A stretch of DNA of 64,000 nucleotides from Candidatus Gastranaerophilales bacterium (lineage in GTDB: Bacteria; Cyanobacteriota; Vampirovibrionia; Gastranaerophilales; Gastranaerophilaceae). Positions within the stretch are counted from its first letter, which is position 1, and each line of letters opens with the position of its first letter. Location: the NCBI GenBank assembly GCA_944323705.1, contig CALUTM010000005.1, positions 1-64,000 on the forward strand. The letters run 5' to 3'. The notes under the pieces are model-generated. The model made no database searches. It saw only the letters and a program-made list of their open reading frames with translations, and was not told the DNA's origin. Shown here one piece after another: positions 1-64,000 of the stretch. The position numbers and the translations under genes were made by a program.

Positions 1-1
1 A

Positions 2-1261
2 GAAGAAGCTGCCCAGTTTAGCAGTGAAGAGTCTCTCTGGACGCAGGTTGAAAAGGAGCTTCAAGATGCAAGCGGTAATGTAGCAAAATTTGTATATAAA
101 ATTATTACTGATGCAATTGATGCTAAGGCATCTGATATACATATAGAACCGCGAATTGGATATTATGTAGTGAGAGTACGTTCTGACGGCATTTTAAAAA
201 AAGTTTTGGAAATTCCGGGCAGTATTGAACAGGCGGTTATTACCCGTTTTAAAGTCCTAGCAAGGATGAATATCGCTGAGCACAGGCGTCCTCAGGACGG
301 AACCTTTTCCATAAAGTATAATGACAGAATGTATGATTTCCGTATAAATACACTTCCTGTATCGGGCAAGGAAAAAGTTGTAATACGTATTTTGGCTCCT
401 GCCGTCAGCTTGAAGGCTTCGGGAGACAAAATGGTTATTGCAGGGGCTTCCGAAGAGGATATTAAAAAGATTCACGATATGGTTCAGTGCCCAAACGGTA
501 TCATTCTAACGTCGGGTCCTACGGGTTCAGGTAAAACAACTACTCTTTATACGATTTTAAAATCATTGAATAAAGAAGATGTAAATATTACAACAATTGA
601 GGACCCTATAGAAATTAAGCTTGAAGGAATTAATCAATCTCAGGTTAATCCTAAGGCGGATATTACGTTTGCATCTTGTATGAGAGCCATCTTGAGGCAA
701 GACCCTGATATTATACTTATTGGTGAAATTCGTGACTTTGAAACGTTGGAAGTAGCTATTTCTGCTGCTCTTACAGGACACCTTGTATTGAGTACCGTTC
801 ACACCAATTCCGCAGCAGCAACGGTTACACGTTTAATTGAAATGGGTGCAAAGGATTACCTTGTATCATCGACTTTAACGGGGGTAATAGCACAGCGTCT
901 TGTAAGGAGGTTGTGTGATAAATGTAAAGAAGGCTACTTCCCGACGGAGGAAGAGGCTAAGCATATATCAACTGATCCTAAAATGCAGGAACAGTTGATG
1001 AAAACAAAGCTATACAGAAAAAAAGGATGTAAGGAATGCGGTTACCTCGGTTACACGGGACGTTTGGGAATATATGAAATTATGCCTATAACCAGAGAAA
1101 TTAAGAGGCTGATTGCTCAGGGTGCCCACGATATTGAAATTGAAGAAGCCGCTGTTGCAGCAGGTATGAAGACTTTGAAATATTCCTGCTTAAATCATAT
1201 AATGAATGGTATCACGACGACAAGTGAGTTCATAAGAGTATTAGGTTATGCAAGTGACTAA
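2..1261 (+). CDS. pilB: Type IV pilus / type II secretion ATPase PilB (GspE family), 5' truncated by window edge
   Basis: This is the hexameric cytoplasmic ATPase that powers pilus (or pseudopilus) extension. The reading frame is open from the window edge, so the N-terminal part is missing and about 420 residues are visible. The SDIHIEP motif of the GspE N-terminal core lies near visible residue 45. A Walker A loop (GPTGSGKTT) is near residue 172, a Walker B/Asp-box segment (LIGEIRD) follows, and the HTNSA histidine box is present. Two CxxC pairs (CDKC and CKEC) form the tetracysteine zinc site typical of PilB/GspE. A pilC homologue follows 12 bp downstream, which supports a pilus assembly operon. 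Whether it serves type IV pili or secretion cannot be settled here. The GTG at 170 is internal, not the start. Confidence 0.95.
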   Translation, partial: EEAAQFSSEESLWTQVEKELQDASGNVAKFVYKIITDAIDAKASDIHIEPRIGYYVVRVRSDGILKKVLEIPGSIEQAVITRFKVLARMNIAEHRRPQDGTFSIKYNDRMYDFRINTLPVSGKEKVVIRILAPAVSLKASGDKMVIAGASEEDIKKIHDMVQCPNGIILTSGPTGSGKTTTLYTILKSLNKEDVNITTIEDPIEIKLEGINQSQVNPKADITFASCMRAILRQDPDIILIGEIRDFETLEVAISAALTGHLVLSTVHTNSAAATVTRLIEMGAKDYLVSSTLTGVIAQRLVRRLCDKCKEGYFPTEEEAKHISTDPKMQEQLMKTKLYRKKGCKECGYLGYTGRLGIYEIMPITREIKRLIAQGAHDIEIEEAAVAAGMKTLKYSCLNHIMNGITTTSEFIRVLGYASD

Positions 1262-1273
1262 GGTGAGGTTGAT

Positions 1274-2473
1274 ATGCCAATATACAGCTATACAGCACTA
1301 AAACAAGGAAGAGAAATCGTAAAAGGTGAAATTACGGCATCAAATCTTAAAGATGCAAGAGATGTTGTAAGAAAAATGGGACTTGTTCCGACCCAGATTA
1401 ATGAATATAGTGATGCAAAGGCCAAAAAAGCGGCAAGAATAGCTGCATTGAGTTTGAGTGAAAAAATAGATTTTATTTCAACACTCCAAATTTTGCTTAC
1501 ATCAGGTATTCCGGCGGTTGAATCATTAATGTTTATGGAGCAGGAGGCAGCAAAGAAAAAAATCAGGGATATGTCCAAAATCTTGAAAACTCAAATTATG
1601 GCAGGGTCAACATTTGCCGATACGCTTGCAAGGTATCCCCAGGTTTTTGGTTATATATTTATCGGTTTGATTAAGGCTGGTGAAGAGTCAGGTGAACTTG
1701 AAAAGACTCTTGGACGTATTAAGGATTTGCTCACAAAACAATCAAATATCAAGGGTAAAGTTATAGGTACGTTAATGTACCCTATGTTTGTTGTAGTTCT
1801 GGCATTTATAATTACTATTGTAATGTTGGTGTTTGTATTTCCTGCTTTTAAAGAAATGTTTGAACAACAGGATAAAGCTCTGCCGCTTATTACTTCTATA
1901 ATGATTAATGCAGGTGATTATTTAAAAACTTATTGGTACACTATTCCTTTATTTATAATAGCTTTTGTAGCTCTTGTTTTTGTAGTATTTAATTGGCAGC
2001 CTGCAAGAAGAGTTTTGGATAAGGTTGTATTAAAAATACCTTTGCTTAACAATTTGATACTGTACTCAAATTATTCAAACTTTATGTCTGTATTGAGCGT
2101 GTCGTATGAAGCAGGTATTCCTATTGTTGACTGTCTGCATTTGGCGGTAATCACTTTGACTAATTATGTACTGAGGACAAAGATGAGTGCAGCAATAGTT
2201 AAAGTTCAACAAGGTCTACAGGTGTCGCAGGCGTTGAAGGCGACAAAGATAGTACCTAAAATGCTTTTATTTATGATATCAACGGGTGAACAATCAGGTC
2301 GTTTGGGTGATATGCTTGAAAAAGGCGTAAATTTCCTTGATAAAACCTTAGACGGTGTAATTGATACATTGACTAAGATGATTGAACCTATTATGCTTAT
2401 TGTAATCGGAAGTATAGTTCTCGTTATGGCACTTGCATTGTACTTACCGTTGTTCCAGTCCTATATGAGCTAG
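1274..2473 (+). CDS. pilC: Type IV pilus inner-membrane platform protein PilC (GspF family)
   Basis: This polytopic inner-membrane platform protein couples the PilB ATPase to pilin assembly. At 399 residues it has the normal family length. It shows the duplicated T2SSF domain: a first copy at about residues 65-190 and a second at about 270-395. Hydrophobic membrane segments lie near residues 168-195, 220-240 and 370-392. The repeated glycine-rich family signature appears as IKAGEESGELEKTL and as ISTGEQSGRLGDML. It starts 12 bp after pilB behind the ribosome-binding sequence GGTGAGG, so the two are co-transcribed. No pilT, prepilin peptidase or pilin gene follows. Confidence 0.94.
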   Translation: MPIYSYTALKQGREIVKGEITASNLKDARDVVRKMGLVPTQINEYSDAKAKKAARIAALSLSEKIDFISTLQILLTSGIPAVESLMFMEQEAAKKKIRDMSKILKTQIMAGSTFADTLARYPQVFGYIFIGLIKAGEESGELEKTLGRIKDLLTKQSNIKGKVIGTLMYPMFVVVLAFIITIVMLVFVFPAFKEMFEQQDKALPLITSIMINAGDYLKTYWYTIPLFIIAFVALVFVVFNWQPARRVLDKVVLKIPLLNNLILYSNYSNFMSVLSVSYEAGIPIVDCLHLAVITLTNYVLRTKMSAAIVKVQQGLQVSQALKATKIVPKMLLFMISTGEQSGRLGDMLEKGVNFLDKTLDGVIDTLTKMIEPIMLIVIGSIVLVMALALYLPLFQSYMS

Positions 2474-2581
2474 AGGGAAGAAGTAATAAATGTTACCGTA
2501 GATAGAACAGCTTGAAGATACACGGGAAGTGAATAAAAGACAGAAAAGGCGAAGATAAAAATCCATAGTGGAGAAAATCAG

Positions 2582-2863
2582 ATGGAAAATAATGAAATTT
2601 TGGAATTAACAACATCGGCATGGCGGGAAAAGGTTTATATAGAAACAGCAGAGTACATTATACGCGGTTATATCTTTATGCCTAAAATAGGTAAACGGAG
2701 CCGACTTTTATCGGAGGTTTTGAATACCAATAAACAGTTTATTGCAGTAAAAAACTGTACAATGGAATCAAAGCTTGTTCCTCAAAAGGAAGTTGAATCT
2801 TATGATTTTATACAGGTTAACTTGTCAACAATACTTATAATGAGACCATTATATGAAGACTAA
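2582..2863 (+). CDS. Small conserved-looking protein of unknown function
   Basis: I do not recognise this 93-residue protein with confidence. It is soluble, with a mixed beta-rich pattern (VYIETAEYIIRGYIFM, then a repeat-like QFIAVKNCTM segment) reminiscent of small beta-barrel proteins. It has no signal peptide and no membrane helix. A GTGGAG ribosome-binding site precedes the ATG. It lies between pilC and a short-chain dehydrogenase whose start it overlaps by 11 bp, so translation of the two is probably coupled. A pilus-related (PilZ-like) role would fit the position, but no PilZ RxxxR or DxSxxG motif is visible, so I do not assign one. Confidence 0.7.
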   Translation: MENNEILELTTSAWREKVYIETAEYIIRGYIFMPKIGKRSRLLSEVLNTNKQFIAVKNCTMESKLVPQKEVESYDFIQVNLSTILIMRPLYED

Positions 2864-3671
2864 AACTTATGTAATAACAGGTTCTACTTCCGGTATAGGA
2901 AAAGCTCTTCTAAGGAGGATTGCCTCTGAAAATGTTGTGTTTGCGGGATATAGAAACAAAGATTACGAATTGATGTTGAGGGAGATATCTCCTAATATTT
3001 ATCCGTTTTATGTTGATTATTCAAAACCTGAGACTATAAAGCCCGCATCGGATTATTTGCATTCGATGTGTACGAAGATAGATACCCTGATTAATATTGC
3101 GGGATGTGTTGTTGCAGGACCGATAGAAAAAATTGAGATGAGTGAGATAAGAAGGCAATTTGACGTAAATGTTTTCGGACATCTTGAGTTATCAAAGCTT
3201 CTTGCGGATAGTTTACAAGACGGTAGAATCATTAACGTCAGCTCTATGGCGAGTTTTGGAATTTTCCCGTTTATATCTCCTTACTGTGCTTCAAAAAGAT
3301 GCTTGGACATGTTTTTTAACTCATTTTTAATAGAAAATAAGAAAAATATTAGTGTTGTTTCAATCAAACCCGGTGTTATTGCGACACCTCTATGGGGTAA
3401 GTCCGTGGATGAAAATTCCAAATACTTCGATAATTGTACAGATTACGAGCGTGAGATGAGATTTCTTATATCGAATGCCAAGAAAAATGAAGCCAAGGGG
3501 CTTTCTGTTGAAAAAGTCGTAGATGTAATCTTAAAAGCGGATAGGGCAAAATGTCCAAAGCTTTCTTATACTGTAGGGCCGGATGCTTATATAGCAAGTC
3601 TGATTTCAAAACTTCCGCAAGGTTTTGTTAATTCTATTATTAAATTCGGAATGAAACAGAGAATAAAATAA
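2853..3671 (+). CDS. Short-chain dehydrogenase/reductase (SDR family)
   Basis: This is an NAD(P)-dependent oxidoreductase with a Rossmann fold. The cofactor loop TGSTSGIGKA is at residues 9-18, the NIAG stabilising motif near residue 84, the catalytic serine in NVSSMAS, and the YCASK catalytic Tyr/Lys pair near residue 146. The later KPGVIATPLW segment is also family-typical. At 272 residues the length suits a classical or atypical SDR. The substrate cannot be predicted. The start overlaps the upstream small gene, which suggests one transcription unit with it and possibly with pilBC. Confidence 0.9.
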   Translation: MKTKTYVITGSTSGIGKALLRRIASENVVFAGYRNKDYELMLREISPNIYPFYVDYSKPETIKPASDYLHSMCTKIDTLINIAGCVVAGPIEKIEMSEIRRQFDVNVFGHLELSKLLADSLQDGRIINVSSMASFGIFPFISPYCASKRCLDMFFNSFLIENKKNISVVSIKPGVIATPLWGKSVDENSKYFDNCTDYEREMRFLISNAKKNEAKGLSVEKVVDVILKADRAKCPKLSYTVGPDAYIASLISKLPQGFVNSIIKFGMKQRIK

Positions 3672-3727
3672 AATTTAATTTATTCGCCCCCCTTTTCTTT
3701 GCGTTGGTCTCAGGTATTTTGAAATGC

Positions 3728-3758
3728 ACAAAAAAAAGACCTTGTAAAACCAAGGCCT
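3728..3758 (-). terminator. Hairpin with minus-strand T-run
   Basis: AGACCTTG and CAAGGCCT pair around a 6-nt loop with one mismatch. Read on the minus strand, the hairpin is followed by eight T residues, the form of a Rho-independent terminator. No minus-strand gene is visible to its right before 5.3 kb. It may end an unannotated antisense transcript or act as a weak terminator for the SDR gene. The rest of 3672-3910 shows no gene. An AT-rich stretch with TATACT at 3889-3894 is a plausible -10 for the downstream anti-sigma gene. Confidence 0.4.
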
Positions 3759-3910
3759 GTCCGTTTAAATAAGAAGAGAGAGCTTTATGTTATTCTTAAA
3801 TCCCGTGAAAAATTTTTTTTGTTAGTAAAAAAGAAAAAATTTACAAAACTTAATAAAGATAATATGAACATATTATTTTGGTTTTCGTTATACTAATATA
3901 GAGGTAAATT

Positions 3911-4261
3911 ATGGATAACAAATGCTCAAAATATGAAGGACTTTTCGTATTCTCTGATGATGAAACATTCAGGAATCATATTGCGGAATGCGAAGAGTGT
4001 CGAAGAGAATATGAAACAATGGAAAAGGTTTCTGACCTTATAAGCGAGGTTAGGTTTCATTATTTGTCACGTGCCAAAAGAAGTAAACTAAAGAATTTTA
4101 GTGCTGCGTGTGCATTGATTTTGTTACTGTTTTCTACGATAACGGCAGGTGTTGTTATGAACAATGAAGATTTGATGGATACTCTTCGTTACGGTGAGAG
4201 TTTGTCTGCTGAGGATTTCGGATTTCCCGTAGATTCTTACGGACTTTTAATGGTGGATTAA
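3911..4261 (+). CDS. Membrane-anchored zinc-finger anti-sigma factor
   Basis: This 116-residue protein matches the layout of ZAS-type anti-sigma factors. An N-terminal HxxxCxxC motif (HIAECEEC, near residues 24-31) lies in the domain that would bind the sigma factor. A single transmembrane helix follows at about residues 63-85, and then a short C-terminal extracytoplasmic tail of about 30 residues. Its stop codon shares one base with the start of the ECF sigma gene, so the two are translationally coupled. The order anti-sigma before sigma is the reverse of the common arrangement. It probably holds the sigma factor inactive at the membrane until an envelope signal arrives. Confidence 0.78.
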   Translation: MDNKCSKYEGLFVFSDDETFRNHIAECEECRREYETMEKVSDLISEVRFHYLSRAKRSKLKNFSAACALILLLFSTITAGVVMNNEDLMDTLRYGESLSAEDFGFPVDSYGLLMVD

Positions 4262-4758
4262 TGGATTTTAACGAAATAATTAAAGCGAACAAACAAAGCG
4301 TCAAAAATATAATAAGATTAATAACAAAACAAGAGAATGAGGATTTGGAACAAGAAGTCTTTATAAAGTTGTGGAAAAATAAAGACAGGTATGAAGAACG
4401 TGGCAGTCTCAAGAGTTGGATAAATACAATTGCCAAAAACACATCAAAAGACTACTTGAAATCTTCCTCGTTTAAGCAAACTCAGGCTTCTGTAAGTGAC
4501 GATGTAGTTATGAACAGTATTAAAGATTGCAAAAAAACTCCTGAAGACAGGGCGTCCGCAGGGGAACGGCAGCAAAGAATAATAAATGCCATAGAAGGTT
4601 TAAAACCGAAATTGAAGGAAACAATTATGCTGTGCGAAATACACGGCTATACATATGAAGAAGCGGCAAAACGCTTAAAGTGTCCTATAGGAACCGTAAA
4701 ATCAAGGATTTACAACGCAAAAAAAGAATTGGCAACAGTATTGGAAGATTTATTATAA
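4261..4758 (+). CDS. ECF-family RNA polymerase sigma factor
   Basis: This 165-residue sigma-70 family protein has only regions 2 and 4. Region 2 (about residues 20-65) contains LEQEVFIKLWKN and the -10-recognising RGSLKSWINTIAKN. Region 4 (about residues 112-160) carries the helix-turn-helix YTYEEAAKRLKCPIGTVKSR. It is coupled to the membrane anti-sigma gene upstream and followed 12 bp later by a Spy/CpxP-like periplasmic protein, a likely target. The set suggests an envelope-stress response. I cannot assign an ECF subgroup. Confidence 0.92.
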   Translation: MDFNEIIKANKQSVKNIIRLITKQENEDLEQEVFIKLWKNKDRYEERGSLKSWINTIAKNTSKDYLKSSSFKQTQASVSDDVVMNSIKDCKKTPEDRASAGERQQRIINAIEGLKPKLKETIMLCEIHGYTYEEAAKRLKCPIGTVKSRIYNAKKELATVLEDLL

Positions 4759-4770
4759 GAGAGGTAAACT

Positions 4771-5289
4771 ATGAAAAAAACATTAATTATGATGTGTGCT
4801 TTATGTATTTTGTCATCCTGTGCAATAGCTGCGGATACGGCTAATACGGGTGTGAACGAAGGTATCAAAAAGGACAGACCTTCTAAAGAAGAAATGATGA
4901 AAATAAAAAAAGCACGCGAAGCTGCTTTTGAGCAGAAGTTGGGACTTACTGAGGAACAAAAAGCCGAGGCAAGAGAGTTGCGTATTAAGGCTCATCAGCA
5001 AATGAAGCCGATAATGGAGCAAATTTTTGCCAAGAAAAAAGAAGCTGAAATGGTAAAACTTTCACGTATTGCGACCTGGGCACAGGAAGAGAAGCTTGCT
5101 GAATTAGATAAAGAAATTCAAGAGCTTGAGAAGCAGGCAAATGTAATAAGAAAGAAAAATATGAAGGAATTTGAATCAATTTTGACCCGTGACCAGAGAA
5201 AGATTTTGAAGCAAATGAAGAATGAGGGAAGAAAAAATTACGAACAAAATAAAAAACTTTGTCCTCCACCCTGCAAAACTGAAGAATAG
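4771..5289 (+). CDS. Spy/CpxP-like periplasmic LTXXQ-motif protein
   Basis: This 172-residue exported protein is rich in charged helices. A signal sequence covers about residues 1-21; cleavage could be at AIA-A, or LSSC could act as a lipobox. The mature part contains two LTxxQ-like motifs (LTEEQ near residue 55 and LTRDQ near residue 140) separated by helical coiled segments, as in Spy and CpxP. These act as ATP-independent chaperones or stress sensors in the periplasm. It follows the ECF sigma gene by 12 bp with the ribosome-binding sequence GAGAGG, which fits a stress regulon effector. A strong terminator closes the unit. Confidence 0.82.
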   Translation: MKKTLIMMCALCILSSCAIAADTANTGVNEGIKKDRPSKEEMMKIKKAREAAFEQKLGLTEEQKAEARELRIKAHQQMKPIMEQIFAKKKEAEMVKLSRIATWAQEEKLAELDKEIQELEKQANVIRKKNMKEFESILTRDQRKILKQMKNEGRKNYEQNKKLCPPPCKTEE

Positions 5290-5293
5290 ATTA

Positions 5294-5332
5294 GAAAGCC
5301 GGATTTATGAAATAAATCCGGCTTTCTTTTTT
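5294..5332 (+). terminator. Rho-independent terminator of the sigma/Spy-like operon
   Basis: A perfect 14-bp stem (GAAAGCCGGATTTA pairing with its complement) with a 4-nt loop is followed by a T-run at 5325-5332. Confidence 0.92.
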
Positions 5333-5353
5333 CGTTGTGAAAAGTGTAGTAAT

Positions 5354-6532
5354 TTATTGTGATAGTTTATTTAAAGCTTCTGTTGCTGCTAATGAAACAT
5401 TGGGATTTGTATCTGCCTGTGCGAGAGTATATAATGTTGTCAGTTCTTCTTTATATTCAGGTCTTTGTATATATCTGAGTGCATCTATGGCAGCTATTTT
5501 TACGCCTGAATTAGGATTATATCTCAATGCATCTACTGTTGCGGATACTCCGGGTATGTCTGTTAGAGGAACTATATTTCCGGTGTGTTTTTCTATTTCG
5601 TCAGTATAAACTTTTGCAAGAATTGCCATTGTGTAAAGTGCATATTCTTTATTTCTCTCAGCCTGTTCCATGGGAGAGATTTCGCTTGCAAGTGCAATTT
5701 CTTTTTCCGTAATATCGTACGGGAGTTTAACCTGCTGAGGATTTTTTGCGGTTTCCATCGTTAAAAAGTTTGCGATTACTTTTTTTCGGGCTTCTATCTG
5801 TTCTTCTGTAGGCGGAGTGAAATTTCTCGTATCTTTTTGAGCTATCTCTATCAAACTTGTGAATACGTCTCTTACAATGTAGGGAACAGCATTCTCCGGG
5901 TTGTCCAGTGATACTCTTGCAATTTCTTCCATTTGTTGTGCTTGTACATCAAAATCCGTACTGGTAAGATTGGATGTAACAAGCGGAATGTCAACCTCAG
6001 GTAATATATCTTCGCTCGGCACTATTTCCGGCTTTTGAATTTTGGTTTTATCTTCTACACCTGTAAAAGATGGGGAGGTCACTCTTGCGTAGAGTCGGTT
6101 ATTTTTTTTTTCTCCTTCTTCAGGTGAAGCAGCACCGATGATTTCTTCACTGTCGTTATTTTCTGTAGTTTCTTCTTCAACCTCTGCAACGTCTTCTGCC
6201 TCTTCTGTCTCTTTTGTTTCCGGGGCTTCGACTTCGTATTCATTTTCTATTTTGGGAAGAATTACATTTGTTGTTTGATATGCAACATGAAAACCGTGCG
6301 GAAGCGGTCTTATATTATCAAAGGTAACAAGACTCTCTGCCTCAGGATAATCATATATTTTTTTAGGTTCGGTTTTAACTGTAGGGTTATCAATGTTGAT
6401 ATCGACCGCATTGAAGATTCCGTTATCATTCGTTACGGTATTTTCGCCGACGTTAAGTTCCGGTTTTGCTATATTAATTCTTACTGCATTGTAGTTTGGC
6501 TTATTAATGTTGCTATCAATTGATTGAATCAT
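5354..6532 (-). CDS. HEAT-repeat protein with acidic low-complexity linker
   Basis: This 392-residue protein starts at an ATG behind AAGGAAG. The N-terminal 90 residues hold asparagine-rich NI-x-KP-type repeats (VRINIAKPEL, VDINIDNPTV). A strongly acidic Glu-rich linker follows at about residues 105-145. The C-terminal 100 residues look like PBS-lyase-type HEAT repeats (for example VKIAAIDALRYI and VSLAATEALNKL). HEAT repeats usually mediate protein contacts. No signal peptide is evident. It probably belongs to a lineage-specific group; the function is unknown. It converges on the sigma/Spy-like operon across the terminator at 5294-5332. Confidence 0.75.
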   Translation of the reverse strand: MIQSIDSNINKPNYNAVRINIAKPELNVGENTVTNDNGIFNAVDINIDNPTVKTEPKKIYDYPEAESLVTFDNIRPLPHGFHVAYQTTNVILPKIENEYEVEAPETKETEEAEDVAEVEEETTENNDSEEIIGAASPEEGEKKNNRLYARVTSPSFTGVEDKTKIQKPEIVPSEDILPEVDIPLVTSNLTSTDFDVQAQQMEEIARVSLDNPENAVPYIVRDVFTSLIEIAQKDTRNFTPPTEEQIEARKKVIANFLTMETAKNPQQVKLPYDITEKEIALASEISPMEQAERNKEYALYTMAILAKVYTDEIEKHTGNIVPLTDIPGVSATVDALRYNPNSGVKIAAIDALRYIQRPEYKEELTTLYTLAQADTNPNVSLAATEALNKLSQ

Positions 6533-6639
6533 AAATTACTTCCTTTCGACATCTACACTTATAATTTATTAATAACACTGAATGTAAAAAATTGCGTTAA
6601 TATTAAAATATTTTTACAAATGTTTACAAGAAGAGGATG

Positions 6640-6706
6640 CGGAAAAAGTCGAAAAATGACAGGCGGGAGCGGGAGTTGCGTAGCAACTCATTCCCGCATT
6701 TTTCCG
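6640..6706. repeat. Long imperfect palindrome (cruciform/terminator-like)
   Basis: An outer 8-bp pair (CGGAAAAA and TTTTTCCG) encloses a GC-rich inner stem (GAGTTGC, 3-nt loop, GCAACTC, extended by GCGG/CCGC). It lies downstream of the minus-strand motA-motB unit, and read on that strand the inner stem is followed by a T-rich stretch. It may be the operon terminator or a dispersed palindromic repeat. The rest of 6533-6743 shows no gene. Confidence 0.55.
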
Positions 6707-6743
6707 TAAACTTGGATTAAGTAAAAGAAATATAGCACAAAGT

Positions 6744-7343
6744 CTAAATGTTTATAACGCTGAGACCTCTGTATTCAAAAATTTCTTTTGTTTTTCCGTT
6801 AATTTTTTCTTTTCCTAAAAGAACTCCCACAATAGCTTCAAGTTGTGCAACGGGCATCATGTTTACGGGCATATCAAATCCGTATTCAAATTTTAGGGCG
6901 GACTGTAAGAATTTGCAGTCCGCAGAGGAGCGTTCTTTAAAGTTAGAATACAAATTAAATTTTTGTCTTGTAAGATATACTTCAAAACGGGAAATATCAC
7001 ATCCGTTATTTTTAAGGTTTAAAAAGAGTTCGCTGCCTCGGGGAGAAAATCTTTGCATCCAATTATCTTTGTTTACAAATTCATCTTTGTGCGAATGTAT
7101 AAGTTGATAAGGCTTAGAAAGCACCCTCCACTTACCTTCCATCATTGTGTTGTCCCAGGGAATAGAAATGCATACGACAGATTCTTTCAGTGAGGTATAG
7201 TTTTCAAAAAAAAGCTGTACATCATTCATAGAAAATAATTTATCAACGTAAATCAGTTTGCCTGATGTAATGTCCATTACCGCAACGCCGCTTTCAACCG
7301 ACGAAGTCGGTCCCAGTGACATTCCGAGTGCATATCGTATCAT
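6744..7343 (-). CDS. Hypothetical protein, possible RNase H-like fold
   Basis: This 199-residue protein overlaps the end of motB by 4 bp (ATGA), so it is the third gene of the motA-motB unit. The N-terminus (ALGMSLGPTSSVESGVAVMD, then a strand ending ISIPW) resembles the first strands of RNase H-like/DUF429-type proteins. This is only a weak fold guess. It has no signal peptide and no membrane segment. Being translated with the stator genes could mean a motility-related role, but read-through would look the same. I do not assign a function. Confidence 0.68.
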   Translation of the reverse strand: MIRYALGMSLGPTSSVESGVAVMDITSGKLIYVDKLFSMNDVQLFFENYTSLKESVVCISIPWDNTMMEGKWRVLSKPYQLIHSHKDEFVNKDNWMQRFSPRGSELFLNLKNNGCDISRFEVYLTRQKFNLYSNFKERSSADCKFLQSALKFEYGFDMPVNMMPVAQLEAIVGVLLGKEKINGKTKEIFEYRGLSVINI

Positions 7344-8404
7344 AATCCGAAATCCTCATCTTCCGGGATATTGGAATTGAGCTTTATAACCCGACGTTCT
7401 ATCTCCGGCATAATATTATCTTTATCAGATTCTTTTTCTATGTTTACGTATAATTCCATGTTTCTTTTTGAAAGTTTTTCACTCTTTTGTCTTTTAAGTC
7501 GTGCCTGATTTTCTTCCAACAGTTTTCTTGCAGCGGGAGAAATAGAGTCTCCTTCTACTTCCGCAATAACGGCCCTTCTTTGTTTTTGAATAGCATCTTG
7601 CTGTGATTTGGTCAGCTTCAAAGTATCATCATTTCTTGTCTCAAATATTCTTTTATATTTATTTTTAACAATTAAAATTTCTACTCTTCTGTTTGCAGGG
7701 TCTTTAGGAGAAATTGCCGTTTCTAACGGTCTTGTATCAGCATATCCGATTGCGGAAAAGAGTGATGGTGAAAATTTAAATCTGTCAATTAAGTATCTTA
7801 CAACGGCAGAGGCTCTGGCACCGGATAGTTCCCAGTTGGACGGATATTGTGTGCTTCTGATTGGGTCACTGTCCGTGTGTCCTTCTATCCGCATAGCGTG
7901 AAGTACAAATTTTTTGCAGATGAGCACGCCGACTTTATCAAGCAGTTTTCTGGCACTTGAGTCAAGGTATGCGGAGGCGGGTGCAAACAGATATTTATCA
8001 TCAAAAGTTATTAATAAACCTTTATCTGTCATCTTAGAGCTTATACCGTCAAGTTCTCCCGCTTCTGTTAATTCTTTTATTGATTCTTCAATTTCATTAA
8101 ACGATTCTTCCTCGTACTTGGGACTTATGTATTCCAACATAAGGCTTGGTATAAAAGAGTTTGCCTGTTGTTGATCAAACAGTGAACTGCTGCCGTCAAG
8201 TACTGCGGGCTGCCCGTCAAACATAGCTCCCTGACTGAATGCCTGTTTTAGGGATTCTTCAAGTTTGGCAAAATCCGTTGCGTCAACCTGTGCCAAAGCG
8301 TATAACACAACAAATGTAGCGAACAAAAGTGTTATAAAGTCCGCATAAGAAACCAGCCATCTTTCAAGATTTTCATGTTCGGGATGCTTTTTCTTTCTAG
8401 CCAT
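7340..8404 (-). CDS. motB: Flagellar motor stator protein MotB
   Basis: MotB anchors the stator to peptidoglycan and forms the ion channel with MotA. The single N-terminal transmembrane helix contains the key aspartate in SYADFITLLFATF. A plug/linker region follows, then a C-terminal OmpA-like peptidoglycan-binding domain (EGHTDSDPI and the NWELSGARA motif, around residues 175-235). A charged C-terminal tail of about 100 residues is longer than in many homologues. I chose the ATG at 8404 (overlapping motA by 8 bp, behind AAGGCGG) over a TTG further upstream. The protein is 354 residues. No other flagellar genes are in the window. Confidence 0.93.
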   Translation of the reverse strand: MARKKKHPEHENLERWLVSYADFITLLFATFVVLYALAQVDATDFAKLEESLKQAFSQGAMFDGQPAVLDGSSSLFDQQQANSFIPSLMLEYISPKYEEESFNEIEESIKELTEAGELDGISSKMTDKGLLITFDDKYLFAPASAYLDSSARKLLDKVGVLICKKFVLHAMRIEGHTDSDPIRSTQYPSNWELSGARASAVVRYLIDRFKFSPSLFSAIGYADTRPLETAISPKDPANRRVEILIVKNKYKRIFETRNDDTLKLTKSQQDAIQKQRRAVIAEVEGDSISPAARKLLEENQARLKRQKSEKLSKRNMELYVNIEKESDKDNIMPEIERRVIKLNSNIPEDEDFGL

Positions 8405-9167
8405 TACCGCCTTCGTCCTTGTTGTTTTCAAGTATGAATGAACGTAATTTTCTCTCGATTAACACGGGGCTTTCTCCCGCTTGAATCGACAGGACACCTT
8501 CCAGAATCATATTCTTATACAAAAATATATCCTGATAAATAAATTTGATTCTTGTACTGATAGGAATCATTACAAGGTTGGCTGCGAACAGACCGTAAAT
8601 AGTTGCTACGAATGCGACTGCAATACCCGCTCCAAGTTTAGACGGGTCAGAGAGGTTTTGCATAACCTGGATTAATCCCATAACGGCTCCGATAATACCT
8701 AAAGTCGGTGAGTAGCCGCCGAATGATTCAAATACTTTTGCAGCATTGTTCACGTGGTTTTCAAATTGTTCAATTTGGTTTTCCATCATTTCTCTGACAA
8801 GCGTAGGATCCGTTCCGTCGGCAACCGCTCCGAGTCCGAGTGTCAGAAGAGCGTCTGAAGCATTATAGGCTTCTTTTTCAAGAGAAATAATCCCCTCTTT
8901 TCTTGCCTTGGTTGCAAATCCGCCTATCTCCGTAATTAACGCATTAAAATCAGCCTTTGGCGGCATAAAAACATTTTTTAGCATTTTGATTGCAGATAGT
9001 AATGTTTGGGGCGGAAAACTCAATAATACGGCACCTGTTGTACCGCCGATTACGATAAAACCTGCGGTAATTTGCAGAAGTTGTCCTATATTTCCGCCTT
9101 CCATAGCCTGTCCGATAAGAATCATGGTAATACCGAAAAACAGACCTATGACTGCAAATATATCCAT
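8397..9167 (-). CDS. motA: Flagellar motor stator protein MotA
   Basis: MotA is the four-helix inner-membrane stator subunit that couples ion flow to flagellar rotation. The protein is 256 residues with hydrophobic helices near residues 1-20, 30-50, 145-170 and 180-200. The family pattern GGYSPTLGIIGAVMGLIQVM is clear in the third helix. A cytoplasmic charged loop lies between helices 2 and 3. The ATG at 9167 sits 7 nt after GGAG; the TTG upstream is less likely. The stop overlaps the start of motB, so both are made from one message. Whether it is a proton or sodium stator cannot be told. Confidence 0.94.
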   Translation of the reverse strand: MDIFAVIGLFFGITMILIGQAMEGGNIGQLLQITAGFIVIGGTTGAVLLSFPPQTLLSAIKMLKNVFMPPKADFNALITEIGGFATKARKEGIISLEKEAYNASDALLTLGLGAVADGTDPTLVREMMENQIEQFENHVNNAAKVFESFGGYSPTLGIIGAVMGLIQVMQNLSDPSKLGAGIAVAFVATIYGLFAANLVMIPISTRIKFIYQDIFLYKNMILEGVLSIQAGESPVLIERKLRSFILENNKDEGGNG

Positions 9168-9252
9168 AGTTATCTCCAATTATATACTAGTATCCTAGAT
9201 ATATTAAACTATATTTTTTTTTCTTTGAAATCCTTTAAATATAGTATGTTTA

Positions 9253-11352
9253 CTACATTCCCTCAAAATTTCCGGCAAGAACTTTTAAAGCTTTGTCTTC
9301 TGCTCTCTGTGCTCTTGCAAGAGCTGCGTCCAGCCCTGAATTATCAAAAGTTTTTTGTATATTCGCTCCTGCCTGAGACGGGATATATCTTCTTCTGCTC
9401 TCTTCGGTAGAGCTGTTCGCTTGGATTGTGGATTCCTGTGAGGGAATGTAAGTGTAATTATCAGTTTTTCCAGGTTTTATCGGAGAAGGGATAATATTTT
9501 CCTGTGATGGAATATAAGTATAGTTATCAACGTTTTCTTTAGCGATACTAGGTGTTAATGAACTGTATTGATTAATACCTCTTGACGCGTAGGCTCCTTG
9601 CTGAGGTGCTTGCATCGGTCTGTTTGCAGGCTTTGCCGAGAGAGCGGCTTTTTGTTCTGCCAATTTATATAATCTGTCGTTTAAATCTTCTTTTAAAAAT
9701 TGTTTTTGTTTTTTCTTTTCATCTTCATGTTCATCTTGTTTCATTGCATCATAAGATTTTCCGAAAATCATAGTTGTACATTTGGTAAGTGCAGCTCCCA
9801 AGACTCCCATTGAAAGAGCTCCCCATACACCAAATCTCATCGGAATACCTGCAATATTTCGGAACAGATTCGGAAGCTTCCTCATACCGTTTGTTGCAAA
9901 ATTCTTATTCTTATAAGGTTGGAATGTTTCCAAATCCATTGTCATAAAGCTGCCGAGTTTTCTTATACCTTTTGTAAAAATATTTTGTTTATCAACTTTC
10001 AACATATTTTTAACTTTATTCTTGGCATAATCATATTCAAGTTTTGTTTTGAATTCTCCGGCTTTTGCTTTATTATTAAAGCTTGCCAAAGCTTTCCTGT
10101 AATTTTCGACTTGATCTTTCGTCATTCCGGCGTATTTAACACCACCTAAAGAGTGCATCATTCTTAATGCCAACGGGAATGTAAATACCCAGGAAATATT
10201 TTCTATAAATCCGTTAGCGGCAGTACCTACTTTTCTGTCTTTATCCGCCTTTTTCACATTCATTCCGACTTCGACAAGCAGCGGTGCAATGAAAATCAAG
10301 GCTCCGAGTTTACCGCCGCCAAAGGTTAAGCCTCTGTGAATCATCTGCATAAGTTTTGATGTAAATCTTCCCGTTGCGGTCTTTGCTCCGCCTGACATAC
10401 TATGCAGCTTGTTGTATATTTCATCACAACCGATGGTCCTTTCAAAGAGCTTGGTTCCCGGTCCCATCCAACCATAATGACCGGCACCCATTCTTACTTT
10501 ACCTTGAACTTTTTTACTTGCTTCCGCAACGTCATTGATATATTTTCCGTAAACATCCTCTTTGATGAGTTTTAGTTTATCGGTCGTTAATCCCATTTCT
10601 TTCAAAATTTCACGTTTTGTTGCGGAAGTTGCTTCACTGCCAAGGGCTTGAATTTTCTTAATTTGTTCGGGTGTTCTGCCGAGTCTGTGAAGCAGAACCT
10701 GATTAACTGCTTCAGCTTCGGAGATTTTAGAGATATTACTTACATTGAATGCTTTCTTCAACATTTCCTTTTCGGCAGAATTCAGCCCGATATCTTTTAA
10801 TTTTGCACTTTCTGTACTGCCGAGTTTTAAAGCATCCGTTATTCTTATAAAATCCTGAACAACTTCTTGTTTTTGGTTGAACATCTGCGTCTTAACCATA
10901 CTCCATTCCGGCATGGTCGGGGTGTTTTTCATTGCCCTCAAAATTGCACTGTGGTCTACGGCTTTTTTGCCGACCTTTTTGCCCTTACCCAAGCCTCCGA
11001 GCAGGGTTTGTACGGGTTTATTCTGTATCAGTTTGGATTGTTGTATTTTATCGCCAAGGCGTGCGGCTTTTGCTGGTAAACTGTTTTCATATTTTCCGCT
11101 GCAAGCTTTTGAATATGCATCAAACCCGACACCTAAGCCCAACCAGGTTCCCAGAACAGCCAGAGGATGCTCTATAAATGGCTTGAGAAGCAAGTCATAC
11201 ATCGGGTTTTCTTTTAGGCTCTCTTGAACGCTTTTGGGTTCAAAATTATCGGGAACATAGTAATAGTTAGGTATCCGAACAGGTTGAGATTGCGGGGTAT
11301 TACCCTGATAAATATTATTATATTGATTAATATTTGGATTAATTTGTGTCAC
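9253..11352 (-). CDS. Large hypothetical membrane protein with YIPSQ repeats
   Basis: I do not recognise this 699-residue protein. It has several hydrophobic segments (about residues 62-82, 348-365, 385-402 and 518-540) in a long helical, lysine-rich body. The C-terminal 110 residues hold three copies of a short repeat ending in YIPSQ, two of them preceded by DNYT. The N-terminal 35 residues are Asn/Gln/Tyr-rich. A GTG start follows a weak AAAGG. The layout (disordered N-terminus, scattered hydrophobic segments) resembles the 336-residue protein at 43269-44279, and both may belong to a lineage-specific group. There is no signal peptide. Confidence 0.72.
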   Translation of the reverse strand: MTQINPNINQYNNIYQGNTPQSQPVRIPNYYYVPDNFEPKSVQESLKENPMYDLLLKPFIEHPLAVLGTWLGLGVGFDAYSKACSGKYENSLPAKAARLGDKIQQSKLIQNKPVQTLLGGLGKGKKVGKKAVDHSAILRAMKNTPTMPEWSMVKTQMFNQKQEVVQDFIRITDALKLGSTESAKLKDIGLNSAEKEMLKKAFNVSNISKISEAEAVNQVLLHRLGRTPEQIKKIQALGSEATSATKREILKEMGLTTDKLKLIKEDVYGKYINDVAEASKKVQGKVRMGAGHYGWMGPGTKLFERTIGCDEIYNKLHSMSGGAKTATGRFTSKLMQMIHRGLTFGGGKLGALIFIAPLLVEVGMNVKKADKDRKVGTAANGFIENISWVFTFPLALRMMHSLGGVKYAGMTKDQVENYRKALASFNNKAKAGEFKTKLEYDYAKNKVKNMLKVDKQNIFTKGIRKLGSFMTMDLETFQPYKNKNFATNGMRKLPNLFRNIAGIPMRFGVWGALSMGVLGAALTKCTTMIFGKSYDAMKQDEHEDEKKKQKQFLKEDLNDRLYKLAEQKAALSAKPANRPMQAPQQGAYASRGINQYSSLTPSIAKENVDNYTYIPSQENIIPSPIKPGKTDNYTYIPSQESTIQANSSTEESRRRYIPSQAGANIQKTFDNSGLDAALARAQRAEDKALKVLAGNFEGM

Positions 11353-11450
11353 AATAATAAACCTTTATAAACCTAACTAAATATATAAAGATAATTTCTC
11401 CCCAAAAATTGCCTTATTTTCATGTATTTCAGCCCGTTTTGTAAAAAAAC

Positions 11451-12518
11451 TTAATATTTAACTTCCAATTCGCAGCACATCTGACACGCACCAAATGTTC
11501 CCCCTGAAGCCTTTAAGTTTTTTCTAAAGCAGCAGTAATGCGGAGCGTTGAACAATTCTTTTAATGTTTTTTCTTTTACATTGCCGATTTTTTGCGATAA
11601 ACACGGATAAACAAATCCCTCAGGATTAATCATCATGTTGTTATAAGGATAAGTGCAGGGCTTGTAAATCTCATTGAGCGGTGTGTCTTTTGGGGCATTG
11701 AAAAATTTTTCTATGGCAACGAGGGGATTTTTGGAATATTCAAATTTTGGTGAAAACCTTATTTGGGTTTTTCCATGAATACTCTTTATTTTTTTATAAA
11801 CATCTTTAAAATGTTCAATATCAAAATATGATTTTATCGGATAATTTGCATTGAATTCGGGTATGAAACTCTCTTGAAGAACGGAATTTTGTTTCCAATG
11901 GTTGTTCCTTAAAAATGATATTGAAAAGAATTCAAAGCCCATATCACAACAGAATTGATACAGTTTAGGCAAATCCTCAAGGTTGTTTTCCAAAACGATT
12001 GTTTTGATATCAATCATTTGGTTTCTCTTTTGTGATTTCAGGCTTTCAAGATTAGAGACAATTTTATCAAAAATTCCTTCTTTTCCCCTGTTTTGGTCGT
12101 GCGTTTCGCCCCAACCGTCCAGTGAAACGGATAAAAGTAAAAGTTTATATTTTATAAATGCTTTAATAATCTCATCATTTATTAAAATCCCGTTTGAGAC
12201 CACATGGACTTTGTTCATGATTCTTTTAGATGCGTATGCTAAAATGTCAATGAAATCATTTCTCACAAGGGGTTCTCCGCCTACGAGGGTTGCAATGGAG
12301 TAGAAAGGAATCTGGTCTATAACATTTTTCCACTCTTCCGTGCTAAGTTCCGTTTTTTTTCTTTCATCGCCGACATAGCAGTACGGGCAATTCAAATTGC
12401 AGCGGTAAGTAAGCTCAAGAAAATACCTGAAAGGTATTATTGCCCTGCCATATTTATTGTTGTAGGAAAGAGATGTATATAAATTCCTTATCCAATCGAA
12501 CAGGTTTGAGTAATTCAT
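11451..12518 (-). CDS. Radical SAM protein with SPASM domain
   Basis: The radical SAM iron-sulfur motif CNLNCPYC (CxxxCxxC) sits near residue 39, and GGEP (VGGEPLV) follows near residue 99. The C-terminal 70 residues contain a SPASM-type cysteine cluster (CTYPYN, then YPCLSQKIGN, and a final CQMCC). Such enzymes modify ribosomal peptides or act as dehydrogenases or cofactor-maturation enzymes. There is no peptide precursor gene beside it, so the substrate is unknown. The length of 355 residues is usual. The ATG is preceded by GGGGGA. Confidence 0.9.
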   Translation of the reverse strand: MNYSNLFDWIRNLYTSLSYNNKYGRAIIPFRYFLELTYRCNLNCPYCYVGDERKKTELSTEEWKNVIDQIPFYSIATLVGGEPLVRNDFIDILAYASKRIMNKVHVVSNGILINDEIIKAFIKYKLLLLSVSLDGWGETHDQNRGKEGIFDKIVSNLESLKSQKRNQMIDIKTIVLENNLEDLPKLYQFCCDMGFEFFSISFLRNNHWKQNSVLQESFIPEFNANYPIKSYFDIEHFKDVYKKIKSIHGKTQIRFSPKFEYSKNPLVAIEKFFNAPKDTPLNEIYKPCTYPYNNMMINPEGFVYPCLSQKIGNVKEKTLKELFNAPHYCCFRKNLKASGGTFGACQMCCELEVKY

Positions 12519-12618
12519 AAATCCCCCGTAATCTCTAGTACCTATATTAACATAAAGTTTAATGAATATAGAAGAGAGTAAGGTTAATATAATAAAGAAT
12601 CCTCATCGCTCAAACTTT

Positions 12619-12646
12619 CCTCTCTTTTTCAAGAGAGGTTTTTTTT
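12619..12646 (+). terminator. Plus-strand Rho-independent terminator without an assigned gene
   Basis: CCTCTC pairs with GAGAGG around an 8-nt loop, followed by eight T residues on the plus strand. Both flanking genes are on the minus strand. A TATAAT lies at 12588-12593, so a short plus-strand RNA is conceivable. Confidence 0.5.
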
Positions 12647-12666
12647 AAGATTTTAATTTCTTTCTT

Positions 12667-13320
12667 TTATTCTGATATAATTTTTACCCCGGAGCTTGTG
12701 CCGAGTCTTGTTGCCCCCGCTTCTATCATTTTTTGAGCGGTTTCTCGGTCTCTTATTCCGCCAGAGGCTTTAACCCCGAGTCCTGAAGTCTTGACCGTTT
12801 CGTACATAAGTTTAACGTCCTCAACCTTTGCTCCCACTCCATTTTTAACAAAACCGGTGGAAGTTTTGACAAAGTCCGCTCCGCCTTTTATACAAAGTTC
12901 GCAAGCTTTTTTTATTTCATCTTTTGTTAGAAGGTCAGTTTCTAAAATGACTTTTAATACTCTTCCCTGACAGGCAGCTTTTATACTTCTGATTTCGTCT
13001 GTTATATAGTCATAATCTCCGTCTTTTAACCTTCCGGCGTTTATAACCGTATCAATTTCATCTGCCCCGTTTTTAACCGCATCAATCGTTTCAAGTATTT
13101 TTGTCTCGGTTGTGCTTTGCCCTAGTGGAAAACCTATAACCGTAACAACTTTAACCTTTTCTCCTTCGGTTTCATTTAGATACTGTCTTGCGAAATTTAC
13201 ATTGCAAGGATTGACGCAGACGCCCAAAAATTCGTATTTTACTGCTTCATCAAGGAGTTTTTTGACCTCTTCCCGTGTTGCATCCTGTTTTAATAATGTA
13301 TGTTCAATATACTCATTCAT
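12667..13320 (-). CDS. deoC: Deoxyribose-phosphate aldolase
   Basis: DeoC cleaves 2-deoxyribose-5-phosphate to glyceraldehyde-3-phosphate and acetaldehyde in deoxynucleoside catabolism. The 217-residue TIM barrel carries the Schiff-base lysine in FVKTSTGF (near residue 150), the IETDLL-like segment ILETDLLT, and the late VKASGGIRD motif that provides the second lysine. The start follows AAGGAGG. Phosphopentomutase (deoB), the preceding step, is also in the window but about 10 kb away, so the pathway is present without a deo operon. Confidence 0.96.
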   Translation of the reverse strand: MNEYIEHTLLKQDATREEVKKLLDEAVKYEFLGVCVNPCNVNFARQYLNETEGEKVKVVTVIGFPLGQSTTETKILETIDAVKNGADEIDTVINAGRLKDGDYDYITDEIRSIKAACQGRVLKVILETDLLTKDEIKKACELCIKGGADFVKTSTGFVKNGVGAKVEDVKLMYETVKTSGLGVKASGGIRDRETAQKMIEAGATRLGTSSGVKIISE

Positions 13321-13343
13321 AACCTTCCTCCTTTAACTAACTT

Positions 13344-13374
13344 CCTCTCCTGTTGGGAGAGGGTTGGGGTGAGG
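13344..13374. repeat. Short GC-rich palindromic element
   Basis: CCTCTCC and GGAGAGG form a stem with a 5-nt loop, followed by GTTGGGGTGAGG. The arm-plus-tail arrangement resembles short palindromic repeats dispersed in many bacterial genomes. Here it lies in the uppP-deoC gap. Confidence 0.45.
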
Positions 13375-13412
13375 TGTCAATCCGCCGCACCTGCCTTTTA
13401 TAAGTATATTTC

Positions 13413-13463
13413 TTATTTACCCCTCTTTATTTACCCCTCTTTATTTACCCCCTTATTTACCCC
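13413..13463. repeat. 14-bp tandem repeat TTATTTACCCCTCT
   Basis: Two exact copies are followed by two degenerate partial copies that run into the last codons and stop of uppP. Similar TTTACCC runs occur after queD (about 14346) and, inverted, before rplU (about 43105). Confidence 0.7.
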
Positions 13464-14292
13464 AGAAGAAAACCGCTGTTACAATTCCCATAATTAAACA
13501 ATAATAACCAAATATCCCGAGCGAAAATCTTGATACAAACTTTAGGAAATATTTGATACAAACATATCCGACAATTCCTGAAACAACGGTTCCTGCGATT
13601 ATTGCAATCCAATTATATGTAACAATTTCATGGTATTCAATCTTCACCAGAGGATAAACCATTGATGCTCCCAAGATTATCGGTATGCTTAACAGAAAGG
13701 AGTACCTTGCTGCGGTTGTTCTTTCCATACCGCTTAAAAGTCCTGTTGCAATGGTTAAACCTGAACGTGAAAACCCTGGAAGTGCTGCAAGCCCCTGTGC
13801 TATTGCAATAAGGATAGAATTTTTTATTGAAATATCTTTTTTATCCCCATGTTTCTTTGCCCAATATTCGCTAAATAAGAGTAAAACACCAGTTCCAACA
13901 AGAAGCACTCCGACAATTGAAGGCTGAAAAACAAGCCCTCCCGCAACTTCATTCAACGGATAGGCTATCAAAACAGTTATTACCGTGCCTAAAATTATAT
14001 AGACTCCGAGTTTAAAATCTCTTGATGAGTAATCTTTGTTTTTTAATCCGAAATAGAGTGCTTTGATGATATCAAGGATTTCTTTTCTGAAATAAATTAA
14101 AACTGCAATCAGTGTCCCCAAGTGGAGCATTATATCAAGAAAAATTTCCTGATTAGATTCCTGAGCAATTTCTATTCCTTTAAAAACTTTATAAAAATTA
14201 GATGTAAAAACAAGATGTGCAGAACTCGAAATCGGCAGAAACTCGCTCAAGCCCTGTACTATTCCCATTAAAATTGATTGTATTAAATCCAT
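13453..14292 (-). CDS. uppP: Undecaprenyl-diphosphatase (BacA/UppP)
   Basis: This polytopic membrane enzyme dephosphorylates undecaprenyl diphosphate to recycle the lipid carrier for peptidoglycan and other envelope polymers. Both family motifs are present: the N-terminal GLSEFLPISSSAHL (near residues 14-27), which contains catalytic residues, and the central GFSRSGLTIATGL (about residue 170). The protein is 279 residues with about seven or eight hydrophobic helices. The last codons run into a tandem repeat. A strong AGGAG lies rather far (about 14 nt) from the ATG. Confidence 0.95.
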   Translation of the reverse strand: MDLIQSILMGIVQGLSEFLPISSSAHLVFTSNFYKVFKGIEIAQESNQEIFLDIMLHLGTLIAVLIYFRKEILDIIKALYFGLKNKDYSSRDFKLGVYIILGTVITVLIAYPLNEVAGGLVFQPSIVGVLLVGTGVLLLFSEYWAKKHGDKKDISIKNSILIAIAQGLAALPGFSRSGLTIATGLLSGMERTTAARYSFLLSIPIILGASMVYPLVKIEYHEIVTYNWIAIIAGTVVSGIVGYVCIKYFLKFVSRFSLGIFGYYCLIMGIVTAVFFWGK

Positions 14293-14360
14293 TTTTCTAT
14301 TTTACTCTCCTTATTTGATTATTATTACCTCTTCATTCCTTTACTTATTTATTTACCCTT

Positions 14361-14720
14361 TTACCCCTCAAAATAGCTTGCACAGGATGTAGCGGTTTCC
14401 CAAACGGAAATTTTTGATACAAGAACAATCTTTTCCTTGAGTTTTTCGTAAATAAATTTTGCAATCATTTCGCTGGACGGGCTTTCTCCCGCAAAATACG
14501 GTAATTCATTCAAATCTTTGTGGTCCAATAAATCCAAAATACTTTTTAATTCACGCTTTAGTACTTTATAATCCACAAGAATATTGCTTTTATCCAATGT
14601 TTCGCCTTTGACATAAGCTTCTACCAACCAATTATGACCGTGCTGATTTTCACATTCGCCGTCATAATTAAGCAGATGATGTGCTGCCGAAAAATACATT
14701 TGTGCTTTTAATTCAAACAT
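14361..14720 (-). CDS. queD: 6-carboxytetrahydropterin synthase QueD (PTPS family)
   Basis: QueD converts dihydroneopterin triphosphate to 6-carboxytetrahydropterin in the queuosine/7-deazaguanine pathway. The zinc-binding histidines appear in FSAAHHL (near residue 13) and in CENQHGHNW (near residue 27), whose cysteine is the catalytic nucleophile of QueD-type enzymes. The C-terminal WETATSCASY carries the conserved glutamate. I chose the ATG after GGAGG, giving 119 residues, the normal length; a start 87 bp upstream would add an unconserved tail. No queC, queE or queF is next to it. Confidence 0.93.
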   Translation of the reverse strand: MFELKAQMYFSAAHHLLNYDGECENQHGHNWLVEAYVKGETLDKSNILVDYKVLKRELKSILDLLDHKDLNELPYFAGESPSSEMIAKFIYEKLKEKIVLVSKISVWETATSCASYFEG

Positions 14721-14888
14721 TTTTATATATCCTCCCCGGCACTCCTTTGAGCTTTTTGGGTTTTTATCCGCCTGCGGCGGCAGAAGGTATCTGTTTTTCC
14801 TGCCCATGACTTTTATTCTTCCGAAGGCGGGGAGTGCTTTTCTACCTTATTGTTCCGCCTCTTTGTGTTATCTTGTTATTCCTGTCTG

Positions 14889-15725
14889 TTAGCAGCAGAC
14901 CTCTGCCAGACGGCTCATGATTTTTTCCGTAATAACTTTAATATAGTCTTTGTCGACCATGCCGTTTATTATGCAGTCGGAAATCTCATACGTCGGTCTT
15001 ATATACTGCTGTGCGGTTTCATTAACGTTTTTGAACTGCAAATCTGCGGCTTCGCCTGTTTTTCCTCTTGATACCGCACGTTTGTACCAACGTTCTTTTA
15101 TAACATCAATAGGTGTAAAGACGTATACTTTTACGTCCATAATATCACGCACTTCTTTATTTAATACATATAAGCCTTCCGTGAGAACCACTTTTGCGGG
15201 TTTTTTAACCTCTCCGTCGGGGTTTGATACGCAGGTAACAAAATCGTATTTGGGCGAAACAACGGTTTTGCCCTGTTTAAGCTTCAAGAGGTGGTCTCTC
15301 ATTAGCTGCAAATTTATAACATCAGGAGTATCAAAACTAAAGCCTGTTTTAAACAAAGCATCGTAACTTCCTGCTTCCAGCAGTTCTTTTGATGTATCTT
15401 TGTAGTAATCATCCTGTCTTATTACGGTATATATGCCTTCTTTTTTGTCTCTTACTACGGCTTCGATTGTATTATCGACAAAAACGGTTTTTCCCGAAGC
15501 ACTTTCTCCTGTGATACCGATAAGGAATGTTTTTTTCTTCTCTTGAACCACTTTTCTTGCAATGTTCATTATAAAATCATCCGCAACTTTCAAAAACAGG
15601 GGCTGTTCTTGTTTTTTGTCTTCTTCCAATATCTCTTTAAGTGTATCTACGATATTAGATATCAGCTCCATATCCAAACGGCTTGAATAGAAGTTGTAAT
15701 TTGTGAGTTCAAAAGTTTCCGTCAT
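14889..15725 (-). CDS. Uridine kinase-like P-loop kinase
   Basis: The P-loop GITGESASGKT lies near residue 72 and is followed by a uridine kinase/phosphoribulokinase pattern: a DDYYKD motif (near residue 105), a FDTPD segment near residue 130, and a VLTEGLYVL strand near residue 168. The fold suggests phosphorylation of a nucleoside or another small metabolite. A 70-residue N-terminal extension and a total of 278 residues are longer than E. coli Udk (about 213). The substrate therefore stays open (uridine/cytidine, pantothenate-like or phosphoribulose-like). The ATG follows AAGGACGG. Confidence 0.8.
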   Translation of the reverse strand: MTETFELTNYNFYSSRLDMELISNIVDTLKEILEEDKKQEQPLFLKVADDFIMNIARKVVQEKKKTFLIGITGESASGKTVFVDNTIEAVVRDKKEGIYTVIRQDDYYKDTSKELLEAGSYDALFKTGFSFDTPDVINLQLMRDHLLKLKQGKTVVSPKYDFVTCVSNPDGEVKKPAKVVLTEGLYVLNKEVRDIMDVKVYVFTPIDVIKERWYKRAVSRGKTGEAADLQFKNVNETAQQYIRPTYEISDCIINGMVDKDYIKVITEKIMSRLAEVCC

Positions 15726-15935
15726 AAATCCGTCCTTTATGTTTATGGCATTGTCGTCCGTTTATTTAACACCTGTATTTTGCAGCACAAGACGACCACA
15801 ATTGTCCATTCTAACATTGTATAGTAAATACCGAAAAAATGCTCGTAATTCTTAAAAAAAATTTACTTAATAATTTGTGTCATAAATGTGGTTCGGCTTT
15901 TTTTACTTTAAGAAATGTATTTTTGTTTTATGGGT

Positions 15936-18542
15936 TTAAATACTTATTCTAAGCCCCATCTGTAAAGCTACACCGTTTCGTCCTCCGTTTCTAATCATGG
16001 TTTCGAAAAATCCGGTTATTCGGTCGCCCCAGCGTTTTTGAATGCCGACTCCGTATTGGACGTAAGGTTTTACGGAAAGTTGCGGGAGATAAACATCATT
16101 TGCTTGAAAGTTTGTTTTATCAATTACGTTCCAAATCATTGATACGGAGATATACGGCTGTAAATAGTTTTTGAGGTTTCCTATCAGTTTTATTTGCGGT
16201 TCTATATGGATTGCATGCAGGGGATTTGCATTTATGCTTACATCTGCGGATGTGGTGTAATTAAAGGTGTTTACAAAGGTATAGGATAACATAATACTGG
16301 GTTGTATTATCAGTTTCTTTTTTAAAGTTTCGAAGTTATATCCAGTTTTTTGTGCAATACCGGCGTTAAGCATGGCAAAATTGTCTTTTCCCCAAAAAGT
16401 TGATGCTTCTGCAGAATTGGCTCCGGCATTCGCGGTCCATGCGGTAAAAAAGTTACCCTTGTAAAAGACTGCATTTAGCCCAAACAGACCGCCGTTATTA
16501 TATATGCTGTTTCCGCTAAACGCTTGGTGAGAGCCGTTATATGAGACGTATGCTCCATAAAGCCCGTACCATTCTTTTTTTAGTTCCACCAGAGGACTTT
16601 CTAATCCCAGGATACTTCCATAGCTTACATTAGATACGTCTGGTCCGTTTTTAAGCTGTACTTTTTCAAAATATGAGTAAGGCTTTACCCAAACCCCGCC
16701 TCTTTGTTCGGGTATCAGATTCGGAGAAAATGCAAATCTGCCGTTGGAGTCGGCGGTTTTGTTTGCAAATGATAGGCTTTTACCCCAGGTTTGAGATTCA
16801 ATCATCACCATATCAAGGTTTGAGAATACGTTTTTGTAGGTTTCTATTTCGGTCAGATATCCTGCAAGCTGAGCCGCTACTGCAGGGATATATGCTGATG
16901 AATTAAATCCTTCCCTCCTAAATACTAAATTCCCGTTTGCGGAGTTATAACTTGAACTGTAATCATAAATAGGGGTTTGTATACTGCTTGGTGAGTAGTT
17001 TACATAGTCTTTTAGCACCGAATCTGCGAATGGTATTGAAACGAAGGCTTCTTTCGGCGTGCCTTCAAGAGTAATACGGGCAAGATTTAGGCTGCCGCTG
17101 CCTGAAACTGATGCGGCATTTATTCTGTCAGCGATATTTGTGTTTAAGTTTACGTCTGCGTAAATATTGGCTTTGCCGTTTAAATTTAAGTTTCCGAAGT
17201 TAATATTATCAATTTCATTGTTTTGTAAATTAAAGTTTATGTTATTGCCGAATGTTGTATTTTGTGCCGAAAAATATCTGCTTTCCGGCATGATATTTAC
17301 AGTTCCGCCATTTACGATAAAACTTCCGATAAAATTATTGTTTGTTCCTCCAAGATTAAGAGTTCCGCTGCTTTCCTTGTATATTTCGCCGCTCCCTGTT
17401 ATTCCGCTTAGAATATTTGTTGTTCCGCTGCCGTTAAATATAATTTTTCCGTTTGGATAGTTGTGTATGTCATTTGGGTTGGTATCCGATTTAAGATTAT
17501 TTCTGAAGGTTGAATTTTCAATAATAAGTGTTCCTATATTTGCAACAGCACCACCTTCTGAGCCTGCCTGACTTTGATTAATACGGTTATTTTCAAGCAA
17601 TGAGTTTTTGATTGTAACGGTGCCGTCGGTATTATTAAAAATAGCTCCCCCATCACCGTAAAGCAGTGAATTTACATAATTATCGCTTATATCGGAATTG
17701 TCTATGACAAGGCTTCCGTTATTGTAAATGGCACCGCCGCGGACTATTGTCATTTCATCGCCATCGCTGTGATTGTTTGTTATGCTGCTGTTATTTATAT
17801 TGATTTCTCCGAGGTTATAAATCGCACCTCCGTATGAAGCGTAACTTTCTTCACCAAAGGTTTTGTTATTATCAAAAGAAGTATTATTGATATCAAGTTT
17901 TCCGCTATTATAAATTGCACCTCCATACGGAAGAACACTTCCTTCCGAATAATTATTTTTGAATGCGGAATTGTCTATTGTCATAATCGTACCTTCACCG
18001 CGGGTGTTGTCATTAGCAATAGCACCTCCGTACGATGAGGCTCCGTATGTGTAATTGTTTTCAAAGAGTGTGTTATTGATACTGACATTTCCGCCTGTTA
18101 TGTTATAAATAGCTCCTCCGCTACCGATGTTCAGTCCGTTAGAATCAATAAAGTTGTTTTGAAATATAGAATCGTTGATTTTTAAACTTCCGACCTCATT
18201 GAAAATAGCACCTGCATAGCTGTATGCCCCGTATGTTTGACCTTTGCAGTTTTTGATATTCAACTGATTAAACAGTGTTTCTTCATTAAATGTAAAACCG
18301 CTGAAAGTATTATTGCCGTCTATTGAGTGGTTATTTCCGTCAAAGGTTATGCTTAAGTCCAGAAAATGTTCGCCTATTGATGATGAAGAATTTAAGCTAT
18401 TGGTAAACCTCAGTATATCGCCGCTTACGGGTGTTGAGGTGATAAGCTCGTTAAAGTTATCGATTATTATGTCATCGGCAAAAACTGTCTGAGAAAAAAT
18501 AATAATGATAAATAAAGGTATAATATATGAGTAAATTTTCAT
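15936..18542 (-). CDS. Autotransporter with Pmp-like beta-helix passenger
   Basis: This 868-residue protein has a signal peptide (about residues 1-22, cleaved after TVFA). The passenger (about residues 30-380) has many copies of a GGAIYN-type motif, each followed by a short run such as INNTLFENN. This is the polymorphic outer-membrane protein/parallel beta-helix pattern. The C-terminal 270 residues form an autotransporter beta-domain: an entry motif GGVWVKPYSYF followed by alternating amphipathic strands up to the final ALQMGLRISI. It would be displayed on the cell surface, possibly for adhesion. The last residue is Ile rather than the usual Phe. No ribosome-binding site is visible before the ATG. 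Confidence 0.9.
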   Translation of the reverse strand: MKIYSYIIPLFIIIIFSQTVFADDIIIDNFNELITSTPVSGDILRFTNSLNSSSSIGEHFLDLSITFDGNNHSIDGNNTFSGFTFNEETLFNQLNIKNCKGQTYGAYSYAGAIFNEVGSLKINDSIFQNNFIDSNGLNIGSGGAIYNITGGNVSINNTLFENNYTYGASSYGGAIANDNTRGEGTIMTIDNSAFKNNYSEGSVLPYGGAIYNSGKLDINNTSFDNNKTFGEESYASYGGAIYNLGEININNSSITNNHSDGDEMTIVRGGAIYNNGSLVIDNSDISDNYVNSLLYGDGGAIFNNTDGTVTIKNSLLENNRINQSQAGSEGGAVANIGTLIIENSTFRNNLKSDTNPNDIHNYPNGKIIFNGSGTTNILSGITGSGEIYKESSGTLNLGGTNNNFIGSFIVNGGTVNIMPESRYFSAQNTTFGNNINFNLQNNEIDNINFGNLNLNGKANIYADVNLNTNIADRINAASVSGSGSLNLARITLEGTPKEAFVSIPFADSVLKDYVNYSPSSIQTPIYDYSSSYNSANGNLVFRREGFNSSAYIPAVAAQLAGYLTEIETYKNVFSNLDMVMIESQTWGKSLSFANKTADSNGRFAFSPNLIPEQRGGVWVKPYSYFEKVQLKNGPDVSNVSYGSILGLESPLVELKKEWYGLYGAYVSYNGSHQAFSGNSIYNNGGLFGLNAVFYKGNFFTAWTANAGANSAEASTFWGKDNFAMLNAGIAQKTGYNFETLKKKLIIQPSIMLSYTFVNTFNYTTSADVSINANPLHAIHIEPQIKLIGNLKNYLQPYISVSMIWNVIDKTNFQANDVYLPQLSVKPYVQYGVGIQKRWGDRITGFFETMIRNGGRNGVALQMGLRISI

Positions 18543-18631
18543 ACATTTTATATTAAGTATTTAAATATGCACATCTATTAATCAATTGGGCAGTATAATC
18601 AGTTAATCTTTGTTTTAGGTAAATATCTCTA

Positions 18632-18664
18632 TGTTATAATATTTTTATGAGATATTCAGGTTAA
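18632..18664 (+). promoter_or_regulatory. rbfA promoter with extended -10 and a five-codon leader ORF
   Basis: TG-T-TATAAT (18632-18640) forms an extended -10. The predicted start of transcription falls at or next to an ATG at 18647, which opens a five-codon ORF (M-R-Y-S-G-stop). Its stop codon runs into the AAGGAG ribosome-binding site of rbfA. No good -35 is seen. Confidence 0.5.
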
Positions 18665-18676
18665 GGAGAAATAACA

Positions 18677-19024
18677 ATGTCTTTAAGAAATGAAAGAGTC
18701 AGAAAAGAGTTAATGCGAGATATTTCCGAAATACTCAGGAAGGAAGTCAGGGGACTTGAAGGCGTTGTGTCTATTGTTGATGTAGAGGTCTCTCACGACA
18801 ATTCATTTGCAAAGGTGTACTATAGCGTTCTCGGTTCAGCCGAACAAGTAGAGAAGGACAAAGAAATTATCGAAAAAAATACGGGCAAAGTCCGTTTTGA
18901 GGTAGGTAAAAGAATTCGTCTGAGGGTAACGCCGGAGATAAAATTTATTTATTCGGACGGACTTGAACAGGGCTCAAGGGTTTTGGACCTTATAGATAAA
19001 ATTTCTAAGGGTGAAATAAAGTAA
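18677..19024 (+). CDS. rbfA: 30S ribosome-binding factor A
   Basis: RbfA is a KH-fold factor for late maturation of the 30S subunit, near the 5' end of 16S rRNA. The 115-residue protein has the family N-terminus (RNERVRKELMRDISEILRKE), the VSIVDVEVSHDNSFAKVYYS strand-helix segment, and the RLRVTPEIKFIYSDGLEQG end. Its ATG follows AAGGAG. truB starts one base after its stop, a classical pairing, so both are co-transcribed. Confidence 0.97.
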   Translation: MSLRNERVRKELMRDISEILRKEVRGLEGVVSIVDVEVSHDNSFAKVYYSVLGSAEQVEKDKEIIEKNTGKVRFEVGKRIRLRVTPEIKFIYSDGLEQGSRVLDLIDKISKGEIK

Positions 19025-19025
19025 A

Positions 19026-19877
19026 ATGTTCGGTTTTTTAAATATTTATAAACCCCGCGGTAAAACTTCGCATGACGTTGTTTCGTATTTGCGTCGTATC
19101 ACTAATATCAAGCAGATAGGGCATACGGGGACATTGGATCCGTTTGCGGAGGGTGTGTTGCCTGTTTGTATAGGAAAAGCGACCAGACTGATTGAGTATT
19201 TAAATGATGATAAAGCATATATAGGAACCGTTAGATTCGGAAAATCTACTACAACGTATGATGTTGAGGGTGAGGCGGTAAATTATTCGGATAAATTCGT
19301 GACACTCGAACAGACAGAGAAGGCTTTAGAAAATTTTACGGGAGATATAGAGCAGCTTCCGCCCATTTATTCTGCCATAAAGGTTAAGGGTAAAAAACTG
19401 TATGAGTATGCAAGAAAGGGTGAGCAGGTTGAAATTACGCCGCGTAAGGTAAATATAAGAAGGCTGGAAATCCTGAAATTTGATGAGGGAAATCGTGTTC
19501 TTGAATTATATATAGAATGCTCAAAGGGTACATATATCCGCTCTATAGCGAATGATTTGGGAGAATTTCTGGGTGTGTACGGATATTTGGAGAAACTTGT
19601 CAGGGTAAAGGCGGGTGACTTTGAAATCAAGGATTCCGTTAAACTTGATGAGATTACAACTCAGCAGGATGTCAGCAAATATTTGATTTATCCGTTGCAA
19701 AAATTGAATTATCCGACATACGAACTGAGCGATGCGGAAAAGGAAAAAGTGTCTCACGGCATGGCGTTGGATATAAATATGCCTGAGGGAATTGTAATTT
19801 TAACGAGCAAAAATACACTTGCTGCGGTTGCAAAATCCGAAAACAGACGCCTTCAGTGCTTAAAAGTGTTTTTATAA
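19026..19877 (+). CDS. truB: tRNA pseudouridine-55 synthase TruB
   Basis: TruB makes pseudouridine 55 in the T-loop of tRNAs. The catalytic aspartate is Asp38 in GHTGTLDPFAEGVLP. Other family motifs are YKP near residue 8, KGKKLYEYARKG near residue 122, and CSKGTYIRSIANDLG near residue 165. At 283 residues it is the short bacterial form, without an obvious long PUA domain. It follows rbfA after a 1-bp gap. Confidence 0.97.
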   Translation: MFGFLNIYKPRGKTSHDVVSYLRRITNIKQIGHTGTLDPFAEGVLPVCIGKATRLIEYLNDDKAYIGTVRFGKSTTTYDVEGEAVNYSDKFVTLEQTEKALENFTGDIEQLPPIYSAIKVKGKKLYEYARKGEQVEITPRKVNIRRLEILKFDEGNRVLELYIECSKGTYIRSIANDLGEFLGVYGYLEKLVRVKAGDFEIKDSVKLDEITTQQDVSKYLIYPLQKLNYPTYELSDAEKEKVSHGMALDINMPEGIVILTSKNTLAAVAKSENRRLQCLKVFL

Positions 19878-19896
19878 ATATAAAACCAGATGGCTA

Positions 19897-19925
19897 TTGT
19901 CGATTTGGGCTAAATATGATATAAT
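19897..19925 (+). promoter_or_regulatory. Sigma-70-type promoter for the S1 gene
   Basis: TTGTCG at 19897-19902, a 17-bp spacer, and TATAAT at 19920-19925. The predicted start (about 19932) leaves a short leader that includes an AGGAG ribosome-binding site before the ATG at 19960. Confidence 0.82.
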
Positions 19926-19959
19926 ACCCCTGTGTTTATTTGGAAAAAGGAGAATACGC

Positions 19960-21030
19960 ATGGTGGAACAGTATTCAGATTGTGATTTTGAAACCCTTTT
20001 ATCAAAATATGATTATAATTTTAAACGGGGTGATATTGTAAAGGGTGTTGTTTGTGCCTATGAATCCGATGGTGCGATTGTTGACATAGGTTCAAAGAGT
20101 GCGGCTTTTGTACCGAGTTATGAAGTGTCTTCTGATAAAAAGGCAAGAGTGGAAGATGTTTTGCAACGTAATACCGAATACGAGTTTTTGATAACACAGG
20201 ATTGCGATGAGAACGGAAAGTTTACACTTTCGTACAAAAAAGTTCATCTTGCTCACACTTGGGCTGAATTGGAGAAGATAAAAGAGGCGGATGAAACGAT
20301 TGCTGTTGTTGTATCACAAATTGTAAAAGGCGGAATTGTTGTCGATATCTCCGGCGTACAAGGATTTATTCCGCAGGGTCAGCTTTGTGCAAGGGAGACT
20401 ATTTGCAACCCCGGTGACAAAATTGAGGTTAAAATTTTGACCCTTGATAAATCGCAGCATAATTTGATATTGTCAAACAAAAAAGTTTTTGAAACAAATA
20501 TGGCTGAAACCAGAAAGAACGTATTTTCACAGGTAGAAGTCGGGCAGGTTGTAAAGGGAGAAGTTGTAAGAATTACCGATTTTGGAGCTTTTGTTAATGT
20601 AGGCGGGGTTGATTGCCTTCTTCCGTTATCGCAAATTTCCTGGAAATGGGTAGAGCATCCGACTGATTTATTGAAAGTAGGTCAGGAGATAAATGTAGAA
20701 ATTATTGATATAGACCATGACAAACAAAGAATAAGTCTGAGTCTTAAGAATACCGAGCCTGATCCGTGGATAAGGGCAGAAGAGGAATTAAAAGAGGGTG
20801 ATGTTAAAGAGGGTATTATTACAAGAATAAAACCGTTCGGGGCTTTTGTAGAGGTTCTGCCGGGTGTTGAAGCCTTGCTTCCCCAGTCTGCCCTTGTTGA
20901 GTATCAGAACAGTACAAATTCGATTTTGAATGCGGGTGACAAGATTGATACAAAGATTGTAAAATTCAATCCGAAGGACAAACGTATTTCTCTGGGGCTT
21001 CCCTCGGTTAGTGATACTCCAGGTGAGTAA
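19960..21030 (+). CDS. rpsA: S1 RNA-binding domain protein (ribosomal protein S1-like)
   Basis: Four S1 (OB-fold) domains follow one another at about residues 20-90, 105-170, 190-260 and 275-350. The third (VVKGEVVRITDFGAFVNVGG) and fourth (VKEGIITRIKPFGAFVEVLP) are the most canonical. Each ends with an RISLSLK- or RISLGLP-type strand. At 356 residues it resembles the shorter S1 proteins of cyanobacteria and their relatives more than the six-domain E. coli S1. It probably helps mRNA bind to the 30S subunit. I chose the ATG after AAAAAGGAG; an upstream in-frame ATG at 19897 coincides with the promoter -35. The last 23 bp overlap the convergent maf gene. Confidence 0.9.
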   Translation: MVEQYSDCDFETLLSKYDYNFKRGDIVKGVVCAYESDGAIVDIGSKSAAFVPSYEVSSDKKARVEDVLQRNTEYEFLITQDCDENGKFTLSYKKVHLAHTWAELEKIKEADETIAVVVSQIVKGGIVVDISGVQGFIPQGQLCARETICNPGDKIEVKILTLDKSQHNLILSNKKVFETNMAETRKNVFSQVEVGQVVKGEVVRITDFGAFVNVGGVDCLLPLSQISWKWVEHPTDLLKVGQEINVEIIDIDHDKQRISLSLKNTEPDPWIRAEEELKEGDVKEGIITRIKPFGAFVEVLPGVEALLPQSALVEYQNSTNSILNAGDKIDTKIVKFNPKDKRISLGLPSVSDTPGE

Positions 21031-21577
21031 GTATAGCGGATACTGCTTCGGGAGAAAGTCCGACAATATTTTCAAAACTTCCTTCGTATTTGTCAAGATA
21101 ATTCGGAGGAAGTTCTTGTATTCCGTAGCTTCCGGCTTTATCAAGGGGATTAAATGTATCAATATAATAATGAATCATCTCATCCGTCCATGGAGTGAAT
21201 CTTACGTAACTCGTTGTGGAAATTGTTGCGGCACGATTTGTTTTTGTGTTAATTCCGCAAGTTGAAGTAACAACCGAATGAGTATTGCCTTGCAGCGATT
21301 TAAGCATTTCAAACGCTTCTTCTTTGGAATGCGGTTTTCCCAAAATTTTGTTATGGAAAACGACGACCGTATCAGCCGCAAGTACAAGCGAATTTTTGTC
21401 GACTCTTCTTACGACGTCAAGGCATTTTTGAGTCGCCAAATCTTCAATCTTTTCGTAAGAAAAAATATCGTCTGCAAGTTTTTCGTCATAATTAGAAGGT
21501 ACTACTTCAAAATCTATTCCTAAATCCGTAAGAATTTTTTTCCTTCTCGGAGAATTTGATGCTAAAATAAGTCTCAT
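21008..21577 (-). CDS. maf: Maf-family nucleoside triphosphate pyrophosphatase
   Basis: Maf proteins hydrolyse dTTP/UTP or modified nucleotides to the monophosphates (house-cleaning). The N-terminal ILASNSPRRKKIL is the family signature. The catalytic region is VLAADTVVV near residue 67, and the KPHSKEEAFEMLKSL helix follows. The SYGIQELP segment near residue 150 is typical of the YhdE (dTTP/UTP) branch. The length of 189 residues is normal. It converges with the S1 gene and overlaps it by 23 bp at the 3' ends. Confidence 0.95.
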   Translation of the reverse strand: MRLILASNSPRRKKILTDLGIDFEVVPSNYDEKLADDIFSYEKIEDLATQKCLDVVRRVDKNSLVLAADTVVVFHNKILGKPHSKEEAFEMLKSLQGNTHSVVTSTCGINTKTNRAATISTTSYVRFTPWTDEMIHYYIDTFNPLDKAGSYGIQELPPNYLDKYEGSFENIVGLSPEAVSAILTHLEYH

Positions 21578-21593
21578 TATTTTATTCCCCTAA

Positions 21594-22082
21594 TTAAACC
21601 TTTTTATTATTCCAAATGGAATTTATTCCTTTTTTAGTAAAACCTTCGATTGTCATGTAGCTTTTATTTACAATATCAGGATTGTCAAAATGTTTGTTAA
21701 AAATCTTCAGAGCATTATCTATCTTTTTAAATATATTTTTCCAGCTTTCAAAAAAATCTTTATGAGAAACTTTAACTTCTCCGTTTTTATTATTAATCAC
21801 AAGTTCTGTTTTACCCAGTTTAAGAATAGTCTCGCCTTGCATTTGTCTTTTGGGAGTTGTTTTATTAAAAATCAATCTGCCATCAATAAGTTTAACCTTA
21901 GTTTTTGGAGATGAAAGCTTTTTTGTTATAGTCGTTCTAAACAAAACATCAGTCTGTTCGTTTTTAGTTTCTGCATTCATTTTGGTAAGCAGTTCTTTAA
22001 GATTATCCATTTGATTTTCTCTAAGAACTCTTGCCTTCTTCTCAAATGCTATATTTGTATTCTGTATAGCTTGAATCTGCAT
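21594..22082 (-). CDS. Hypothetical protein, probably lineage-specific
   Basis: This 162-residue soluble, lysine-rich protein has the short N-terminal segment IQNTNIAFEKKARVL, similar in kind to the SFKG-type N-termini of other unknown proteins here. The middle (VKLIDGRLIFNKTTPKR, then KLGKTELVINNKNGEVKV) looks beta-rich, and the C-terminal third is helical (IFKKIDNALKIFNKHFDNP). The C-terminal half resembles the 96-residue protein at 41970-42260, which also ends in an LFNKL/IFKKI helix-type region. No function can be given. Confidence 0.65.
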   Translation of the reverse strand: MQIQAIQNTNIAFEKKARVLRENQMDNLKELLTKMNAETKNEQTDVLFRTTITKKLSSPKTKVKLIDGRLIFNKTTPKRQMQGETILKLGKTELVINNKNGEVKVSHKDFFESWKNIFKKIDNALKIFNKHFDNPDIVNKSYMTIEGFTKKGINSIWNNKKV

Positions 22083-22101
22083 ATTACCCCGAAAATACTA
22101 T

Positions 22102-22731
22102 TTAATACCCGTTTTCTATAAATTCTCTGACTCGGAATTTTGCACCGAGAGAACTTGCAATTTCTTCACATTTTTTTGTATCAATATGGTGTATTTTATC
22201 AAATCCCGTAACCACACTTGCGGTAACTTCAATTCCTGCATCTGAGCAAGCTTTGATGAATTTTTTAACCTCTTCATACGCATTCGGAATTTTGGGGTTG
22301 CATATTTCGTCATACTGGTTCGAGTCGGAAGCATTTAAACTTACTGACGCAGAATCAATCAAACCCTTGAATTCTTCCGCTACATTGGTTTTAAAAATAG
22401 CATTGGCGTGTCCGTTTGTATTAACTCTGATTTTGATTTCAGGATGATTTTTGCGTAAGTATTTGCAAAATTCCTTCATCATTTCGCGTCTCAAAAACGG
22501 TTCGCCGTATCCGCAAAACACAACTTCCTTTGGCGTCGGAGAGTACGTTTCAAACTGATGGATAATATCTTCCAAAGTGTAGTTATCATCATGCCACATT
22601 TCTGCACCGCAAACATCATCCTTTTGAGTTCTTAAACAGAAAACGCAGGAATTTGTACAAGAATTCGTGAGATTTACATAAACAGTCTCGGGAGACGGCT
22701 CATTATTTATGGAATAAACCAGAGTGTACAT
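22102..22731 (-). CDS. Radical SAM protein, TatD-associated type
   Basis: This compact 209-residue radical SAM enzyme has its cluster motif CTNSCVFC near residue 26, a CGYGEP segment near residue 73 in place of GGEP, and an IKIRVNTNGHAN strand. The size and the start (YVNLTNSCTNSCVFCLRTQ) match the small radical SAM proteins often linked to TatD nucleases. No tatD gene lies beside it here. The last part holds GAKFRVREFIENGY. The substrate is unknown. Confidence 0.82.
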   Translation of the reverse strand: MYTLVYSINNEPSPETVYVNLTNSCTNSCVFCLRTQKDDVCGAEMWHDDNYTLEDIIHQFETYSPTPKEVVFCGYGEPFLRREMMKEFCKYLRKNHPEIKIRVNTNGHANAIFKTNVAEEFKGLIDSASVSLNASDSNQYDEICNPKIPNAYEEVKKFIKACSDAGIEVTASVVTGFDKIHHIDTKKCEEIASSLGAKFRVREFIENGY

Positions 22732-22763
22732 TTTACATTTCCCCTTTTTTTAGATTATACAAT

Positions 22764-22803
22764 AAAAAAGCGGCGGCACCAAAATTTTTTTGGTGCCGCC
22801 GCT
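22764..22803 (-). terminator. Strong terminator of the ferredoxin gene
   Basis: A 12-bp perfect GC-rich stem (AGCGGCGGCACC) with an A/T loop is followed on the minus strand by six T residues. Confidence 0.9.
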
Positions 22804-22817
22804 AAAGCTTTTTGCTA

Positions 22818-22994
22818 TTATGCAACCGTAATTGCGGAAACAGGGCAAGCTCCTGCCGCTTCTTTTACGCAATCTTCATTTCCTGCTATGTTAGAAGAAT
22901 TAACTTCTGCTTTGTCCTCTACGTGGAATACAGCATCGCAAATTGATTCGCAAGCACCGCATCCGATACAAGAATCTTCAATAGTTACGTTCAT
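22818..22994 (-). CDS. Ferredoxin, single [4Fe-4S] type (58 residues)
   Basis: This short gene encodes a small electron carrier. The N-terminal cluster motif is CIGCGACESIC (near residues 9-19), and the partner cysteine is in CP near residue 50 (ACPVSAI). This is the layout of one-cluster bacterial ferredoxins, in which the second cluster has degenerated. Another cysteine lies at about residue 43. The sequence is acidic, as expected. The ATG follows AGGAG and the gene stands alone, closed by a strong terminator. It may serve the radical SAM enzymes nearby, but that is inference. Confidence 0.93.
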   Translation of the reverse strand: MNVTIEDSCIGCGACESICDAVFHVEDKAEVNSSNIAGNEDCVKEAAGACPVSAITVA

Positions 22995-23066
22995 TTGTTC
23001 TTCTCCTTTTTTATTATTACCCGCTCAGTTGCGGATAGATTTATTATAACATAAGATTAGCAATTT

Positions 23067-24248
23067 TTAAAATAACCAATCGGATATTCTGTCTGCAATC
23101 GAGTCGAATCCCTTGTTTATACCCAAATCTTTTGGTTCGATATTTTTTGAGTAATAAAGCACAGGAACTTTTTCTCTTGTATGGTCAGTTCCAGGAACGG
23201 TCGGGTCGCATCCGTGGTCGGCGGTTATAATCAAAAGATCATCTTCGCCGATTAACGGAAGAATTTTTTCCAAATAGTCGTCAACTTCTTCGATTGCTTT
23301 TCCGTAACCTTCGGCATTATTTCTGTGTCCGTAAAGCATATCGGTGTCGACAAGGTTGGTAAATATTATTTCTCTCGATTCATCCGTAATATTTACTCCC
23401 GGATACTTTATTTTTTCTAAATCAAGGGTTCCGTCGAGGGCTTTTATTGTCAATTCCAGGCCTTCTTTGTTTGAGCCGGTGTGGATTGCATGAGTAATTC
23501 CGGCTTTTGAGAAGATGTCCTCAATTTTTCCGATGCCGATAACTTTTGCACCCGCACTTTTTACTTTGTCTAAGAGTGTGGGTTTTGGCGGTTTCATTGA
23601 GTAATCTCTTCTGTCTTTGGAGATTCGGGTTGGTTTTCCGTCTATTATTTTGTAAGGTCTTGCGATTACTCTTGCGACGTTATAATTTCCTTCATCCAAG
23701 ATATGACGTGCAATTTCGCACCATTTATACAAAGTTTCCAAAGGTATCATATCCGTATCAAGTGCGATTTGGAAAACACTGTCTGCTGATGTGTACACAA
23801 TCGGATATTTTGTCTTGTGGTGTTCGTCGTTAAGCTTTTCAATAATAGCCGTTCCGCTTGCGGGAATGTTTGCCAAGACGCCTCCGCAGCCTGTTTCTTC
23901 AATAAATTTATCAATAAGCTCCTTCGGAAAACCGTTCGGAAAAGTTGCAAAGGGTTTTTCGGAAACAAGACCCGCAATTTCCCAGTGCCCGGTTGTTGTA
24001 TCTTTGCCTTTGGATTTTTCTTCCAGTGTCCCGTACTGTGCAATTGGGGTTGCGGTCTTTTTTATTCCTTTAAAGTCCTGAATATTACCCAAACCCATTG
24101 CTTCCATTACGGGTAAATCAAGCCCGTTATTAAATTCGCAAACATTTTTCAGGGTATTACACTCTTTTATGTCGCCGAATTCTTCGCAATCGGGCATTGC
24201 ACCTATCCCCATTGAATCTATTACAATAATTATTGCTCTTTTTTTCAT
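23067..24248 (-). CDS. deoB: Phosphopentomutase
   Basis: DeoB interconverts (deoxy)ribose-1-phosphate and -5-phosphate in nucleoside salvage. It belongs to the alkaline-phosphatase/cofactor-independent phosphoglycerate mutase superfamily. Metal-site motifs are IVIDSMGIGAMPD at the N-terminus, GKDTTTGHWE near residue 83, and the C-terminal TADHGCDPTVPGTDHTREK. The length of 393 residues is normal. AGGAG precedes the ATG. An AATTGTAACAATT motif lies just upstream in the leader and may be an operator. With deoC it gives a route from deoxynucleosides to central metabolism. Confidence 0.97.
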   Translation of the reverse strand: MKKRAIIIVIDSMGIGAMPDCEEFGDIKECNTLKNVCEFNNGLDLPVMEAMGLGNIQDFKGIKKTATPIAQYGTLEEKSKGKDTTTGHWEIAGLVSEKPFATFPNGFPKELIDKFIEETGCGGVLANIPASGTAIIEKLNDEHHKTKYPIVYTSADSVFQIALDTDMIPLETLYKWCEIARHILDEGNYNVARVIARPYKIIDGKPTRISKDRRDYSMKPPKPTLLDKVKSAGAKVIGIGKIEDIFSKAGITHAIHTGSNKEGLELTIKALDGTLDLEKIKYPGVNITDESREIIFTNLVDTDMLYGHRNNAEGYGKAIEEVDDYLEKILPLIGEDDLLIITADHGCDPTVPGTDHTREKVPVLYYSKNIEPKDLGINKGFDSIADRISDWLF

Positions 24249-24267
24249 ATCAGCTCCTATATATTAC

Positions 24268-24280
24268 AATTGTAACAATT
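24268..24280. promoter_or_regulatory. AATTGTAACAATT motif upstream of deoB (putative operator)
   Basis: A 13-bp near-palindrome 20 bp before the deoB start, part of the longer TTACAATTGTAACAATT. The same 13-mer occurs at 33254-33266 (reverse), 60152-60164 and 60172-60184. Confidence 0.5.
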
Positions 24281-24346
24281 TTTATGAGAGATGAAATCTA
24301 ATCATTTTTAGATACTTTTATATTATAGCACAACATGAGGGCACAA

Positions 24347-24985
24347 ATGGAAGTTGCAGAATTAAGATTAAAATCAGCATATCATACATTTGACCTTGAA
24401 TATGGTACAATCGGTAATTTGAAAGAAATAAAGAGCCGTGCCATAGAAGAAAGAGATGCTTTGGACAGATTGACTCAAGATATAGACGGCAACATTCAGG
24501 AACGTAATGAGTATATACTTGAAATAGAAGATATGCAATCGGAAATTCAAGAATTGCAGGATGCGTATACAGAGAATATAGCGTCAAATCAGGAACGGTA
24601 TTTAACTTTAAAAACCAAGGTTTTGGATGGTTCAATCACCGAGGAAGAAAAGAAAGAACTTGAAAATATAGAATCGGAAAGAAAGAGCTTGGGTGAAAAT
24701 ACCAAATCTGAAATTGAAGCTTTGAACGTATCGATAAGTACAGTTAATGAGAATGTATCAATTTCTGTTGACAGTATTGAGGAAGCGTATGGTGTTATAG
24801 GGGATACGGAAGACACAATTGAAGAATTGGGCGAATGGAATGAAAATTATAAATTAGGCAGCACTTATGGTACTATGTGGCATACTTCATATATTAGAGA
24901 TAACGAGGTTGTCATGGATGACTTAACGACGAAGTCCGACTCTTTAAGAGATAAAATTAAGAGTTATGTAAATTCGGATAAATAA
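24347..24985 (+). CDS. Coiled-coil protein of unknown function
   Basis: This acidic protein of about 212 residues is almost wholly helical, with heptad patterns from about residue 25 to 165 (for example LTQDIDGNIQERNEYILEIE and IESERKSLGENTKSEIEAL). It has no signal peptide and no hydrophobic segment. I prefer the ATG at 24347 because GAGGG lies 5 nt upstream. An ATG at 24335 is possible but would be almost leaderless after the TATTAT at 24321-24326. It is divergent from deoB. I do not recognise the family. Confidence 0.68.
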   Translation: MEVAELRLKSAYHTFDLEYGTIGNLKEIKSRAIEERDALDRLTQDIDGNIQERNEYILEIEDMQSEIQELQDAYTENIASNQERYLTLKTKVLDGSITEEEKKELENIESERKSLGENTKSEIEALNVSISTVNENVSISVDSIEEAYGVIGDTEDTIEELGEWNENYKLGSTYGTMWHTSYIRDNEVVMDDLTTKSDSLRDKIKSYVNSDK

Positions 24986-25067
24986 TTTTTGCGGAATAAA
25001 TATTTTTTCTCCTTGGTTTATGTTAATATTGGATAAAAGAACACTACAAAACTTAGGAGACATATAT

Positions 25068-25727
25068 ATGCAGGCAAGACGTGCGGCAAGAGAATTAGCA
25101 CTTATACTTTTTTCACAGTTTGATAAAGAGATTACCAAATATTCACGCAAGGATTTTGAGGATATAATGCTCAAGTCCGTAAGGATTCTTTCAAATTCGG
25201 CATCAGAGGATTTGAAACTGACCGTAGGGTCTTTGATTGATATAAAAGACAGCCTTGACACTTATGAGGCTGAGCATGAGTCAAATCTTTCAAGACCTTT
25301 GGGAGCAAAAAACAAACCCGTAAAAATTCCGATGACGGATGAGATGATAGCAAAAGTTGATACGATGTTGGATGTTGCGGAAAAAGCTATTTTGGCATTG
25401 GAAATTGCAGAGTTTGCAACACTTGAAAACCAATCCGAGGTAAAAAATTATACGGTTGAAATCGCGGAACAGTTCAAGCTTCATCATGATGATATTGATG
25501 CCGAAATTCAGAAATACTCAAAAGGTTGGGATATTTCAAGACTTGTTAAGATGGACAAAGATATTTTGAGAATAGCAATAACGGAACTTTTGTATACAAA
25601 AGGGGCTCCCCTTAAGGTTGTTGTTGACGAAGCCGTTGAACTCGCCAAAAAATATTCTACCGAGGACTCTTCATCGTTTATTAACGGAATTTTGGCAAAA
25701 GTTATTGTTGAGAACGGTTTAAGGTAG
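25068..25727 (+). CDS. nusB: Transcription antitermination/rRNA processing factor NusB
   Basis: NusB with NusE (S10) binds boxA RNA and promotes antitermination of rRNA operons. The N-terminus MQARRAARELALILFSQFDK and the C-terminal domain (WDISRLVKMDKDILRIAITE, then VVVDEAVELAKKYSTEDSSSF) are clear. About 80 extra residues in the middle give 219 in total, against about 140 in E. coli. Such long forms are known in cyanobacteria, which supports the lineage guess. I chose the ATG behind AGGAGA. ftsY follows 41 bp later. Confidence 0.92.
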   Translation: MQARRAARELALILFSQFDKEITKYSRKDFEDIMLKSVRILSNSASEDLKLTVGSLIDIKDSLDTYEAEHESNLSRPLGAKNKPVKIPMTDEMIAKVDTMLDVAEKAILALEIAEFATLENQSEVKNYTVEIAEQFKLHHDDIDAEIQKYSKGWDISRLVKMDKDILRIAITELLYTKGAPLKVVVDEAVELAKKYSTEDSSSFINGILAKVIVENGLR

Positions 25728-25768
25728 TATTATTTTTTCTTTAAAAAATAAATCCAAGGAGCGTTACT

Positions 25769-26671
25769 TTGTTTAATTTCTTTGACAAATTAAAAAATAC
25801 GGTCTCAAAAACGGCACAAGCACTGGTTGGTAATGTTACCGAGTCGGTTGGCGGTGAGGAGGAGTTTTCCGAGTTTGTACTTGATGATATGGAAGACACT
25901 CTGATAAGTGCCGATTTGGGGGTCGGATATGCGGCGGAATTGGTTGATAAACTCCGTTCGCAGAATAAAATCAAACCGTCGCAGGTTAAGGAGTATTTGT
26001 ACAATGAGTTTATGAAAACTCTTGATGCGGCGGGCTCTTGCCGTATGAATTATGAAGACGGAAAATTGAACATTTATTTTATAGCCGGAGTAAACGGAGC
26101 GGGCAAAACCACTTTAATCGGTAAATTGGCGTACAGGTTTAAACAAGAGGGCAAAAGAGTTTTGATTGCCGCGGGTGATACTTTTAGGGCGGCTGCGGAA
26201 GAGCAGGTTGATATTTGGTCCAAACGCTCCGAAGCGGATATTGTAAGGCGTGATAAGGCAGACCCTGCCTCAGTTGTGTATGAAGCTATACAAAAAGCAA
26301 GAAATGAACATTATGACGTTATTCTTGTTGATACGGCAGGAAGGCTTCAAAATAAATTTAATCTTATGGAAGAGCTTGCGAAAATAAAAAATGTAATTGA
26401 TAAGAATGCTCCCAATGAATTGAGAGAAAGCATACTTGTAATTGATGCAAATACGGGGCAGAACGGTTTGCAGCAGGCAAAAATTTTCAAAGAGTGTGTA
26501 AATTTGACAGCGGTAGCTCTGACAAAGCTTGACGGTTCGGCAAAGGGTGCTATTGTGCTTGCGATAGCAAAGGAGCTTTCGCTTCCCGTCAAACTTGCGG
26601 GTGTCGGCGAAAAAATGGAAGATTTGAAGGACTTTGACTCAAAAGAGTTCATAAATGCGTTGTTTGAATAG
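25769..26671 (+). CDS. ftsY: Signal recognition particle receptor FtsY
   Basis: FtsY is the GTPase receptor that docks SRP-ribosome complexes at the inner membrane. The NG domain is complete: the helical N domain in the first 95 residues, G1 GVNGAGKTTLIGKLA (about 107-121), the DTFRAAAEEQ insertion box (about 137-146), G3 DTAGRLQ (about 188-194) and G4 TKLDGSAKG (about 248-256). The acidic A domain is very short, as in many non-enteric bacteria. The start is a TTG placed 7 nt after AAGGAG. Confidence 0.96.
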   Translation: MFNFFDKLKNTVSKTAQALVGNVTESVGGEEEFSEFVLDDMEDTLISADLGVGYAAELVDKLRSQNKIKPSQVKEYLYNEFMKTLDAAGSCRMNYEDGKLNIYFIAGVNGAGKTTLIGKLAYRFKQEGKRVLIAAGDTFRAAAEEQVDIWSKRSEADIVRRDKADPASVVYEAIQKARNEHYDVILVDTAGRLQNKFNLMEELAKIKNVIDKNAPNELRESILVIDANTGQNGLQQAKIFKECVNLTAVALTKLDGSAKGAIVLAIAKELSLPVKLAGVGEKMEDLKDFDSKEFINALFE

Positions 26672-26699
26672 TAAAGAAGAGAAAATTCTCTAAAGTATT

Positions 26700-26715
26700 G
26701 CACAATAAATTGTGC
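26700..26715. repeat. 16-bp inverted repeat downstream of ftsY
   Basis: GCACAAT and ATTGTGC pair across two A bases. There is no T-run on either side, so it is more like an operator or a weak hairpin than an intrinsic terminator. Confidence 0.4.
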
Positions 26716-26823
26716 TAAATGTATTATGACAAATATATTATGCATGAGTTTATATTTTTTGTTGATTGGAAAATATATTGATGCATTGGGTTAAAAAGCA
26801 TGTTAGAATGTTTGAGGTGAATG

Positions 26824-26844
26824 GTGTGTGTGTGTGTGTGTGTG
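26824..26844. repeat. (GT)10 microsatellite
   Basis: A 21-nt run of alternating G and T lies about 80 bp upstream of an XRE regulator gene. Such runs are prone to slipped-strand length change. Confidence 0.85.
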
Positions 26845-26922
26845 GTCGACCCCGAGTGGATAACGAAAATATAGCTCTGTAATCGGTTAAGATTTATGTT
26901 TTATTACTTTAATCTATAAATT

Positions 26923-27237
26923 ATGATAAAGTACAAAGATTTATTGGCAAAAAGTTTGAAACGTTTAAGATGCCGTATGGGGCTTACACAAGAAAGGTTT
27001 GCAGAATTAATTGAGCTTTCTACGGATGGAGTAAGTAATATTGAAAATGGTAAATATGCACCGAAAGCGGATACGATAGACAATATATGTAAAGCTTTTA
27101 ATATTACGCCGTTTGATTTGCTTTTGCCGACTATAAACCAAGATGAAAATCTGTTGGATGAAATTATTTGCAAATTAAAATTGGCAGATAATGACAAACT
27201 GAGACGTATAAGTCAGATTATTGACCTAGTTAAATAA
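26923..27237 (+). CDS. XRE-family HTH transcriptional regulator
   Basis: This 104-residue Cro/C1-type regulator has its helix-turn-helix at about residues 10-62 (LKRLRCRMGLTQERFAELIE, then STDGVSNIENGKYAPKADTI, then FNITPFDLLLP). A short helical tail of about 35 residues could serve dimerisation. No ribosome-binding site precedes the ATG. A GT microsatellite lies upstream. The 3' end overlaps the convergent dapL by 12 bp. The targets are unknown. Confidence 0.9.
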   Translation: MIKYKDLLAKSLKRLRCRMGLTQERFAELIELSTDGVSNIENGKYAPKADTIDNICKAFNITPFDLLLPTINQDENLLDEIICKLKLADNDKLRRISQIIDLVK

Positions 27238-28395
27238 TTTTTCAAATCTCTGCATTGCTTCAATCGTATTTTCCCTTGAACCAAATGAGGTCAAACGGAA
27301 GTAACCCTCCCCGTTTCTGCCAAATCCTGCTCCGGGAGTGCCTACAATCTGTGCATTATTCAAAAGATAATCGAAAAATTCCCAAGAGTTCATGTTATTG
27401 GGACATTTTAACCAGATGTAGGGAGAATGTTTGCCGCCTACATGCCAAATATTACACCTGTTTAGGGTGTCCGATATTATTTTGGCATTGTCTTTATAGT
27501 AGTTAATATTTTCTTTAATCTCTTTTTGACCTTCTTCACTAAATACCGCTTCTGCACCTCTTTGTACAATATATGGTACACCGTTGAATTTGGTCGTTTG
27601 TCTGCGGAGCCACATCTTATTAAGTTTACCGAGGGAACGGGGAACAATTGTATAGCCGCATCTTGTTCCCGTAAATCCCGCGGTCTTGGAAAGAGAACAG
27701 AATTCGATTGCACACTCTTTTGCACCCTCGATTTCATAAATGCTTCTTGGCAGATTTTCATCCGATACAAAGCATTCATAGGCTGCATCAAAAAGAATTG
27801 CGGCTTTTCTTTCAAGTGCGTAACGGATCCATTCTACGAGTTGAGCCTTGTTATATACTGCACCTGTCGGGTTATTGGGCGAACAGATGTATATAATATC
27901 CGCGTTAATATCTTTATCTACTGTCGGAAGAAAATTATTCTCTTCGTTTGCGTTTGCAAAAATGACTTTTCTTCCTGCCATAATATTTGTGTCAACATAA
28001 ACAGGATAAACGGGGTCAGGAACAAGTACCGTATTATCCTTATCGAACAGGTCTAAAATGTTTCCCAAATCGCTCTTGGCACCGTCTGAAATAAATATTT
28101 CATCCAAATCAAGCTCTACGTTGCGATTCTGGTAATATTTTTGTACTTTTTCTCTCAAAAAGTCATATCCCTGCTCGGGACCGTAACCTCTGAATGTTGA
28201 TTGTACTCCCATTTCATCGACTGCTTTATGAAGGGCATCCGTAACTGCTTTACAAAGCGGAAGGGTTACGTCGCCGATTCCGAGACGTATAACTTTTTTG
28301 TCGGGATTTTTGGCGACAAAATCATTGACTTTGTGTGCTATTGTGGAAAACAAATAACTTTGTTCAAGATTTTCATAGTTTTTGTTTATGTTCAT
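27226..28395 (-). CDS. dapL: LL-diaminopimelate aminotransferase
   Basis: DapL makes LL-diaminopimelate directly from tetrahydrodipicolinate, for lysine and peptidoglycan synthesis. It is typical of cyanobacteria, chlamydiae, plants and some Firmicutes. The class I aminotransferase fold shows VIRLGIGDVTLPL at the N-terminus, ICSPNNPTGAVY near residue 172, FDAAYECF near 203, and the PLP-binding lysine in SLSKTAGFTGTRCG near 240. The length of 389 residues is somewhat shorter than many homologues (about 410). It supports a cyanobacteria-related host. Confidence 0.94.
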   Translation of the reverse strand: MNINKNYENLEQSYLFSTIAHKVNDFVAKNPDKKVIRLGIGDVTLPLCKAVTDALHKAVDEMGVQSTFRGYGPEQGYDFLREKVQKYYQNRNVELDLDEIFISDGAKSDLGNILDLFDKDNTVLVPDPVYPVYVDTNIMAGRKVIFANANEENNFLPTVDKDINADIIYICSPNNPTGAVYNKAQLVEWIRYALERKAAILFDAAYECFVSDENLPRSIYEIEGAKECAIEFCSLSKTAGFTGTRCGYTIVPRSLGKLNKMWLRRQTTKFNGVPYIVQRGAEAVFSEEGQKEIKENINYYKDNAKIISDTLNRCNIWHVGGKHSPYIWLKCPNNMNSWEFFDYLLNNAQIVGTPGAGFGRNGEGYFRLTSFGSRENTIEAMQRFEKLFN

Positions 28396-28424
28396 TTCAA
28401 TCTTTTCCTTTTCGCCCGTTCTCT

Positions 28425-28934
28425 TTACTGGTCGCTTTCCTCGTGTTTGCCCTTCATCATTTTTTCAAAGTCGGAGGGTTTAATATTTTGAATAAAGTCT
28501 TTGAACTCCTGAGCTTCTTCTTCATCTTTTGCGGAATCGGTTGATACCGAGCCGTTCATAAGAACATTTGCCGTAACGAATATCGGTGCGTCCGCCCTCA
28601 TTGCAACCGCAATGGCATCAGAAGGTCGGGCATCAATTTCCAGTGTGCCTTCGTTGTTTGTTATGAAAATAGTTGCATAATATGTCTCTTTTTCGACATC
28701 ATTTATTTCTACTTTTTCTACGGTATATCCTGTTTTTTCTATGATATTGGTTATTAAATCGTGAGTCATGGGTCTTGCAACAACAAGTCCTTCTATACAC
28801 CTTATGATTGCACTTGCTTCTGCCGAGCCAATCCATATCGGGAGAGCTTTTCTGTTATCCAAATCGTGGAGTACAACAATCGGGGAGTTTGTCCTGACAT
28901 CAAGTGCTATACCCATTACTTTCATCTCTATCAT
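28425..28934 (-). CDS. Bifunctional nuclease (BFN/DUF151) family protein
   Basis: The N-terminus MKVMGIALDVRTNSPIVVLHD and the PIWIGSAEASAI segment (near residue 35) are characteristic of the BFN family. These proteins have nuclease activity reported in some members and unknown roles in many bacteria. The length of 169 residues is normal, with an acidic tail. Start choice: ATG codons lie at 28934 and 28925. A TATAAT on this strand (28938-28943) is only 3 bp from the first, so the second may be the true start if that hexamer is the -10. Confidence 0.88.
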   Translation of the reverse strand: MIEMKVMGIALDVRTNSPIVVLHDLDNRKALPIWIGSAEASAIIRCIEGLVVARPMTHDLITNIIEKTGYTVEKVEINDVEKETYYATIFITNNEGTLEIDARPSDAIAVAMRADAPIFVTANVLMNGSVSTDSAKDEEEAQEFKDFIQNIKPSDFEKMMKGKHEESDQ

Positions 28935-29024
28935 ATTATTATACTGTCCCTCTTTAGTGTCCCTCTTTGAGTCTGTACCCTTGTTTTGTCGATTTTTACG
29001 TAAAACAAGAATGGCATTGAACTG

Positions 29025-29057
29025 ATTATATCATAAAACTAAATTATATGATATAAT
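29025..29057 (+). promoter_or_regulatory. nadK promoter with overlapping dyad
   Basis: ATTATATCAT at 29025-29034 and ATGATATAAT at 29048-29057 form a perfect 10-bp inverted repeat with a 13-bp spacer. The right arm contains an extended -10 (TG-A-TATAAT). The nadK ATG lies 7 bp after the -10, so the message is probably leaderless and repressible through the dyad. Confidence 0.6.
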
Positions 29058-29064
29058 CCTCTGT

Positions 29065-29844
29065 ATGAAAATTAATGTTGTTTATAATGTGGAAATAAGC
29101 GGGTATGAAAAAGTTCTTTCGATTCTTGAAGATACTTTGATTTCTCACAAAGTAGAATTCAAATCTTTTGATATATCCGCGATGGAAAAATTCGGTGATT
29201 TTACTTTTGTTATAGGCGGAGACGGAACGCTTATAAAAAGTGCAAAATTTTATTCCAAGTTTCAAATCCCGGTTCTCGGTGTAAATCTGGGCAGACTCGG
29301 TTTCTTGTCTCAAGCGGGGGTAAAGGATATTGATAATATGGTATCTTCCGTTATAAACGGAGATTACACCGTAGAGGACAGGATTATGCTTGAGTCCGAA
29401 AATTCCCTTGCTCTTAATGATTTTGTAATAAAGGGTTGTATACCTTCAAGAACTTCCAAGTTTTATTTGAAAATTAATGACAAATTCGTCTGTGACTATA
29501 TAGCGGACGGATTAATTGTTTCGACGCCGACGGGCTCTACAGCGTACGGGTTATCTGCGGGCGGACCTATCATTTATCCGACTCTGGATGCTTTTGTAAT
29601 TGTTCCTATTTGTCCGCATACATTGAATGTACGTCCTCTTGTGGTACCTTCGGGAGAAATAATAACCGTAAATACCGGAGATAAAATGCTCTCTGTTGCG
29701 GCTGACGGCGGAGAGAGTGCAGAGGTAAGCCGAATTTCGGTTAAGATTGCGGAAAGTAAAGCAAAATTGGCATTTTTGAATAATAATGGCTTTTACTCGG
29801 TTCTGAGGAATAAATTACATTGGGGAATATCACTTACGGACTAG
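29065..29844 (+). CDS. nadK: NAD kinase
   Basis: NadK phosphorylates NAD to NADP. The GGDGTLIKSA motif is at residues 51-60, LGVNLGRLGFLS follows near residue 78, and the substrate loop DGLIVSTPTGSTAYGLSAGG lies near residues 152-171. The length of 259 residues is slightly short, with a compact N-terminus. No ribosome-binding site is seen and the ATG is 7 bp downstream of a -10 hexamer, so translation is probably leaderless. Confidence 0.96.
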   Translation: MKINVVYNVEISGYEKVLSILEDTLISHKVEFKSFDISAMEKFGDFTFVIGGDGTLIKSAKFYSKFQIPVLGVNLGRLGFLSQAGVKDIDNMVSSVINGDYTVEDRIMLESENSLALNDFVIKGCIPSRTSKFYLKINDKFVCDYIADGLIVSTPTGSTAYGLSAGGPIIYPTLDAFVIVPICPHTLNVRPLVVPSGEIITVNTGDKMLSVAADGGESAEVSRISVKIAESKAKLAFLNNNGFYSVLRNKLHWGISLTD

Positions 29845-29925
29845 ATATTTCATCTAAAAAAATGAACTTTTATGCGTGTTTGTCGTTTATAATGTAGCAA
29901 GGGTGTTTAAAAGTAAACAGGACGG

Positions 29926-31476
29926 ATGAAATATATTAAGTTTCTTTTGCTTGTATTCTGCCTGTTGGCAGGTTTACGGGTTCAGGCAATACAGAATATA
30001 AAAATTGAACAGAATGCGGTTTTGGGGCTTAATGACTGTATCAGAATAGCCCTGAATAACAGTCCTGTCGTAAGAAGTTCAATTTTGAACCTTGATATAG
30101 CCAAGTCCTCTGTAGGTGTGGCAAAGTCCGCATATTTCCCGAGTTTAACTCTCGGGGCAAGTTATCGTCAAAGCTTTGGTGAAAGAAGCCATAACTACGG
30201 AAGTTATCAGACAAGGACATTGCCCGGATTTGACGCATCTCTTTCGCAGCTTTTGTGGAATTTCGGAAGAACCGATGCAAATATCAGGATGGAAAAGTTT
30301 AATAAAATTGCGGCGGAATTCGATTTTGACGAAACCGTACTTACTACCATATTTAATGTAAAACTCCAATATTACGGGGTTTTAGCCGCCCGTTCTTTGA
30401 TGGAGGTTGCAAGACTTAATGTACAGATAAATGAAAGAAACTACCAGAGGACATTGGCATATTTTGACGAGGGGCTGCGTTCGAAAATAGATTTGGTGAA
30501 TGCGGAAGTCAATTTGAGTGATTCCAAAATATCGCTTGTAAATGCGGAAAATACCTATAAAAATGCCATTGTAAGCCTTAATAATTCCATGTATGTTGCC
30601 TATGCTCCCGAATACAGTATTCAAAATACCGAAACCTTTAATTTGGGAAACCCTTATGTGCCGATGAGTTTAACCAATATTGAAAACTATAAGAAACTCC
30701 TCCAACTGCCCGAGGATATAACGGATGCGGTGTATGCGGTTAAGGCGGAAAAAAGCGATGTTTTGAAGGATTATGTTTTTGAAAAATACCCTTATACGTT
30801 TGAAAAATCGGTTACGATAGCCAAAGAAAACAGACCGGACTTAAAAGCCCTCAATAATACGGTTAAGGCAATGAAGCAGTATGTTCTTCTGACTAAACGT
30901 CAGTACTTCCCCGAGCTTAGAGGAGGCGTGGGCTACAGTTTTGCAAATAATCGGAATTATGCCGACAGCGGTATGAATGTTTCTTTGAATTTGAGTACTA
31001 CGTTCAATATGATGCAGGTAAAACATGAAGTTGATATTGCCAATTCCCAATTAAACCTTGCAAAAACCGAGGTTGATTTACTAAACCAAAATTTATACTT
31101 TGATATTCAGAGTGCATATATTGATATGATTCAGTTGGAAAAACAAATTCCGCTCCTTGAGACAAAGGTAAGACAAACTCTTGAGAATTTGGAACTTGCG
31201 GACGGTCGGTATGCGGTCGGGCTGGGTGATTATATCCAATTGCAGGATGCAAGGGTTAATTATAATACCGCACAAAGCTCTTATGTTCAGGCAGTGTATA
31301 ACTATAATGTCGCCCGTGCAACCCTTGAAAGACAAATTGCCCTGCCGCAGGAGGAAACTTTAACCGTCGAGGATGTTAAGGATTACCAAAAAGATTTAAA
31401 AAAGCAGGAAGAGCAGGCAAAAAAAGAAGCTAAAGCCGCCCAAAAGAAAATAAAAACCAAGAAGGATAATGTATGA
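29926..31476 (+). CDS. TolC-family outer-membrane efflux protein
   Basis: This outer-membrane channel belongs to a tripartite export system. It has a signal peptide (about residues 1-22, ending in VQA) and two OEP repeats: the first from about residue 30 (LGLNDCIRIALNNSPVVRSS) to about 220, the second from about 290 (KSVTIAKENRPDLKAL) to about 480. Long coiled helices lie between the strands. A lysine-rich tail of about 30 residues follows. It overlaps the adaptor gene by 4 bp (ATGA). No inner-membrane pump follows. A paralogue lies at 47863-49341. Confidence 0.93.
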   Translation: MKYIKFLLLVFCLLAGLRVQAIQNIKIEQNAVLGLNDCIRIALNNSPVVRSSILNLDIAKSSVGVAKSAYFPSLTLGASYRQSFGERSHNYGSYQTRTLPGFDASLSQLLWNFGRTDANIRMEKFNKIAAEFDFDETVLTTIFNVKLQYYGVLAARSLMEVARLNVQINERNYQRTLAYFDEGLRSKIDLVNAEVNLSDSKISLVNAENTYKNAIVSLNNSMYVAYAPEYSIQNTETFNLGNPYVPMSLTNIENYKKLLQLPEDITDAVYAVKAEKSDVLKDYVFEKYPYTFEKSVTIAKENRPDLKALNNTVKAMKQYVLLTKRQYFPELRGGVGYSFANNRNYADSGMNVSLNLSTTFNMMQVKHEVDIANSQLNLAKTEVDLLNQNLYFDIQSAYIDMIQLEKQIPLLETKVRQTLENLELADGRYAVGLGDYIQLQDARVNYNTAQSSYVQAVYNYNVARATLERQIALPQEETLTVEDVKDYQKDLKKQEEQAKKEAKAAQKKIKTKKDNV

Positions 31477-32645
31477 AGATATTGGAAATATTAAAAAGTA
31501 TGCCTAAAAAGCAGTTATTACTTTTGTTACTGATAATATTTATTGTCTTAGTAATTGTTTCAAGCTTTTTAAATAACAGAACGGAATATGAAACTGCTAC
31601 GATAAAAAGACGGACGATTACTCAGGTCGTAGAGGCTTCCGGTACGATAAATCCGGTCAACACGGTCTCTGTAGGTTCAACGGTTTCGGGGCTTATCAGT
31701 GCAATATATGTGGACTTTAACTCCAAAGTTACAAAAGGGCAGCTTCTTGCGGAAATCGACCCCAGAACTTTCCAGGCTACGGTCGATCAGAATTTGGCAT
31801 CCATGAATTCCGCTCAGGCAGATTTGGATAACCGTCAGGCAGCATTTGAGATGAGTGCAAAAACATTAAGAAGGTATCAAAATCTTTATGCAAGAAGTTT
31901 TATCCCCAAATCGGAATTGGATCAGGCGGAGGCGGATTATAAGGCTAATTTGGCACAGGTTAATGCGGCTAAGGCAAGGATTAATCAGACAAGGGCTCAG
32001 TATAATCAGTCTCTGGTAAATCTGAATTATACCAAAATCACCGCTCCTGTTGACGGAATGATTATATCACGTGAAATTGACCTCGGACAGCCTGTTGCGG
32101 CAAGCTTTCAGGCACCTGAACTTTTTACGATTGCACAAGATTTGGAGAAGATGCAAATAGAGGTTAATGTCTCCGAAGCGGATATCGGGGAAGTGAAAGA
32201 AGGACAGGATGTTACTTATACACTTGACGGATATCCGAACAGCGTTTTTAACGGGAAGGTTACTCAGGTTAGAATTTCACCGACAACCGTTTCAAATGTT
32301 GTTACCTATTCGGTTATAGTAACGGTTGATAACAGTGAATTGAAACTTAAGCCCGGTATGACTGCGAATGTTTCAATTATTACCGCAAAAAATGAAGATG
32401 TTCTTGCGGTACCAAATATTGCTTTAAAATTTACTCCGCAAACCGACGGAAAAAAATACAAGACCCAGGGCTTGTGGGTGAAAGACGGATTGAAAATTTC
32501 AAGAGTCGATATCAAAACCGGGGCAAGCGACGACTCTTATACCGAAGTAATCGGTGATAATATATACGAAGGTGAAAGGGTGCTGGTTGGTATTAAAAAA
32601 GGTAAAAAGAAGAAGACCCAAGAAATGCGACCGCCAAGATTATAA
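31473..32645 (+). CDS. Periplasmic adaptor (HlyD/MacA-type membrane fusion protein)
   Basis: The adaptor links an inner-membrane transporter to TolC. An N-terminal membrane anchor (about residues 12-32) precedes a biotinyl-lipoyl domain (VEASGTINPVNTVSVGSTVS). An alpha-helical hairpin covers about residues 105-185. The second lipoyl half (NYTKITAPVDGMII) and a beta-barrel with the APELFTIAQDLEKMQIEVNV signature follow. This resembles MacA/RND-type adaptors. The usual partner ABC or RND permease is absent; a terminator ends the unit 5 bp later, so the pump must be encoded elsewhere. Confidence 0.92.
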   Translation: MKILEILKSMPKKQLLLLLLIIFIVLVIVSSFLNNRTEYETATIKRRTITQVVEASGTINPVNTVSVGSTVSGLISAIYVDFNSKVTKGQLLAEIDPRTFQATVDQNLASMNSAQADLDNRQAAFEMSAKTLRRYQNLYARSFIPKSELDQAEADYKANLAQVNAAKARINQTRAQYNQSLVNLNYTKITAPVDGMIISREIDLGQPVAASFQAPELFTIAQDLEKMQIEVNVSEADIGEVKEGQDVTYTLDGYPNSVFNGKVTQVRISPTTVSNVVTYSVIVTVDNSELKLKPGMTANVSIITAKNEDVLAVPNIALKFTPQTDGKKYKTQGLWVKDGLKISRVDIKTGASDDSYTEVIGDNIYEGERVLVGIKKGKKKKTQEMRPPRL

Positions 32646-32674
32646 AAAAAAAGCGGCATTGCCGCTTTTTTTTA
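32644..32674. terminator. Bidirectional terminator
   Basis: A short stem (AGCGGC, ATT loop, GCCGCT) is flanked by an A-run on the left and a T-run on the right. It serves the adaptor gene and the convergent minus-strand gene, whose stop codon lies within the T-run. Confidence 0.88.
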
Positions 32675-33157
32675 ATCTTTCTTTGCCGTATCTTCGGATT
32701 TAACTTTTTCATCCGATTTGGTCTCAGGCTTAGTTTCAGGCTTAGTTTCAGGTTTAGTTTCTGTTTTTTGAGCCTTTTTAGATTTTTTTGATTTAAATAT
32801 TCCTTTTATTTTTGCCCAAAGACCTTTTTTCGTCGGCTTTGATTCTAACTGTTGTATTTTTGCGTTAGCATTATCTAATTGGCTTTGCAGAGCTTCTTTT
32901 TCTGACATTAAACTTTCTGCTTGTTTTTTAAGGTTTTTAACTTCTTTATGTTTTACCGCAAAACCGATTCCTCCAACGATTGCCAATGCCAAAGCCGTGT
33001 AGCCCAACATGTTTGAAGAGGCTTTCTTCTTTTCTTCAATTTCGGGCTCATAAACCATAGGGATTGAAGAATAATCTTCATAACCTTGAATTTGGTTTTG
33101 ATTTTGCGGAACGGTCATTGCTGTTGTTCCTACGTTTTTAATCGGTTCCATACACAT
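32672..33157 (-). CDS. Membrane-anchored coiled-coil protein with lysine/KPET-rich tail
   Basis: This is a 161-residue protein of unknown function. A disordered N-terminal 45 residues is followed by one transmembrane helix (MLGYTALALAIVGGIGFAV, about 48-66), a coiled coil (about 70-105; LKKQAESLMSEKEALQSQL), and a highly charged tail with three KPET repeats. It could be a structural membrane protein. Two ATG codons two codons apart could both serve; GCAGGT fits the second. An AATTGTTACAATT motif lies about 97 bp upstream. Confidence 0.68.
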   Translation of the reverse strand: MCMEPIKNVGTTAMTVPQNQNQIQGYEDYSSIPMVYEPEIEEKKKASSNMLGYTALALAIVGGIGFAVKHKEVKNLKKQAESLMSEKEALQSQLDNANAKIQQLESKPTKKGLWAKIKGIFKSKKSKKAQKTETKPETKPETKPETKSDEKVKSEDTAKKD

Positions 33158-33242
33158 ACCTGCTTTCTATAAAATTTTCTTCACTAACATTCTTATACTC
33201 TTATAAAACACCTGAGGATAAAAAATTGCTTAATTGAATGAT

Positions 33243-33266
33243 AATTGTAAAGAAATTGTTACAATT
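33243..33266. promoter_or_regulatory. AATTGTTACAATT motif within a larger inverted repeat
   Basis: AATTGTAA (33243-33250) and TTACAATT (33259-33266) form an 8-bp inverted repeat. The right part is an exact reverse complement of the AATTGTAACAATT motif seen upstream of deoB and after the recombinase gene. It lies in the gap between mutL and the minus-strand gene starting at 33157. Confidence 0.5.
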
Positions 33267-33300
33267 AAAGAATGCGGAAAAATTATTATTCTCTCACATT

Positions 33301-35067
33301 TTATTTATTTCTCTGGAAAAATTTCGCAATATCTTTGTGTTCAATAATTTTTGAAATCGGACGTCCGTGTGGGCAAGTAAACGGTTTTTCGCATTTTCGC
33401 CAATTTCTTATAATTTCCTGCATCTGAAAATTATTCAGATATGTATTTGCTTTTACGGCAGCTTTGCAGGAGGTTGTTATCAAAATCCTTTCTTCAATAT
33501 TATCAATATCTCCCGCCATATTCTCCAAAATATCCGAAAGAATCTCTTTGGGTGATACTTTTGATAAAATCTGAGGTACTTTTTTGAAAATAAGTTCATT
33601 ATCCGATATAAACTCAATTTCGTAACCGAATTTCAGGAGTTTATCCTTATTTGATTCCAAGAGCTCCTTCTCACTTGGTGAAACCTCCATTACATCGGAG
33701 AGGAATAATATTTGGCAGTCTATGTTTTTGGATTTTTTTAACTTCTCATAGATATATCTTTCGTCCGCAATATGCTGGTCGACGATTTCCAACCCTTCTT
33801 CCCTCTCAATTAAAATATAAGTTTTGCGGTACTGTCCGATAATCATTTCTTCGGTTTCAATTTTTTGTTCGGGAATAAATTTTTCCTGCTTCGGTCTGCT
33901 TGGAATCTTTAGTTCCGTAACTAACGGAGGTCTTTTGAAAATATCCGCGATGTTTGTATTTTCTTCTACATAAATATCTTCGTTCTGCGAAAATACTTTT
34001 TGCGGTACAGGTTTTTCTTCCTCTGTTTTAACTGCCTCAACTTCCCTTTGCTCATTAACTACACTCTCTGTCGTAAACCTCTGCCTTTCGGACAGGGTAT
34101 TATTAACCGCGGAGTAAATGAAGTTGAAGATTTGGTTAGGATTTTTGTACCTTACTTCTTTTTTTGTCGGGTGAACATTAACGTCCACATCTTCAGGCGG
34201 AACCTCAAGATTTAGAATAATAAACGGGTATTTTGAACCGATTAAGTCTTTGTATACCATATCAATTGCTTTCTGAAAAATCGGACATTTAACGAATCGG
34301 GAATTTACGTACGTATAATAATTCTTTTTGCCTGATCTCGTATAATCAGGTGTTGTTATATAGCCCGATATTTTCAGATTTGATATTTTATCCGTTTTTG
34401 ATACTTCTCTCAGGTACTTTGTAACCTCTTCTCCGAAAATTTCCTTAACCGTTTGAAGAATATTTCCCTGTCCCGTTGTCTTAAGTATGGTTTTACCGTT
34501 GTTTTTCAACTCAAATGATATTTTGGGATGGGCAGGGGCAAGTGATTGGATTAATTCGTTTATGTATGCGAATTCCGTTTTTGCGGATTTTAGAAATTTT
34601 AATCTTGCGGGGAGGTTGTAGAACAAATCTCGTATTTCCATAATTGTACCCACAGCACATCCCGTCTGAGTCTTTTTTACTTCAGAGTTTTCACATTCCA
34701 CTTTTGTTCCGTAGTCAAAATCTTTTGTCCTTGTAATACAGGTCAATTTCGCGATTGATATTATACTTGCAAGGGCTTCTCCCCTAAATCCCATTGTTTT
34801 TACCGCGTACAAATCTTCTCCGCTTGAGATTTTGCTTGTGGCATGTTTTGAAAACGCAAGTATAATATCGTCAGGATGAATGCCCGAACCGTTATCTGCT
34901 ACACGTATATTTCTGCATTCATTCGATATTTCTACGCTTACCTTTGACGCCCCTGCATCTATAGAGTTCTCCACAAGCTCTTTTACTACCGAAAAAGGTC
35001 TTTCAATAACTTCTCCGGCAGCAATCTGATTTATGACATTTTTTGAAAGCTGAACGATTCTTCCCAT
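33301..35067 (-). CDS. mutL: DNA mismatch repair protein MutL
   Basis: MutL couples mismatch recognition to strand removal. The N-terminal GHKL ATPase motifs are all present: ELVENSIDAGA near residue 31, DNGSGIHPDD near 58, and GFRGEALASI near 94. A variable linker covers about 330-400. The C-terminal domain has DQHIADERYIYE near residue 433, matching the DQHA(x2)E(x4)E endonuclease pattern with Ile for Ala, and CPHGRP near 567. This MutL should therefore nick DNA itself, as in organisms without MutH. The length is 588 residues. No mutS is nearby. Confidence 0.96.
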   Translation of the reverse strand: MGRIVQLSKNVINQIAAGEVIERPFSVVKELVENSIDAGASKVSVEISNECRNIRVADNGSGIHPDDIILAFSKHATSKISSGEDLYAVKTMGFRGEALASIISIAKLTCITRTKDFDYGTKVECENSEVKKTQTGCAVGTIMEIRDLFYNLPARLKFLKSAKTEFAYINELIQSLAPAHPKISFELKNNGKTILKTTGQGNILQTVKEIFGEEVTKYLREVSKTDKISNLKISGYITTPDYTRSGKKNYYTYVNSRFVKCPIFQKAIDMVYKDLIGSKYPFIILNLEVPPEDVDVNVHPTKKEVRYKNPNQIFNFIYSAVNNTLSERQRFTTESVVNEQREVEAVKTEEEKPVPQKVFSQNEDIYVEENTNIADIFKRPPLVTELKIPSRPKQEKFIPEQKIETEEMIIGQYRKTYILIEREEGLEIVDQHIADERYIYEKLKKSKNIDCQILFLSDVMEVSPSEKELLESNKDKLLKFGYEIEFISDNELIFKKVPQILSKVSPKEILSDILENMAGDIDNIEERILITTSCKAAVKANTYLNNFQMQEIIRNWRKCEKPFTCPHGRPISKIIEHKDIAKFFQRNK

Positions 35068-35128
35068 AGAAATAATTATATACCAAAATTCTTTTTGAGG
35101 TATAATGATTACAAAAGGGGGAATATAA

Positions 35129-36298
35129 ATGGCAAAAGGGTCAAACTCAGGAGTAAAAGGGGTAAAAGGAGGAGGAAAGAAGAAAAAGATAAAAGTCGCA
35201 TTTCCTCACATGGGTACCATCTCAATAGCTTGGGCTGCCGGATTAAGAAAAATTGGGGTAGAGCCTTATGTTCCGCCGTATACTAATAAAAAAACCCTGT
35301 CATACGGAACAAAAAATTCGCCGGAAGCCGTATGCCTTCCCTACAAGCTTATTTTGGGGAATTTTATAGAAGCAATTGAAGGCGGAGCGGACTATGTTGC
35401 AATGATTACCTCACCGGGCATTTGCAGGCTTGGTGAATACGGGACAAATATTCAGACTACGCTTAAAGATCTCGGGTATAAAGCAAATTATATTGAATTA
35501 TCGCTCTATGACGGGATAAAAGGGTTGTATAAGTTTTTGAAAGATATCTCGGGGAAAAATGATCCTATATTAATTCTTCGTGCGATTAATATAACAATGA
35601 GAAAAATTTTCGCAATAGATGATTTGGACAGAGCTCTTTCATACTACAGAGCAAGGGAAGTTCGATTCGGTGATGCGGAAAAAAATTATAAGAAAGCTTT
35701 AAGGATGATTGATAAGGCTGATTCTACGCGTGATTTGCATAAAGCATACGAATTGGCATTAAAAGAGATTGAAAAAACCGAAATCGACGAAAACAGAGAA
35801 GTATTACGCGTTGATATAACGGGTGAAATTTTTCTTGTAAACGATGAGTTTTCTAATCAAAACATAGAGCGTGAACTCGGACGTATGGGAGTCGAGACCC
35901 GCAGAAGCCTGACTGTCGGGAGCTTTTTAAAGGACGCTATTATCCCAAAGGCTTTCAGACCGCCTGAAACCCACTTGCAAAGAGCAGAGCGAATGGCAAA
36001 ACCTTATTTGATGCGTGATATAGGCGGCGATGCTCTTGAGTGCGTCTCGGATGTAGTTTTTGCGGATGAACACGGAAGGGACGGAATTATCCACATTTCT
36101 CCGTTTACCTGTATGCCGGAGATTATGTCTCAAAATATTTTCCCGACGATAAGAGGTGAACATGAAATCCCTCTGCTTACTTTGGTTATGGATGAACAAA
36201 CCGGAAAAGCAGGGTATATTACGAGATTGGAAGCTTTTGTCGATTTAATGAGACGAAAAAAACGTGCAAAAGCGGCTAAAAATAAAACCAGAGTATAA
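35129..36298 (+). CDS. CoA-dehydratase activase-related protein (DUF2229/HgdB-like)
   Basis: This 389-residue protein resembles the part of large 2-hydroxyacyl-CoA dehydratase activase fusions that follows the ASKHA ATPase. It has KVAFPHMGTISIAWAAGLRK near residue 21, the SPEAVCLPYKLILGN segment with its cysteine near 70, and the ISPFTCMPEIMSQN cysteine segment near 320. The activase ATPase and dehydratase subunits are not adjacent. In this form it may be an iron-sulfur-dependent protein of unknown substrate. The first 20 residues are Lys/Gly-rich. GGGGGAA precedes the ATG, with TATAAT at 35101-35106. A terminator follows. Confidence 0.78.
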   Translation: MAKGSNSGVKGVKGGGKKKKIKVAFPHMGTISIAWAAGLRKIGVEPYVPPYTNKKTLSYGTKNSPEAVCLPYKLILGNFIEAIEGGADYVAMITSPGICRLGEYGTNIQTTLKDLGYKANYIELSLYDGIKGLYKFLKDISGKNDPILILRAINITMRKIFAIDDLDRALSYYRAREVRFGDAEKNYKKALRMIDKADSTRDLHKAYELALKEIEKTEIDENREVLRVDITGEIFLVNDEFSNQNIERELGRMGVETRRSLTVGSFLKDAIIPKAFRPPETHLQRAERMAKPYLMRDIGGDALECVSDVVFADEHGRDGIIHISPFTCMPEIMSQNIFPTIRGEHEIPLLTLVMDEQTGKAGYITRLEAFVDLMRRKKRAKAAKNKTRV

Positions 36299-36299
36299 T

Positions 36300-36332
36300 A
36301 AAAAAACCGGGAAATAATTCCCGGTTTTTTTA
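36300..36332. terminator. Bidirectional terminator
   Basis: ACCGGGAA pairs with TTCCCGGT around a short loop, with an A-run before and a T-run after. It terminates the activase-related gene and, read in reverse, the OadG-like unit, whose last stop codon overlaps it. Confidence 0.9.
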
Positions 36333-36449
36333 GTAGTTTAAAAAATGCTTAAGTGCAATCATTATTGCGACAGCAACTACCATAAATACAATTGTACTCA
36401 AGAAGCCCGAACCGTGAGCTTCTTTGTAATTCTTTTTTTCGTTTTCCAT
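36330..36449 (-). CDS. 39-residue single-helix membrane peptide next to oadG
   Basis: This small ORF has a charged N-terminal 11 residues, one hydrophobic helix (about residues 15-33, FLSTIVFMVVAVAIMIAL) and the end KHFLNY. GGGAG lies 5 nt before the ATG. It follows the OadG-like gene by 13 bp on the same strand and ends in the T-run of the terminator, so the coding signal is well framed. It may be an accessory subunit of a sodium-pumping decarboxylase complex. This is inference from position only. Confidence 0.68.
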   Translation of the reverse strand: MENEKKNYKEAHGSGFLSTIVFMVVAVAIMIALKHFLNY

Positions 36450-36462
36450 AATATCTCCCTTT

Positions 36463-36708
36463 CTAAGCAGTCTGTTTTTTGCCTGCCTGTACCATAGCAC
36501 AGGCTATTGCCAGAGCAACTTCTTCATCGCCGTTTTTATTATTTACTTTCTTTTCGGCGGGAATTTCTTCCGGGAAATATTTATTGATGATTTGGAGTAC
36601 TTTGCCGTTTAATTCCATTACCCAAATCATAACGGTCAGGAATACAAAAACTGTTCCCATACCGATTACCATTACAAAAATACCGTCTTTTAACAACGTT
36701 AAGTCCAT
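36463..36708 (-). CDS. OadG-like small membrane subunit (sodium-pump decarboxylase gamma)
   Basis: This 81-residue protein has an N-terminal transmembrane helix with the typical VMVIGMGTVFVFLTVMIWVM pattern, then a charged linker, then a helical tail (EEVALAIACAMVQAGKK). OadG subunits hold together the carboxyltransferase and the membrane pump of oxaloacetate-type decarboxylases. I chose the ATG after AGGAG; a longer frame upstream has no such signal. The alpha and beta subunits are not in the window. Confidence 0.8.
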   Translation of the reverse strand: MDLTLLKDGIFVMVIGMGTVFVFLTVMIWVMELNGKVLQIINKYFPEEIPAEKKVNNKNGDEEVALAIACAMVQAGKKQTA

Positions 36709-36758
36709 AATCTTTCTCCTTTTTCTATCTATAACTCTGCCTAAATTAAGATAAAAGT

Positions 36759-37097
36759 TTATGGAGCACGAATTAAGACCTCGGTATTTAAACAAATTTT
36801 TAAATCATCGCTGTTTCCTCTTGAGATTTGAGGATTATTTTTATTAAGTTTATTTGTTTGAGCGTTTGCACAAGTTCCAAAATCTTTCTGACAAAAAATC
36901 TGTGCCTGATCATCGGATTGATTTTTTATTATAACATTTTGATTTAAATTTTCGGAGGTTAATACTATGTTTGGGGTGTAATTATTCTGAATATAATTCA
37001 CCGGTACGTTAACTTCGTACGGCAAAAAATTTAAACTTTCTCCCCGAAAGAATAAGCAACTTAAAAATAAAAATATTATACAGAATAAATTCCTCAC
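36759..37097 (-). CDS. Small exported protein of unknown function
   Basis: This 112-residue protein has a hydrophobic signal sequence (about residues 1-20, FCIIFLFLSCLFF) followed by an asparagine-rich mature part with three cysteines (FCQ, TCAN, ICLN) that might form a disulfide. It is probably secreted or periplasmic. It lies 50 bp upstream of the OadG-like gene on the same strand. No family is recognised. Confidence 0.6.
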   Translation of the reverse strand: MRNLFCIIFLFLSCLFFRGESLNFLPYEVNVPVNYIQNNYTPNIVLTSENLNQNVIIKNQSDDQAQIFCQKDFGTCANAQTNKLNKNNPQISRGNSDDLKICLNTEVLIRAP

Positions 37098-37171
37098 GGT
37101 TAGTATTTTACTACAAATATAAATGAAATGTTATATCCCCCAATATAGCACCAATACTAATTGTATGACCC

Positions 37172-37199
37172 TTGAAAAATTAATTGTTGATAGTACAAT
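37172..37199 (+). promoter_or_regulatory. pgi promoter
   Basis: TTGAAA at 37172-37177, a 16-bp spacer, and TACAAT at 37194-37199. The predicted transcript start (about 37206) lies 28 bp before the pgi ATG, which supports that start over in-frame upstream ATGs. Confidence 0.75.
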
Positions 37200-37233
37200 T
37201 AAAGAAAGGGTATTATTTGTAGAAAGGTCTGAG

Positions 37234-38622
37234 ATGATTAAATTAAATTGCAGAAACACTGATTCGGCTATTATCGGCGAAGAAAACGGTTTAAATTTAA
37301 GTCAGGAATTTGAAAATTACAGAGAGAAAATTTCGGATATAATAAAGAATTTAAATCAACGAAAAGATAAACCCGGACAGTGGCTTCAGTGGATGAATCT
37401 CGGATATAATGAAGAAACTGTCTGGTATGTTAAAGAATTTGCTTCAATGGTAGAAGGCAGATTTGATAATATTCTTGTATTGGGCATCGGCGGTTCTGCA
37501 TTGGGCGGCTTGGCTGTAACCGAGGCTTTATTAAAACCGTATTGGAACTTGTTGACCTCCGAGCAGAGAAACGGACTCCCGAGAATATTCTTTCTTGATA
37601 ACATAGATCCCGATTCAATGAACGGGCTTTTGGATATTCTTGATTTAAAGAGAACGTTGGTTAATGTTATTACCAAATCAGGTTCTACGGCAGAGACAAT
37701 GTCTCAATATATGATAATAAAAGACAGGCTTGAAAAAGAGCTCGGCGATGATTACAGAAAAAACATAGTAGCAACAACCGATAAAAAAGTCGGAGTCTTG
37801 AGACAGCTTGCGGATCAGGAGGGGTACAAGACATTTGTTGTTCCTGATGATGTAGGCGGAAGATTTTCCGTATTTTCGGCGGTAGGACTTGTTCCGTTTG
37901 CTCTGGTAGGGCTTGATATTGACCAGATTATGAACGGTATTAAGGATATGGATTTGGCTCTGAAAAATACCGATATTAATCAGAATATAGCGGCCCAAGG
38001 TGCTTTGGTACAGTACTTGTTGGACACAAAAAAGGGTAAAAATATATCCGTTATGATGCCGTATTCAAGCAGGCTCAAATATGTTTCCGACTGGTATGTT
38101 CAGTTATGGGCGGAATCCTTAGGTAAAGAATATAATAATGACGGGGAGAAAGTTAATATCGGTCCCACACCGATTAAGGCACTGGGAGCTACCGATCAGC
38201 ATTCGCAGATTCAGCTTTACAATGAAGGACCAAATAATAAGGTCATAACTTTTGTCAGAGTTGAAAACTTTGATACAATCCTTGAAATTCCAAAGATTTT
38301 TGAATATACGGGAATAGGTTATTTGGGCGGAAAAACAATAAATGATCTCATAAATGCCGAGGCTGATTCTACAAGAGTTGCACTTGCCGATTATTCAAGA
38401 CCGACGATGACTATTTATCTGGAAAAAATTGATGAATATAATATCGCCCAACTTCTTTATATGCTAGAGGTTCAAACTGCTATAGCGGGTGAATTGTATA
38501 ATATTAATACGTTCAATCAGCCCGGTGTAGAGCAAGCTAAAAATTATACTTATGCCTTAATGGGCAGAGCGGGGTATGAAGAATCTGCCCACACATTGCA
38601 GGAAAAAATGGTTTCTGTATAA
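37234..38622 (+). CDS. pgi: Glucose-6-phosphate isomerase
   Basis: Pgi interconverts glucose-6-phosphate and fructose-6-phosphate. Family motifs are LGIGGSALGGLA (near residue 84), the VITKSGSTAETM phosphate-binding segment (near 145), VGGRFSVFSAVGL (near 208) and GATDQHSQIQLYNEGP (near 337). I chose the ATG behind AAAGG and downstream of a clear promoter, giving 462 residues; an open frame of 37 codons upstream is likely untranslated. The length fits the bacterial short form. Confidence 0.95.
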   Translation: MIKLNCRNTDSAIIGEENGLNLSQEFENYREKISDIIKNLNQRKDKPGQWLQWMNLGYNEETVWYVKEFASMVEGRFDNILVLGIGGSALGGLAVTEALLKPYWNLLTSEQRNGLPRIFFLDNIDPDSMNGLLDILDLKRTLVNVITKSGSTAETMSQYMIIKDRLEKELGDDYRKNIVATTDKKVGVLRQLADQEGYKTFVVPDDVGGRFSVFSAVGLVPFALVGLDIDQIMNGIKDMDLALKNTDINQNIAAQGALVQYLLDTKKGKNISVMMPYSSRLKYVSDWYVQLWAESLGKEYNNDGEKVNIGPTPIKALGATDQHSQIQLYNEGPNNKVITFVRVENFDTILEIPKIFEYTGIGYLGGKTINDLINAEADSTRVALADYSRPTMTIYLEKIDEYNIAQLLYMLEVQTAIAGELYNINTFNQPGVEQAKNYTYALMGRAGYEESAHTLQEKMVSV

Positions 38623-38629
38623 AAAAATA

Positions 38630-39063
38630 AAGCAGCTCATAAGCCGTGTTCTGTTCGGGATTTGCATCCTTGATAATCATCTGTCTGGTATTGGAATTGC
38701 TTCCAATCTCTAGCGATTTTTTAAGGCTCGGCGGACACCTCAAACGCCTAATTCAATCTTGCATCCGACCGGGGGTTGCCTGGCCGATACCTTCCGATAT
38801 CGCCGGTGATGCTCTTACCTCACCGTTGCACCATCGCCTGTGATTAAAAAATCCATCGGCAGTCGCGGGTTAAGTATATATGGAAATATAAGTATTTTCA
38901 TTTTATATTAACCCTCATTTCTGTGGTCCTATCCGCCAGCTCACGCTGCCCGGAGTTTCTCCGGCGGTCTGTCCTCGGATGCACGGACTTTCCTCACCCG
39001 TCTTGCAAAGAAGATATAAAACCCGCTTAACATATCGGGGTGCGATTATCCGGCTGCTTTATT
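38630..39063 (-). ncRNA. rnpB: RNase P RNA (bacterial type A)
   Basis: This is the catalytic RNA that matures the 5' ends of tRNAs. On the minus strand the 5' end AAAGCAGCCGG pairs with the 3' GAGCTGCTTT to form P1. The conserved GAGGAAAGTCC (CR-I) lies soon after, and the CACAGAAA segment (CR-II/III) is present. A GGTAAGAG segment follows in the 3' half. The transcript ends in a T-run just after P1. The length of about 434 nt fits type A. Confidence 0.95.
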
Positions 39064-39139
39064 TTCTTTAATCATTATAACATACTTTTTGAAAGTAGGG
39101 AGCTTAACTTGCGTTTTTATTATTGCTGCGGGTGAGAAT

Positions 39140-40204
39140 TTATTCTTCCAAGAGGGTTTCCATATCCAAAACGGTACGAAGCTTAAGTGCATATATGTTG
39201 TTTTTATTAAGAAGTGCAAGCTTGACAGCATCTTTTTCGGTTGTAACGATGACTCCGCTAATATTTTGAAGGTCAGTCAAAGAGTATTGATGATGGTCAT
39301 CAAATGTTCGGGTTTCTTTGATTTTATAGTCTTTTTCCAAAAAATTATAGAACTGTTCCGGTTGACCGATGGCGGAAAGTGCCGTAATTTCCGTATCTTT
39401 TTCGAGGTGTTCGCCTGAAATTATGTTGTATACATAGTCAGGTTCAATCTTACAAATTCCGACTCTTGCACTTTTAATCGGTTTTGAATCATTTGGACAT
39501 GCAACGCGTCCGAGAAATTTTTTCTCCATTATTCTTGCAAGTTTTTCAGCTTTTGTATGATTTATATTTTTGCTTACGATTAGTAATCTGTTGACCCTTT
39601 TAAATCCCTCGAGCCCTTCCCGCAAGGGACCTGCCGGAAGCAGATTTTCATTGCCGAACATTTTTTCGGAATCAGCAAGGACAATGTCCAAATCTCGATG
39701 GAATTTTCTGTGTTGGAAGGCGTCATCCAATATGATTTTTGTAACTCCGAGTTTTTCGACCGCGTATTTAGCGGCTTTATATCTGTCTGCACAGGTCAAA
39801 ACCGCACACATGTTAATATTTACTGCAAACCAATACGGCTCATCTCCCGCCATATCAGCTTTGTAGTAAAGGTTAATTCCGTCCGAAATCACGTTAACCT
39901 TTTTATTATTTAACTTTCCTCCGTAGCCCCGGGAAATTATTGCGGTTCGTTCTCCTTTGCCCGTAAAATATTTGGCAATCTCTGCCACAACAGGGGTTTT
40001 TCCTACGCCTCCCGTCGTAAAATTTCCGACCGATATTACATAGGCATCAACACGACGCGGGCGTATGAGTTTTTTGTCGTACAAAAAATTCTTTAATCCG
40101 CTTCCGATACCGTAAAAAATTGAACAAAACTTCAGCAGTTTAAATAAAACCCCCTTGGGGTCTTTTGTATAATGCAGCTTTGTAATTTTTGTTTTCAGAT
40201 TCAA
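39140..40204 (-). CDS. lpxK: Tetraacyldisaccharide 4'-kinase (lipid A synthesis)
   Basis: LpxK phosphorylates the 4' position of the lipid A precursor at the inner membrane. The P-loop GNFTTGGVGKTPV lies near residue 60, followed by ISRGYGGK near 93 and LDDAFQHRKFHRDLDIVL near 165, all family-typical. The length is 354 residues. The start is a TTG behind AAGGG. kdsB is just upstream, so both serve lipopolysaccharide synthesis and imply an outer membrane with lipid A. Confidence 0.95.
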   Translation of the reverse strand: MNLKTKITKLHYTKDPKGVLFKLLKFCSIFYGIGSGLKNFLYDKKLIRPRRVDAYVISVGNFTTGGVGKTPVVAEIAKYFTGKGERTAIISRGYGGKLNNKKVNVISDGINLYYKADMAGDEPYWFAVNINMCAVLTCADRYKAAKYAVEKLGVTKIILDDAFQHRKFHRDLDIVLADSEKMFGNENLLPAGPLREGLEGFKRVNRLLIVSKNINHTKAEKLARIMEKKFLGRVACPNDSKPIKSARVGICKIEPDYVYNIISGEHLEKDTEITALSAIGQPEQFYNFLEKDYKIKETRTFDDHHQYSLTDLQNISGVIVTTEKDAVKLALLNKNNIYALKLRTVLDMETLLEE

Positions 40205-40261
40205 CTCGGTACCCTTCAGACCTGTATAATAAAAATTGAAAATAGTTTCGCGAAAAATTAT

Positions 40262-41014
40262 TTAAATTTCTTCAACAAGAGACTTAAAGTGCTCAAAATC
40301 TTCCATCGTGTCTATTCCAACGGGAACATTATCAACAACGGCAACTTTTATCTTCATACCGTTTTGAAGTGCCCTCAGCTGTTCAAGGCTTTCAGCCATT
40401 TCACAAGGTGCCTGAGGAAGCTTTGTCATTTTGAACAACGCTTCCCTTTTATAGCCATAGATTCCCAAATGTCCGTAGAATTTCCATAAACCTTTTGTGT
40501 TTCCGTTTCTCTCAAACGGAATTTTGGAACGCGAAAAATACATCGCATAGTTATTAACATCAAATACACATTTTACAAGGTTTGGATTGTTAACTTCTTT
40601 GTCATCCTTAATTTCTCTTACCAATGTTGAAATATCTGCATTTGTATCCTCTTTAACCCCTTTGATTACAAGTTCTATATTGTTTTTTTCTATCAAAGGC
40701 TCATCCCCTTGAAGGTTAATAATATAACCGATTTCGGGGTGTCTTTCGGCAACTTCGGCAATCCTGTCGCTACCGCTTTTGTGTGCTGTAGAGGTCATTT
40801 CAACCTCTGCACCGAACGATTTTGCGGCATTAAAAATTCTGTCATCATCAGTTGCAATAATTACTCTGTCCGCCAAAGGACAGTTGCTTGCCTTTTCCCA
40901 AACCCATTGAATAATCGGTTTGTTTTTTGCTTCCAATAAGGGCTTGCCTTCTAACCTTGAGGAGCCGTATCTTGCCGGAATAATTATTGCTGTCTGATTG
41001 TCCGTTTTATTCAT
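40262..41014 (-). CDS. kdsB: 3-deoxy-manno-octulosonate cytidylyltransferase
   Basis: KdsB activates KDO as CMP-KDO for the inner core of lipopolysaccharide. Motifs are IPARYGSSRLEGKPL near residue 12, IATDDDRIF near 53, NLQGDEPLI near 101 and FYGHLGIYGYKREAL near 183. The 250-residue length is normal. It lies just upstream of lpxK on the same strand. Confidence 0.96.
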   Translation of the reverse strand: MNKTDNQTAIIIPARYGSSRLEGKPLLEAKNKPIIQWVWEKASNCPLADRVIIATDDDRIFNAAKSFGAEVEMTSTAHKSGSDRIAEVAERHPEIGYIINLQGDEPLIEKNNIELVIKGVKEDTNADISTLVREIKDDKEVNNPNLVKCVFDVNNYAMYFSRSKIPFERNGNTKGLWKFYGHLGIYGYKREALFKMTKLPQAPCEMAESLEQLRALQNGMKIKVAVVDNVPVGIDTMEDFEHFKSLVEEI

Positions 41015-41038
41015 ATTTACTGCCCTCTTTCCGCTAAT

Positions 41039-41905
41039 CTATTTCGTTGCATTTATAAATACCGCCTTGGTTTTCAAGTTTATCTCACGTCCCGTCAAAT
41101 AATTTTGGACATCCTGCATATATTTCTCAACAGTCGCTTCATCAAAATACTTCAAATACCTTTCTTTTGTAGAAGGTTGGTTTGGTGAAGGCGGATTAAT
41201 AAACCATTCTCGTACCATATTTGGCTGCACGACGTATTTTGAACGCACCTCCTGAAGCTTTACTTCGGGAATAGAAAAGCCCGCTATTTCAAGATTTGTT
41301 TTAAGCGTATTCTCATCAAAGTTGCACAATGAATCCATCGGATTTTCCATAATTTCATTTTCTGCACGCTTAAAATCCTCGTACTTGTCGATGTAATCAG
41401 CATCCAATATTTCCCAATATCTGGTATTTGAACGTATGATAGGTTCAAATGCACACAGTTTTCCGCCGGGCTTAAGCACCCTGTATATTTCGTTTATTGC
41501 GGGCTGCTTGTTGACAACATGAACCAGAACAGAACGCATAAGAGCCTTATGTACCGTGCTTTCAGGGAGGGCAATGTGTTCAACGGGGCACTGTAAAAGT
41601 TCATAACCTTCTTTGACACCTGCTTCATCAAGAATTCTTTTGCAGTCATCCAGACAGTCTTTAAACATATCGGAAAAAATAACTTTGCCTTTGCAATCTT
41701 GCATTTCAAGAGCCTTGAAAGCCAAAAGTCCTGTGCCTGTACCTATGTCCAGTACGACATCATACGGTTTAATTTCCGCGTATACAAGAATTACATCTCT
41801 TACAGCTTCCAGCCAACGCATTGTCTGTTCCTGCATTTCGGGTGTTTGTCCGGCAAAGCGGTTTTTCTTTAACCACTGCGTCCAATTCTTACAAATCTCG
41901 CTCAT
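41039..41905 (-). CDS. Class I SAM-dependent methyltransferase
   Basis: A Rossmann-type methyltransferase with motif I VVLDIGTGTGLLAFKA near residue 47, an acidic residue in VIFSDM for SAM binding, and LKPGGKLCAFEP near residue 148. The 40-residue N-terminal helix and a C-terminal domain that includes EWFINPPSPNQPS are less familiar. The substrate is not predictable. It is just upstream of kdsB on the same strand, so a lipopolysaccharide-related role is possible but unproven. Confidence 0.85.
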   Translation of the reverse strand: MSEICKNWTQWLKKNRFAGQTPEMQEQTMRWLEAVRDVILVYAEIKPYDVVLDIGTGTGLLAFKALEMQDCKGKVIFSDMFKDCLDDCKRILDEAGVKEGYELLQCPVEHIALPESTVHKALMRSVLVHVVNKQPAINEIYRVLKPGGKLCAFEPIIRSNTRYWEILDADYIDKYEDFKRAENEIMENPMDSLCNFDENTLKTNLEIAGFSIPEVKLQEVRSKYVVQPNMVREWFINPPSPNQPSTKERYLKYFDEATVEKYMQDVQNYLTGREINLKTKAVFINATK

Positions 41906-41969
41906 ATAATCTTCCTTATTTATTGGGAATATACAAGTCGATTATACTATAGTTTTCGAGATAGGGCAA

Positions 41970-42260
41970 TTACTTTGTGAATATGGCTTTTGTGAATTCA
42001 CCCAGAAAATCAAAACCTTCTTTTACATGTTTGTTTAATTTATTAAAAAGGTTTTGCCAAGCTTCGGGTTGAATTTTTTTAGAGGAATATTGACCGCGTC
42101 CGCCGACGATTTTGCCGTTATTCATTATAAAGCATTCATAAGCGTTATCGTTAAAGCGAATCAAAGCTTCTTTGCCGTCTTTTAGAGGTACAGTAAGTTT
42201 TTTGGCATTTGTGAGCGGGTTTGCTTTACAGTTGATAGAAGAAATTTGATTGATATTCAT
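41970..42260 (-). CDS. Small hypothetical protein, probably lineage-specific
   Basis: This 96-residue protein has the N-terminal pattern INQISSINCKANPLTNAKK, a beta-rich middle (IRFNDNAYECFIMNNGKIVG) and a helical end (QNLFNKLNKHVKEGFDFLGE). The layout echoes the 162-residue protein at 21594-22082. The ATG follows AAAGGCAGG. No function is known to me. Confidence 0.68.
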   Translation of the reverse strand: MNINQISSINCKANPLTNAKKLTVPLKDGKEALIRFNDNAYECFIMNNGKIVGGRGQYSSKKIQPEAWQNLFNKLNKHVKEGFDFLGEFTKAIFTK

Positions 42261-42369
42261 TTTTACCTGCCTTTCATTGTTTTCAAAACCCGTAAAAATT
42301 TTTTTTGCCCATTTATAACAAAAGACTTTGCATTAAGATGCAAGGTCTTTTGTTTATATAATTAAAATT

Positions 42370-42624
42370 CTATACAGCGTATACAGACACTTGTTTTCTG
42401 TCACGTCTGTGCGGTTCAAATTTAACCTGTCCGTCGATTAAAGCGAACAAAGTATCATCAGACCCTATACCTACATTATTACCGGGATGAATTTTTGTTC
42501 CTCTTTGGCGAACAAGAATATTACCTGCTTTCACTATTTCTCCGCCGAACTTTTTAACGCCTAATCGCTTAGCTTCCGAGTCGCGGCCGTTGCGGGTAGA
42601 TCCCATACCTTTCTTATGTGCCAT
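42370..42624 (-). CDS. rpmA: 50S ribosomal protein L27
   Basis: L27 sits near the peptidyl-transferase centre. The N-terminus [20 protein letters not shown] and the [16 protein letters not shown] motif are invariant family features. The 84-residue length is normal. It follows rplU, the usual order. AAAGGAG precedes the ATG. Confidence 0.98.
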
Positions 42625-42715
42625 TTTTATATCTCCTTTGTTTTACTTTTGTTTAGCAGATTCACTTTGAGACATATTCAAATAATGATTTTATGCCGTC
42701 CAAGTGTTCTTTTAT

Positions 42716-43072
42716 CTATGCTTCCGTAGTTTCAGCTGCTTCAGCCTTTGCCTTTGAAGCGGTCGTTCTGATTTTGTTAATCATAACTCTTGCAAAGCCT
42801 TGTCTGTGACCTTGTTTTTTTCTGTAACCTTTTTTAGGTCTTTGTTTGTAAACAATGATTTTCTTTGCTCTGTCGTTTTTAACGATTACGCCTTCGACTT
42901 TTGCATTGGCAACATACGGCTGTCCTACTTTTGATTTTTTGCCGTTAACAATCATAACGACTTTATCAAAAACAACTTTTGCGTCTTTTTCTTCGCCTAA
43001 TAATTCAACGTCTACGTAACGTCCTTCTTCAACCTGGTACTGTTTACCGCCTGTTTCGACTATTGCGTACAT
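42716..43072 (-). CDS. rplU: 50S ribosomal protein L21
   Basis: L21 binds 23S rRNA. MYAIVETGGKQYQVEEG at the N-terminus and the KKGYRKKQGHRQ motif near residue 80 identify it. It is 118 residues with an Ala/Glu-rich tail. GAAAGGAAG precedes the ATG. The 196-bp region upstream (43073-43268) may hold an untranslated leader, but I could not fold a known L21 leader with confidence. Confidence 0.98.
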   Translation of the reverse strand: MYAIVETGGKQYQVEEGRYVDVELLGEEKDAKVVFDKVVMIVNGKKSKVGQPYVANAKVEGVIVKNDRAKKIIVYKQRPKKGYRKKQGHRQGFARVMINKIRTTASKAKAEAAETTEA

Positions 43073-43268
43073 TTGTACTTCCTTTCTTTTTTGAGGAATC
43101 GTAGGGAGGGGTAAATAATCTATCTACCTTTTGCGTTATTTCGGCTGTAACTTGAATGCTAAAACCCTTTACGCTTTTACCGCCCGTTTGGATACGATTA
43201 ACCTATCTATACACTATTTATATTAGTAATTTAAACACATTCATAATCCTACTGTCAAGACAGAATGT

Positions 43269-44279
43269 TTAAATTTGTTTACATTTATTATTTTTCTTGT
43301 GCGGAATATCAAGTTTCGGATTATGGTCGGCAATGTCTGCTAAAAACGTCGAAATAAACGGGATTATCATATAATATATTCCGCCGACAATTAGTATGGG
43401 CTTTGCAATTTTTATCCCTTCCACCTGTTTTTCAAGGTTCGGCATTCCTCGGTTGGCTTTTTTAAAATTTTCTATAAATTTTTCCGCAGGTTTATCCAAC
43501 AGCCTGTCAAAGATATAGCCGCTTATAATACTTAATGCGGTAGAAATTCCTGCATTGTATATTAGTGCTTTTTTGCGGGTTTCTTCTATTTTTTCGCTCC
43601 TGTATGTTTCGTGTATGAATGCCGCAGTATTTATGATGTCGGTTCCCGCAATAATATGCATCGGAAAGTTGGAATCTTTATATTTTTTTGAAAATTTTTG
43701 CATGCCTTTGTTATCAAGAATTTTTCCTACGCCTTTTGCAAGTTTCTCCTCTCCTTTACCCTTAAATGTCGGATTTTTACTCTCTCTGTTGTTTGATACT
43801 TTAGGCTTGTGGAATATTTTTTGTAAAATAAATGGCATACCCGCACATGTCAGTATTGCTTTGGGGGCGGCTACAACAAGCCCTACTCCAAGCTTAAAAA
43901 GCTGGGTTGCGAGAGTATAGCTTTTTGAATTTTCAAGTTTTTCGTTTTTGTCTTTCAAATTTTTTATTGTATCTGGTTTAAGGTATCTTCTCGGGTTTGT
44001 GTCGATTTTTTTTATAGCTTTGCTGAGGGGAAGAGATAGTGCAAGGGTCAATAAAAAACCCGCACCGCTTGAGGAAATTGATTTGGCACAGGCGAATTTT
44101 TTGTTTTCCTTATCCGTATGGGGTGCAAGCCATATCGAGGCGGGTCTCACTACTGCCGAAAGTGCCAATGTGGCAGACGCGGCAAATAGAGCCCCGTTAT
44201 CGGCGGCGAACTCCAATCCCTTTTTTAGAGCTTTATTGTTGTAAAATCCTTTGAATGAGATATCTGAATTTACTTTCAT
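43269..44279 (-). CDS. Hypothetical membrane protein, lineage-type
   Basis: This 336-residue protein has an SFKG-type N-terminus (DISFKGFYNNKALKKG) and several hydrophobic segments (about 30-50, 75-92, 130-150, 240-260 and 295-318) separated by lysine-rich stretches. It resembles in style the 699-residue protein at 9253-11352. There is no ribosome-binding site. Its start is only 24 bp from the divergent pnuC, so the promoters must overlap and the message is probably leaderless. The function is unknown. Confidence 0.7.
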   Translation of the reverse strand: MKVNSDISFKGFYNNKALKKGLEFAADNGALFAASATLALSAVVRPASIWLAPHTDKENKKFACAKSISSSGAGFLLTLALSLPLSKAIKKIDTNPRRYLKPDTIKNLKDKNEKLENSKSYTLATQLFKLGVGLVVAAPKAILTCAGMPFILQKIFHKPKVSNNRESKNPTFKGKGEEKLAKGVGKILDNKGMQKFSKKYKDSNFPMHIIAGTDIINTAAFIHETYRSEKIEETRKKALIYNAGISTALSIISGYIFDRLLDKPAEKFIENFKKANRGMPNLEKQVEGIKIAKPILIVGGIYYMIIPFISTFLADIADHNPKLDIPHKKNNKCKQI

Positions 44280-44303
44280 CTATTTTTATTAGATAACATA
44301 AAT
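44280..44303. promoter_or_regulatory. 24-bp divergent intergenic region without ribosome-binding sites
   Basis: On the minus strand TG-T-TATCTA forms an extended -10 ending about 10 bp before the ATG at 44279. The plus-strand side must also hold a -10 (TTAGAT or GATAAC) close to the pnuC ATG. Neither gene has a Shine-Dalgarno sequence. Confidence 0.45.
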
Positions 44304-44978
44304 ATGAAAATATTTAAATATGATATTTTTGCTAAAAAAGAATTTGCGGGGCTTATATTTATTTATTTGTTGCTTATAATAAATGCAGTATTTCTCAAAG
44401 ATTCTCCAATCGCCTTTTTGTCGGCATTTTTTGGGATTACATATACGGTGATGGCGGGCAAGGGAAATCCTGTGTGTTATCTTTTCGGAATATCAGGCTC
44501 CTCATTTTATTGTTGGCTTGCTTTCCATAATGCTCTCTGGGGAAATCTCATTTTGTATATGGGGTATTATATTCCGATGCAGGTAATCGGCTTTTTTCGA
44601 TGGAGAAAAAATCTTAAAGAAGGAAAATATGAAATAATAAAGACCTCTATGTCTGCAAAGCAGGCTTTGTTGACTCTGTCTGTGACTTTATTTTTTTCTT
44701 TTGTATTAACAGGCGTTTTAATTTTGTTAAATGATAAAAGCCCTTTTATTGATGGCATTACAACGGTATTTTCAATAGCAGGCATGTATCTTACGGTAAA
44801 ACGTTGTATAGAACAGTGGATTGTCTGGATGCTTGTAAACGGACTCTCGCTTATAATGTGGTTGAAAATTGCTTTAGAAGGAGAAAGGGTTTATTCTACG
44901 GTTATTATGTGGGGCGTGTATCTTTTTCTTGCGGTATATTTTTATATTATCTGGCGAAAAGAAATCAAGACTCAATAA
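44304..44978 (+). CDS. pnuC: Nicotinamide riboside transporter PnuC family protein
   Basis: PnuC carries nicotinamide riboside (or a related vitamin precursor) by facilitated diffusion. The 224-residue protein has about seven membrane helices. Family motifs include YYIPMQVIGFFRWRKN near residue 93 and EQWIVWMLVNGLSLIMW near residue 170. With nadK in the window it supports NAD salvage. Specificity for another vitamin (PnuT/PnuX-like) cannot be excluded. The 3' end overlaps the convergent glycosyltransferase by 14 bp. Confidence 0.88.
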   Translation: MKIFKYDIFAKKEFAGLIFIYLLLIINAVFLKDSPIAFLSAFFGITYTVMAGKGNPVCYLFGISGSSFYCWLAFHNALWGNLILYMGYYIPMQVIGFFRWRKNLKEGKYEIIKTSMSAKQALLTLSVTLFFSFVLTGVLILLNDKSPFIDGITTVFSIAGMYLTVKRCIEQWIVWMLVNGLSLIMWLKIALEGERVYSTVIMWGVYLFLAVYFYIIWRKEIKTQ

Positions 44979-45876
44979 TGTGTTGATAAAGTGTGTTTTC
45001 AATTGAAAAGTTTTTCCTTTTTCCGGCAATGACTTTTCGCTTATATGAAAGTTTGTGAATCCCCGAAATTGATTTTAATTCCTCAAACCGTTCGGGCGAA
45101 TATTGGTCTAGAAGTTCTTTTTCCATTTGTTGGACTTTTAAATACGAGATGTCAAACATTTCAGCCCATTCCCGCCTGTTTTCTTCGGAAGAGTCCGTGA
45201 AAAGAGTGAAAGCGTGAGCATAGAAAAAATAGTTAATGACAAAATAATTTCTGCTCCAGTAATTTTCCAAAAATTTTTTCATTTTTGCAATAATAACGCT
45301 TCCGCCTTTTGATGACATAAAATAATTTGTCATTTTTAAATTATCGGGATCATCTTCCTGTTTGTTTTGGAATACGAATAACTCGGATTGTCTTATACGT
45401 TCATCAAGCGGTGCCGTCAAATACACTGTAGCATCAATCCAGCAGCCGCCGTATTCGTACAAAAGGTATGTTCTTAAAATGTCGGCAAAATGAGCATTGG
45501 AGATTACACCTTGTTCACGTAATTTGTATATGTAATCGGGAATTTTTACATAATTTTTTATATTCTCGTCATTAAGAATTATACGCTCAATATCGCCTTT
45601 ATATTTTTCAACGCTTGCCAAACAAGCTTTTACTATGTCCGGAGCATTCTCAATCCCGCTGTTCCAGTACTGCCAAATTCTATACGTTCCGCCTCTATCC
45701 TGTTTGGGCTTAATTCCCTGCTTTTCAACTTCTTCAATATAGGGCTTTAAATACCACTGACAGAATTTTCCTTTTAAAATACGTCTTTTTTTTCTGTCAA
45801 CAATAAAAAGTTCAAGAAAAATCTTTACGCAGGAATTAATAAATGATTTTAATATGGAGAGTAGTTTATTCGGCAT
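44965..45876 (-). CDS. Capsular polysaccharide-type glycosyltransferase
   Basis: This 303-residue enzyme shows a GT32/capsular-synthesis pattern: YRIWQYWNSGIENAPDIV near residue 65 and the sugar-nucleotide site GGCWIDATVYLTAPLD near residue 140, preceded by SNAHFADILRTYLLYEYGG. These usually transfer a hexose onto a surface polysaccharide or lipopolysaccharide. No other capsule gene is next to it. The N-terminal 20 residues are amphipathic and may associate with the membrane. Confidence 0.85.
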   Translation of the reverse strand: MPNKLLSILKSFINSCVKIFLELFIVDRKKRRILKGKFCQWYLKPYIEEVEKQGIKPKQDRGGTYRIWQYWNSGIENAPDIVKACLASVEKYKGDIERIILNDENIKNYVKIPDYIYKLREQGVISNAHFADILRTYLLYEYGGCWIDATVYLTAPLDERIRQSELFVFQNKQEDDPDNLKMTNYFMSSKGGSVIIAKMKKFLENYWSRNYFVINYFFYAHAFTLFTDSSEENRREWAEMFDISYLKVQQMEKELLDQYSPERFEELKSISGIHKLSYKRKVIAGKRKNFSIENTLYQHIIES

Positions 45877-45945
45877 AAAACCTCTTTGACTCTAATTTAT
45901 TGCATAAAATTCATATTGTGTCAATGAAAACGGCATTCCAAAATC

Positions 45946-46389
45946 TTATACCAGAAACGCTAGAACTTCGTCTACGTGCCCCTTTACTTTAACTTTTCTC
46001 CACTCTTTTTCTATTTTACCCTCAGGAGAAATAATGAAAGTTGAGCGTTCAATTCCCATATATTTTCTGCCGTACATTGATTTTTCTTTCCAAACCCGGA
46101 AAGCTTCAGCAAGCTTGTGTTCCGTATCTGACAGAAGTATGAAGTTTAGTTCCTGTTTGTCTTTAAAACTCTTGTGACTTTTAATACTGTCCGGACTTAC
46201 TCCGATAACTGTTGCCTTTGAACTCAGACGGTTTATGTTGTCACGAAAGTCGCATGCTTCCTGCGTGCAGCCTGAGGTGTTATCTTTGGGATAAAAATAT
46301 AAAACAATGCGTTCACCGTAAAAATCTTTCAGTGTATACTCTTTTTCTTCGCCGTTAATATCAATACCCTTAAGTTTTATATTTTCCAT
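45946..46389 (-). CDS. bcp: Peroxiredoxin (Bcp/PrxQ type)
   Basis: A thiol peroxidase that reduces hydrogen peroxide and organic peroxides. The peroxidatic cysteine lies in FYPKDNTSGCTQEACDF (about residue 41), with a second cysteine five residues later, as in atypical two-Cys PrxQ/Bcp. ERSTFIISPEGKIEKEWR near residue 110 is typical. I chose the ATG directly after GGAGGG, giving 147 residues; the open frame upstream reads hydrophobic noise. Confidence 0.95.
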   Translation of the reverse strand: MENIKLKGIDINGEEKEYTLKDFYGERIVLYFYPKDNTSGCTQEACDFRDNINRLSSKATVIGVSPDSIKSHKSFKDKQELNFILLSDTEHKLAEAFRVWKEKSMYGRKYMGIERSTFIISPEGKIEKEWRKVKVKGHVDEVLAFLV

Positions 46390-46460
46390 AATATTCCCTC
46401 CGTACAATTTATTATAAAATAAAAAATTTTCATATATAATAATAAAAGAGGCTAGCCGAT

Positions 46461-47834
46461 ATGATAAATGACTTAACAAAGGGAGCACCCGTAAAATTAA
46501 TGCTGTTGTTTTCTATTCCTCTTTTAATAGGGAATATATTTCAACAATTTTATAATATTGCGGACATAATTATTGTAGGCAGAACTCTCGGCATGAAAGC
46601 TCTTGCGTCTGTCGGGGCGGTTTCTCCGTTGTTTTTTCTTATAATGTTTATAATAGTCGGGCTTACAGGAGGATTTTCGGTTATTACGGGACAGAGGTTC
46701 GGGGCAAAGGATTATGACGGCGTAAGACGCTCGGTTACGATGTCAACAATATTAAGCTTTTTGTTTACCGCAATTTTTACCGTATTTTGTGCCCTGTTTA
46801 TGAATCAACTGTTGTTTTTGATGAATGTGCCTAAAGAAATATATCACGACGCATTTTGGTATACAGAGATAGTTGTTTTGGGACTGTTTGTCGCAAATTT
46901 TTATAACCTGCTTGCAAATATAATACGTGCTTTGGGGGACAGTATGACGCCTTTATATTGCCTTATGGCGGCTTCTGTTTTAAATATTTTGCTTGCACTG
47001 CTTTTTATTCTTGAGTTTCATTGGGGAGTTCCGGGCTCTGCGTTTGCTCTCGTTTTGTCGCAGGCGGTTTCGGGAATTTTGTGTGTATTGTACGTCAAAA
47101 AGCATTTTCCGATTTTGCATTTAAAGAAAAGTGATTGGATATTTGATTGGAAGAGTGATTATACGTTTGCTCTTGAACATCTCAAGGTTGGGATACCGAT
47201 GGCAGTTCAATTTGCAATATTGGGCTTAAGTATTTTGATTATTCAAAGCGTATGCAACAGTTTTGGATCGGAAGTTATTGCGGCATTTACGGCGGCTCTC
47301 AGAATTGAGCAGATTGCAACTCTGCCGATGATTTCTTTCGGGGTTGCTTTGGCTTCGTTTGTTGCACAAAATTTTGGTGCGGGACATTTTTCAAGAATAA
47401 GATACGGGGTGAAAAGAGCTTCACTTATTAATGTTGGTCTAAGTATTTTTATGGCTTTTGTCATGCACTTTTGGGGCGGCTATCTTGTCGGAATCTTTGT
47501 CGGGCATGAAAATGTGCGTGTGATAAAAATTGCACATGATTATCTGTTTAGAAGTTCTTTGTTTTACTTCTTTTTAGCACAGATTTTTATATACAGAAAT
47601 GCCCTTCAGGGTCTGGGCAGAGCAATAATACCGATGTTTGCGGCTGTCGGGGAACTTGTAATGCGGTCTTTTGCAGCAGTATTTTTGGCGGTTAGAATAG
47701 GGTATTTCGGGGTATTTTATGCGGGACCCATTGCGTGGGTCGCAGCATCACTCGTTTTGGCAGTCGGGTATTATTCGACAATTAAAGGATTTATTTATAA
47801 AACGCAGATGAAGCTTAGAAAAAGCAAAAGTTAG
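46461..47834 (+). CDS. MATE-family efflux transporter
   Basis: A cation-coupled multidrug exporter of 457 residues with 12 hydrophobic helices. Family features include the N-terminal GAPVKLMLLFSIPLLIGNIF, NIADIIIVGRTLGMKALASV near residue 30, and the symmetric second half starting near 240 (LKVGIPMAVQFAILGLSILI). The substrate is unknown. The start follows AGAGG. It ends 28 bp before the second TolC gene, which may be transcribed separately. Confidence 0.94.
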   Translation: MINDLTKGAPVKLMLLFSIPLLIGNIFQQFYNIADIIIVGRTLGMKALASVGAVSPLFFLIMFIIVGLTGGFSVITGQRFGAKDYDGVRRSVTMSTILSFLFTAIFTVFCALFMNQLLFLMNVPKEIYHDAFWYTEIVVLGLFVANFYNLLANIIRALGDSMTPLYCLMAASVLNILLALLFILEFHWGVPGSAFALVLSQAVSGILCVLYVKKHFPILHLKKSDWIFDWKSDYTFALEHLKVGIPMAVQFAILGLSILIIQSVCNSFGSEVIAAFTAALRIEQIATLPMISFGVALASFVAQNFGAGHFSRIRYGVKRASLINVGLSIFMAFVMHFWGGYLVGIFVGHENVRVIKIAHDYLFRSSLFYFFLAQIFIYRNALQGLGRAIIPMFAAVGELVMRSFAAVFLAVRIGYFGVFYAGPIAWVAASLVLAVGYYSTIKGFIYKTQMKLRKSKS

Positions 47835-47862
47835 GCTTGACAAACATGTTATAATAAATACT

Positions 47863-49341
47863 ATGAGAAGAAAAAGATTTTGCCTTTTGATTTTATTTGT
47901 AATTATAGGCAGTTTTATAAAAGTATACGCCCACGAAGATGAGGAGTTATTCAGGCTTGTAGAAGTCAGGGACGGAAGTTCGCTTACTGTTATTGATTGC
48001 GTTGCGGCGGCTTTTAAAAACAGTCCTAAAATAAAACGTAAAAAGTATAATCTCGATATCGCAAAGAGTAATGTCGGTATTGCAAAATCCGCGTATTTTC
48101 CTGTTATAAATGCGGGAGTCGGGTTTTATAACGAAAATAATTCCGATAATATATATTACAATTCGCACTATAGAGAACTCCCGTCTGTCGGGGTTTCGGT
48201 TAATAAGCTTATTTGGAACTTTGGTAAAACAACGGCTTATATTAAAATGGAGGAATTTTATAAAATAGGTGCCGAGTATGAATTTATAGACAGTCTTTGC
48301 TCAACAGTATTTGATATAAAGGGAAAATATTATAATCTTTTAAGGGCACAAGCTCTGGAGGATATTGCAAAATATAACGTGGAACTTAATCAGGAATTTG
48401 TTAATCTGGCAAAGGGGAAGAAAAAGTCGGATATGACAACCGCGGAATTAAATTTAAGCGAAGCAAAAGTGTGTTATATAGAGGCTCAAAATAATTGTAA
48501 TAATGAACGGGTTAATCTTACAAATTCAATGTATCTTGAAACTCAGCCTGATTATGGGATTAAATGGACAAAAACGTTTGATTATGACACAAATTTTGCC
48601 GTTAATCCTACGGATATTTGCAAGAGAAATTTTGTGCCTCAGCAGTTTCCTTTTACAAGGGAAAAAGCGTTAGATATTGCGTATGCAAACAGTCCCGATT
48701 TGAGCGTTTTGATTTCAACAAAAAATGCAATGGAACAGTCGCTTTTGTACATAAAACGAACGTATTTGCCGGATTTAACTGCAAATGCGGGATACGGATT
48801 TAATAATTCCACTCAGGCGGCAAACAATAGCTTTCAGGTCGGTGTAAATCTTTCCTCTTCGGTAAACCTGATGGAATTAAGGCATAGTATTAAGGGAGCG
48901 GATGCACAGGTTAATCTTGCGGATAATGAGATTTTACTTTTTAAAAAGGATTTGTTTTTTGAGTTGAGACGTGCGTTTAATAATTTGGACAGGGCGGAAA
49001 AACAAATTCCCGCTTCTAAATTGGAGGTTTTGCAGTCTTTTGAAAATCTGAATGTGGTAAAAGAACAATACAAAAAAAATGAACTTAACTATGTTGCTCT
49101 TCAAGAGGCAAGAAAAGACTACATAAGGGCATTGGACGGTTATGTCGAAAGCTTATATAATTATAATTTGGCATTGATACAGGTCGAGATGGCAATGCAT
49201 TTTCATATTGTGGATATTCATCACAAGTCAGAACATGCTATGCACTATCATTCCCGTGATTTGGTTGAACATCTGAATAAGGCTCTCGGCTGCGACGAGT
49301 GGGAGGAGAAAAAGGTAAAACATAAAAGACAAGATTTGTAA
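47863..49341 (+). CDS. TolC-family outer-membrane protein (second copy)
   Basis: This 492-residue protein has a signal sequence (about residues 1-24, ending VYA), then two OEP repeats (KNSPKIKRKKYNLDIAKSNV near residue 52 and TREKALDIAYANSPDLSVL near 265). It shares the DIAKSxVGxAKSAYFP and VNLTNSMYL-type segments with the TolC homologue at 29926-31476, so they are paralogues. The histidine-rich tail (HFHIVDIHHKSEHAMHYH) could bind metal. No ribosome-binding site is visible, and the ATG follows an extended -10 (TG-T-TATAAT) by 6 bp, so it is probably leaderless. Confidence 0.9.
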   Translation: MRRKRFCLLILFVIIGSFIKVYAHEDEELFRLVEVRDGSSLTVIDCVAAAFKNSPKIKRKKYNLDIAKSNVGIAKSAYFPVINAGVGFYNENNSDNIYYNSHYRELPSVGVSVNKLIWNFGKTTAYIKMEEFYKIGAEYEFIDSLCSTVFDIKGKYYNLLRAQALEDIAKYNVELNQEFVNLAKGKKKSDMTTAELNLSEAKVCYIEAQNNCNNERVNLTNSMYLETQPDYGIKWTKTFDYDTNFAVNPTDICKRNFVPQQFPFTREKALDIAYANSPDLSVLISTKNAMEQSLLYIKRTYLPDLTANAGYGFNNSTQAANNSFQVGVNLSSSVNLMELRHSIKGADAQVNLADNEILLFKKDLFFELRRAFNNLDRAEKQIPASKLEVLQSFENLNVVKEQYKKNELNYVALQEARKDYIRALDGYVESLYNYNLALIQVEMAMHFHIVDIHHKSEHAMHYHSRDLVEHLNKALGCDEWEEKKVKHKRQDL

Positions 49342-49377
49342 TTGAGTTTGCTTTAATGAGATATGACTCTGACAATC

Positions 49378-49393
49378 TTATGTTAGTTTTGTG
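49378..49393. repeat. Candidate left terminal repeat of the mobile element
   Basis: TTATGTTAGTTTTGTG reads inward and resembles the reverse complement of 59501-59517 (TTATGTAACGTTTTGTG) with one short indel. Confidence 0.35.
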
Positions 49394-49485
49394 TTTTCCG
49401 ATTTTCTTATTAAGTTTGTAGTAGTAAACAGGTATTTCTTAAATCTCGTTGATAAGAATATGGACAGGACAATCTACACAGTGAG

Positions 49486-49560
49486 TTGTAAAAACTAGGA
49501 TACAGACTATTAAAAGCACTAATGGGGTTTATTTAGGACTTTTAAATTGTAAAAATTAGG
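49486..49560. repeat. Two direct copies of TTGTAAAAA-YTAGG
   Basis: TTGTAAAAACTAGG at 49486-49499 and TTGTAAAAATTAGG at 49547-49560, 61 bp apart. They could be transposase-binding sites near the left end. Confidence 0.4.
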
Positions 49561-49951
49561 CTGTGTTACCTAACGTGTTTGAATATTAGCGATTGATTAG
49601 AGATTGACTGAAAATTCCAAAATTGTCCGAAATTACCGTTTTCTTTCCTCAAATTTCCGATACAAAAATTTAATCATCGCCAAAACTCAAACACTGTCTA
49701 TAATATAGCAACAACAGGTTTTGGACTCAAAAGTCCCTTTTAAATTACAACTTTTCAACTTGGAAGCAAGGCGGAAGTGTTTACTACATCTAAATAGCAG
49801 TAAATTTTGCACTAAAAACACATTAGAAAACAATTAAAAACATTCCCAAAATCTATCACTTTCAGTCAAGAATCATTAAATTTTCATTAATATTTAAAAA
49901 TAGTTTCGGTAATATGAGTATAATAATATTAATATTTGGTGGAGGATATTA

Positions 49952-51391
49952 GTGGAAAATTTAGTTATAAATAATAATGAAAACAATATTAATCTTATTA
50001 ACATTGAAGAAACCTTTAATATAATTAAAGAAACATTAGATAACGTCGGTTTGCCAAGTAGTAAAATTTTTGCAGAGCCTAAAGAAAGACTACGCGTTTT
50101 TAAAAATTTTGATGTTTTTTTAGAGAATATACCTAGTGACAAAATTGGTTCATCATTCTATATATCAAAATTCTTAGCTGCCGTCTTTGCTGGATTATTT
50201 GATGCGGCGCTAAATTATTTATGGGATGAAACAATAAAATCTCTTCGCAATAAAGTGGCGCAATATGATATTGCATATTTCTATGATGTTGTTCTTAGTG
50301 ATTCTAATAAACGCAAAGATTTTAAAGATATTTCTGATATTGAAAAATTAAGTGATGGAGATTTGTTATTGGGAGCTTTGAAAATAGACTTGATTGATGA
50401 AGTTTGTTATCAAGAGCTAAAGCATATTTCATATATGCGTAATTGGGCTAGTGCTGCACATCCAAACGAACAAGAATTGACAGGTGTCAAATTAGTTAAT
50501 TATTTGGAAATTTGTGTTAAAAGTATCATTGCTCTTCCAATAGATAGTACAGCTATTGAAATACAGACATTATTACGAAATATACGTCAAGATTACTCTT
50601 TAGATAGAGAAAGAATACAACACATTGCTTTATCATTTTCCAAATTTAAACCAAGCCAAATTAATGCTTTATGCCAAGGATTTTTTGGCATATATACAGA
50701 TATAAATACTTCACAAATCTCTAGAGATAATATTAATGAATTATTAGAATCTCTTTGGGAATTTACAACAGAAGAAACTAGAATAAAAATTGGAATGAAA
50801 TATGGTAATTTGTCAATTAATGGCGAAAATGAAAAATCCCAACTTGCAGATGCATTTTTAAGAAAAGTTGATGGTCTTAAATATATTCCAGATGATTTAA
50901 AATCTGCAAAGTTATTACCGTTATTAGAAGATTTAATTAATGCACATGAAAATGTTAATAACTTTTATACAGAACCATCAATAGCAAAGGAAATTATTAC
51001 ATTAATTAAATCTACAAAAATTCCTTCTGCTATAGCAACAGATTTTGTAATAAAAATTTTATATGTATATTTGACAAATGGTAATGGTGAAGCTTGGAAT
51101 GCAAATAGCTATTATGAGGAAATGCTCTCAAGTTTATCAGAATCGCAGGCAATTATCGGATTAACATTACTAGACAATAAAGATATAGCAAGAAAATTAT
51201 TGCGAGAAAATTGTGTTAGAAAATTTAAATACTTTCTTAACATTATTAGCCCTAAAATAACAAATCCAATAGGAAAAGACCTTATTGAAGCACTCAAAAA
51301 ATTTCCAAATAATCAATATTATAATATACTATTAGATAAAACAATAAAACTTAAATTAGAAAGTTTTAAACGAGCATATGCTACTGTATAA
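49952..51391 (+). CDS. HEPN-like protein of unknown function (mobile cargo)
   Basis: This 479-residue protein has a GTG start behind GGTGGAGG. Residues 55-190 look like a long helical domain that ends in RNWASAAHPNEQELTG near residue 160. The R-x6-H spacing is that of HEPN ribonuclease motifs, and the flanking helices fit. The C-terminal 280 residues are helical, with no known motif. HEPN proteins in mobile elements are often RNA-cleaving toxins or defence effectors. The assignment rests on one motif and context. Codon use is very AT-rich, as in other cargo genes. Confidence 0.7.
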   Translation: MENLVINNNENNINLINIEETFNIIKETLDNVGLPSSKIFAEPKERLRVFKNFDVFLENIPSDKIGSSFYISKFLAAVFAGLFDAALNYLWDETIKSLRNKVAQYDIAYFYDVVLSDSNKRKDFKDISDIEKLSDGDLLLGALKIDLIDEVCYQELKHISYMRNWASAAHPNEQELTGVKLVNYLEICVKSIIALPIDSTAIEIQTLLRNIRQDYSLDRERIQHIALSFSKFKPSQINALCQGFFGIYTDINTSQISRDNINELLESLWEFTTEETRIKIGMKYGNLSINGENEKSQLADAFLRKVDGLKYIPDDLKSAKLLPLLEDLINAHENVNNFYTEPSIAKEIITLIKSTKIPSAIATDFVIKILYVYLTNGNGEAWNANSYYEEMLSSLSESQAIIGLTLLDNKDIARKLLRENCVRKFKYFLNIISPKITNPIGKDLIEALKKFPNNQYYNILLDKTIKLKLESFKRAYATV

Positions 51392-51423
51392 AATATAAAC
51401 ATATATATTTTGGGGGAAATTCG

Positions 51424-52008
51424 TTACTTATTTTCAATAAAAGTAAGCAATAATGAATAACTACCACTATCTGCTTCACGTAACGCAGAAATGTATTCCT
51501 TTCTTAACTCAGAAATTTCTGTTAAATTACCAGAACCCCAATTTAAAGCCGGTAATCCAAAATGCTTCATTAATAAATCTGCCATCAATCGAGAAATTCT
51601 ACCATTGCCATTCGGGAAAGGATGAATTTGGACTAATCGGTGATGAAACCTTATTGCAATCTCCTTTGGAGAAAAAGTCTGATTATCAATCCAAAATTTA
51701 ACATCATCTAATAAAATTCTTAATTTTGGTTGTATTTCATATGGAGCAACACCAATATTCCTTTCACTTGTTCTAAAGGAACCTGCCCATTTCCATATAT
51801 TACCAAACATCTTTTTGTGCAAGTTTTTTATAAATGTTTCATTTAAAATATCTTTCTTATTTTTTAGAAGCCAAATTTCAGTATCAGCAATACCTTTTGT
51901 TTCTAGCTCATTAAGTTCAGCTCTGGTTGTAATCCACTTTGCTTTTAGTTGTTGCTTCTCTTCTTCAGTAAGAGGAGTTGAATTATCATCAGTTTCAAAA
52001 ATATTCAT
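51424..52008 (-). CDS. Fic-family protein (mobile mystery protein B type)
   Basis: This 194-residue protein carries the Fic catalytic loop HPFPNGNGR (near residues 129-137), so AMP or another nucleotide moiety transfer to a protein is likely. The segment FGNIWKWAGSFRTSERNIG upstream of the motif is typical of the branch known as mobile mystery protein B. An inhibitory (S/T)xxxE(G/N) helix is not obvious. It lies just downstream of an HTH partner of the A type, as is usual. The two probably act as a toxin/antitoxin-like or regulatory pair carried by mobile DNA. Confidence 0.88.
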   Translation of the reverse strand: MNIFETDDNSTPLTEEEKQQLKAKWITTRAELNELETKGIADTEIWLLKNKKDILNETFIKNLHKKMFGNIWKWAGSFRTSERNIGVAPYEIQPKLRILLDDVKFWIDNQTFSPKEIAIRFHHRLVQIHPFPNGNGRISRLMADLLMKHFGLPALNWGSGNLTEISELRKEYISALREADSGSYSLLLTFIENK

Positions 52009-52023
52009 AGTTAATTTACCCCC

Positions 52024-52470
52024 TTACTCATCTTCGTCCCAAATTCTTGCAATGTTACCATCTAACAATTCTTCAATTATATCTTTTAATAGGTCATCAG
52101 TTTTTACTAATTGATTTTCTAATTCCATATTTTTATTAACTTTGTCTAATATTTTTTGAGCTTTCTTTTTTGCTTGATTATAAATAATATCATCAATATG
52201 TTCTCTTGGAATAAATGCATAAGTAAAGTCGCAGTTTAACACGTCTGCGATTCTTTCCATAGTAGAAATTTTTACATTTCTCTCATTTTTTTCCATTGCA
52301 ACAATTCTTGGCTGGGAAATTTCAAGTCTTTTGGCTAATTGTGTTGTTGTCATACCAAGAAATTCACGAATAGTTTTTAACCAGCCTTGTTGAGGCCTAG
52401 AAATAATAGCTTTTTTTAAAGCTTCAAACTTCTTTTGATAAGAGCGTCTTAAGATTTTTTTATTATTCAT
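52024..52470 (-). CDS. HTH regulator (mobile mystery protein A type)
   Basis: This 148-residue protein has an XRE-type HTH at about residues 35-90 (IREFLGMTTTQLAKRLEISQ, then PRIVAMEKNERNVKISTMER). An N-terminal basic helix and an acidic C-terminal helix follow the pattern of mobile mystery protein A. It is upstream of the Fic gene by 15 bp and probably represses their shared promoter at 52503-52530. Pairing of A and B is well known in mobile regions, but their function is not. Confidence 0.85.
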   Translation of the reverse strand: MNNKKILRRSYQKKFEALKKAIISRPQQGWLKTIREFLGMTTTQLAKRLEISQPRIVAMEKNERNVKISTMERIADVLNCDFTYAFIPREHIDDIIYNQAKKKAQKILDKVNKNMELENQLVKTDDLLKDIIEELLDGNIARIWDEDE

Positions 52471-52502
52471 ATATTACCTATATATTATAATCTCTTGTTT
52501 TT

Positions 52503-52530
52503 ATTATAATATATTTGTTATAATTGTCAA
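52503..52530 (-). promoter_or_regulatory. Promoter of the mobile mystery A/B pair
   Basis: On the minus strand TTGACA (52530-52525), a 16-bp spacer and TATAAT (52508-52503). Several TATAATATA-type near-palindromes around it may be operators for the HTH product. Confidence 0.75.
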
Positions 52531-52590
52531 TACTATTTATAATATATAAGTTATATTTGCATTATTTTTATGTAACACAAAAAAGCATCT

Positions 52591-52628
52591 TACGGTAAAC
52601 TGATGCTAACAAGCATCAGTTTACCGTA
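52591..52628 (-). terminator. 17-bp perfect-stem terminator of the transposition operon
   Basis: TACGGTAAACTGATGCT pairs perfectly with its complement around a 4-nt loop. Read on the minus strand it is followed after 6 nt by six T residues. Confidence 0.8.
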
Positions 52629-52656
52629 TAAAGCCAATTAAAATCAAGTTTTTAAA

Positions 52657-53436
52657 TTATTTGTTACAAAACCTCAAATCGTCGAGCTTATAATCCTCTA
52701 ATCCCATTTCTTGTTTTATTTTATAAAAATCTTTTCTGATTTTGCGCTTAAGAGATTTTTTCTGCTGTTCATTGCCTGTTAAAATGGTGTTCAAAGGCTG
52801 TTTTAATGTAATCATTTTTTGAACAATTGGAACAAGATAAGGATACTTTCTTTTTGTTATCTTAAAAAGTAGCGCAAGTTGCTCAGGTGTTAAAACCGGC
52901 TTTTCTCTTTTGGGTATTTTTGCGATTCTTTTTACTTCAAAAATACAAGTTTTTTCAATATAACCTTCGTTTTGAAAATATTTTATTATCTGATTTAAGA
53001 GTGCCAAAATATTTTTAATTCTTGGCTCTGAAACTTTATTTTCTTGTAAATATCTTTTAAAACTTTGTGCGTCCTTAATCATTATATTTTTAAGTAAATC
53101 GACCTTAAAATATGGAATTATTTTTGAATAGATAAATGTTTTATATGCTTGAAAAGATTGCTCTGTAAGTGTTTGTTGTTTTAAATCTAAAAACATTTCA
53201 CAAGCTTGAACAACTGTGATATCAGAGTTTTTGCATTCAATATTTTTATCAACAATTTTGAATTTTTCTTCCGTTTTTACTAATTCTACGTATTCAAATT
53301 TATTTCCGCTAAGCTTTATATTTTCAGACTCTTGCAAAAATCCTCTAGCAACATCGGAATCAATTTCACAGAACATAGTAATATCTTCGAGAGTGAATGT
53401 TTTTAATCTTTTTGCGACTTTAAGAATTTTATCCAC
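52657..53436 (-). CDS. Tyrosine-recombinase-like protein without catalytic residues (third transposition gene)
   Basis: This 259-residue protein begins with a winged-helix-like segment (residues 1-55). A phage-integrase core-binding-like domain follows (about 80-170; MFLDLKQQTLTEQSFQAYKT). A reduced catalytic-domain remnant follows (VLTPEQLALLFKITKRKYPY), which then jumps to KLDDLRF and stops. The first catalytic Arg (GLR box), the HxxR box beyond LR, and the Tyr are all missing. It overlaps the MuB gene by 8 bp, so it is translated as the third gene of the transposase operon. It may be a DNA-binding accessory factor rather than a decayed integrase. Confidence 0.75.
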   Translation of the reverse strand: MDKILKVAKRLKTFTLEDITMFCEIDSDVARGFLQESENIKLSGNKFEYVELVKTEEKFKIVDKNIECKNSDITVVQACEMFLDLKQQTLTEQSFQAYKTFIYSKIIPYFKVDLLKNIMIKDAQSFKRYLQENKVSEPRIKNILALLNQIIKYFQNEGYIEKTCIFEVKRIAKIPKREKPVLTPEQLALLFKITKRKYPYLVPIVQKMITLKQPLNTILTGNEQQKKSLKRKIRKDFYKIKQEMGLEDYKLDDLRFCNK

Positions 53437-54118
53437 AAAGCACCTCCTTTGCTATATTTTCATCAATCTGAGTAAATCCATTTGCTTGTGCTACTTTTTC
53501 TAAAACATCGATACTATTCACGATTTGTCTGAAACTTTTTGTCTTGTTATGAATCAGATATATTACCTCTTTTGTAATTTCGACTTCTGAAATTTCTTCT
53601 ACGATTTGTTTAATATCCACGTATTCAAACTCAGTAAAATTATAGATTTCAGAGATTCTATCAAATAGATGTGTATGTTTTTTGAGTTTATGCTTTGCAA
53701 GTTGCATTCCAACCAAAACTATCGGCACGCCTGTTTCGTCGTGCAAATCTCTTAAAGTTTCAATCGTTCTGAAATCAGCAAGCAAGTAATCAATTTCATC
53801 AACGATAACCATCTGTGGATTTATTTTTAAAGCGTTAACGCATTGTCTAAAAATATCAGCAGTATAAAATCTTGGAATTTCATCAAGCTCTTTTGCAATT
53901 TCTTCCAACATCCACTTTGGACTCATAGAATTTGTCGCCCTAACATATATTATTGCATCATATTGAATCGATAGATAAAGCGCCGTTTTTGTTTTTCCGA
54001 GTCCAGCATTTCCATATACAAGACCAATCTTAGAAATATTATCAGGCTTGTTTTTTAAGTTATGTATTAAATTGATAAATCCTTTGACATTTTTCGTTTT
54101 AACAAATATCGGTTTCAT
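53429..54118 (-). CDS. MuB-type AAA+ transposition ATPase
   Basis: This 229-residue ATPase matches MuB, the target-DNA selector and transposase activator. Walker A is GLVYGNAGLGKTKTALYLS near residue 32, Walker B is MVIVDEIDYLLADF near residue 98, and a sensor-type LVGMQLA follows near 137. The C-terminal lid ends with FRQIVNSIDVLEKVA. It lacks the long N-terminal HTH region of Mu MuB. It overlaps MuA by 20 bp. Confidence 0.92.
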   Translation of the reverse strand: MKPIFVKTKNVKGFINLIHNLKNKPDNISKIGLVYGNAGLGKTKTALYLSIQYDAIIYVRATNSMSPKWMLEEIAKELDEIPRFYTADIFRQCVNALKINPQMVIVDEIDYLLADFRTIETLRDLHDETGVPIVLVGMQLAKHKLKKHTHLFDRISEIYNFTEFEYVDIKQIVEEISEVEITKEVIYLIHNKTKSFRQIVNSIDVLEKVAQANGFTQIDENIAKEVLCG

Positions 54119-56066
54119 ATTCTTCGAACTCCTTTGTTTCTTTGTAATTAGTTAGCCAAACCCTATCGTCATTACAAGTGCAACCATATTTCATTAAGTA
54201 TTCATATCGATCTCGACTTGTCTTGAATAATGGCTTGACAGCAGGATTATATTTTTCAGACTTTTCTTTTTTGACTTCTATTTTTGGGGGTAAATATATC
54301 TCTTCAGCCTCATCTATCTCACACTTCAAAATCTCTAAATCCTCAATATTCAAAAACTCCTTACAAGCTTTTATTGTCCTATTTTTAAGTTGTTTTTGTT
54401 TCTGAATCTTTTGCTTATAATCTTCAACATCCTTAATTTCGCCCGTATAATGTGCAAGAGGATGAGTGAGCGTTATTCTATCAGCTTTACATAAAAACTT
54501 GCCACTGGTTGTATAAACATTGATATAGTTTAAATCGAATAAACTATACTTTATTATCACCTTTTGTCTCAAGCCATAAAGTGTGTCGTTGTAATAATCA
54601 GCTTTCAAAAACCTTATTCCCTGACTTGTAATGGTTTTGATTTCTTGAGCCATCATCAAATCATCTAACTCTCTAGGGTTTATTTCTTGTCTCTCAATAC
54701 TATCTACCATTTCTTTAATACTTCTTGTTTTATCATTCGGACAAGGTAAAGAAATTTTATACTCAAGCCAACTGTTTATCATCTGAATTGTTTGTTGGAT
54801 AGTCGGAACAAATTCTTGATGGATTTCACTATGGAACTTTTCATTTCTTCTTAGTCTAGCAGGTTTATTTTCTATACTGGTTCCGATGTAGCTTGGTAGT
54901 AGCTTTTCAAAACTTTCCTGCATTTCTAAAAAGAATCGCTCAATAACTTTTGCTCTGGCATTATATGGATTAGCAAAAACTGTTGATATACCAAGTTTTT
55001 CATAAATTCCTTTTAATCCAACTTCATTGAAGTCAGTGCTACCCATAAAGTATTTACCCTTGAAAGCCTTGCCATTATCAAGATAAACAAACTTTGGGAT
55101 TTTGCCTAAATTCAAAATCGCATTTCTTAAAGCCGATGCTATATTTTGCGTATTTTCTTCAAGCATTATTTCGTAGCCAACCAATGCTGTTGATTTCCAA
55201 TCTAAAAAGCCAATCAATGTTGCTCTACAAGGTTTGCCTGTGAAAGGATTTATTACTTGGAAGTTTAATCGTTTTCCGTCAGCTACAAGAACTTCGCCGA
55301 CTTCAATCTTAGAAAGATCTCTTTTAATATGTGGGATAACCTCTTCTTTTAAAGTTTTTTCGCCATCACGCAAAAGTGTCCATTTATCAAAATAATTCGC
55401 CTTATACCAATTTGCAAACTTTCTAAACGTAGGCGGAGCAGGTATATATTCAGCCCCCTGAGTTTTAAGAACATATTGAGTTAAAGAAATGGCTTTCCCG
55501 ATGCTGAATTTATTCGGATGTAAAAGCAGTTTCAAAAATATTTGTTTTTCGTATTCCGTAAGGCAAGTTCTTGAATAATCTTCATAATGATAATTTGGAA
55601 TTAAAAGCTCGTAATTATTACTATTGCCTAAAACACGTTTCCATCTTTGAAGCGTACCAATTGATACTTTACCAAGTTTTGCATAAATTTCAGGATACAA
55701 AACTTGCGCATTGTATGCGCTCAAAAAATCAGTATCAAATTGTGTTTTATTTTGTTGATTTTTACGCTGATTTTTCCAAAGATTTAATAAATCCAATCTT
55801 GCAAGCGCAATTGTTTTAGCCTTATCTGGCTTATGAAAATCGAGTGGTGCAGGAAGCTGTTTTTCAGTACAACTTGGGACAAATTTTGAATAATATTTTT
55901 CCTGCAATTCTGGCTCAATACTTGATAAGAAAATCTCAAAACTCCTTCCACCCTTTACTGTTATTTCACGAGTTTGGTATTTACCCCTTGAAAGCCTAAT
56001 AGCACGAGTACTAACACCTTTGAGTTCTGCTAATTCTTTGATTGTAATGTATTTTTCTTCGTTCAT
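54099..56066 (-). CDS. MuA-type DDE transposase
   Basis: This 655-residue transposase starts with an HTH (TIKELAELKGVSTRAIRLSR) like the Mu/Tn end-binding domains, then a helical linker. The RNase H-fold core has the catalytic residues: Asp in EVLVADGKRLNFQ (near 264), Asp in FVYLDNGKAFKG (near 325) and Glu in KVIERFFLEMQ (near 371). A beta-barrel domain and a charged tail follow, including a Cys-containing YGCTCNDD segment. It cuts and joins transposon ends with MuB. Transcription runs away from the divergent small HTH gene, as in Mu-type repressor/transposase switches. Confidence 0.94.
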   Translation of the reverse strand: MNEEKYITIKELAELKGVSTRAIRLSRGKYQTREITVKGGRSFEIFLSSIEPELQEKYYSKFVPSCTEKQLPAPLDFHKPDKAKTIALARLDLLNLWKNQRKNQQNKTQFDTDFLSAYNAQVLYPEIYAKLGKVSIGTLQRWKRVLGNSNNYELLIPNYHYEDYSRTCLTEYEKQIFLKLLLHPNKFSIGKAISLTQYVLKTQGAEYIPAPPTFRKFANWYKANYFDKWTLLRDGEKTLKEEVIPHIKRDLSKIEVGEVLVADGKRLNFQVINPFTGKPCRATLIGFLDWKSTALVGYEIMLEENTQNIASALRNAILNLGKIPKFVYLDNGKAFKGKYFMGSTDFNEVGLKGIYEKLGISTVFANPYNARAKVIERFFLEMQESFEKLLPSYIGTSIENKPARLRRNEKFHSEIHQEFVPTIQQTIQMINSWLEYKISLPCPNDKTRSIKEMVDSIERQEINPRELDDLMMAQEIKTITSQGIRFLKADYYNDTLYGLRQKVIIKYSLFDLNYINVYTTSGKFLCKADRITLTHPLAHYTGEIKDVEDYKQKIQKQKQLKNRTIKACKEFLNIEDLEILKCEIDEAEEIYLPPKIEVKKEKSEKYNPAVKPLFKTSRDRYEYLMKYGCTCNDDRVWLTNYKETKEFEEYETDIC

Positions 56067-56205
56067 AACACTAACATCTATTACTCTGAAGTTGGAAGAA
56101 TGGAAGTATTTCCGACTTAATTCGTATCATTCAGACACACTTGCTTTCCATAGAAAGAGAGTTAAAATGTGTGTGACAAAATATTTATCCCCAAGGAGTA
56201 AGTTA
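56067..56205. promoter_or_regulatory. Divergent control region of transposase and repressor
   Basis: For the plus-strand HTH gene, TTGCTT (56141-56146), a 16-bp spacer and TAAAAT (56163-56168) form a plausible promoter. It is flanked by GACACAC (56134-56140) and TGTGTGTG (56168-56175), an imperfect inverted pair that may be the repressor operator. Confidence 0.5.
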
Positions 56206-56481
56206 ATGAAGAAAGAATTAAAGAAACAAATCCAACAACTTGAACAAAAGATGGCAAAGAGTCCGAATAATATGAATAACGGTGGTAGTCATTTTCTATA
56301 TCATCGTGAGCAGATGATAAGATTTAAACTTATGCAAGCTGGTATCAGCCAGAAAAAACTTGCAAAACATTTAAACCTAACTGAAAGCTATATCTCAAAA
56401 CTCATAACAGGCGAACGCTATAACCAAGATTTCGAAATTTTCTTAAGAAAATTTCTACAGTTTGATTATTGTTTTATTTAA
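56206..56481 (+). CDS. Small HTH protein, probable transposition repressor
   Basis: This 91-residue protein has a basic coiled N-terminus (LKKQIQQLEQKMAK), then a Cro/C1-like HTH at about residues 42-80 (GISQKKLAKHLNLTESYISK). It is divergent from the MuA transposase, the place of the repressor in Mu-like elements. I chose the ATG behind AAGGAG; a longer frame upstream overlaps the start of the transposase gene and its control region. Confidence 0.82.
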   Translation: MKKELKKQIQQLEQKMAKSPNNMNNGGSHFLYHREQMIRFKLMQAGISQKKLAKHLNLTESYISKLITGERYNQDFEIFLRKFLQFDYCFI

Positions 56482-56520
56482 ATTGGCTTTTAAATATACA
56501 AACTTTTTAAGCTTAAAATA

Positions 56521-56550
56521 TTGACAAAAACACAATTGTAGTGGGATAAT
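56521..56550 (+). promoter_or_regulatory. Promoter of the sce7726-sce7725-RES cassette
   Basis: TTGACA at 56521-56526, an 18-bp spacer and GATAAT at 56545-56550. The leader would be about 12 nt with no ribosome-binding site before the ATG at 56569. Confidence 0.7.
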
Positions 56551-56568
56551 AAATAATAATTTATAAAA

Positions 56569-57420
56569 ATGACAAGTTCAAATTTAATATTAAATAGAGT
56601 TTTCTCTAAAAATACTTTAAAAGCGTTACTTGATGGTGATAAAAATGCGGGTAATGCATATTATGCTGTAATCAAAAGATATTTAATATCATCGTTAAAT
56701 AAAAAAAATAAAGATTTAATTAGTGAAATCTACAAAACATTAAAACATACTTATCGTAACGAATATTATTATAAAAATACCTTACTAAATAATTTGTTAT
56801 TTAAATTTCACAATCCATTAAAAACTACTGCTTTGACAGAGATTCCCGTTTCTAAATCTATTGCAGACTTTATTTTGTTAAACGGAAAAGCTACTGTCTA
56901 TGAAATTAAAACTGAATTAGATACTTTTGATAGATTGAATTCTCAATTAATTAATTACTATAAAGCATTTGATAATGTATGTGTTGTTGTCCCTGAAATA
57001 AAACTAGAGACAATTAAAAATAAATTAAAGAATCATAATGTTGGAATATATTACATATCAAAACGTGGTGCATTAAAAAAATATAGAGAACCTATTTCAT
57101 ATATTGCTGAATTAGATTATGATACAATCTTTAAAATTTTACGGAAATATGAATATGAAAATATTATCTCAAAATATTATGTACTACCAGATGTTTCACA
57201 ATTTAAATACTATCAAGCTTGTAAAGAACTCTTTAAAACAATTCCATTAGATAAGGTGTATAGTGATTTTAAAGTGCAATTAAAACAACGAACTAAAATA
57301 AATTTAGAATTAATACAAAATGTTCCGAAAGAAATAAAAAGTGTAGTATATTTTTCTAAATTAAAAGAAACTGAGTATAAAACCCTAGAGACCTTTTTAG
57401 AAAGAAAGTTTGGAGGTTAA
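56569..57420 (+). CDS. sce7726 family protein (PD-(D/E)xK nuclease-like)
   Basis: This 283-residue protein resembles the sce7726 family. A segment IADFILLNGKATVYEIKTE (near residues 96-114) has the D...ExK spacing of PD-(D/E)xK nucleases, and the helical N-terminal 60 residues fit the family. The rest is helical with TELDTFDRLNSQLINYYKAF, a typical follow-on to the nuclease core. The next gene belongs to sce7725, its usual partner. The role is probably nucleic-acid cleavage in a defence or toxin module; experimental function is not known to me. The first codon has no ribosome-binding site. Confidence 0.82.
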   Translation: MTSSNLILNRVFSKNTLKALLDGDKNAGNAYYAVIKRYLISSLNKKNKDLISEIYKTLKHTYRNEYYYKNTLLNNLLFKFHNPLKTTALTEIPVSKSIADFILLNGKATVYEIKTELDTFDRLNSQLINYYKAFDNVCVVVPEIKLETIKNKLKNHNVGIYYISKRGALKKYREPISYIAELDYDTIFKILRKYEYENIISKYYVLPDVSQFKYYQACKELFKTIPLDKVYSDFKVQLKQRTKINLELIQNVPKEIKSVVYFSKLKETEYKTLETFLERKFGG

Positions 57421-57424
57421 ATAT

Positions 57425-58339
57425 ATGTACTTCCCATATTTAAGAGGACGCCAATTTGAACTAATAGCATTAAGAGAATTAATTGAAAATAATCTAATTG
57501 GAAATCATATATATCCTGTTATTGAACCTGTTAAATTATCTAGTACTTTGACAAAAACTTTAAATGTTTTCAAAGAAAATAATAGAAATTTAGCTATTAT
57601 CATGAACCCATGCGTTGGGAATCTTGATTTCAAAAAACTTAATGATTCAGAAGATAAAGTTTGTAAAACAATGAATGAAATCATTAATATTTCTAATATA
57701 AAAAAAGGCTTTCACCTTAGTAAATTTATTCCAGAATATACTGATAATATTCAAAACATTGTCTTAATTGTTAAAAATCGTGACACTATAAAATCATATA
57801 ATGAAATCTATTCAAGAGAGATCGAACCTGAGTTTACATTAATGCTAGATGAAGCTAGAAGAATTATTCGAAATAGACATCGAGTTCTTTTAAATGATAA
57901 TTTCAATAAACAAGAAAAAAATGCAAACTATGAAAACACTGATGAGTTTTATACAAATGATCATTTATACTATAAAGATGATGGTTACGTTGGTTTTTCA
58001 GATTTTTCTATTGTTGGTGATGAATATTCAGAGTCAGGTTTTGCACCATATGCAGTAGCGATACATATTGTTTATTTTGATGAAAATAACGATTTAAGAG
58101 TGAGACATTTTGTATCAGATACCAATGATGATTATACAGATACAACTGGAAAATTCTATGAAGCATTAGAAAAATTAATTGCTTGGAATCAAGAAATGAA
58201 ATTAGATACATATGCTATGAGAACATTTCAAAAGCTATATGACGAGGAATCATATCCAGGTTTAGGAACTGTAAAAAAACTCTCTATTATGCATCATATA
58301 GAGCTTGTAAGCAAATTTCTTGATGAACAGGATCACTAG
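57425..58339 (+). CDS. sce7725 family protein (beta-family-like)
   Basis: The N-terminus MYFPYLRGRQFELIALREL and the VIEPVKLSSTL segment identify the sce7725 family, related in pattern to phage beta-family proteins. The protein is about 304 residues, probably a barrel-like fold with an aspartate- and tyrosine-rich middle (DGYVGFSDFSIVGDEYSESG). No catalytic motif can be assigned. I chose the ATG after GGAGG, 4 bp past the sce7726 stop. The family is found mainly beside sce7726, so the two are likely to act together. Confidence 0.83.
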   Translation: MYFPYLRGRQFELIALRELIENNLIGNHIYPVIEPVKLSSTLTKTLNVFKENNRNLAIIMNPCVGNLDFKKLNDSEDKVCKTMNEIINISNIKKGFHLSKFIPEYTDNIQNIVLIVKNRDTIKSYNEIYSREIEPEFTLMLDEARRIIRNRHRVLLNDNFNKQEKNANYENTDEFYTNDHLYYKDDGYVGFSDFSIVGDEYSESGFAPYAVAIHIVYFDENNDLRVRHFVSDTNDDYTDTTGKFYEALEKLIAWNQEMKLDTYAMRTFQKLYDEESYPGLGTVKKLSIMHHIELVSKFLDEQDH

Positions 58340-58342
58340 TAT

Positions 58343-59455
58343 ATGAAATTTTGTAGTAATTGTTTTAACGATACTGAGATTAAAAATATTATAAATAGTA
58401 TAAATAATACGGATGTTTGTGACATTCATAATGTTAAATCTGAACATATATATGATACTGATAAACATGACAATTTAGTTCCTTATTTTGAAGCATTAGT
58501 TGATGTATATACTGTAGCGTCAGAATCTCAGATTGAAATTGATAAAGCAAAATACGTCCGTTTGAAATATGATTTACTTTATAATTGGAAGATTTTTAAT
58601 GATGTTTGTAAACCTGAAAATGTCCATAACATTGTAAAAAGTATATGCAAGGAAAAATATGAAGAAAGTCCAAGTCTCTTTGATAATGATATTGTTATTG
58701 AGGAGTTATTTGACTTGGAATATAAAAAAGAATATTCTTTACTTAAAACTTATTCTTGGGATGATTTTAAAACTAGCTTGATAAAGAATAACAGATACCA
58801 TACAAATATATTTAATAAAAAATTATTTGAACAATATTGTTGGGCAGCCCCTAAATTTTATTCTGCTGGTACAAAATTTTATCGTGGCAGAATTTCTGAC
58901 AAGAATGGATATTCTTTAGAGGATATGGGGTGTCCTCCTTTAAAAAATTCTAAAGCAGGAAGAGTAAATGCAGAGGGAGTTGAGTGTCTTTATCTTGCAA
59001 ATAACATTGAAACAACAATAAATGAAGTTAGAGCAGGTGTGGCTGACTATATCACAATTGCGACCTTTGAACTTCAGAAAGATATTATTATTGCGGATTT
59101 GAAAAATATAAATAAAATTAGTCCTTTTTCAATTCCTGATTCTAATTTTCTAGTTAATTATGCTATAAATAAGGAGCATCTTTCTAAAATTAATGAAGAA
59201 ATGTCAAAGGTCGTTCGTTTAAGCGATACAAAATTAGATTATATTCCAACTCAATACATATGTGATTTTATTAAAACTCTTGAGAGAGAGGGCTCTACAA
59301 ACGAAGTAGTAAGATTTGCTGGAGTAGAATATGATAGTACTTTAAGTTCGAATGGTTATAATATTGCCATATTTGACCCAACTTTATTTAAAGCTACAAA
59401 TATTGAGATACGCCAAATTAATTCTTTAAAATACGAATCAACAAAAATTATGTAA
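58343..59455 (+). CDS. RES-domain protein with HEPN/RES-type N-terminal region
   Basis: This 370-residue protein has a C-terminal RES domain (about residues 165-345): FYRGRISDKNG near residue 180, a GRVNAEGVECLYLANNIET segment near 208 and EVRAG near residue 231. RES proteins are NAD+-degrading phosphorylases and are often toxins. The N-terminal 40 residues have CSNC and CDIH pairs (a possible zinc knuckle), and a helical region follows, as in HEPN/RES N-terminal domains. It starts 3 bp after sce7725, so it is co-translated. No small antitoxin gene follows, so sce7726/sce7725 might control it or trigger it. Confidence 0.85.
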   Translation: MKFCSNCFNDTEIKNIINSINNTDVCDIHNVKSEHIYDTDKHDNLVPYFEALVDVYTVASESQIEIDKAKYVRLKYDLLYNWKIFNDVCKPENVHNIVKSICKEKYEESPSLFDNDIVIEELFDLEYKKEYSLLKTYSWDDFKTSLIKNNRYHTNIFNKKLFEQYCWAAPKFYSAGTKFYRGRISDKNGYSLEDMGCPPLKNSKAGRVNAEGVECLYLANNIETTINEVRAGVADYITIATFELQKDIIIADLKNINKISPFSIPDSNFLVNYAINKEHLSKINEEMSKVVRLSDTKLDYIPTQYICDFIKTLEREGSTNEVVRFAGVEYDSTLSSNGYNIAIFDPTLFKATNIEIRQINSLKYESTKIM

Positions 59456-59500
59456 ACGTAAAATACATATTCTAGATAAAATGTTTTTTAATATGCTCCC

Positions 59501-59517
59501 CACAAAACGTTACATAA
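59501..59517. repeat. Candidate right terminal repeat of the mobile element
   Basis: CACAAAACGTTACATAA; its reverse complement resembles 49378-49393. It partly overlaps the recombination-site region that follows. Confidence 0.35.
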
Positions 59518-59518
59518 T

Positions 59519-59546
59519 TGGTAACACTTTGCTAATTTTGTTACAT
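59519..59546. other. Left putative recombination site (11-6-11)
   Basis: Reading the minus strand: arm ATGTAACAAAA, centre TTAGCA, arm AAGTGTTACCA. The first arm and centre (17 bp) are identical to the site at 60241-60268 in the opposite orientation. An extra half-site GTTACAT lies at 59509-59515. Confidence 0.6.
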
Positions 59547-59606
59547 AGTAAGACACGTTTCGTGGCTTCAGAGGTAATATGAACAACAGTAAAGGAGTAT
59601 ATTGAT

Positions 59607-60152
59607 ATGACAGCAGTAGAGCCAATTAGAGATAAAAGTTTAATAGATATGGTTAAACGAATTTTAAAAAGACAAGGTTCAAGAAATCATTTATTATTTA
59701 TTATGGGAATAAATATCGGATTAAGGATTTCGGACACTTTAAAATTAAAAGTCAAAGATGTCAGAAACAAGGATTATATCGAACTTTACGAACAAAAAAC
59801 AAAGAAATTTAAACGATTTCCTATCGTTGATGCATATAAGCCAGATTTGGAAGATTTTATTATTGGAAAAGATGATGAAGAGTGGCTCTTTGCAAGTCGT
59901 AGAGGTGGTAAACCAATAACAAGAATACAAGCATATAGAATATTACAAGAAGCCTGCTTTGAGGCTGGAATAACAGCAAGAATTGGTACGCATACATTAA
60001 GAAAGACTTTCGGCTATCATTTTTATCAGGAGCATAAAGATATTGGCTTGCTACAATACCTTTTTAACCATTCTTCTCAACGGGTAACCCTTTTATACAT
60101 AGGTATTACACAGGAACTTATTGATAGTAAACTCTGTAGTTTCGCTTTATAA
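59607..60152 (+). CDS. Short tyrosine recombinase (FimB/FimE-sized)
   Basis: This 181-residue integrase-fold protein consists almost only of the catalytic domain, like FimB/FimE-type invertases. All active-site residues are visible: Arg in GINIGLRISD (near 38), Lys in YEQKTKK (near 60), HTLRKTFGYHF (His and Arg near 131), the NHSSQRVT histidine (near 152) and the nucleophile in TLLYIG (near 160). The ATG follows AAAGGAG. Sites with 17 identical bases lie on both sides in inverted orientation, so it may flip its own segment. Otherwise it could integrate or excise the nearby element. Confidence 0.9.
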   Translation: MTAVEPIRDKSLIDMVKRILKRQGSRNHLLFIMGINIGLRISDTLKLKVKDVRNKDYIELYEQKTKKFKRFPIVDAYKPDLEDFIIGKDDEEWLFASRRGGKPITRIQAYRILQEACFEAGITARIGTHTLRKTFGYHFYQEHKDIGLLQYLFNHSSQRVTLLYIGITQELIDSKLCSFAL

Positions 60153-60184
60153 ATTGTAACAATTTTATCACAATTGTAACAATT
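60152..60184. repeat. Two direct copies of AATTGTAACAATT
   Basis: Perfect 13-mers at 60152-60164 and 60172-60184, 20 bp apart (about two helical turns), starting at the stop codon of the recombinase. They overlap a possible -35 (TTGTAA) of a rightward promoter with TAAAGT about 18 bp later. Confidence 0.7.
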
Positions 60185-60240
60185 TCAACCAAAACGCTAA
60201 AGTTTTTTAGTAATTATGCCGATATAACTACTAAGGTTAT

Positions 60241-60268
60241 ATGTAACAAAATTAGCATTTTGTTACAT
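60241..60268. other. Right putative recombination site (perfect 11-6-11 dyad)
   Basis: Arm ATGTAACAAAA, centre TTAGCA, arm TTTTGTTACAT: perfectly symmetric 11-bp arms around a 6-bp centre, the geometry of Xer/dif-type core sites. It lies 42 bp upstream of the giant ORF. Confidence 0.65.
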
Positions 60269-60310
60269 TCAAGCCCAAAAGGAAGCTCTTGTTTAGAAAA
60301 AGGTAAAGTG

Positions 60311-63300
60311 ATGGCAGGCGAAGATTTTTTCAAATTTAATAAAGGCAATGAGTTTAGGTTTTCAAACTTTAGAGAAATAAAGGAAGAAGACCTAAAAGGT
60401 GCTGATGAAAAAACAAAAAAACTCTTTAATATTTTTGCAGGCGAAGATAAAATCTTGCAAGAAGTTGAAGCAAAGAGCTTGTTTAATGTTTTAAAAACTG
60501 CTGCCGGCGATAATCAAGTATTAGAAGACAACGAAATTAAAGCATTCGCAAAAGAACATATCGGCGAAGAAGTTGATACAAATGCTTTAATGACTTTTGT
60601 TAATAACATTTTTGGAACTAAGGAAAAACCACAAACCCAAGCTGTGCAAGTCGCAAAGGGTTATACTGCACAAAAACAACAAACATTCTTAGAAGAAGCA
60701 GCTTGTAAAGAAATTGTTATTGATATTATTGATGAAAATCTTTCAGAAGCTTATGAAATATTGAATAGTCAGTATTTAGGTTCAATTTCAGGTTGGCACG
60801 ATGAAAAAAAAGACAAAAATGATATTTTAAAAACATCTAATGTATCAAAAGTTTTGGATTATCAAAACGCTGGTATTGAATGGATGAACAAAGCAAAAAT
60901 AGCTCCTCCAAACGGACTTACTAAAAAAGAATACTATGAAGGCAATAAACAAAGAATCAAAGATATGATTCTTACTCGTGTTTTAGTGCTAGATACTAAT
61001 ACCAAATTCAAAGAATTAAAGAACAAATATTCTGAAGAAAAACTTGCTCAAATTATTGGGGATTATGTTGAACAATTATGCTCAAATGCATCAATGGAAG
61101 ATTTAAAAGATATTCAGAAACAATTTGTTTCATATAGTGGTGTAGAGGAAATTCAAGCATTAGAAAATGTTGTAGATAATGCTATCAAATTTAATGCTGA
61201 TAAAAACAAGCCTATGCCTTATAGCGAAGTTCCTTTACCAAAATTTGACAACTCAAAAGGTATAGTTCCTGAATATTGGAATTCTGATGAGCCAATATCT
61301 TTTGAAGAAGTTTACAAAATCGAAAGAGGAACTGAATATTCACAATACAAAATTGAACAATATGCACTAGCTAAAAAAGAAATGGAAGTAGTTGCTAATG
61401 CATATAACAAAAAGCAACAATTTATCGAATTTGCAGAAGGTTTAAGAAAAGATGAAACTTTAAACATAGATGAAAAGACACAAAAAGTTTTAGAAGGCTT
61501 TGCAACATTCTATGCGTTAGCTGAAGATGGTGGTTTAAGTCAGTTAAAAGAGTTAATCGCTGAATCTAAATTACCTATTAGCATTGATGAAAACGGATTT
61601 AATTTTGGTACGTTAGATGATAATGCTAAAAATAGAGCATTAAATTCATTATTAAAACTAGCTCAACAATCAAAAGAAAAAGAATTTGAAGAATTTTTAA
61701 ATGGTAAAACAATTGAAGATTATCAAATAGCTTTAGTACAAGCTCACGATGAAGCTATCGGGGATGAAAATGGGAAAATGATGGCTGAAGCTATGAAGAA
61801 TGATAACCTAACTTGTATTCAAAGATGGACAGGCAATACATCAATGGCAGGTATGGGTATGACAATTGTTGGTGGTATTCTTTGCTTTACTCCACTAGCA
61901 CCATTAGGGGCAGGAATGATTACAGTTGGTAATACTCTTGCAATTGGTGGTATGGTTGCAAAAACAGGCTTAGGTGTTACTGATTACGCAACTAAAGATG
62001 TTCAAACTGCTGAAGAAGCTGAGCAATTAACTAAAGACTTTATTATGGATGCAGGTGGTTTTATCATAGGTATGGGAGCAGGCAAAGCTGGCTTGAAAGC
62101 ATTTAGTAAACTTATTGATAAAAAGCTTGTTGCTGTTTTCGGACAACAAATTGCATCAGGTAATAAAATGCAAGCATTAAAGACTGTGTTTACGAATCCT
62201 GAATATTTAAAGAATTTTATGACGGCAGCAGGAGCAAAATTAAGTGCTGACTTTGTAATCTCTTATGCAGGGGATTTGGCAATGATGGGTATTTTAGATA
62301 CACAAGACGATTGGCAATCTCTATTAAAAGCTAACTTAACAGGTATTTTGGTCGGTATGTCCGGCGATATTAAAGATGTTTCTGGTGTTGGCAGACCTCG
62401 TAACTTTGGAGTTTCTGATGGTGTAAAACCTATGACAGAGATGGATTATGGACAAAGACTGTTGGGTAATGATGTAACTGTGGCTGATCCCAAAACAGGA
62501 GCAACTGTTGAAGGAACTGTAACAGGATTGCATAATACAAACGGACAAGTTGAAATTGAAGTCAATGGACAAAGATATTCTACTAATGATGTCGCAGAAG
62601 TTAAAGGGGAAGCTGTTGTAGAAACTTCTTTATCACAAAAAATATCTAATGATAATCAAAGAATTACAGAATCAAAATTTGAAAGTAGTTTGAAAGGAAG
62701 GTTTAGTGATGAATTCGTGGAAAACTACCTTAAAGAAATAACTAACTATGTAAATCTTGAACAAGGAGATAAAAATTTTTACAAAATTGTTGGCGAGTTG
62801 GGTACTCCAGAAATAATAGAAAATTGGCTTAAAAATTCATTAGAAGGAAAAACACTAACTCAGAAAATTAATTTCTTTAATGAAATTATGGCATTTCCTG
62901 AACTTTTTAAACTTCAAAAAATGATAAAAGAAAATTCTATTGATGCTAAATTTGATAGAGTAACTGGAGAATCTATTCCAGCAATTCCACAATTCGTTAG
63001 AAAAATTATTATAGATAGTGGATTTTTAGCAAGCGATGTTAATACTAATTTTTCTAAAGATAAAACTAATATCAGAGCCTTAATTAGTGATTGTTTAGAA
63101 CATCCTAATGAATATAAATTATATCAAATGATTTTAGACAATCCTATTAATGCTAAATCTGATAGAATAACAGGCGAACCGATTCCTGATATGCCAGTTC
63201 AAGTAAGAGAAGCTATTAAAAATGGAGAGGTAGCCCCTACAGATACAAGCTTAGGTATGATTGATGTTAGAGAATTTATTACTGATTATTTAAACAATGA

Positions 63301-64000
63301 AAACTTATATAAAATAAGGGCACTAATATTAGATAATAAAATTGATGCCATTGATCCAAATACAGGAAAACCTATTTATCCAATCTCAGATGAAGTTAGG
63401 AATATTGTACAATCTCAAGGTATTGGTACTAGATTCGCAAATCCTAAAAAAGAATGGTATGGTATTGATGTAAATAATTTAATTAAAAATTGTCTTAAAA
63501 ATCCTGAAAAATATGAATTGTATGAATTAATTAAAAATAATGATATAAATTCAACACATGATAAAGCAACAGGGGTTGAATTACCTGATATTCCTGAATA
63601 TTTGCGTTTGCAAATAAAATCTAGTAATGTTTTAGATTTATATAACAATAAATTAGATTTAGATTATTACGTAAAACCATTTAAAGAATCTAAAAATCAT
63701 TTTTATGGAATGAAAAAAATTGAATTGCAAAAATACTTAGAAAATATAACAGATGAAGCTGGTAATAAAATTACTGATTTAAGTAGATTAAAACCAGATG
63801 AAATTGTTAATCAACTTGAAAGTTTGATTGGACATGAAAATAGAAATTTAATCCTTGATGTAATTCAAAAGAATATTTTAACAGACAAAACAAACCTAGA
63901 TTACAACAAAACAATAAGTGAGTTTATTAATGAAACAATAAATGCTAAACCAGAAGAAATCAGGTTGTTAGCAAGATTAGTGAGATCAGATAAATGGGAA
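60311..64000 (+). CDS. Giant repeat protein, 3' end beyond the window
   Basis: The ORF is open from the ATG behind AAAAAGG to the window edge, 1230 residues. There is no signal peptide. The N-terminal 100 residues contain two EF-hand-like stretches (AGEDKILQEVEAKSLFNVLK and AAGDNQVLEDNEIKAFAK). A glycine-rich hydrophobic region (about 515-560, MTIVGGILCFTPLAPLGAGM) could span a membrane. A small beta-rich domain (about 718-762; DVTVADPKTGATVEGTVTG) looks SH3/KOW-like. From about residue 850, four ~67-residue repeats follow. The missing C-terminus could hold an effector domain. I do not recognise the family. A possible invertible segment ends 42 bp upstream. Confidence 0.85.
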   Translation, partial: MAGEDFFKFNKGNEFRFSNFREIKEEDLKGADEKTKKLFNIFAGEDKILQEVEAKSLFNVLKTAAGDNQVLEDNEIKAFAKEHIGEEVDTNALMTFVNNIFGTKEKPQTQAVQVAKGYTAQKQQTFLEEAACKEIVIDIIDENLSEAYEILNSQYLGSISGWHDEKKDKNDILKTSNVSKVLDYQNAGIEWMNKAKIAPPNGLTKKEYYEGNKQRIKDMILTRVLVLDTNTKFKELKNKYSEEKLAQIIGDYVEQLCSNASMEDLKDIQKQFVSYSGVEEIQALENVVDNAIKFNADKNKPMPYSEVPLPKFDNSKGIVPEYWNSDEPISFEEVYKIERGTEYSQYKIEQYALAKKEMEVVANAYNKKQQFIEFAEGLRKDETLNIDEKTQKVLEGFATFYALAEDGGLSQLKELIAESKLPISIDENGFNFGTLDDNAKNRALNSLLKLAQQSKEKEFEEFLNGKTIEDYQIALVQAHDEAIGDENGKMMAEAMKNDNLTCIQRWTGNTSMAGMGMTIVGGILCFTPLAPLGAGMITVGNTLAIGGMVAKTGLGVTDYATKDVQTAEEAEQLTKDFIMDAGGFIIGMGAGKAGLKAFSKLIDKKLVAVFGQQIASGNKMQALKTVFTNPEYLKNFMTAAGAKLSADFVISYAGDLAMMGILDTQDDWQSLLKANLTGILVGMSGDIKDVSGVGRPRNFGVSDGVKPMTEMDYGQRLLGNDVTVADPKTGATVEGTVTGLHNTNGQVEIEVNGQRYSTNDVAEVKGEAVVETSLSQKISNDNQRITESKFESSLKGRFSDEFVENYLKEITNYVNLEQGDKNFYKIVGELGTPEIIENWLKNSLEGKTLTQKINFFNEIMAFPELFKLQKMIKENSIDAKFDRVTGESIPAIPQFVRKIIIDSGFLASDVNTNFSKDKTNIRALISDCLEHPNEYKLYQMILDNPINAKSDRITGEPIPDMPVQVREAIKNGEVAPTDTSLGMIDVREFITDYLNNENLYKIRALILDNKIDAIDPNTGKPIYPISDEVRNIVQSQGIGTRFANPKKEWYGIDVNNLIKNCLKNPEKYELYELIKNNDINSTHDKATGVELPDIPEYLRLQIKSSNVLDLYNNKLDLDYYVKPFKESKNHFYGMKKIELQKYLENITDEAGNKITDLSRLKPDEIVNQLESLIGHENRNLILDVIQKNILTDKTNLDYNKTISEFINETINAKPEEIRLLARLVRSDKWE
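62860..63640 (+). repeat. Four ~67-residue tandem protein repeats
   Basis: The unit has the form LxxMIxxNxIxA, then DxxTGExIPxxPxxVR. The D-x2-TG step recurs at 62954, 63161, 63353 and 63560, with periods of 69, 64 and 69 codons. The DNA copies have diverged, so the duplication is old. Confidence 0.85.

Follow-up and report, generated by a model that had tools for sequence, protein, structure and literature searches.

The window analysed in this study comprises 64,000 nucleotides, i.e., positions 1 to 64,000 of contig CALUTM010000005.1 from a Candidatus Gastranaerophilales bacterium. It harbors a transposon of about 17.4 kb which spans contig positions 49523-66884; the right end lies past the window. 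The features of the element inside the window are as follows.

49518..49522, no strand: ACTAA, left copy of a 5-bp target duplication, read by eye
49523..49872, plus strand: left end TGGGGTTTATTT... with a conserved non-coding arm of about 350 bp, common to the copies
49952..51391, plus strand: cargo, 479-aa protein without a Pfam match
51424..52008, minus strand: cargo, Fic domain protein
52024..52470, minus strand: cargo, HTH_3 protein adjoining Fic
52657..53436, minus strand: third gene, 259 aa, GTG start, proposed target selector (ORF, Pfam, PHROGs, AlphaFold2, alignment)
52660..52920, minus strand: remnant of a tyrosine-recombinase catalytic domain, residues 173-259, without GLR box, stopping after LDDLRF (alignment; dN/dS 0.150)
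52921..53217, minus strand: core-binding (SAM-like) module, residues 74-172, proposed tRNA-end reader (Pfam, AlphaFold2, profile search; covariation in the short class)
53287..53436, minus strand: winged-helix module, residues 1-50, proposed MuA/MuB adaptor (AlphaFold2 model; persists where the other domain is replaced)
53429..54118, minus strand: MuB/TnsC-like AAA+ ATPase (phrog_296, E 3e-43; AAA_22, TniB; PDB profile matches VchTnsC, MuB, ShTnsC)
54099..56066, minus strand: MuA-like DDE transposase (phrog_310, E 1e-91; Mu-transpos_C)
56020..56481, plus strand: divergent Cro/C1-type repressor ORF, true start probably internal, kept beside muA in the 259-aa class
56569..57420, plus strand: cargo, sce7726 family protein
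57410..58339, plus strand: cargo, sce7725 family protein
58343..59455, plus strand: cargo, RES-domain protein
59607..60152, plus strand: cargo, 181-aa tyrosine recombinase consisting of a catalytic domain only (PF00589, E 1e-22)
60312..64000, plus strand: cargo, long ORF running past the window end within the element (right end at contig 66884)

A first-pass annotation had described the 259-aa ORF as the third gene of a muA-muB operon. The coordinates agree: its ORF overlaps that of the MuB/TniB-like ATPase (53429-54118) by 8 bp, and the ORFs of the ATPase and the MuA-like transposase overlap by 20 bp. Judged by their sequence families, a MuA-family DDE transposase and a MuB-family ATPase constitute a Mu-like transposition module. 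In tblastn searches the best match of the window transposase in phage records was 149 bits, to Mu-like phages; in a plasmid collection 105 bits was best among the matches listed. The MuB profile was about equally close to TnsC structures and to MuB in the PDB profile search. Should the module prove to be Tn7-like, the novelty of the findings below would shrink. Phage Mu with MuA-MuB and its relatives BalMu-1 and phiRTG5 use the same families of transposase and AAA+ target-capture ATPase. Phage Mu is the textbook case of near-random insertion, and no dedicated site-specific selector for Mu was found in the open-access literature covered. The gene after B in phage Mu is annotated as kil, whereas in the Gastranaerophilales elements the proposed selector occupies this place. 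A long inverted repeat, tacggtaaactgatgct...agcatcagtttaccgta, was noted by eye 3' of the third gene (window 52591-52628); probably, it is the operon terminator.

Mu has TG...CA ends and produces a 5-bp target duplication. The window element has TG...CA ends and an ACTAA duplication (by eye); its right copy falls beyond the window, at contig 66885-66889 (L082 8886-8890). Inspection by eye of six other elements with both ends mapped found no 5-bp duplication, i.e., the window element is the one case in seven. In the copies the right end reads TGTTTTGTATCAGGGATTTTGA...; this conserved end is at contig 66884 in the window element, and a candidate right end at 59502 (CCCCA motif) was rejected. Several copies are arranged in tandem, one being inserted beside the end of another. 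No clean empty site was found 3' of the tolC-like gene. Among the cargo, the 181-aa recombinase, whose motifs look intact on inspection, is flanked by inverted copies of GCTAATTTTGTTACATA at about 59531-59547 and 60240-60256 (by eye). This recombinase block (window 59503-60282) directly precedes the very long ORF, resembles an invertible switch and recurs in L040.

The third protein belongs to the integrase core-binding (SAM-like) domain family. Its sole Pfam match above cut-off is Phage_int_SAM_3 (PF14659) at residues 74-121 (E 9.3e-6, 26.2 bits, cut-off 22.6), and the PHROGs integrase profile covers residues 60-194 (E 2.2e-14). Neither scan, Pfam or PHROGs, returned a match to a catalytic domain. 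An AlphaFold2 model built on a 31-sequence alignment (mean pLDDT 87, pTM 0.47) predicts a winged helix at residues 2-49 (H-H-H-E-E), a four-helix core-binding bundle at residues 75-156 and a helical remnant at residues 184-256. A PDB profile search with the family retrieved integrase core-binding domains, the best being 2kkp (E 6e-12). With Foldseek the lambda and Tn1549 integrases came up near the top, weakly (best E 1.8e-3); the fold match of the model to 2kd1 (TMt 0.67) was weaker than the profile matches. Thus, AlphaFold2, Pfam and the PDB profile search agree with the winged-helix-like start and the integrase core-binding domain which had been read from the letters alone. The core-binding fold is common to the third protein and to lambda Int and Tn1549 Int and likely reflects descent, yet the third proteins lack the catalytic residues or the entire catalytic domain.

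The sample comprised 147 unique related elements from gut bacteria of the order Candidatus Gastranaerophilales. In the loci examined a gene starting with a winged HTH follows muB. An ORF of at least 100 aa is present after muB in 140 of the 147 elements; in four of the seven without one (L108, L162, L193, L203) less than 200 bp of DNA remained after muB. Across the order these proteins have the N-terminal winged helix in common, and what follows it varies. Full-length integrase-like (about 363 aa), extended (534-572 aa) and 259-aa forms exist; short forms of about 184 aa and about 169 aa both end after the core-binding domain, and a further form of 212-218 aa has an unrelated C-terminal domain. 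Cyanobacterial plasmid relatives of MuB have a different third gene with no integrase domain and no tRNA nearby; therefore, not even all relatives possess an integrase reader. An HTH-like fourth gene of about 135-148 aa comes after third genes of 169-186 aa, e.g., at L033 7533-7937 and in other short-class loci. It has weak DUF1804/Mu Gp27/terminase matches and was not seen in the 259-aa class.

The nearest full-length relative of the window protein is L243 (357 aa). Set against L243, the window protein is missing the central part of the catalytic domain, i.e., the stretch with the TGxR box, and ends LDDLRF-CNK. This confirms the missing GLR box and the stop after LDDLRF noted initially. An active tyrosine recombinase possesses an R-K-H-R-H/W-Y active site in a full catalytic domain. 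The window protein, having neither GLR box nor second H/W nor Tyr, is no such enzyme. The first-pass annotation had named full-length integrases at this position as the observation that would speak against its reading. Such relatives do occupy the same position, and because of this the window form historically is a truncation. The relatives themselves, however, are catalytically degenerate. Thirteen full-length relatives were aligned with two integrases of the same order that served as intact controls. Of the 13, 12 have lost the first Arg, all the His of HxxR and 10 the second His/Trp, and all retain the Tyr.

The truncated gene is not decaying. It is single-copy in its own genome, and genomes of the same genus carry homologues of nearly equal length with 66-76% identity. 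The same 259-aa form, with the frame ending at the same place, is found in 25 homologues; because it recurs in this way the form is not due to chance. In these 25 members, excluding pairs with saturated or low dS, the median dN/dS (NG86) is 0.165, and 0.150 for the catalytic-domain remnant, i.e., selection is not relaxed. An internal TGA interrupts the frame of one copy (G020, C4; L028/L079). The conserved form and a dN/dS of 0.15-0.17 show that the gene is maintained, as had been surmised from its intact frame and the overlap with muB, and decay was rejected on these grounds.

Proximity was counted where the upstream DNA sufficed (126 of the 147 elements for 600 bp, 116 for 2 kb), orthologous insertions included. 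In 44 of 126 elements a tRNA or tmRNA gene on the same strand, its 3' end toward the element, is located no more than 600 bp upstream of muA, and in 61 of 116 no more than 2 kb. The opposite orientation occurs once in 126 at 600 bp and once in the 2-kb set. Random 600-bp windows of the same loci contained a tRNA in 40 of 4801 cases (0.8%). Within 600 bp 21 kinds of tRNA/tmRNA are used. In the short class a same-strand tRNA is present within 3 kb in 64 of 79 elements and absent within this distance in 15; in the class of 421-700 aa the 3 kb upstream contain no tRNA in any of five elements. For short-class elements the distance from the tRNA 3' end to the mapped element end has a median of 65 bp (range 25-203, n=30), the mapped end often being past a terminator-like hairpin (by eye). 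A motif search did not locate the outer end of this class on the side of the third gene. Twice, two muA-side ends lie about 42-44 bp apart beside one tRNA (L145 7865 and 7907; L253 3411 and 3367); these are repeated insertions at one landing site.

In the 259-aa class cargo separates the muA-side end from muA, and for this reason the ends were mapped. In the right flank of the window element a 3' fragment of a tRNA, best matching tRNA-Met(CAT) in 32 of 35 aligned positions, is 30 bp away with its CCA end toward the element. Of 14 right ends of this class three tandem ones were set aside. In the 160-bp flanks of the other 11, a T-arm-like hairpin of at least four pairs is present in 10 (background 5.9%) and one with five pairs in seven (background 1.2%). 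In right-end contexts fetched afterwards, five of seven have an intact facing tRNA (Ala, Ala, Ala, Met, Val) at 50-247 bp; the two without a tRNA (L112, L258/L113) may adjoin another element. A sequence of about 100 bp (...cagagttaaattgtgtatgacaattaaatatcaggtcaggagttcgagtct...) which ends in a T-arm-like hairpin recurs in the right-end flanks of L089, L095, L104 and L111. ARAGORN calls no tRNA in it; possibly, these are decayed tRNA copies serving as landing pads.

Two other explanations were considered. According to the first, the third protein is a recombinase for cointegrate resolution or circularisation, or one half of a split recombinase with the catalytic half provided by, e.g., the 181-aa protein. 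The window invites this idea with a core-binding domain in the third gene and a recombinase made of a catalytic domain only as cargo at 59607-60152; further, a relative of the 181-aa protein lies beside the repressor in L058, L246 and L247. Yet 181-aa homologues turned up in only two of the loci searched (L040, L058), therefore most elements of the window class lack one, and L058, L246 and L247 combine the relative with a third gene devoid of a core-binding domain. Moreover, the full-length third proteins have lost the His of HxxR and nearly all of them the first Arg. Integrases integrate site-specifically inside tRNA genes; the variable distance of 25-203 bp past the tRNA is unlike that. An active or split recombinase was rejected on account of the lost active site and the variable distance, and we consider it highly unlikely.

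The second explanation takes the third protein for a decaying passenger, and the tRNA proximity for the trace of old integrase-made islands in which the transposon is held. Indeed, the third protein derives from a longer integrase-like form, and tRNA genes are known integration hot spots (PMC11406308, available text). Against this stand the dN/dS values and the open frame kept in 25 homologues, the fixed orientation of the tRNA (44 to 1), the short distance from tRNA to element end and the covariation of reader and tRNA described next. The probability of this explanation appears to be minute.

Does the third protein choose the end or the target? Covariation was examined in 63 of the 147 elements, namely those with a complete third protein 150-200 aa long and a tRNA on the same strand no more than 3 kb away; collapse of near-duplicates left 51. 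In these 51 short-class elements the linker and core-binding region is 65% identical in pairs at the same tRNA and 35% in pairs at different tRNAs (p 0.0002, 5000 permutations). The respective values are 80 and 77% for the winged helix (p 0.03) and 83.6 and 82.4% for MuB (p 0.17). The nearest neighbour by core-binding region indicates the right tRNA in 20 of 51 elements (42 could match; 3.4 expected). The covariation is imperfect. L130 at tRNA-Arg(CCG) and L136 at tmRNA have third proteins with 98% identity, and those of L123 and L120, at Thr and Leu tRNAs, are 88% identical.

Mantel tests were carried out with 28 short-class elements with a mapped end motif. Similarity in the core-binding region plus C-terminus is correlated with similarity in the tRNA 3' sequence (r 0.43, p 0.0002); no such correlation exists for MuB (r -0.04, p 0.69) or for the transposon end (r -0.01). 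The end sequence is correlated with MuB (r 0.49, p 0.005) and weakly with the core-binding region (r 0.18, p 0.005). Therefore, the reader domain moves with the target and the transposition machine with the ends. The first-pass annotation had proposed a DNA-binding accessory for end or target choice. This is supported, and the comparison of r 0.43 for the tRNA with 0.18 for the end favours target over end choice.

These data also address the possibility that the third protein binds to the ends of its transposon or controls the operon, the tRNA proximity being due to MuA/MuB or host factors. The winged helix and the core-binding fold are generic DNA binders, and the weak correlation of the core-binding region with the ends is in line with such a role. 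However, the ends track MuB more than the third protein, and the tRNA is tracked by the core-binding region and neither by MuB nor by the ends. Further, different tRNAs adjoin elements with near-identical MuB proteins. End binding as the main function was rejected on the Mantel correlations; the explanation as a whole is unlikely.

A natural domain swap extends the argument for target selection. In L058, L246/L260 and L247/L261, which belong to three genera (G009, G303, G091), the winged helix is kept and an unrelated domain replaces the core-binding domain. All three adjoin tRNA-Asn(GTT), with its 3' end toward the end on the third-gene side, the reverse of the other classes. This is consistent with a third protein which sets both target and orientation. 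Taken together, covariation and the swap (3/3) suggest that the identity of the selector determines the target. Part of the core common to the three swap elements is a 179-aa relative of the 181-aa recombinase (L058 3080-3619, L246 2074-2613, L247 2115-2654), possibly a cointegrate resolvase.

We have considerable confidence that the third gene encodes a target selector in which the winged HTH would join MuA/MuB and the core-binding domain of a dead integrase would read the 3' end of a tRNA or tmRNA. At the level of sequence, operon position, loss of catalytic residues, purifying selection, oriented tRNA proximity and covariation of reader and tRNA are demonstrated. We infer that the third protein binds DNA, recognizes the T-arm and contacts MuB, and that its removal would randomise or abolish insertion. 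The constant N-terminal winged helix would join MuB and/or MuA, while the core-binding domain, taken from a tyrosine integrase with a lost active site, would read the tRNA/tmRNA 3' end, probably at the T-arm. MuB would be loaded next to the reader-bound tRNA end. MuA would then insert the element mostly 25-130 bp past the tRNA 3' end in one orientation, leaving the tRNA undamaged. Different versions of the core-binding domain would direct related transposons to different tRNAs.

In a wider sense, we lean towards the view that Mu-family transposons of Gastranaerophilales possess a modular address system, i.e., a constant winged-helix adaptor and an exchangeable reader, recruited from dead tyrosine recombinases or other DNA-binding proteins. 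A swap of the reader would retarget the element among tRNA/tmRNA 3' ends and could invert its orientation. The catalytic domain would have eroded to varying extents (full length but dead, 259, about 184 and about 169 aa) as the enzyme became an address label.

There is a precedent in the Tn7-like element Tn6022. According to the accessible text of the report (Faure et al., 2023, PMC10293859), its target is selected by an inactivated tyrosine recombinase, TnsF; transposition into comM requires this protein, which also interacts with TniQ. Both TnsF and the window protein present an inactivated tyrosine-recombinase fold, a core-binding plus a partial catalytic domain, alongside a DDE transposase and an AAA+ ATPase. 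As far as that text goes, TnsF has N-terminal zinc fingers and two core-binding domains, whereas the window protein has a winged helix and one core-binding domain; TnsF acts through TniQ and targets comM, whereas the Gastranaerophilales elements rely on MuA/MuB and adjoin tRNA/tmRNA 3' ends. Those proteins of the element that were scanned, all encoded inside the window, gave no TniQ match. Tn7-like elements repeatedly use tRNA genes via TnsD/TniQ or guide RNAs, and the MuA/MuB branch is set apart from them (PMC11406308, in the portion at hand). The TnsD/TniQ and guide-RNA elements (types I-B2, I-D, V-K; same portion of PMC11406308) likewise insert displaced from the tRNA gene and have a dedicated selector. 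They differ in combining TniQ-fold proteins or guide RNAs with TnsB/TnsC, in place of an integrase-derived reader with a Mu-like machine.

The first-pass annotation had held that such an accessory would be new for Mu-like elements. Within the open-access literature covered, mostly titles and starts of abstracts, no Mu-type element was found that targets tRNAs or has a selector derived from an integrase, and to this extent the statement holds; the principle, however, is known from TnsF (PMC10293859, accessible text). If the proposal is correct, an integrase has, after TnsF, once more been turned into a target selector, here with many degrees of erosion within one bacterial order, and a Mu-like machine possesses a protein of its own, exchangeable between elements, for reading tRNA ends. 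It would become possible to test how site-selective transposition originated. A small protein-guided targeting module (169-259 aa) without CRISPR would be at hand, and the stacking of cargo-carrying elements beside tRNA genes would be explained. A possibly parallel case is the Mu-like Fusobacterium phage phiRTG5 (L265 748-1527), in which an annotated 259-aa SAM-domain integrase is positioned upstream of the transposase; the match of this integrase to the catalytic domain does not reach the Pfam cut-off.

Follow-up and report, generated by a model that had tools for sequence, protein, structure and literature searches.

A probable phase-variation switch in a Gastranaerophilales genome: a small tyrosine recombinase inside the promoter segment that it would invert

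The DNA window analysed here, a stretch of 64,000 nucleotides from a Candidatus Gastranaerophilales bacterium, very probably carries a self-contained phase-variation switch, in which a small tyrosine recombinase, P0001, would invert a segment of about 700 bp containing its own gene together with an outward-facing promoter of the sigma-28 type. Self-inversion of about 700 bp carrying the recombinase had already been proposed in a preliminary description of this DNA and, given the pairing of sites at 15 loci and the occurrence of both orientations among relatives, it remains the best reading. To that description we add the promoter within the segment, the target gene, candidate accessory half-sites and related sites across the genome.

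P0001 (59607–60152, + strand) has 181 residues and a single Pfam domain, PF00589, which spans residues 12–166 (81.2 bits versus a cut-off of 27.1). Across 94 aligned sequences, R40, K64, K67, H129, R132 and Y164 never vary, and H155 is found in 93. The domain score and the R-K-H-R-H-Y set, together with the tree described below, place P0001 in the tyrosine recombinase superfamily and agree with the preliminary description of a 181-residue recombinase that has the full R-K-HxxR-H-Y set and little besides the catalytic domain. The nearest solved structures are Xer proteins (XerC-like 4a8e, 2e-9; XerH 5jjv, 6e-8). Assignment to XerC, XerD or XerA would call for a score above the equivalog cut-off and a two-domain protein of about 300 residues; P0001 has the catalytic domain only and scores 54–72 bits against cut-offs of 220–335 bits. 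It also scores below the NCBIfam cut-offs for the FimB/FimE-type tyrosine invertases (44.0 versus 221 bits for PRK09870 and 48.9 versus 222 bits for PRK09871). The earlier label 'FimB-like' thus suits the size and the presumed mode of working of P0001 but not its family.

Relatives of P0001 were detected in nearly all of the 383 family genomes, although the weak matches include ordinary Xer proteins. Close matches come from Candidatus Gastranaerophilales MAGs and from bacteria from yak and goat colon, and no relatives were seen in a scan of viral_contigs. Relatives of this recombinase of about 180 residues (phrog_216 family) are present in 2362 plasmid and 181 phage records, mostly labelled integrases. 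There were no spaced inverted repeats around the fragmentary matches in Siminovitchia or around the relatives in a goat-colon genome (genome_contigs scan), so that linkage to sites is not universal in the recombinase family, and about half of the recombinases examined have no detectable flanking site pair. In a recombinase tree, built by a quick method and with long branches flagged, one supported group (98) holds every recombinase encoded inside its segment, those encoded outside that have GTAAC-type sites, and P0002, a candidate trans-acting master from the same genome, whose group forms one clade (99) within it at an exact position that is not firm. P0001 itself is probably the invertase of its own segment.

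The recombinase gene lies between two sites of 26–28 bp with a matching asymmetric core, TGCTAA/TTAGCA. The right site (60241–60268, + strand), ATGTAACAAAA-TTAGCA-TTTTGTTACAT, is a perfect 11-6-11 dyad, as had been noticed earlier. The left site (59519–59546, − strand) is inverted relative to it and reads, from outside to inside, GGTAACACTT-TGCTAA-TTTTGTTACA; it is imperfect on its outer side, with GGTAACACTT in place of TGTAACAAAA. The 17 bases that the preliminary description found to be identical on both sides and to face opposite ways, ATGTAACAAAATTAGCA, are located at 59530–59546 (−) and 60241–60257 (+) and have no other exact copy in the 1.93-Mb genome. As a whole, the inverted pair comprises 27 nt with 89% complementarity, 692 bp apart, and an equally good inverted repeat was found in none of 2000 first-order Markov shuffles of the 1.2-kb region. 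On its own, the right dyad stands out less in such AT-rich DNA, 11 paired arm positions having been obtained in 2 of 400 shuffles, and the strong evidence for the sites is comparative. The left site is bordered on the non-target side by an outer flank, AAAACGTTACATAATT (59504–59519), which carries at 59509–59515 an extra half-site, GTTAC, of a putative accessory kind. A reading as a dif/Xer site was dropped, as the sites are paired, inverted and multi-copy.

The stop codon of the recombinase gene is followed by the predicted promoter (60198–60225), the right site (60241–60268) and an ATG at 60311. The promoter, recognized by its motif TAAAGTTT-N12-GCCGATAT on the + strand, is of the sigma-28 (FliA) type, and two direct copies of AATTGTAACAATTT upstream of it (60152–60165 and 60172–60185) are possible accessory half-sites. 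The ATG opens the target gene (+ strand), which runs past the end of the window (64000) to contig position 65830 and encodes a modular protein of 1839 residues (MAGEDFFKF...). Since the promoter faces this start codon, the window would represent the ON state.

Sigma-28 (FliA)-type promoters were defined as sequences resembling TAAAGTTT-N11-GCCGATAA in a genome with a FliA gene. The predicted promoter has such a sequence, with a spacer of 12 bp in the window and 11 bp in many relatives, and the genome encodes a FliA_WhiG sigma factor (232.7 bits versus a cut-off of 189.6). Complete sets of flagella genes are known from some Gastranaerophilales (PMC4040986). The sigma-28-like motif has 20 further matches in the genome, most of them with an ORF start no more than about 110 bp downstream; thus, it precedes gene starts elsewhere and is not confined to switches. 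Several genes behind these other copies seem to be paralogs of genes under switch control, such as those for the MSND..VYQFL and MGM.ASQARLL proteins.

No Pfam model matches the 1839-residue target protein. Over the first ∼770 residues, identity is 96% to the version in a related genome, G342, and 83% to a paralog on contig C59 of the window's own genome, which is likewise preceded by a related site. Beyond that point both differ from the window protein, and the G342 version has a GNAT acetyltransferase domain there. The N-terminal part is therefore constant and the C-terminal part variable among relatives, as in polymorphic effectors; the C-terminus encoded in the window has an HEMTH motif and no Pfam match.

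On the other side of the switch, genes of the sce7726 and sce7725 families, the former with a weak match to a PADLOC model, and then a gene for a RES-domain protein directly before the switch occupy positions 56569–59455. They are preceded by TniA/TniB-like genes for transposition, together with a protein that has just the SAM-like N-terminal domain of integrases (52657–56066), a set that also adjoins the switch in G342, and by a pair of mobile mystery proteins A and B (XRE-like regulator and Fic/DOC-like protein; 51424–52470).

Comparison of the stretches around ∼95 relatives of the recombinase in Gastranaerophilales family genomes yielded 15 two-site loci, the window included, in which inverted sites based on GTAAC-N14-GTTAC enclose the recombinase gene. 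When both are read inwards, the two 26-mers at each locus are identical at 22–26 of 26 positions, with a single exception at 18. The asymmetric core is identical within the locus in 14 of the 15 cases and varies between most loci (TGCTAA, TAACAA, TAGTAA, TGATAA, TAGGCA, TACTCA, TTCCAA, TAGATA, TTGACA and others). Such pairing within loci, combined with differences between them, is required by a recombinase that exchanges strands across an overlap. The window segment has the makeup of an inverton: inverted sites with an identical core enclose it, and a promoter predicted from its sequence motif lies inside and faces outward to a gene start. The order of elements is conserved as well and comprises the recombinase, one or two TTGTAACAA-type elements (in most loci), the sigma-28-like promoter, the site and the start codon of the outside gene. 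In loci with the recombinase inside, the promoter follows the pattern TAAAGTTT-N11/12-GCCGATAT, diverged in a few, and is found at the 3' side of the recombinase gene.

Both orientations of the cassette occur among relatives. In 10 of the 15 two-site loci, an extra half-site (GTTAC or GTAAC) lies within 16 bp outside one site, and never outside the other; on the side opposite to it, a gene start abuts a site, within 80 bp in nine loci and at 362 bp in one. The flank with the outer half-site is joined to the 5' end of the recombinase gene, the ON arrangement, in five loci (the window, L057, L061, L073 and L214) and to the promoter end, the OFF arrangement, in five others (L058, L060, L063, L064 and L068), counts that are drawn from MAG consensus sequences and span different species, mostly with different target genes, rather than one population. 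The window and L057 are near-copies, which leaves about four independent ON cases versus five OFF. A check of related genomes, which the preliminary description had recommended, has thus revealed both joinings, in different species; the window locus itself is known in one orientation only. No locus was found in opposite orientations in two genomes, and L066 and L067 share the same orientation. The clearest pair consists of the window (ON) and L058 of G326 (OFF), which belongs to another species and has a recombinase 97% identical to P0001: the outer flank and arm, AAAACGTTACATAATTGGTAACACTT in the window and AAAATGTTACGTAATTGGTAACACTT in G326, share 24 of 26 bases and are joined to opposite ends of the cassette. 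In genome G297, judged by the neighbouring gene, one pilin-type segment (L107) lies the opposite way round from L113a, L119, L130 and L131, which are paralogous rather than orthologous loci.

From this anatomy, we infer that P0001 would bind the two inverted 11-6-11 sites and that strand exchange within their shared asymmetric core would invert the ∼700-bp segment, presumably reversibly in this strain. In the ON state, as seen in the window, the promoter would read across the right site into the gene of the 1839-residue protein; inversion to OFF would turn it towards the 3' end of the convergent upstream gene and leave the target without it. The locus-specific core would act as an address, so that related recombinases with similar arms would not cross-react in strand exchange. 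In several loci, a related motif is also present at the 5' side of the recombinase gene, so that the motifs flank the non-target site on both sides in ON and are split between the two sites in OFF. One might speculate that this difference in motif distribution biases the direction of switching.

Related sites are scattered across the genome. The TGTAAC-N14-GTTACA dyad has 14 copies in it, versus one for the control; in several places they form inverted pairs with reverse-complementary cores, and many are located upstream of large or pilin-like genes. A second recombinase, P0002 (contig C10), has no sites of its own. Its ortholog (at least 73% identity) is present in 12 of the 58 genomes of the genus, in one case truncated at a contig end (86%). 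Across these 58 genomes, dyad counts range from 0 to 63, with a median of 16 in the 12 genomes with the ortholog versus 0 in the other 46 (Mann–Whitney p = 5e-8, uncorrected for kinship). Because the ortholog accompanies many dyads, P0002 is likely to be a trans-acting master invertase that works on scattered sites. The highest count, 63, is that of G297, where the dyads mostly form pairs ∼140–340 bp apart beside prepilin-like genes of the FTLAELLIV and FSLMEMMIV types and others. There (e.g. L107–L132), core families tend to follow gene families, TACCTA going with FTLAELLIV and TACTCA with FSLMEMMIV. At L045 (contig C2, 85835–86799) and L135 (G357, C6), an inverted site pair lies between two divergent prepilin-like genes, 75% identical in DNA at L045, and flipping would switch from one gene to the other. 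A second switch design was also seen, with a sigma-28-like promoter fixed outside and a segment of 117–142 bp between inverted sites that separates it from the gene (L110, 3434–3671; L118, 3330–3589; L129, 3380–3638; L053, 2834–3064).

Two features of the window weigh against a switch, namely the imperfect outer arm of the left site and the promoter spacer of 12 rather than 11 bp. Drift of that arm would fit a decayed or locked switch, one that inverted earlier in the lineage and is now fixed ON, and so would the state of both relatives with the same target gene, G342 and G244, whose switches look broken. In G342 (L057), the recombinase is 98% identical and the cores are mismatched (TGCTAA/TTTCTA), TTTCTA at the right site having apparently come from replacement of the promoter–site stretch; in G244, the recombinase is fragmentary while the right site and the promoter remain. 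Both are probably locked ON. The preliminary description had tied its reading to survival of the 17-bp identity in close relatives that keep the gene; the identity is lost in G342, which we read as locked, but kept in G326, where the recombinase is 97% identical and the two sites form a perfect 28-bp pair. In the window, however, the P0001 reading frame is intact with all its catalytic residues and the two cores match exactly, which makes a locked state here unlikely. Inversion of the window sites in trans by a P0002-type master, with P0001 as passive cargo, would draw on the presence of P0002 in this genome and on the association of its ortholog with many related sites. Yet the trans sites in this genome mostly have TGTAACACAAT arms, whereas those of the window locus are AAAA and their core is found nowhere else in the genome. 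As indirect evidence, paired sites surround the resident recombinase in G326 (which lies outside the genus genome set examined for P0002), L060 and others; we consider this explanation very unlikely.

A mobile element with the two sites as its ends, serving the integrase as attachment sites, would account for the annotation of the wider family as integrases in phages and plasmids and for the near-identical recombinases (97–98%) that adjoin different genes in different species, an arrangement that does indicate movement of the cassette between loci. However, integrative elements leave direct repeats, and the cores here are asymmetric and inverted, so that recombination between them would invert and could not excise; furthermore, the cassette has no other mobility gene. 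This explanation is highly improbable, and an integrative element with directly repeated attachment sites is at odds with the inverted cores of the window. Repressor operators with cores paired by chance could likewise be dyads placed ahead of start codons, and short dyads are frequent in AT-rich DNA, but an operator needs neither the exact pairing of locus-specific asymmetric cores, observed in 14 of 15 loci, nor the opposite joining of the outer flank, and this possibility is scarcely credible.

Precedents exist for invertible promoters, for recombinases inside their own segments (Hin, PMC5903667; PsrA, PMC12324116) and for master invertases (Mpi, PMC5903667). In the literature searched, which included few subscription papers, no paper links Gastranaerophilales with phase variation, and we found no case, in this lineage, of a tyrosine recombinase carried by a sigma-28 promoter cassette whose cores are specific to the locus; the present case would therefore be an early description of phase variation in this uncultured gut group related to cyanobacteria. 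The design, a tyrosine recombinase that would flip its own promoter cassette, with a flagellar-type promoter and address-like core hexamers, is unusual and offers a testable model for the orthogonality of related recombinases within one genome and for the relation between a local self-switch and a genome-wide master invertase. The mini-recombinase family, widely annotated as 'integrase' (phrog_216, with thousands of plasmid and phage records), may hold more invertases.

A broader scheme, which in our judgement could as easily prove wrong as right, would have one family of mini tyrosine recombinases operate in this non-photosynthetic gut lineage of cyanobacteria in three modes: carried within a sigma-28 promoter cassette and flipping it, located next to the segment, and working in trans across the genome as a master of up to ∼30 segments. 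Core hexamers would serve as addresses and cassettes would be portable between genes; outer and inner half-sites would make the two states differ and so bias the direction of switching, and production of variable surface or effector proteins would be tied to the flagellar sigma factor.

Among known systems, XerC, XerD, XerA and XerH with dif share the 11-6-11 site geometry and include the nearest solved relatives of P0001, which differs in lacking the N-terminal core-binding domain, in its paired and inverted sites and in failing the XerC/D/A cut-offs. The fim recombinases are located outside their switch, unlike P0001, which rides inside its segment and fails the PRK09870 and PRK09871 cut-offs. 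The fim switch of E. coli (FimB/FimE; for UPEC recombinases, see PMC6083910) is alike in its small catalytic-only tyrosine recombinase, its invertible promoter and its single target turned ON or OFF. Mpi, the master invertase of Bacteroides fragilis (PMC5903667), and RecV of C. difficile (PMC7446863) each serve many scattered invertible sites with one recombinase, the likely mode of P0002; Mpi, however, is a serine recombinase and P0001 is of the local, self-linked type. Hin of Salmonella, a serine invertase inside its own segment (PMC5903667) that requires Fis and an enhancer (PMC3798978), resembles P0001 in that the recombinase gene and an outward promoter share the segment and inversion turns the enzyme's own gene, but it belongs to another enzyme class, and the window promoter is of the sigma-28 type. 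PsrA, from the pneumococcal cod locus (PMC7096588, PMC12324116; gene order hsdSC–psrA–hsdSB, PMC12324116), is a tyrosine recombinase whose gene, like that of P0001, sits among the inverted repeats on which the enzyme acts; PsrA shuffles hsdS coding sequence, whereas the window cassette would invert a promoter.
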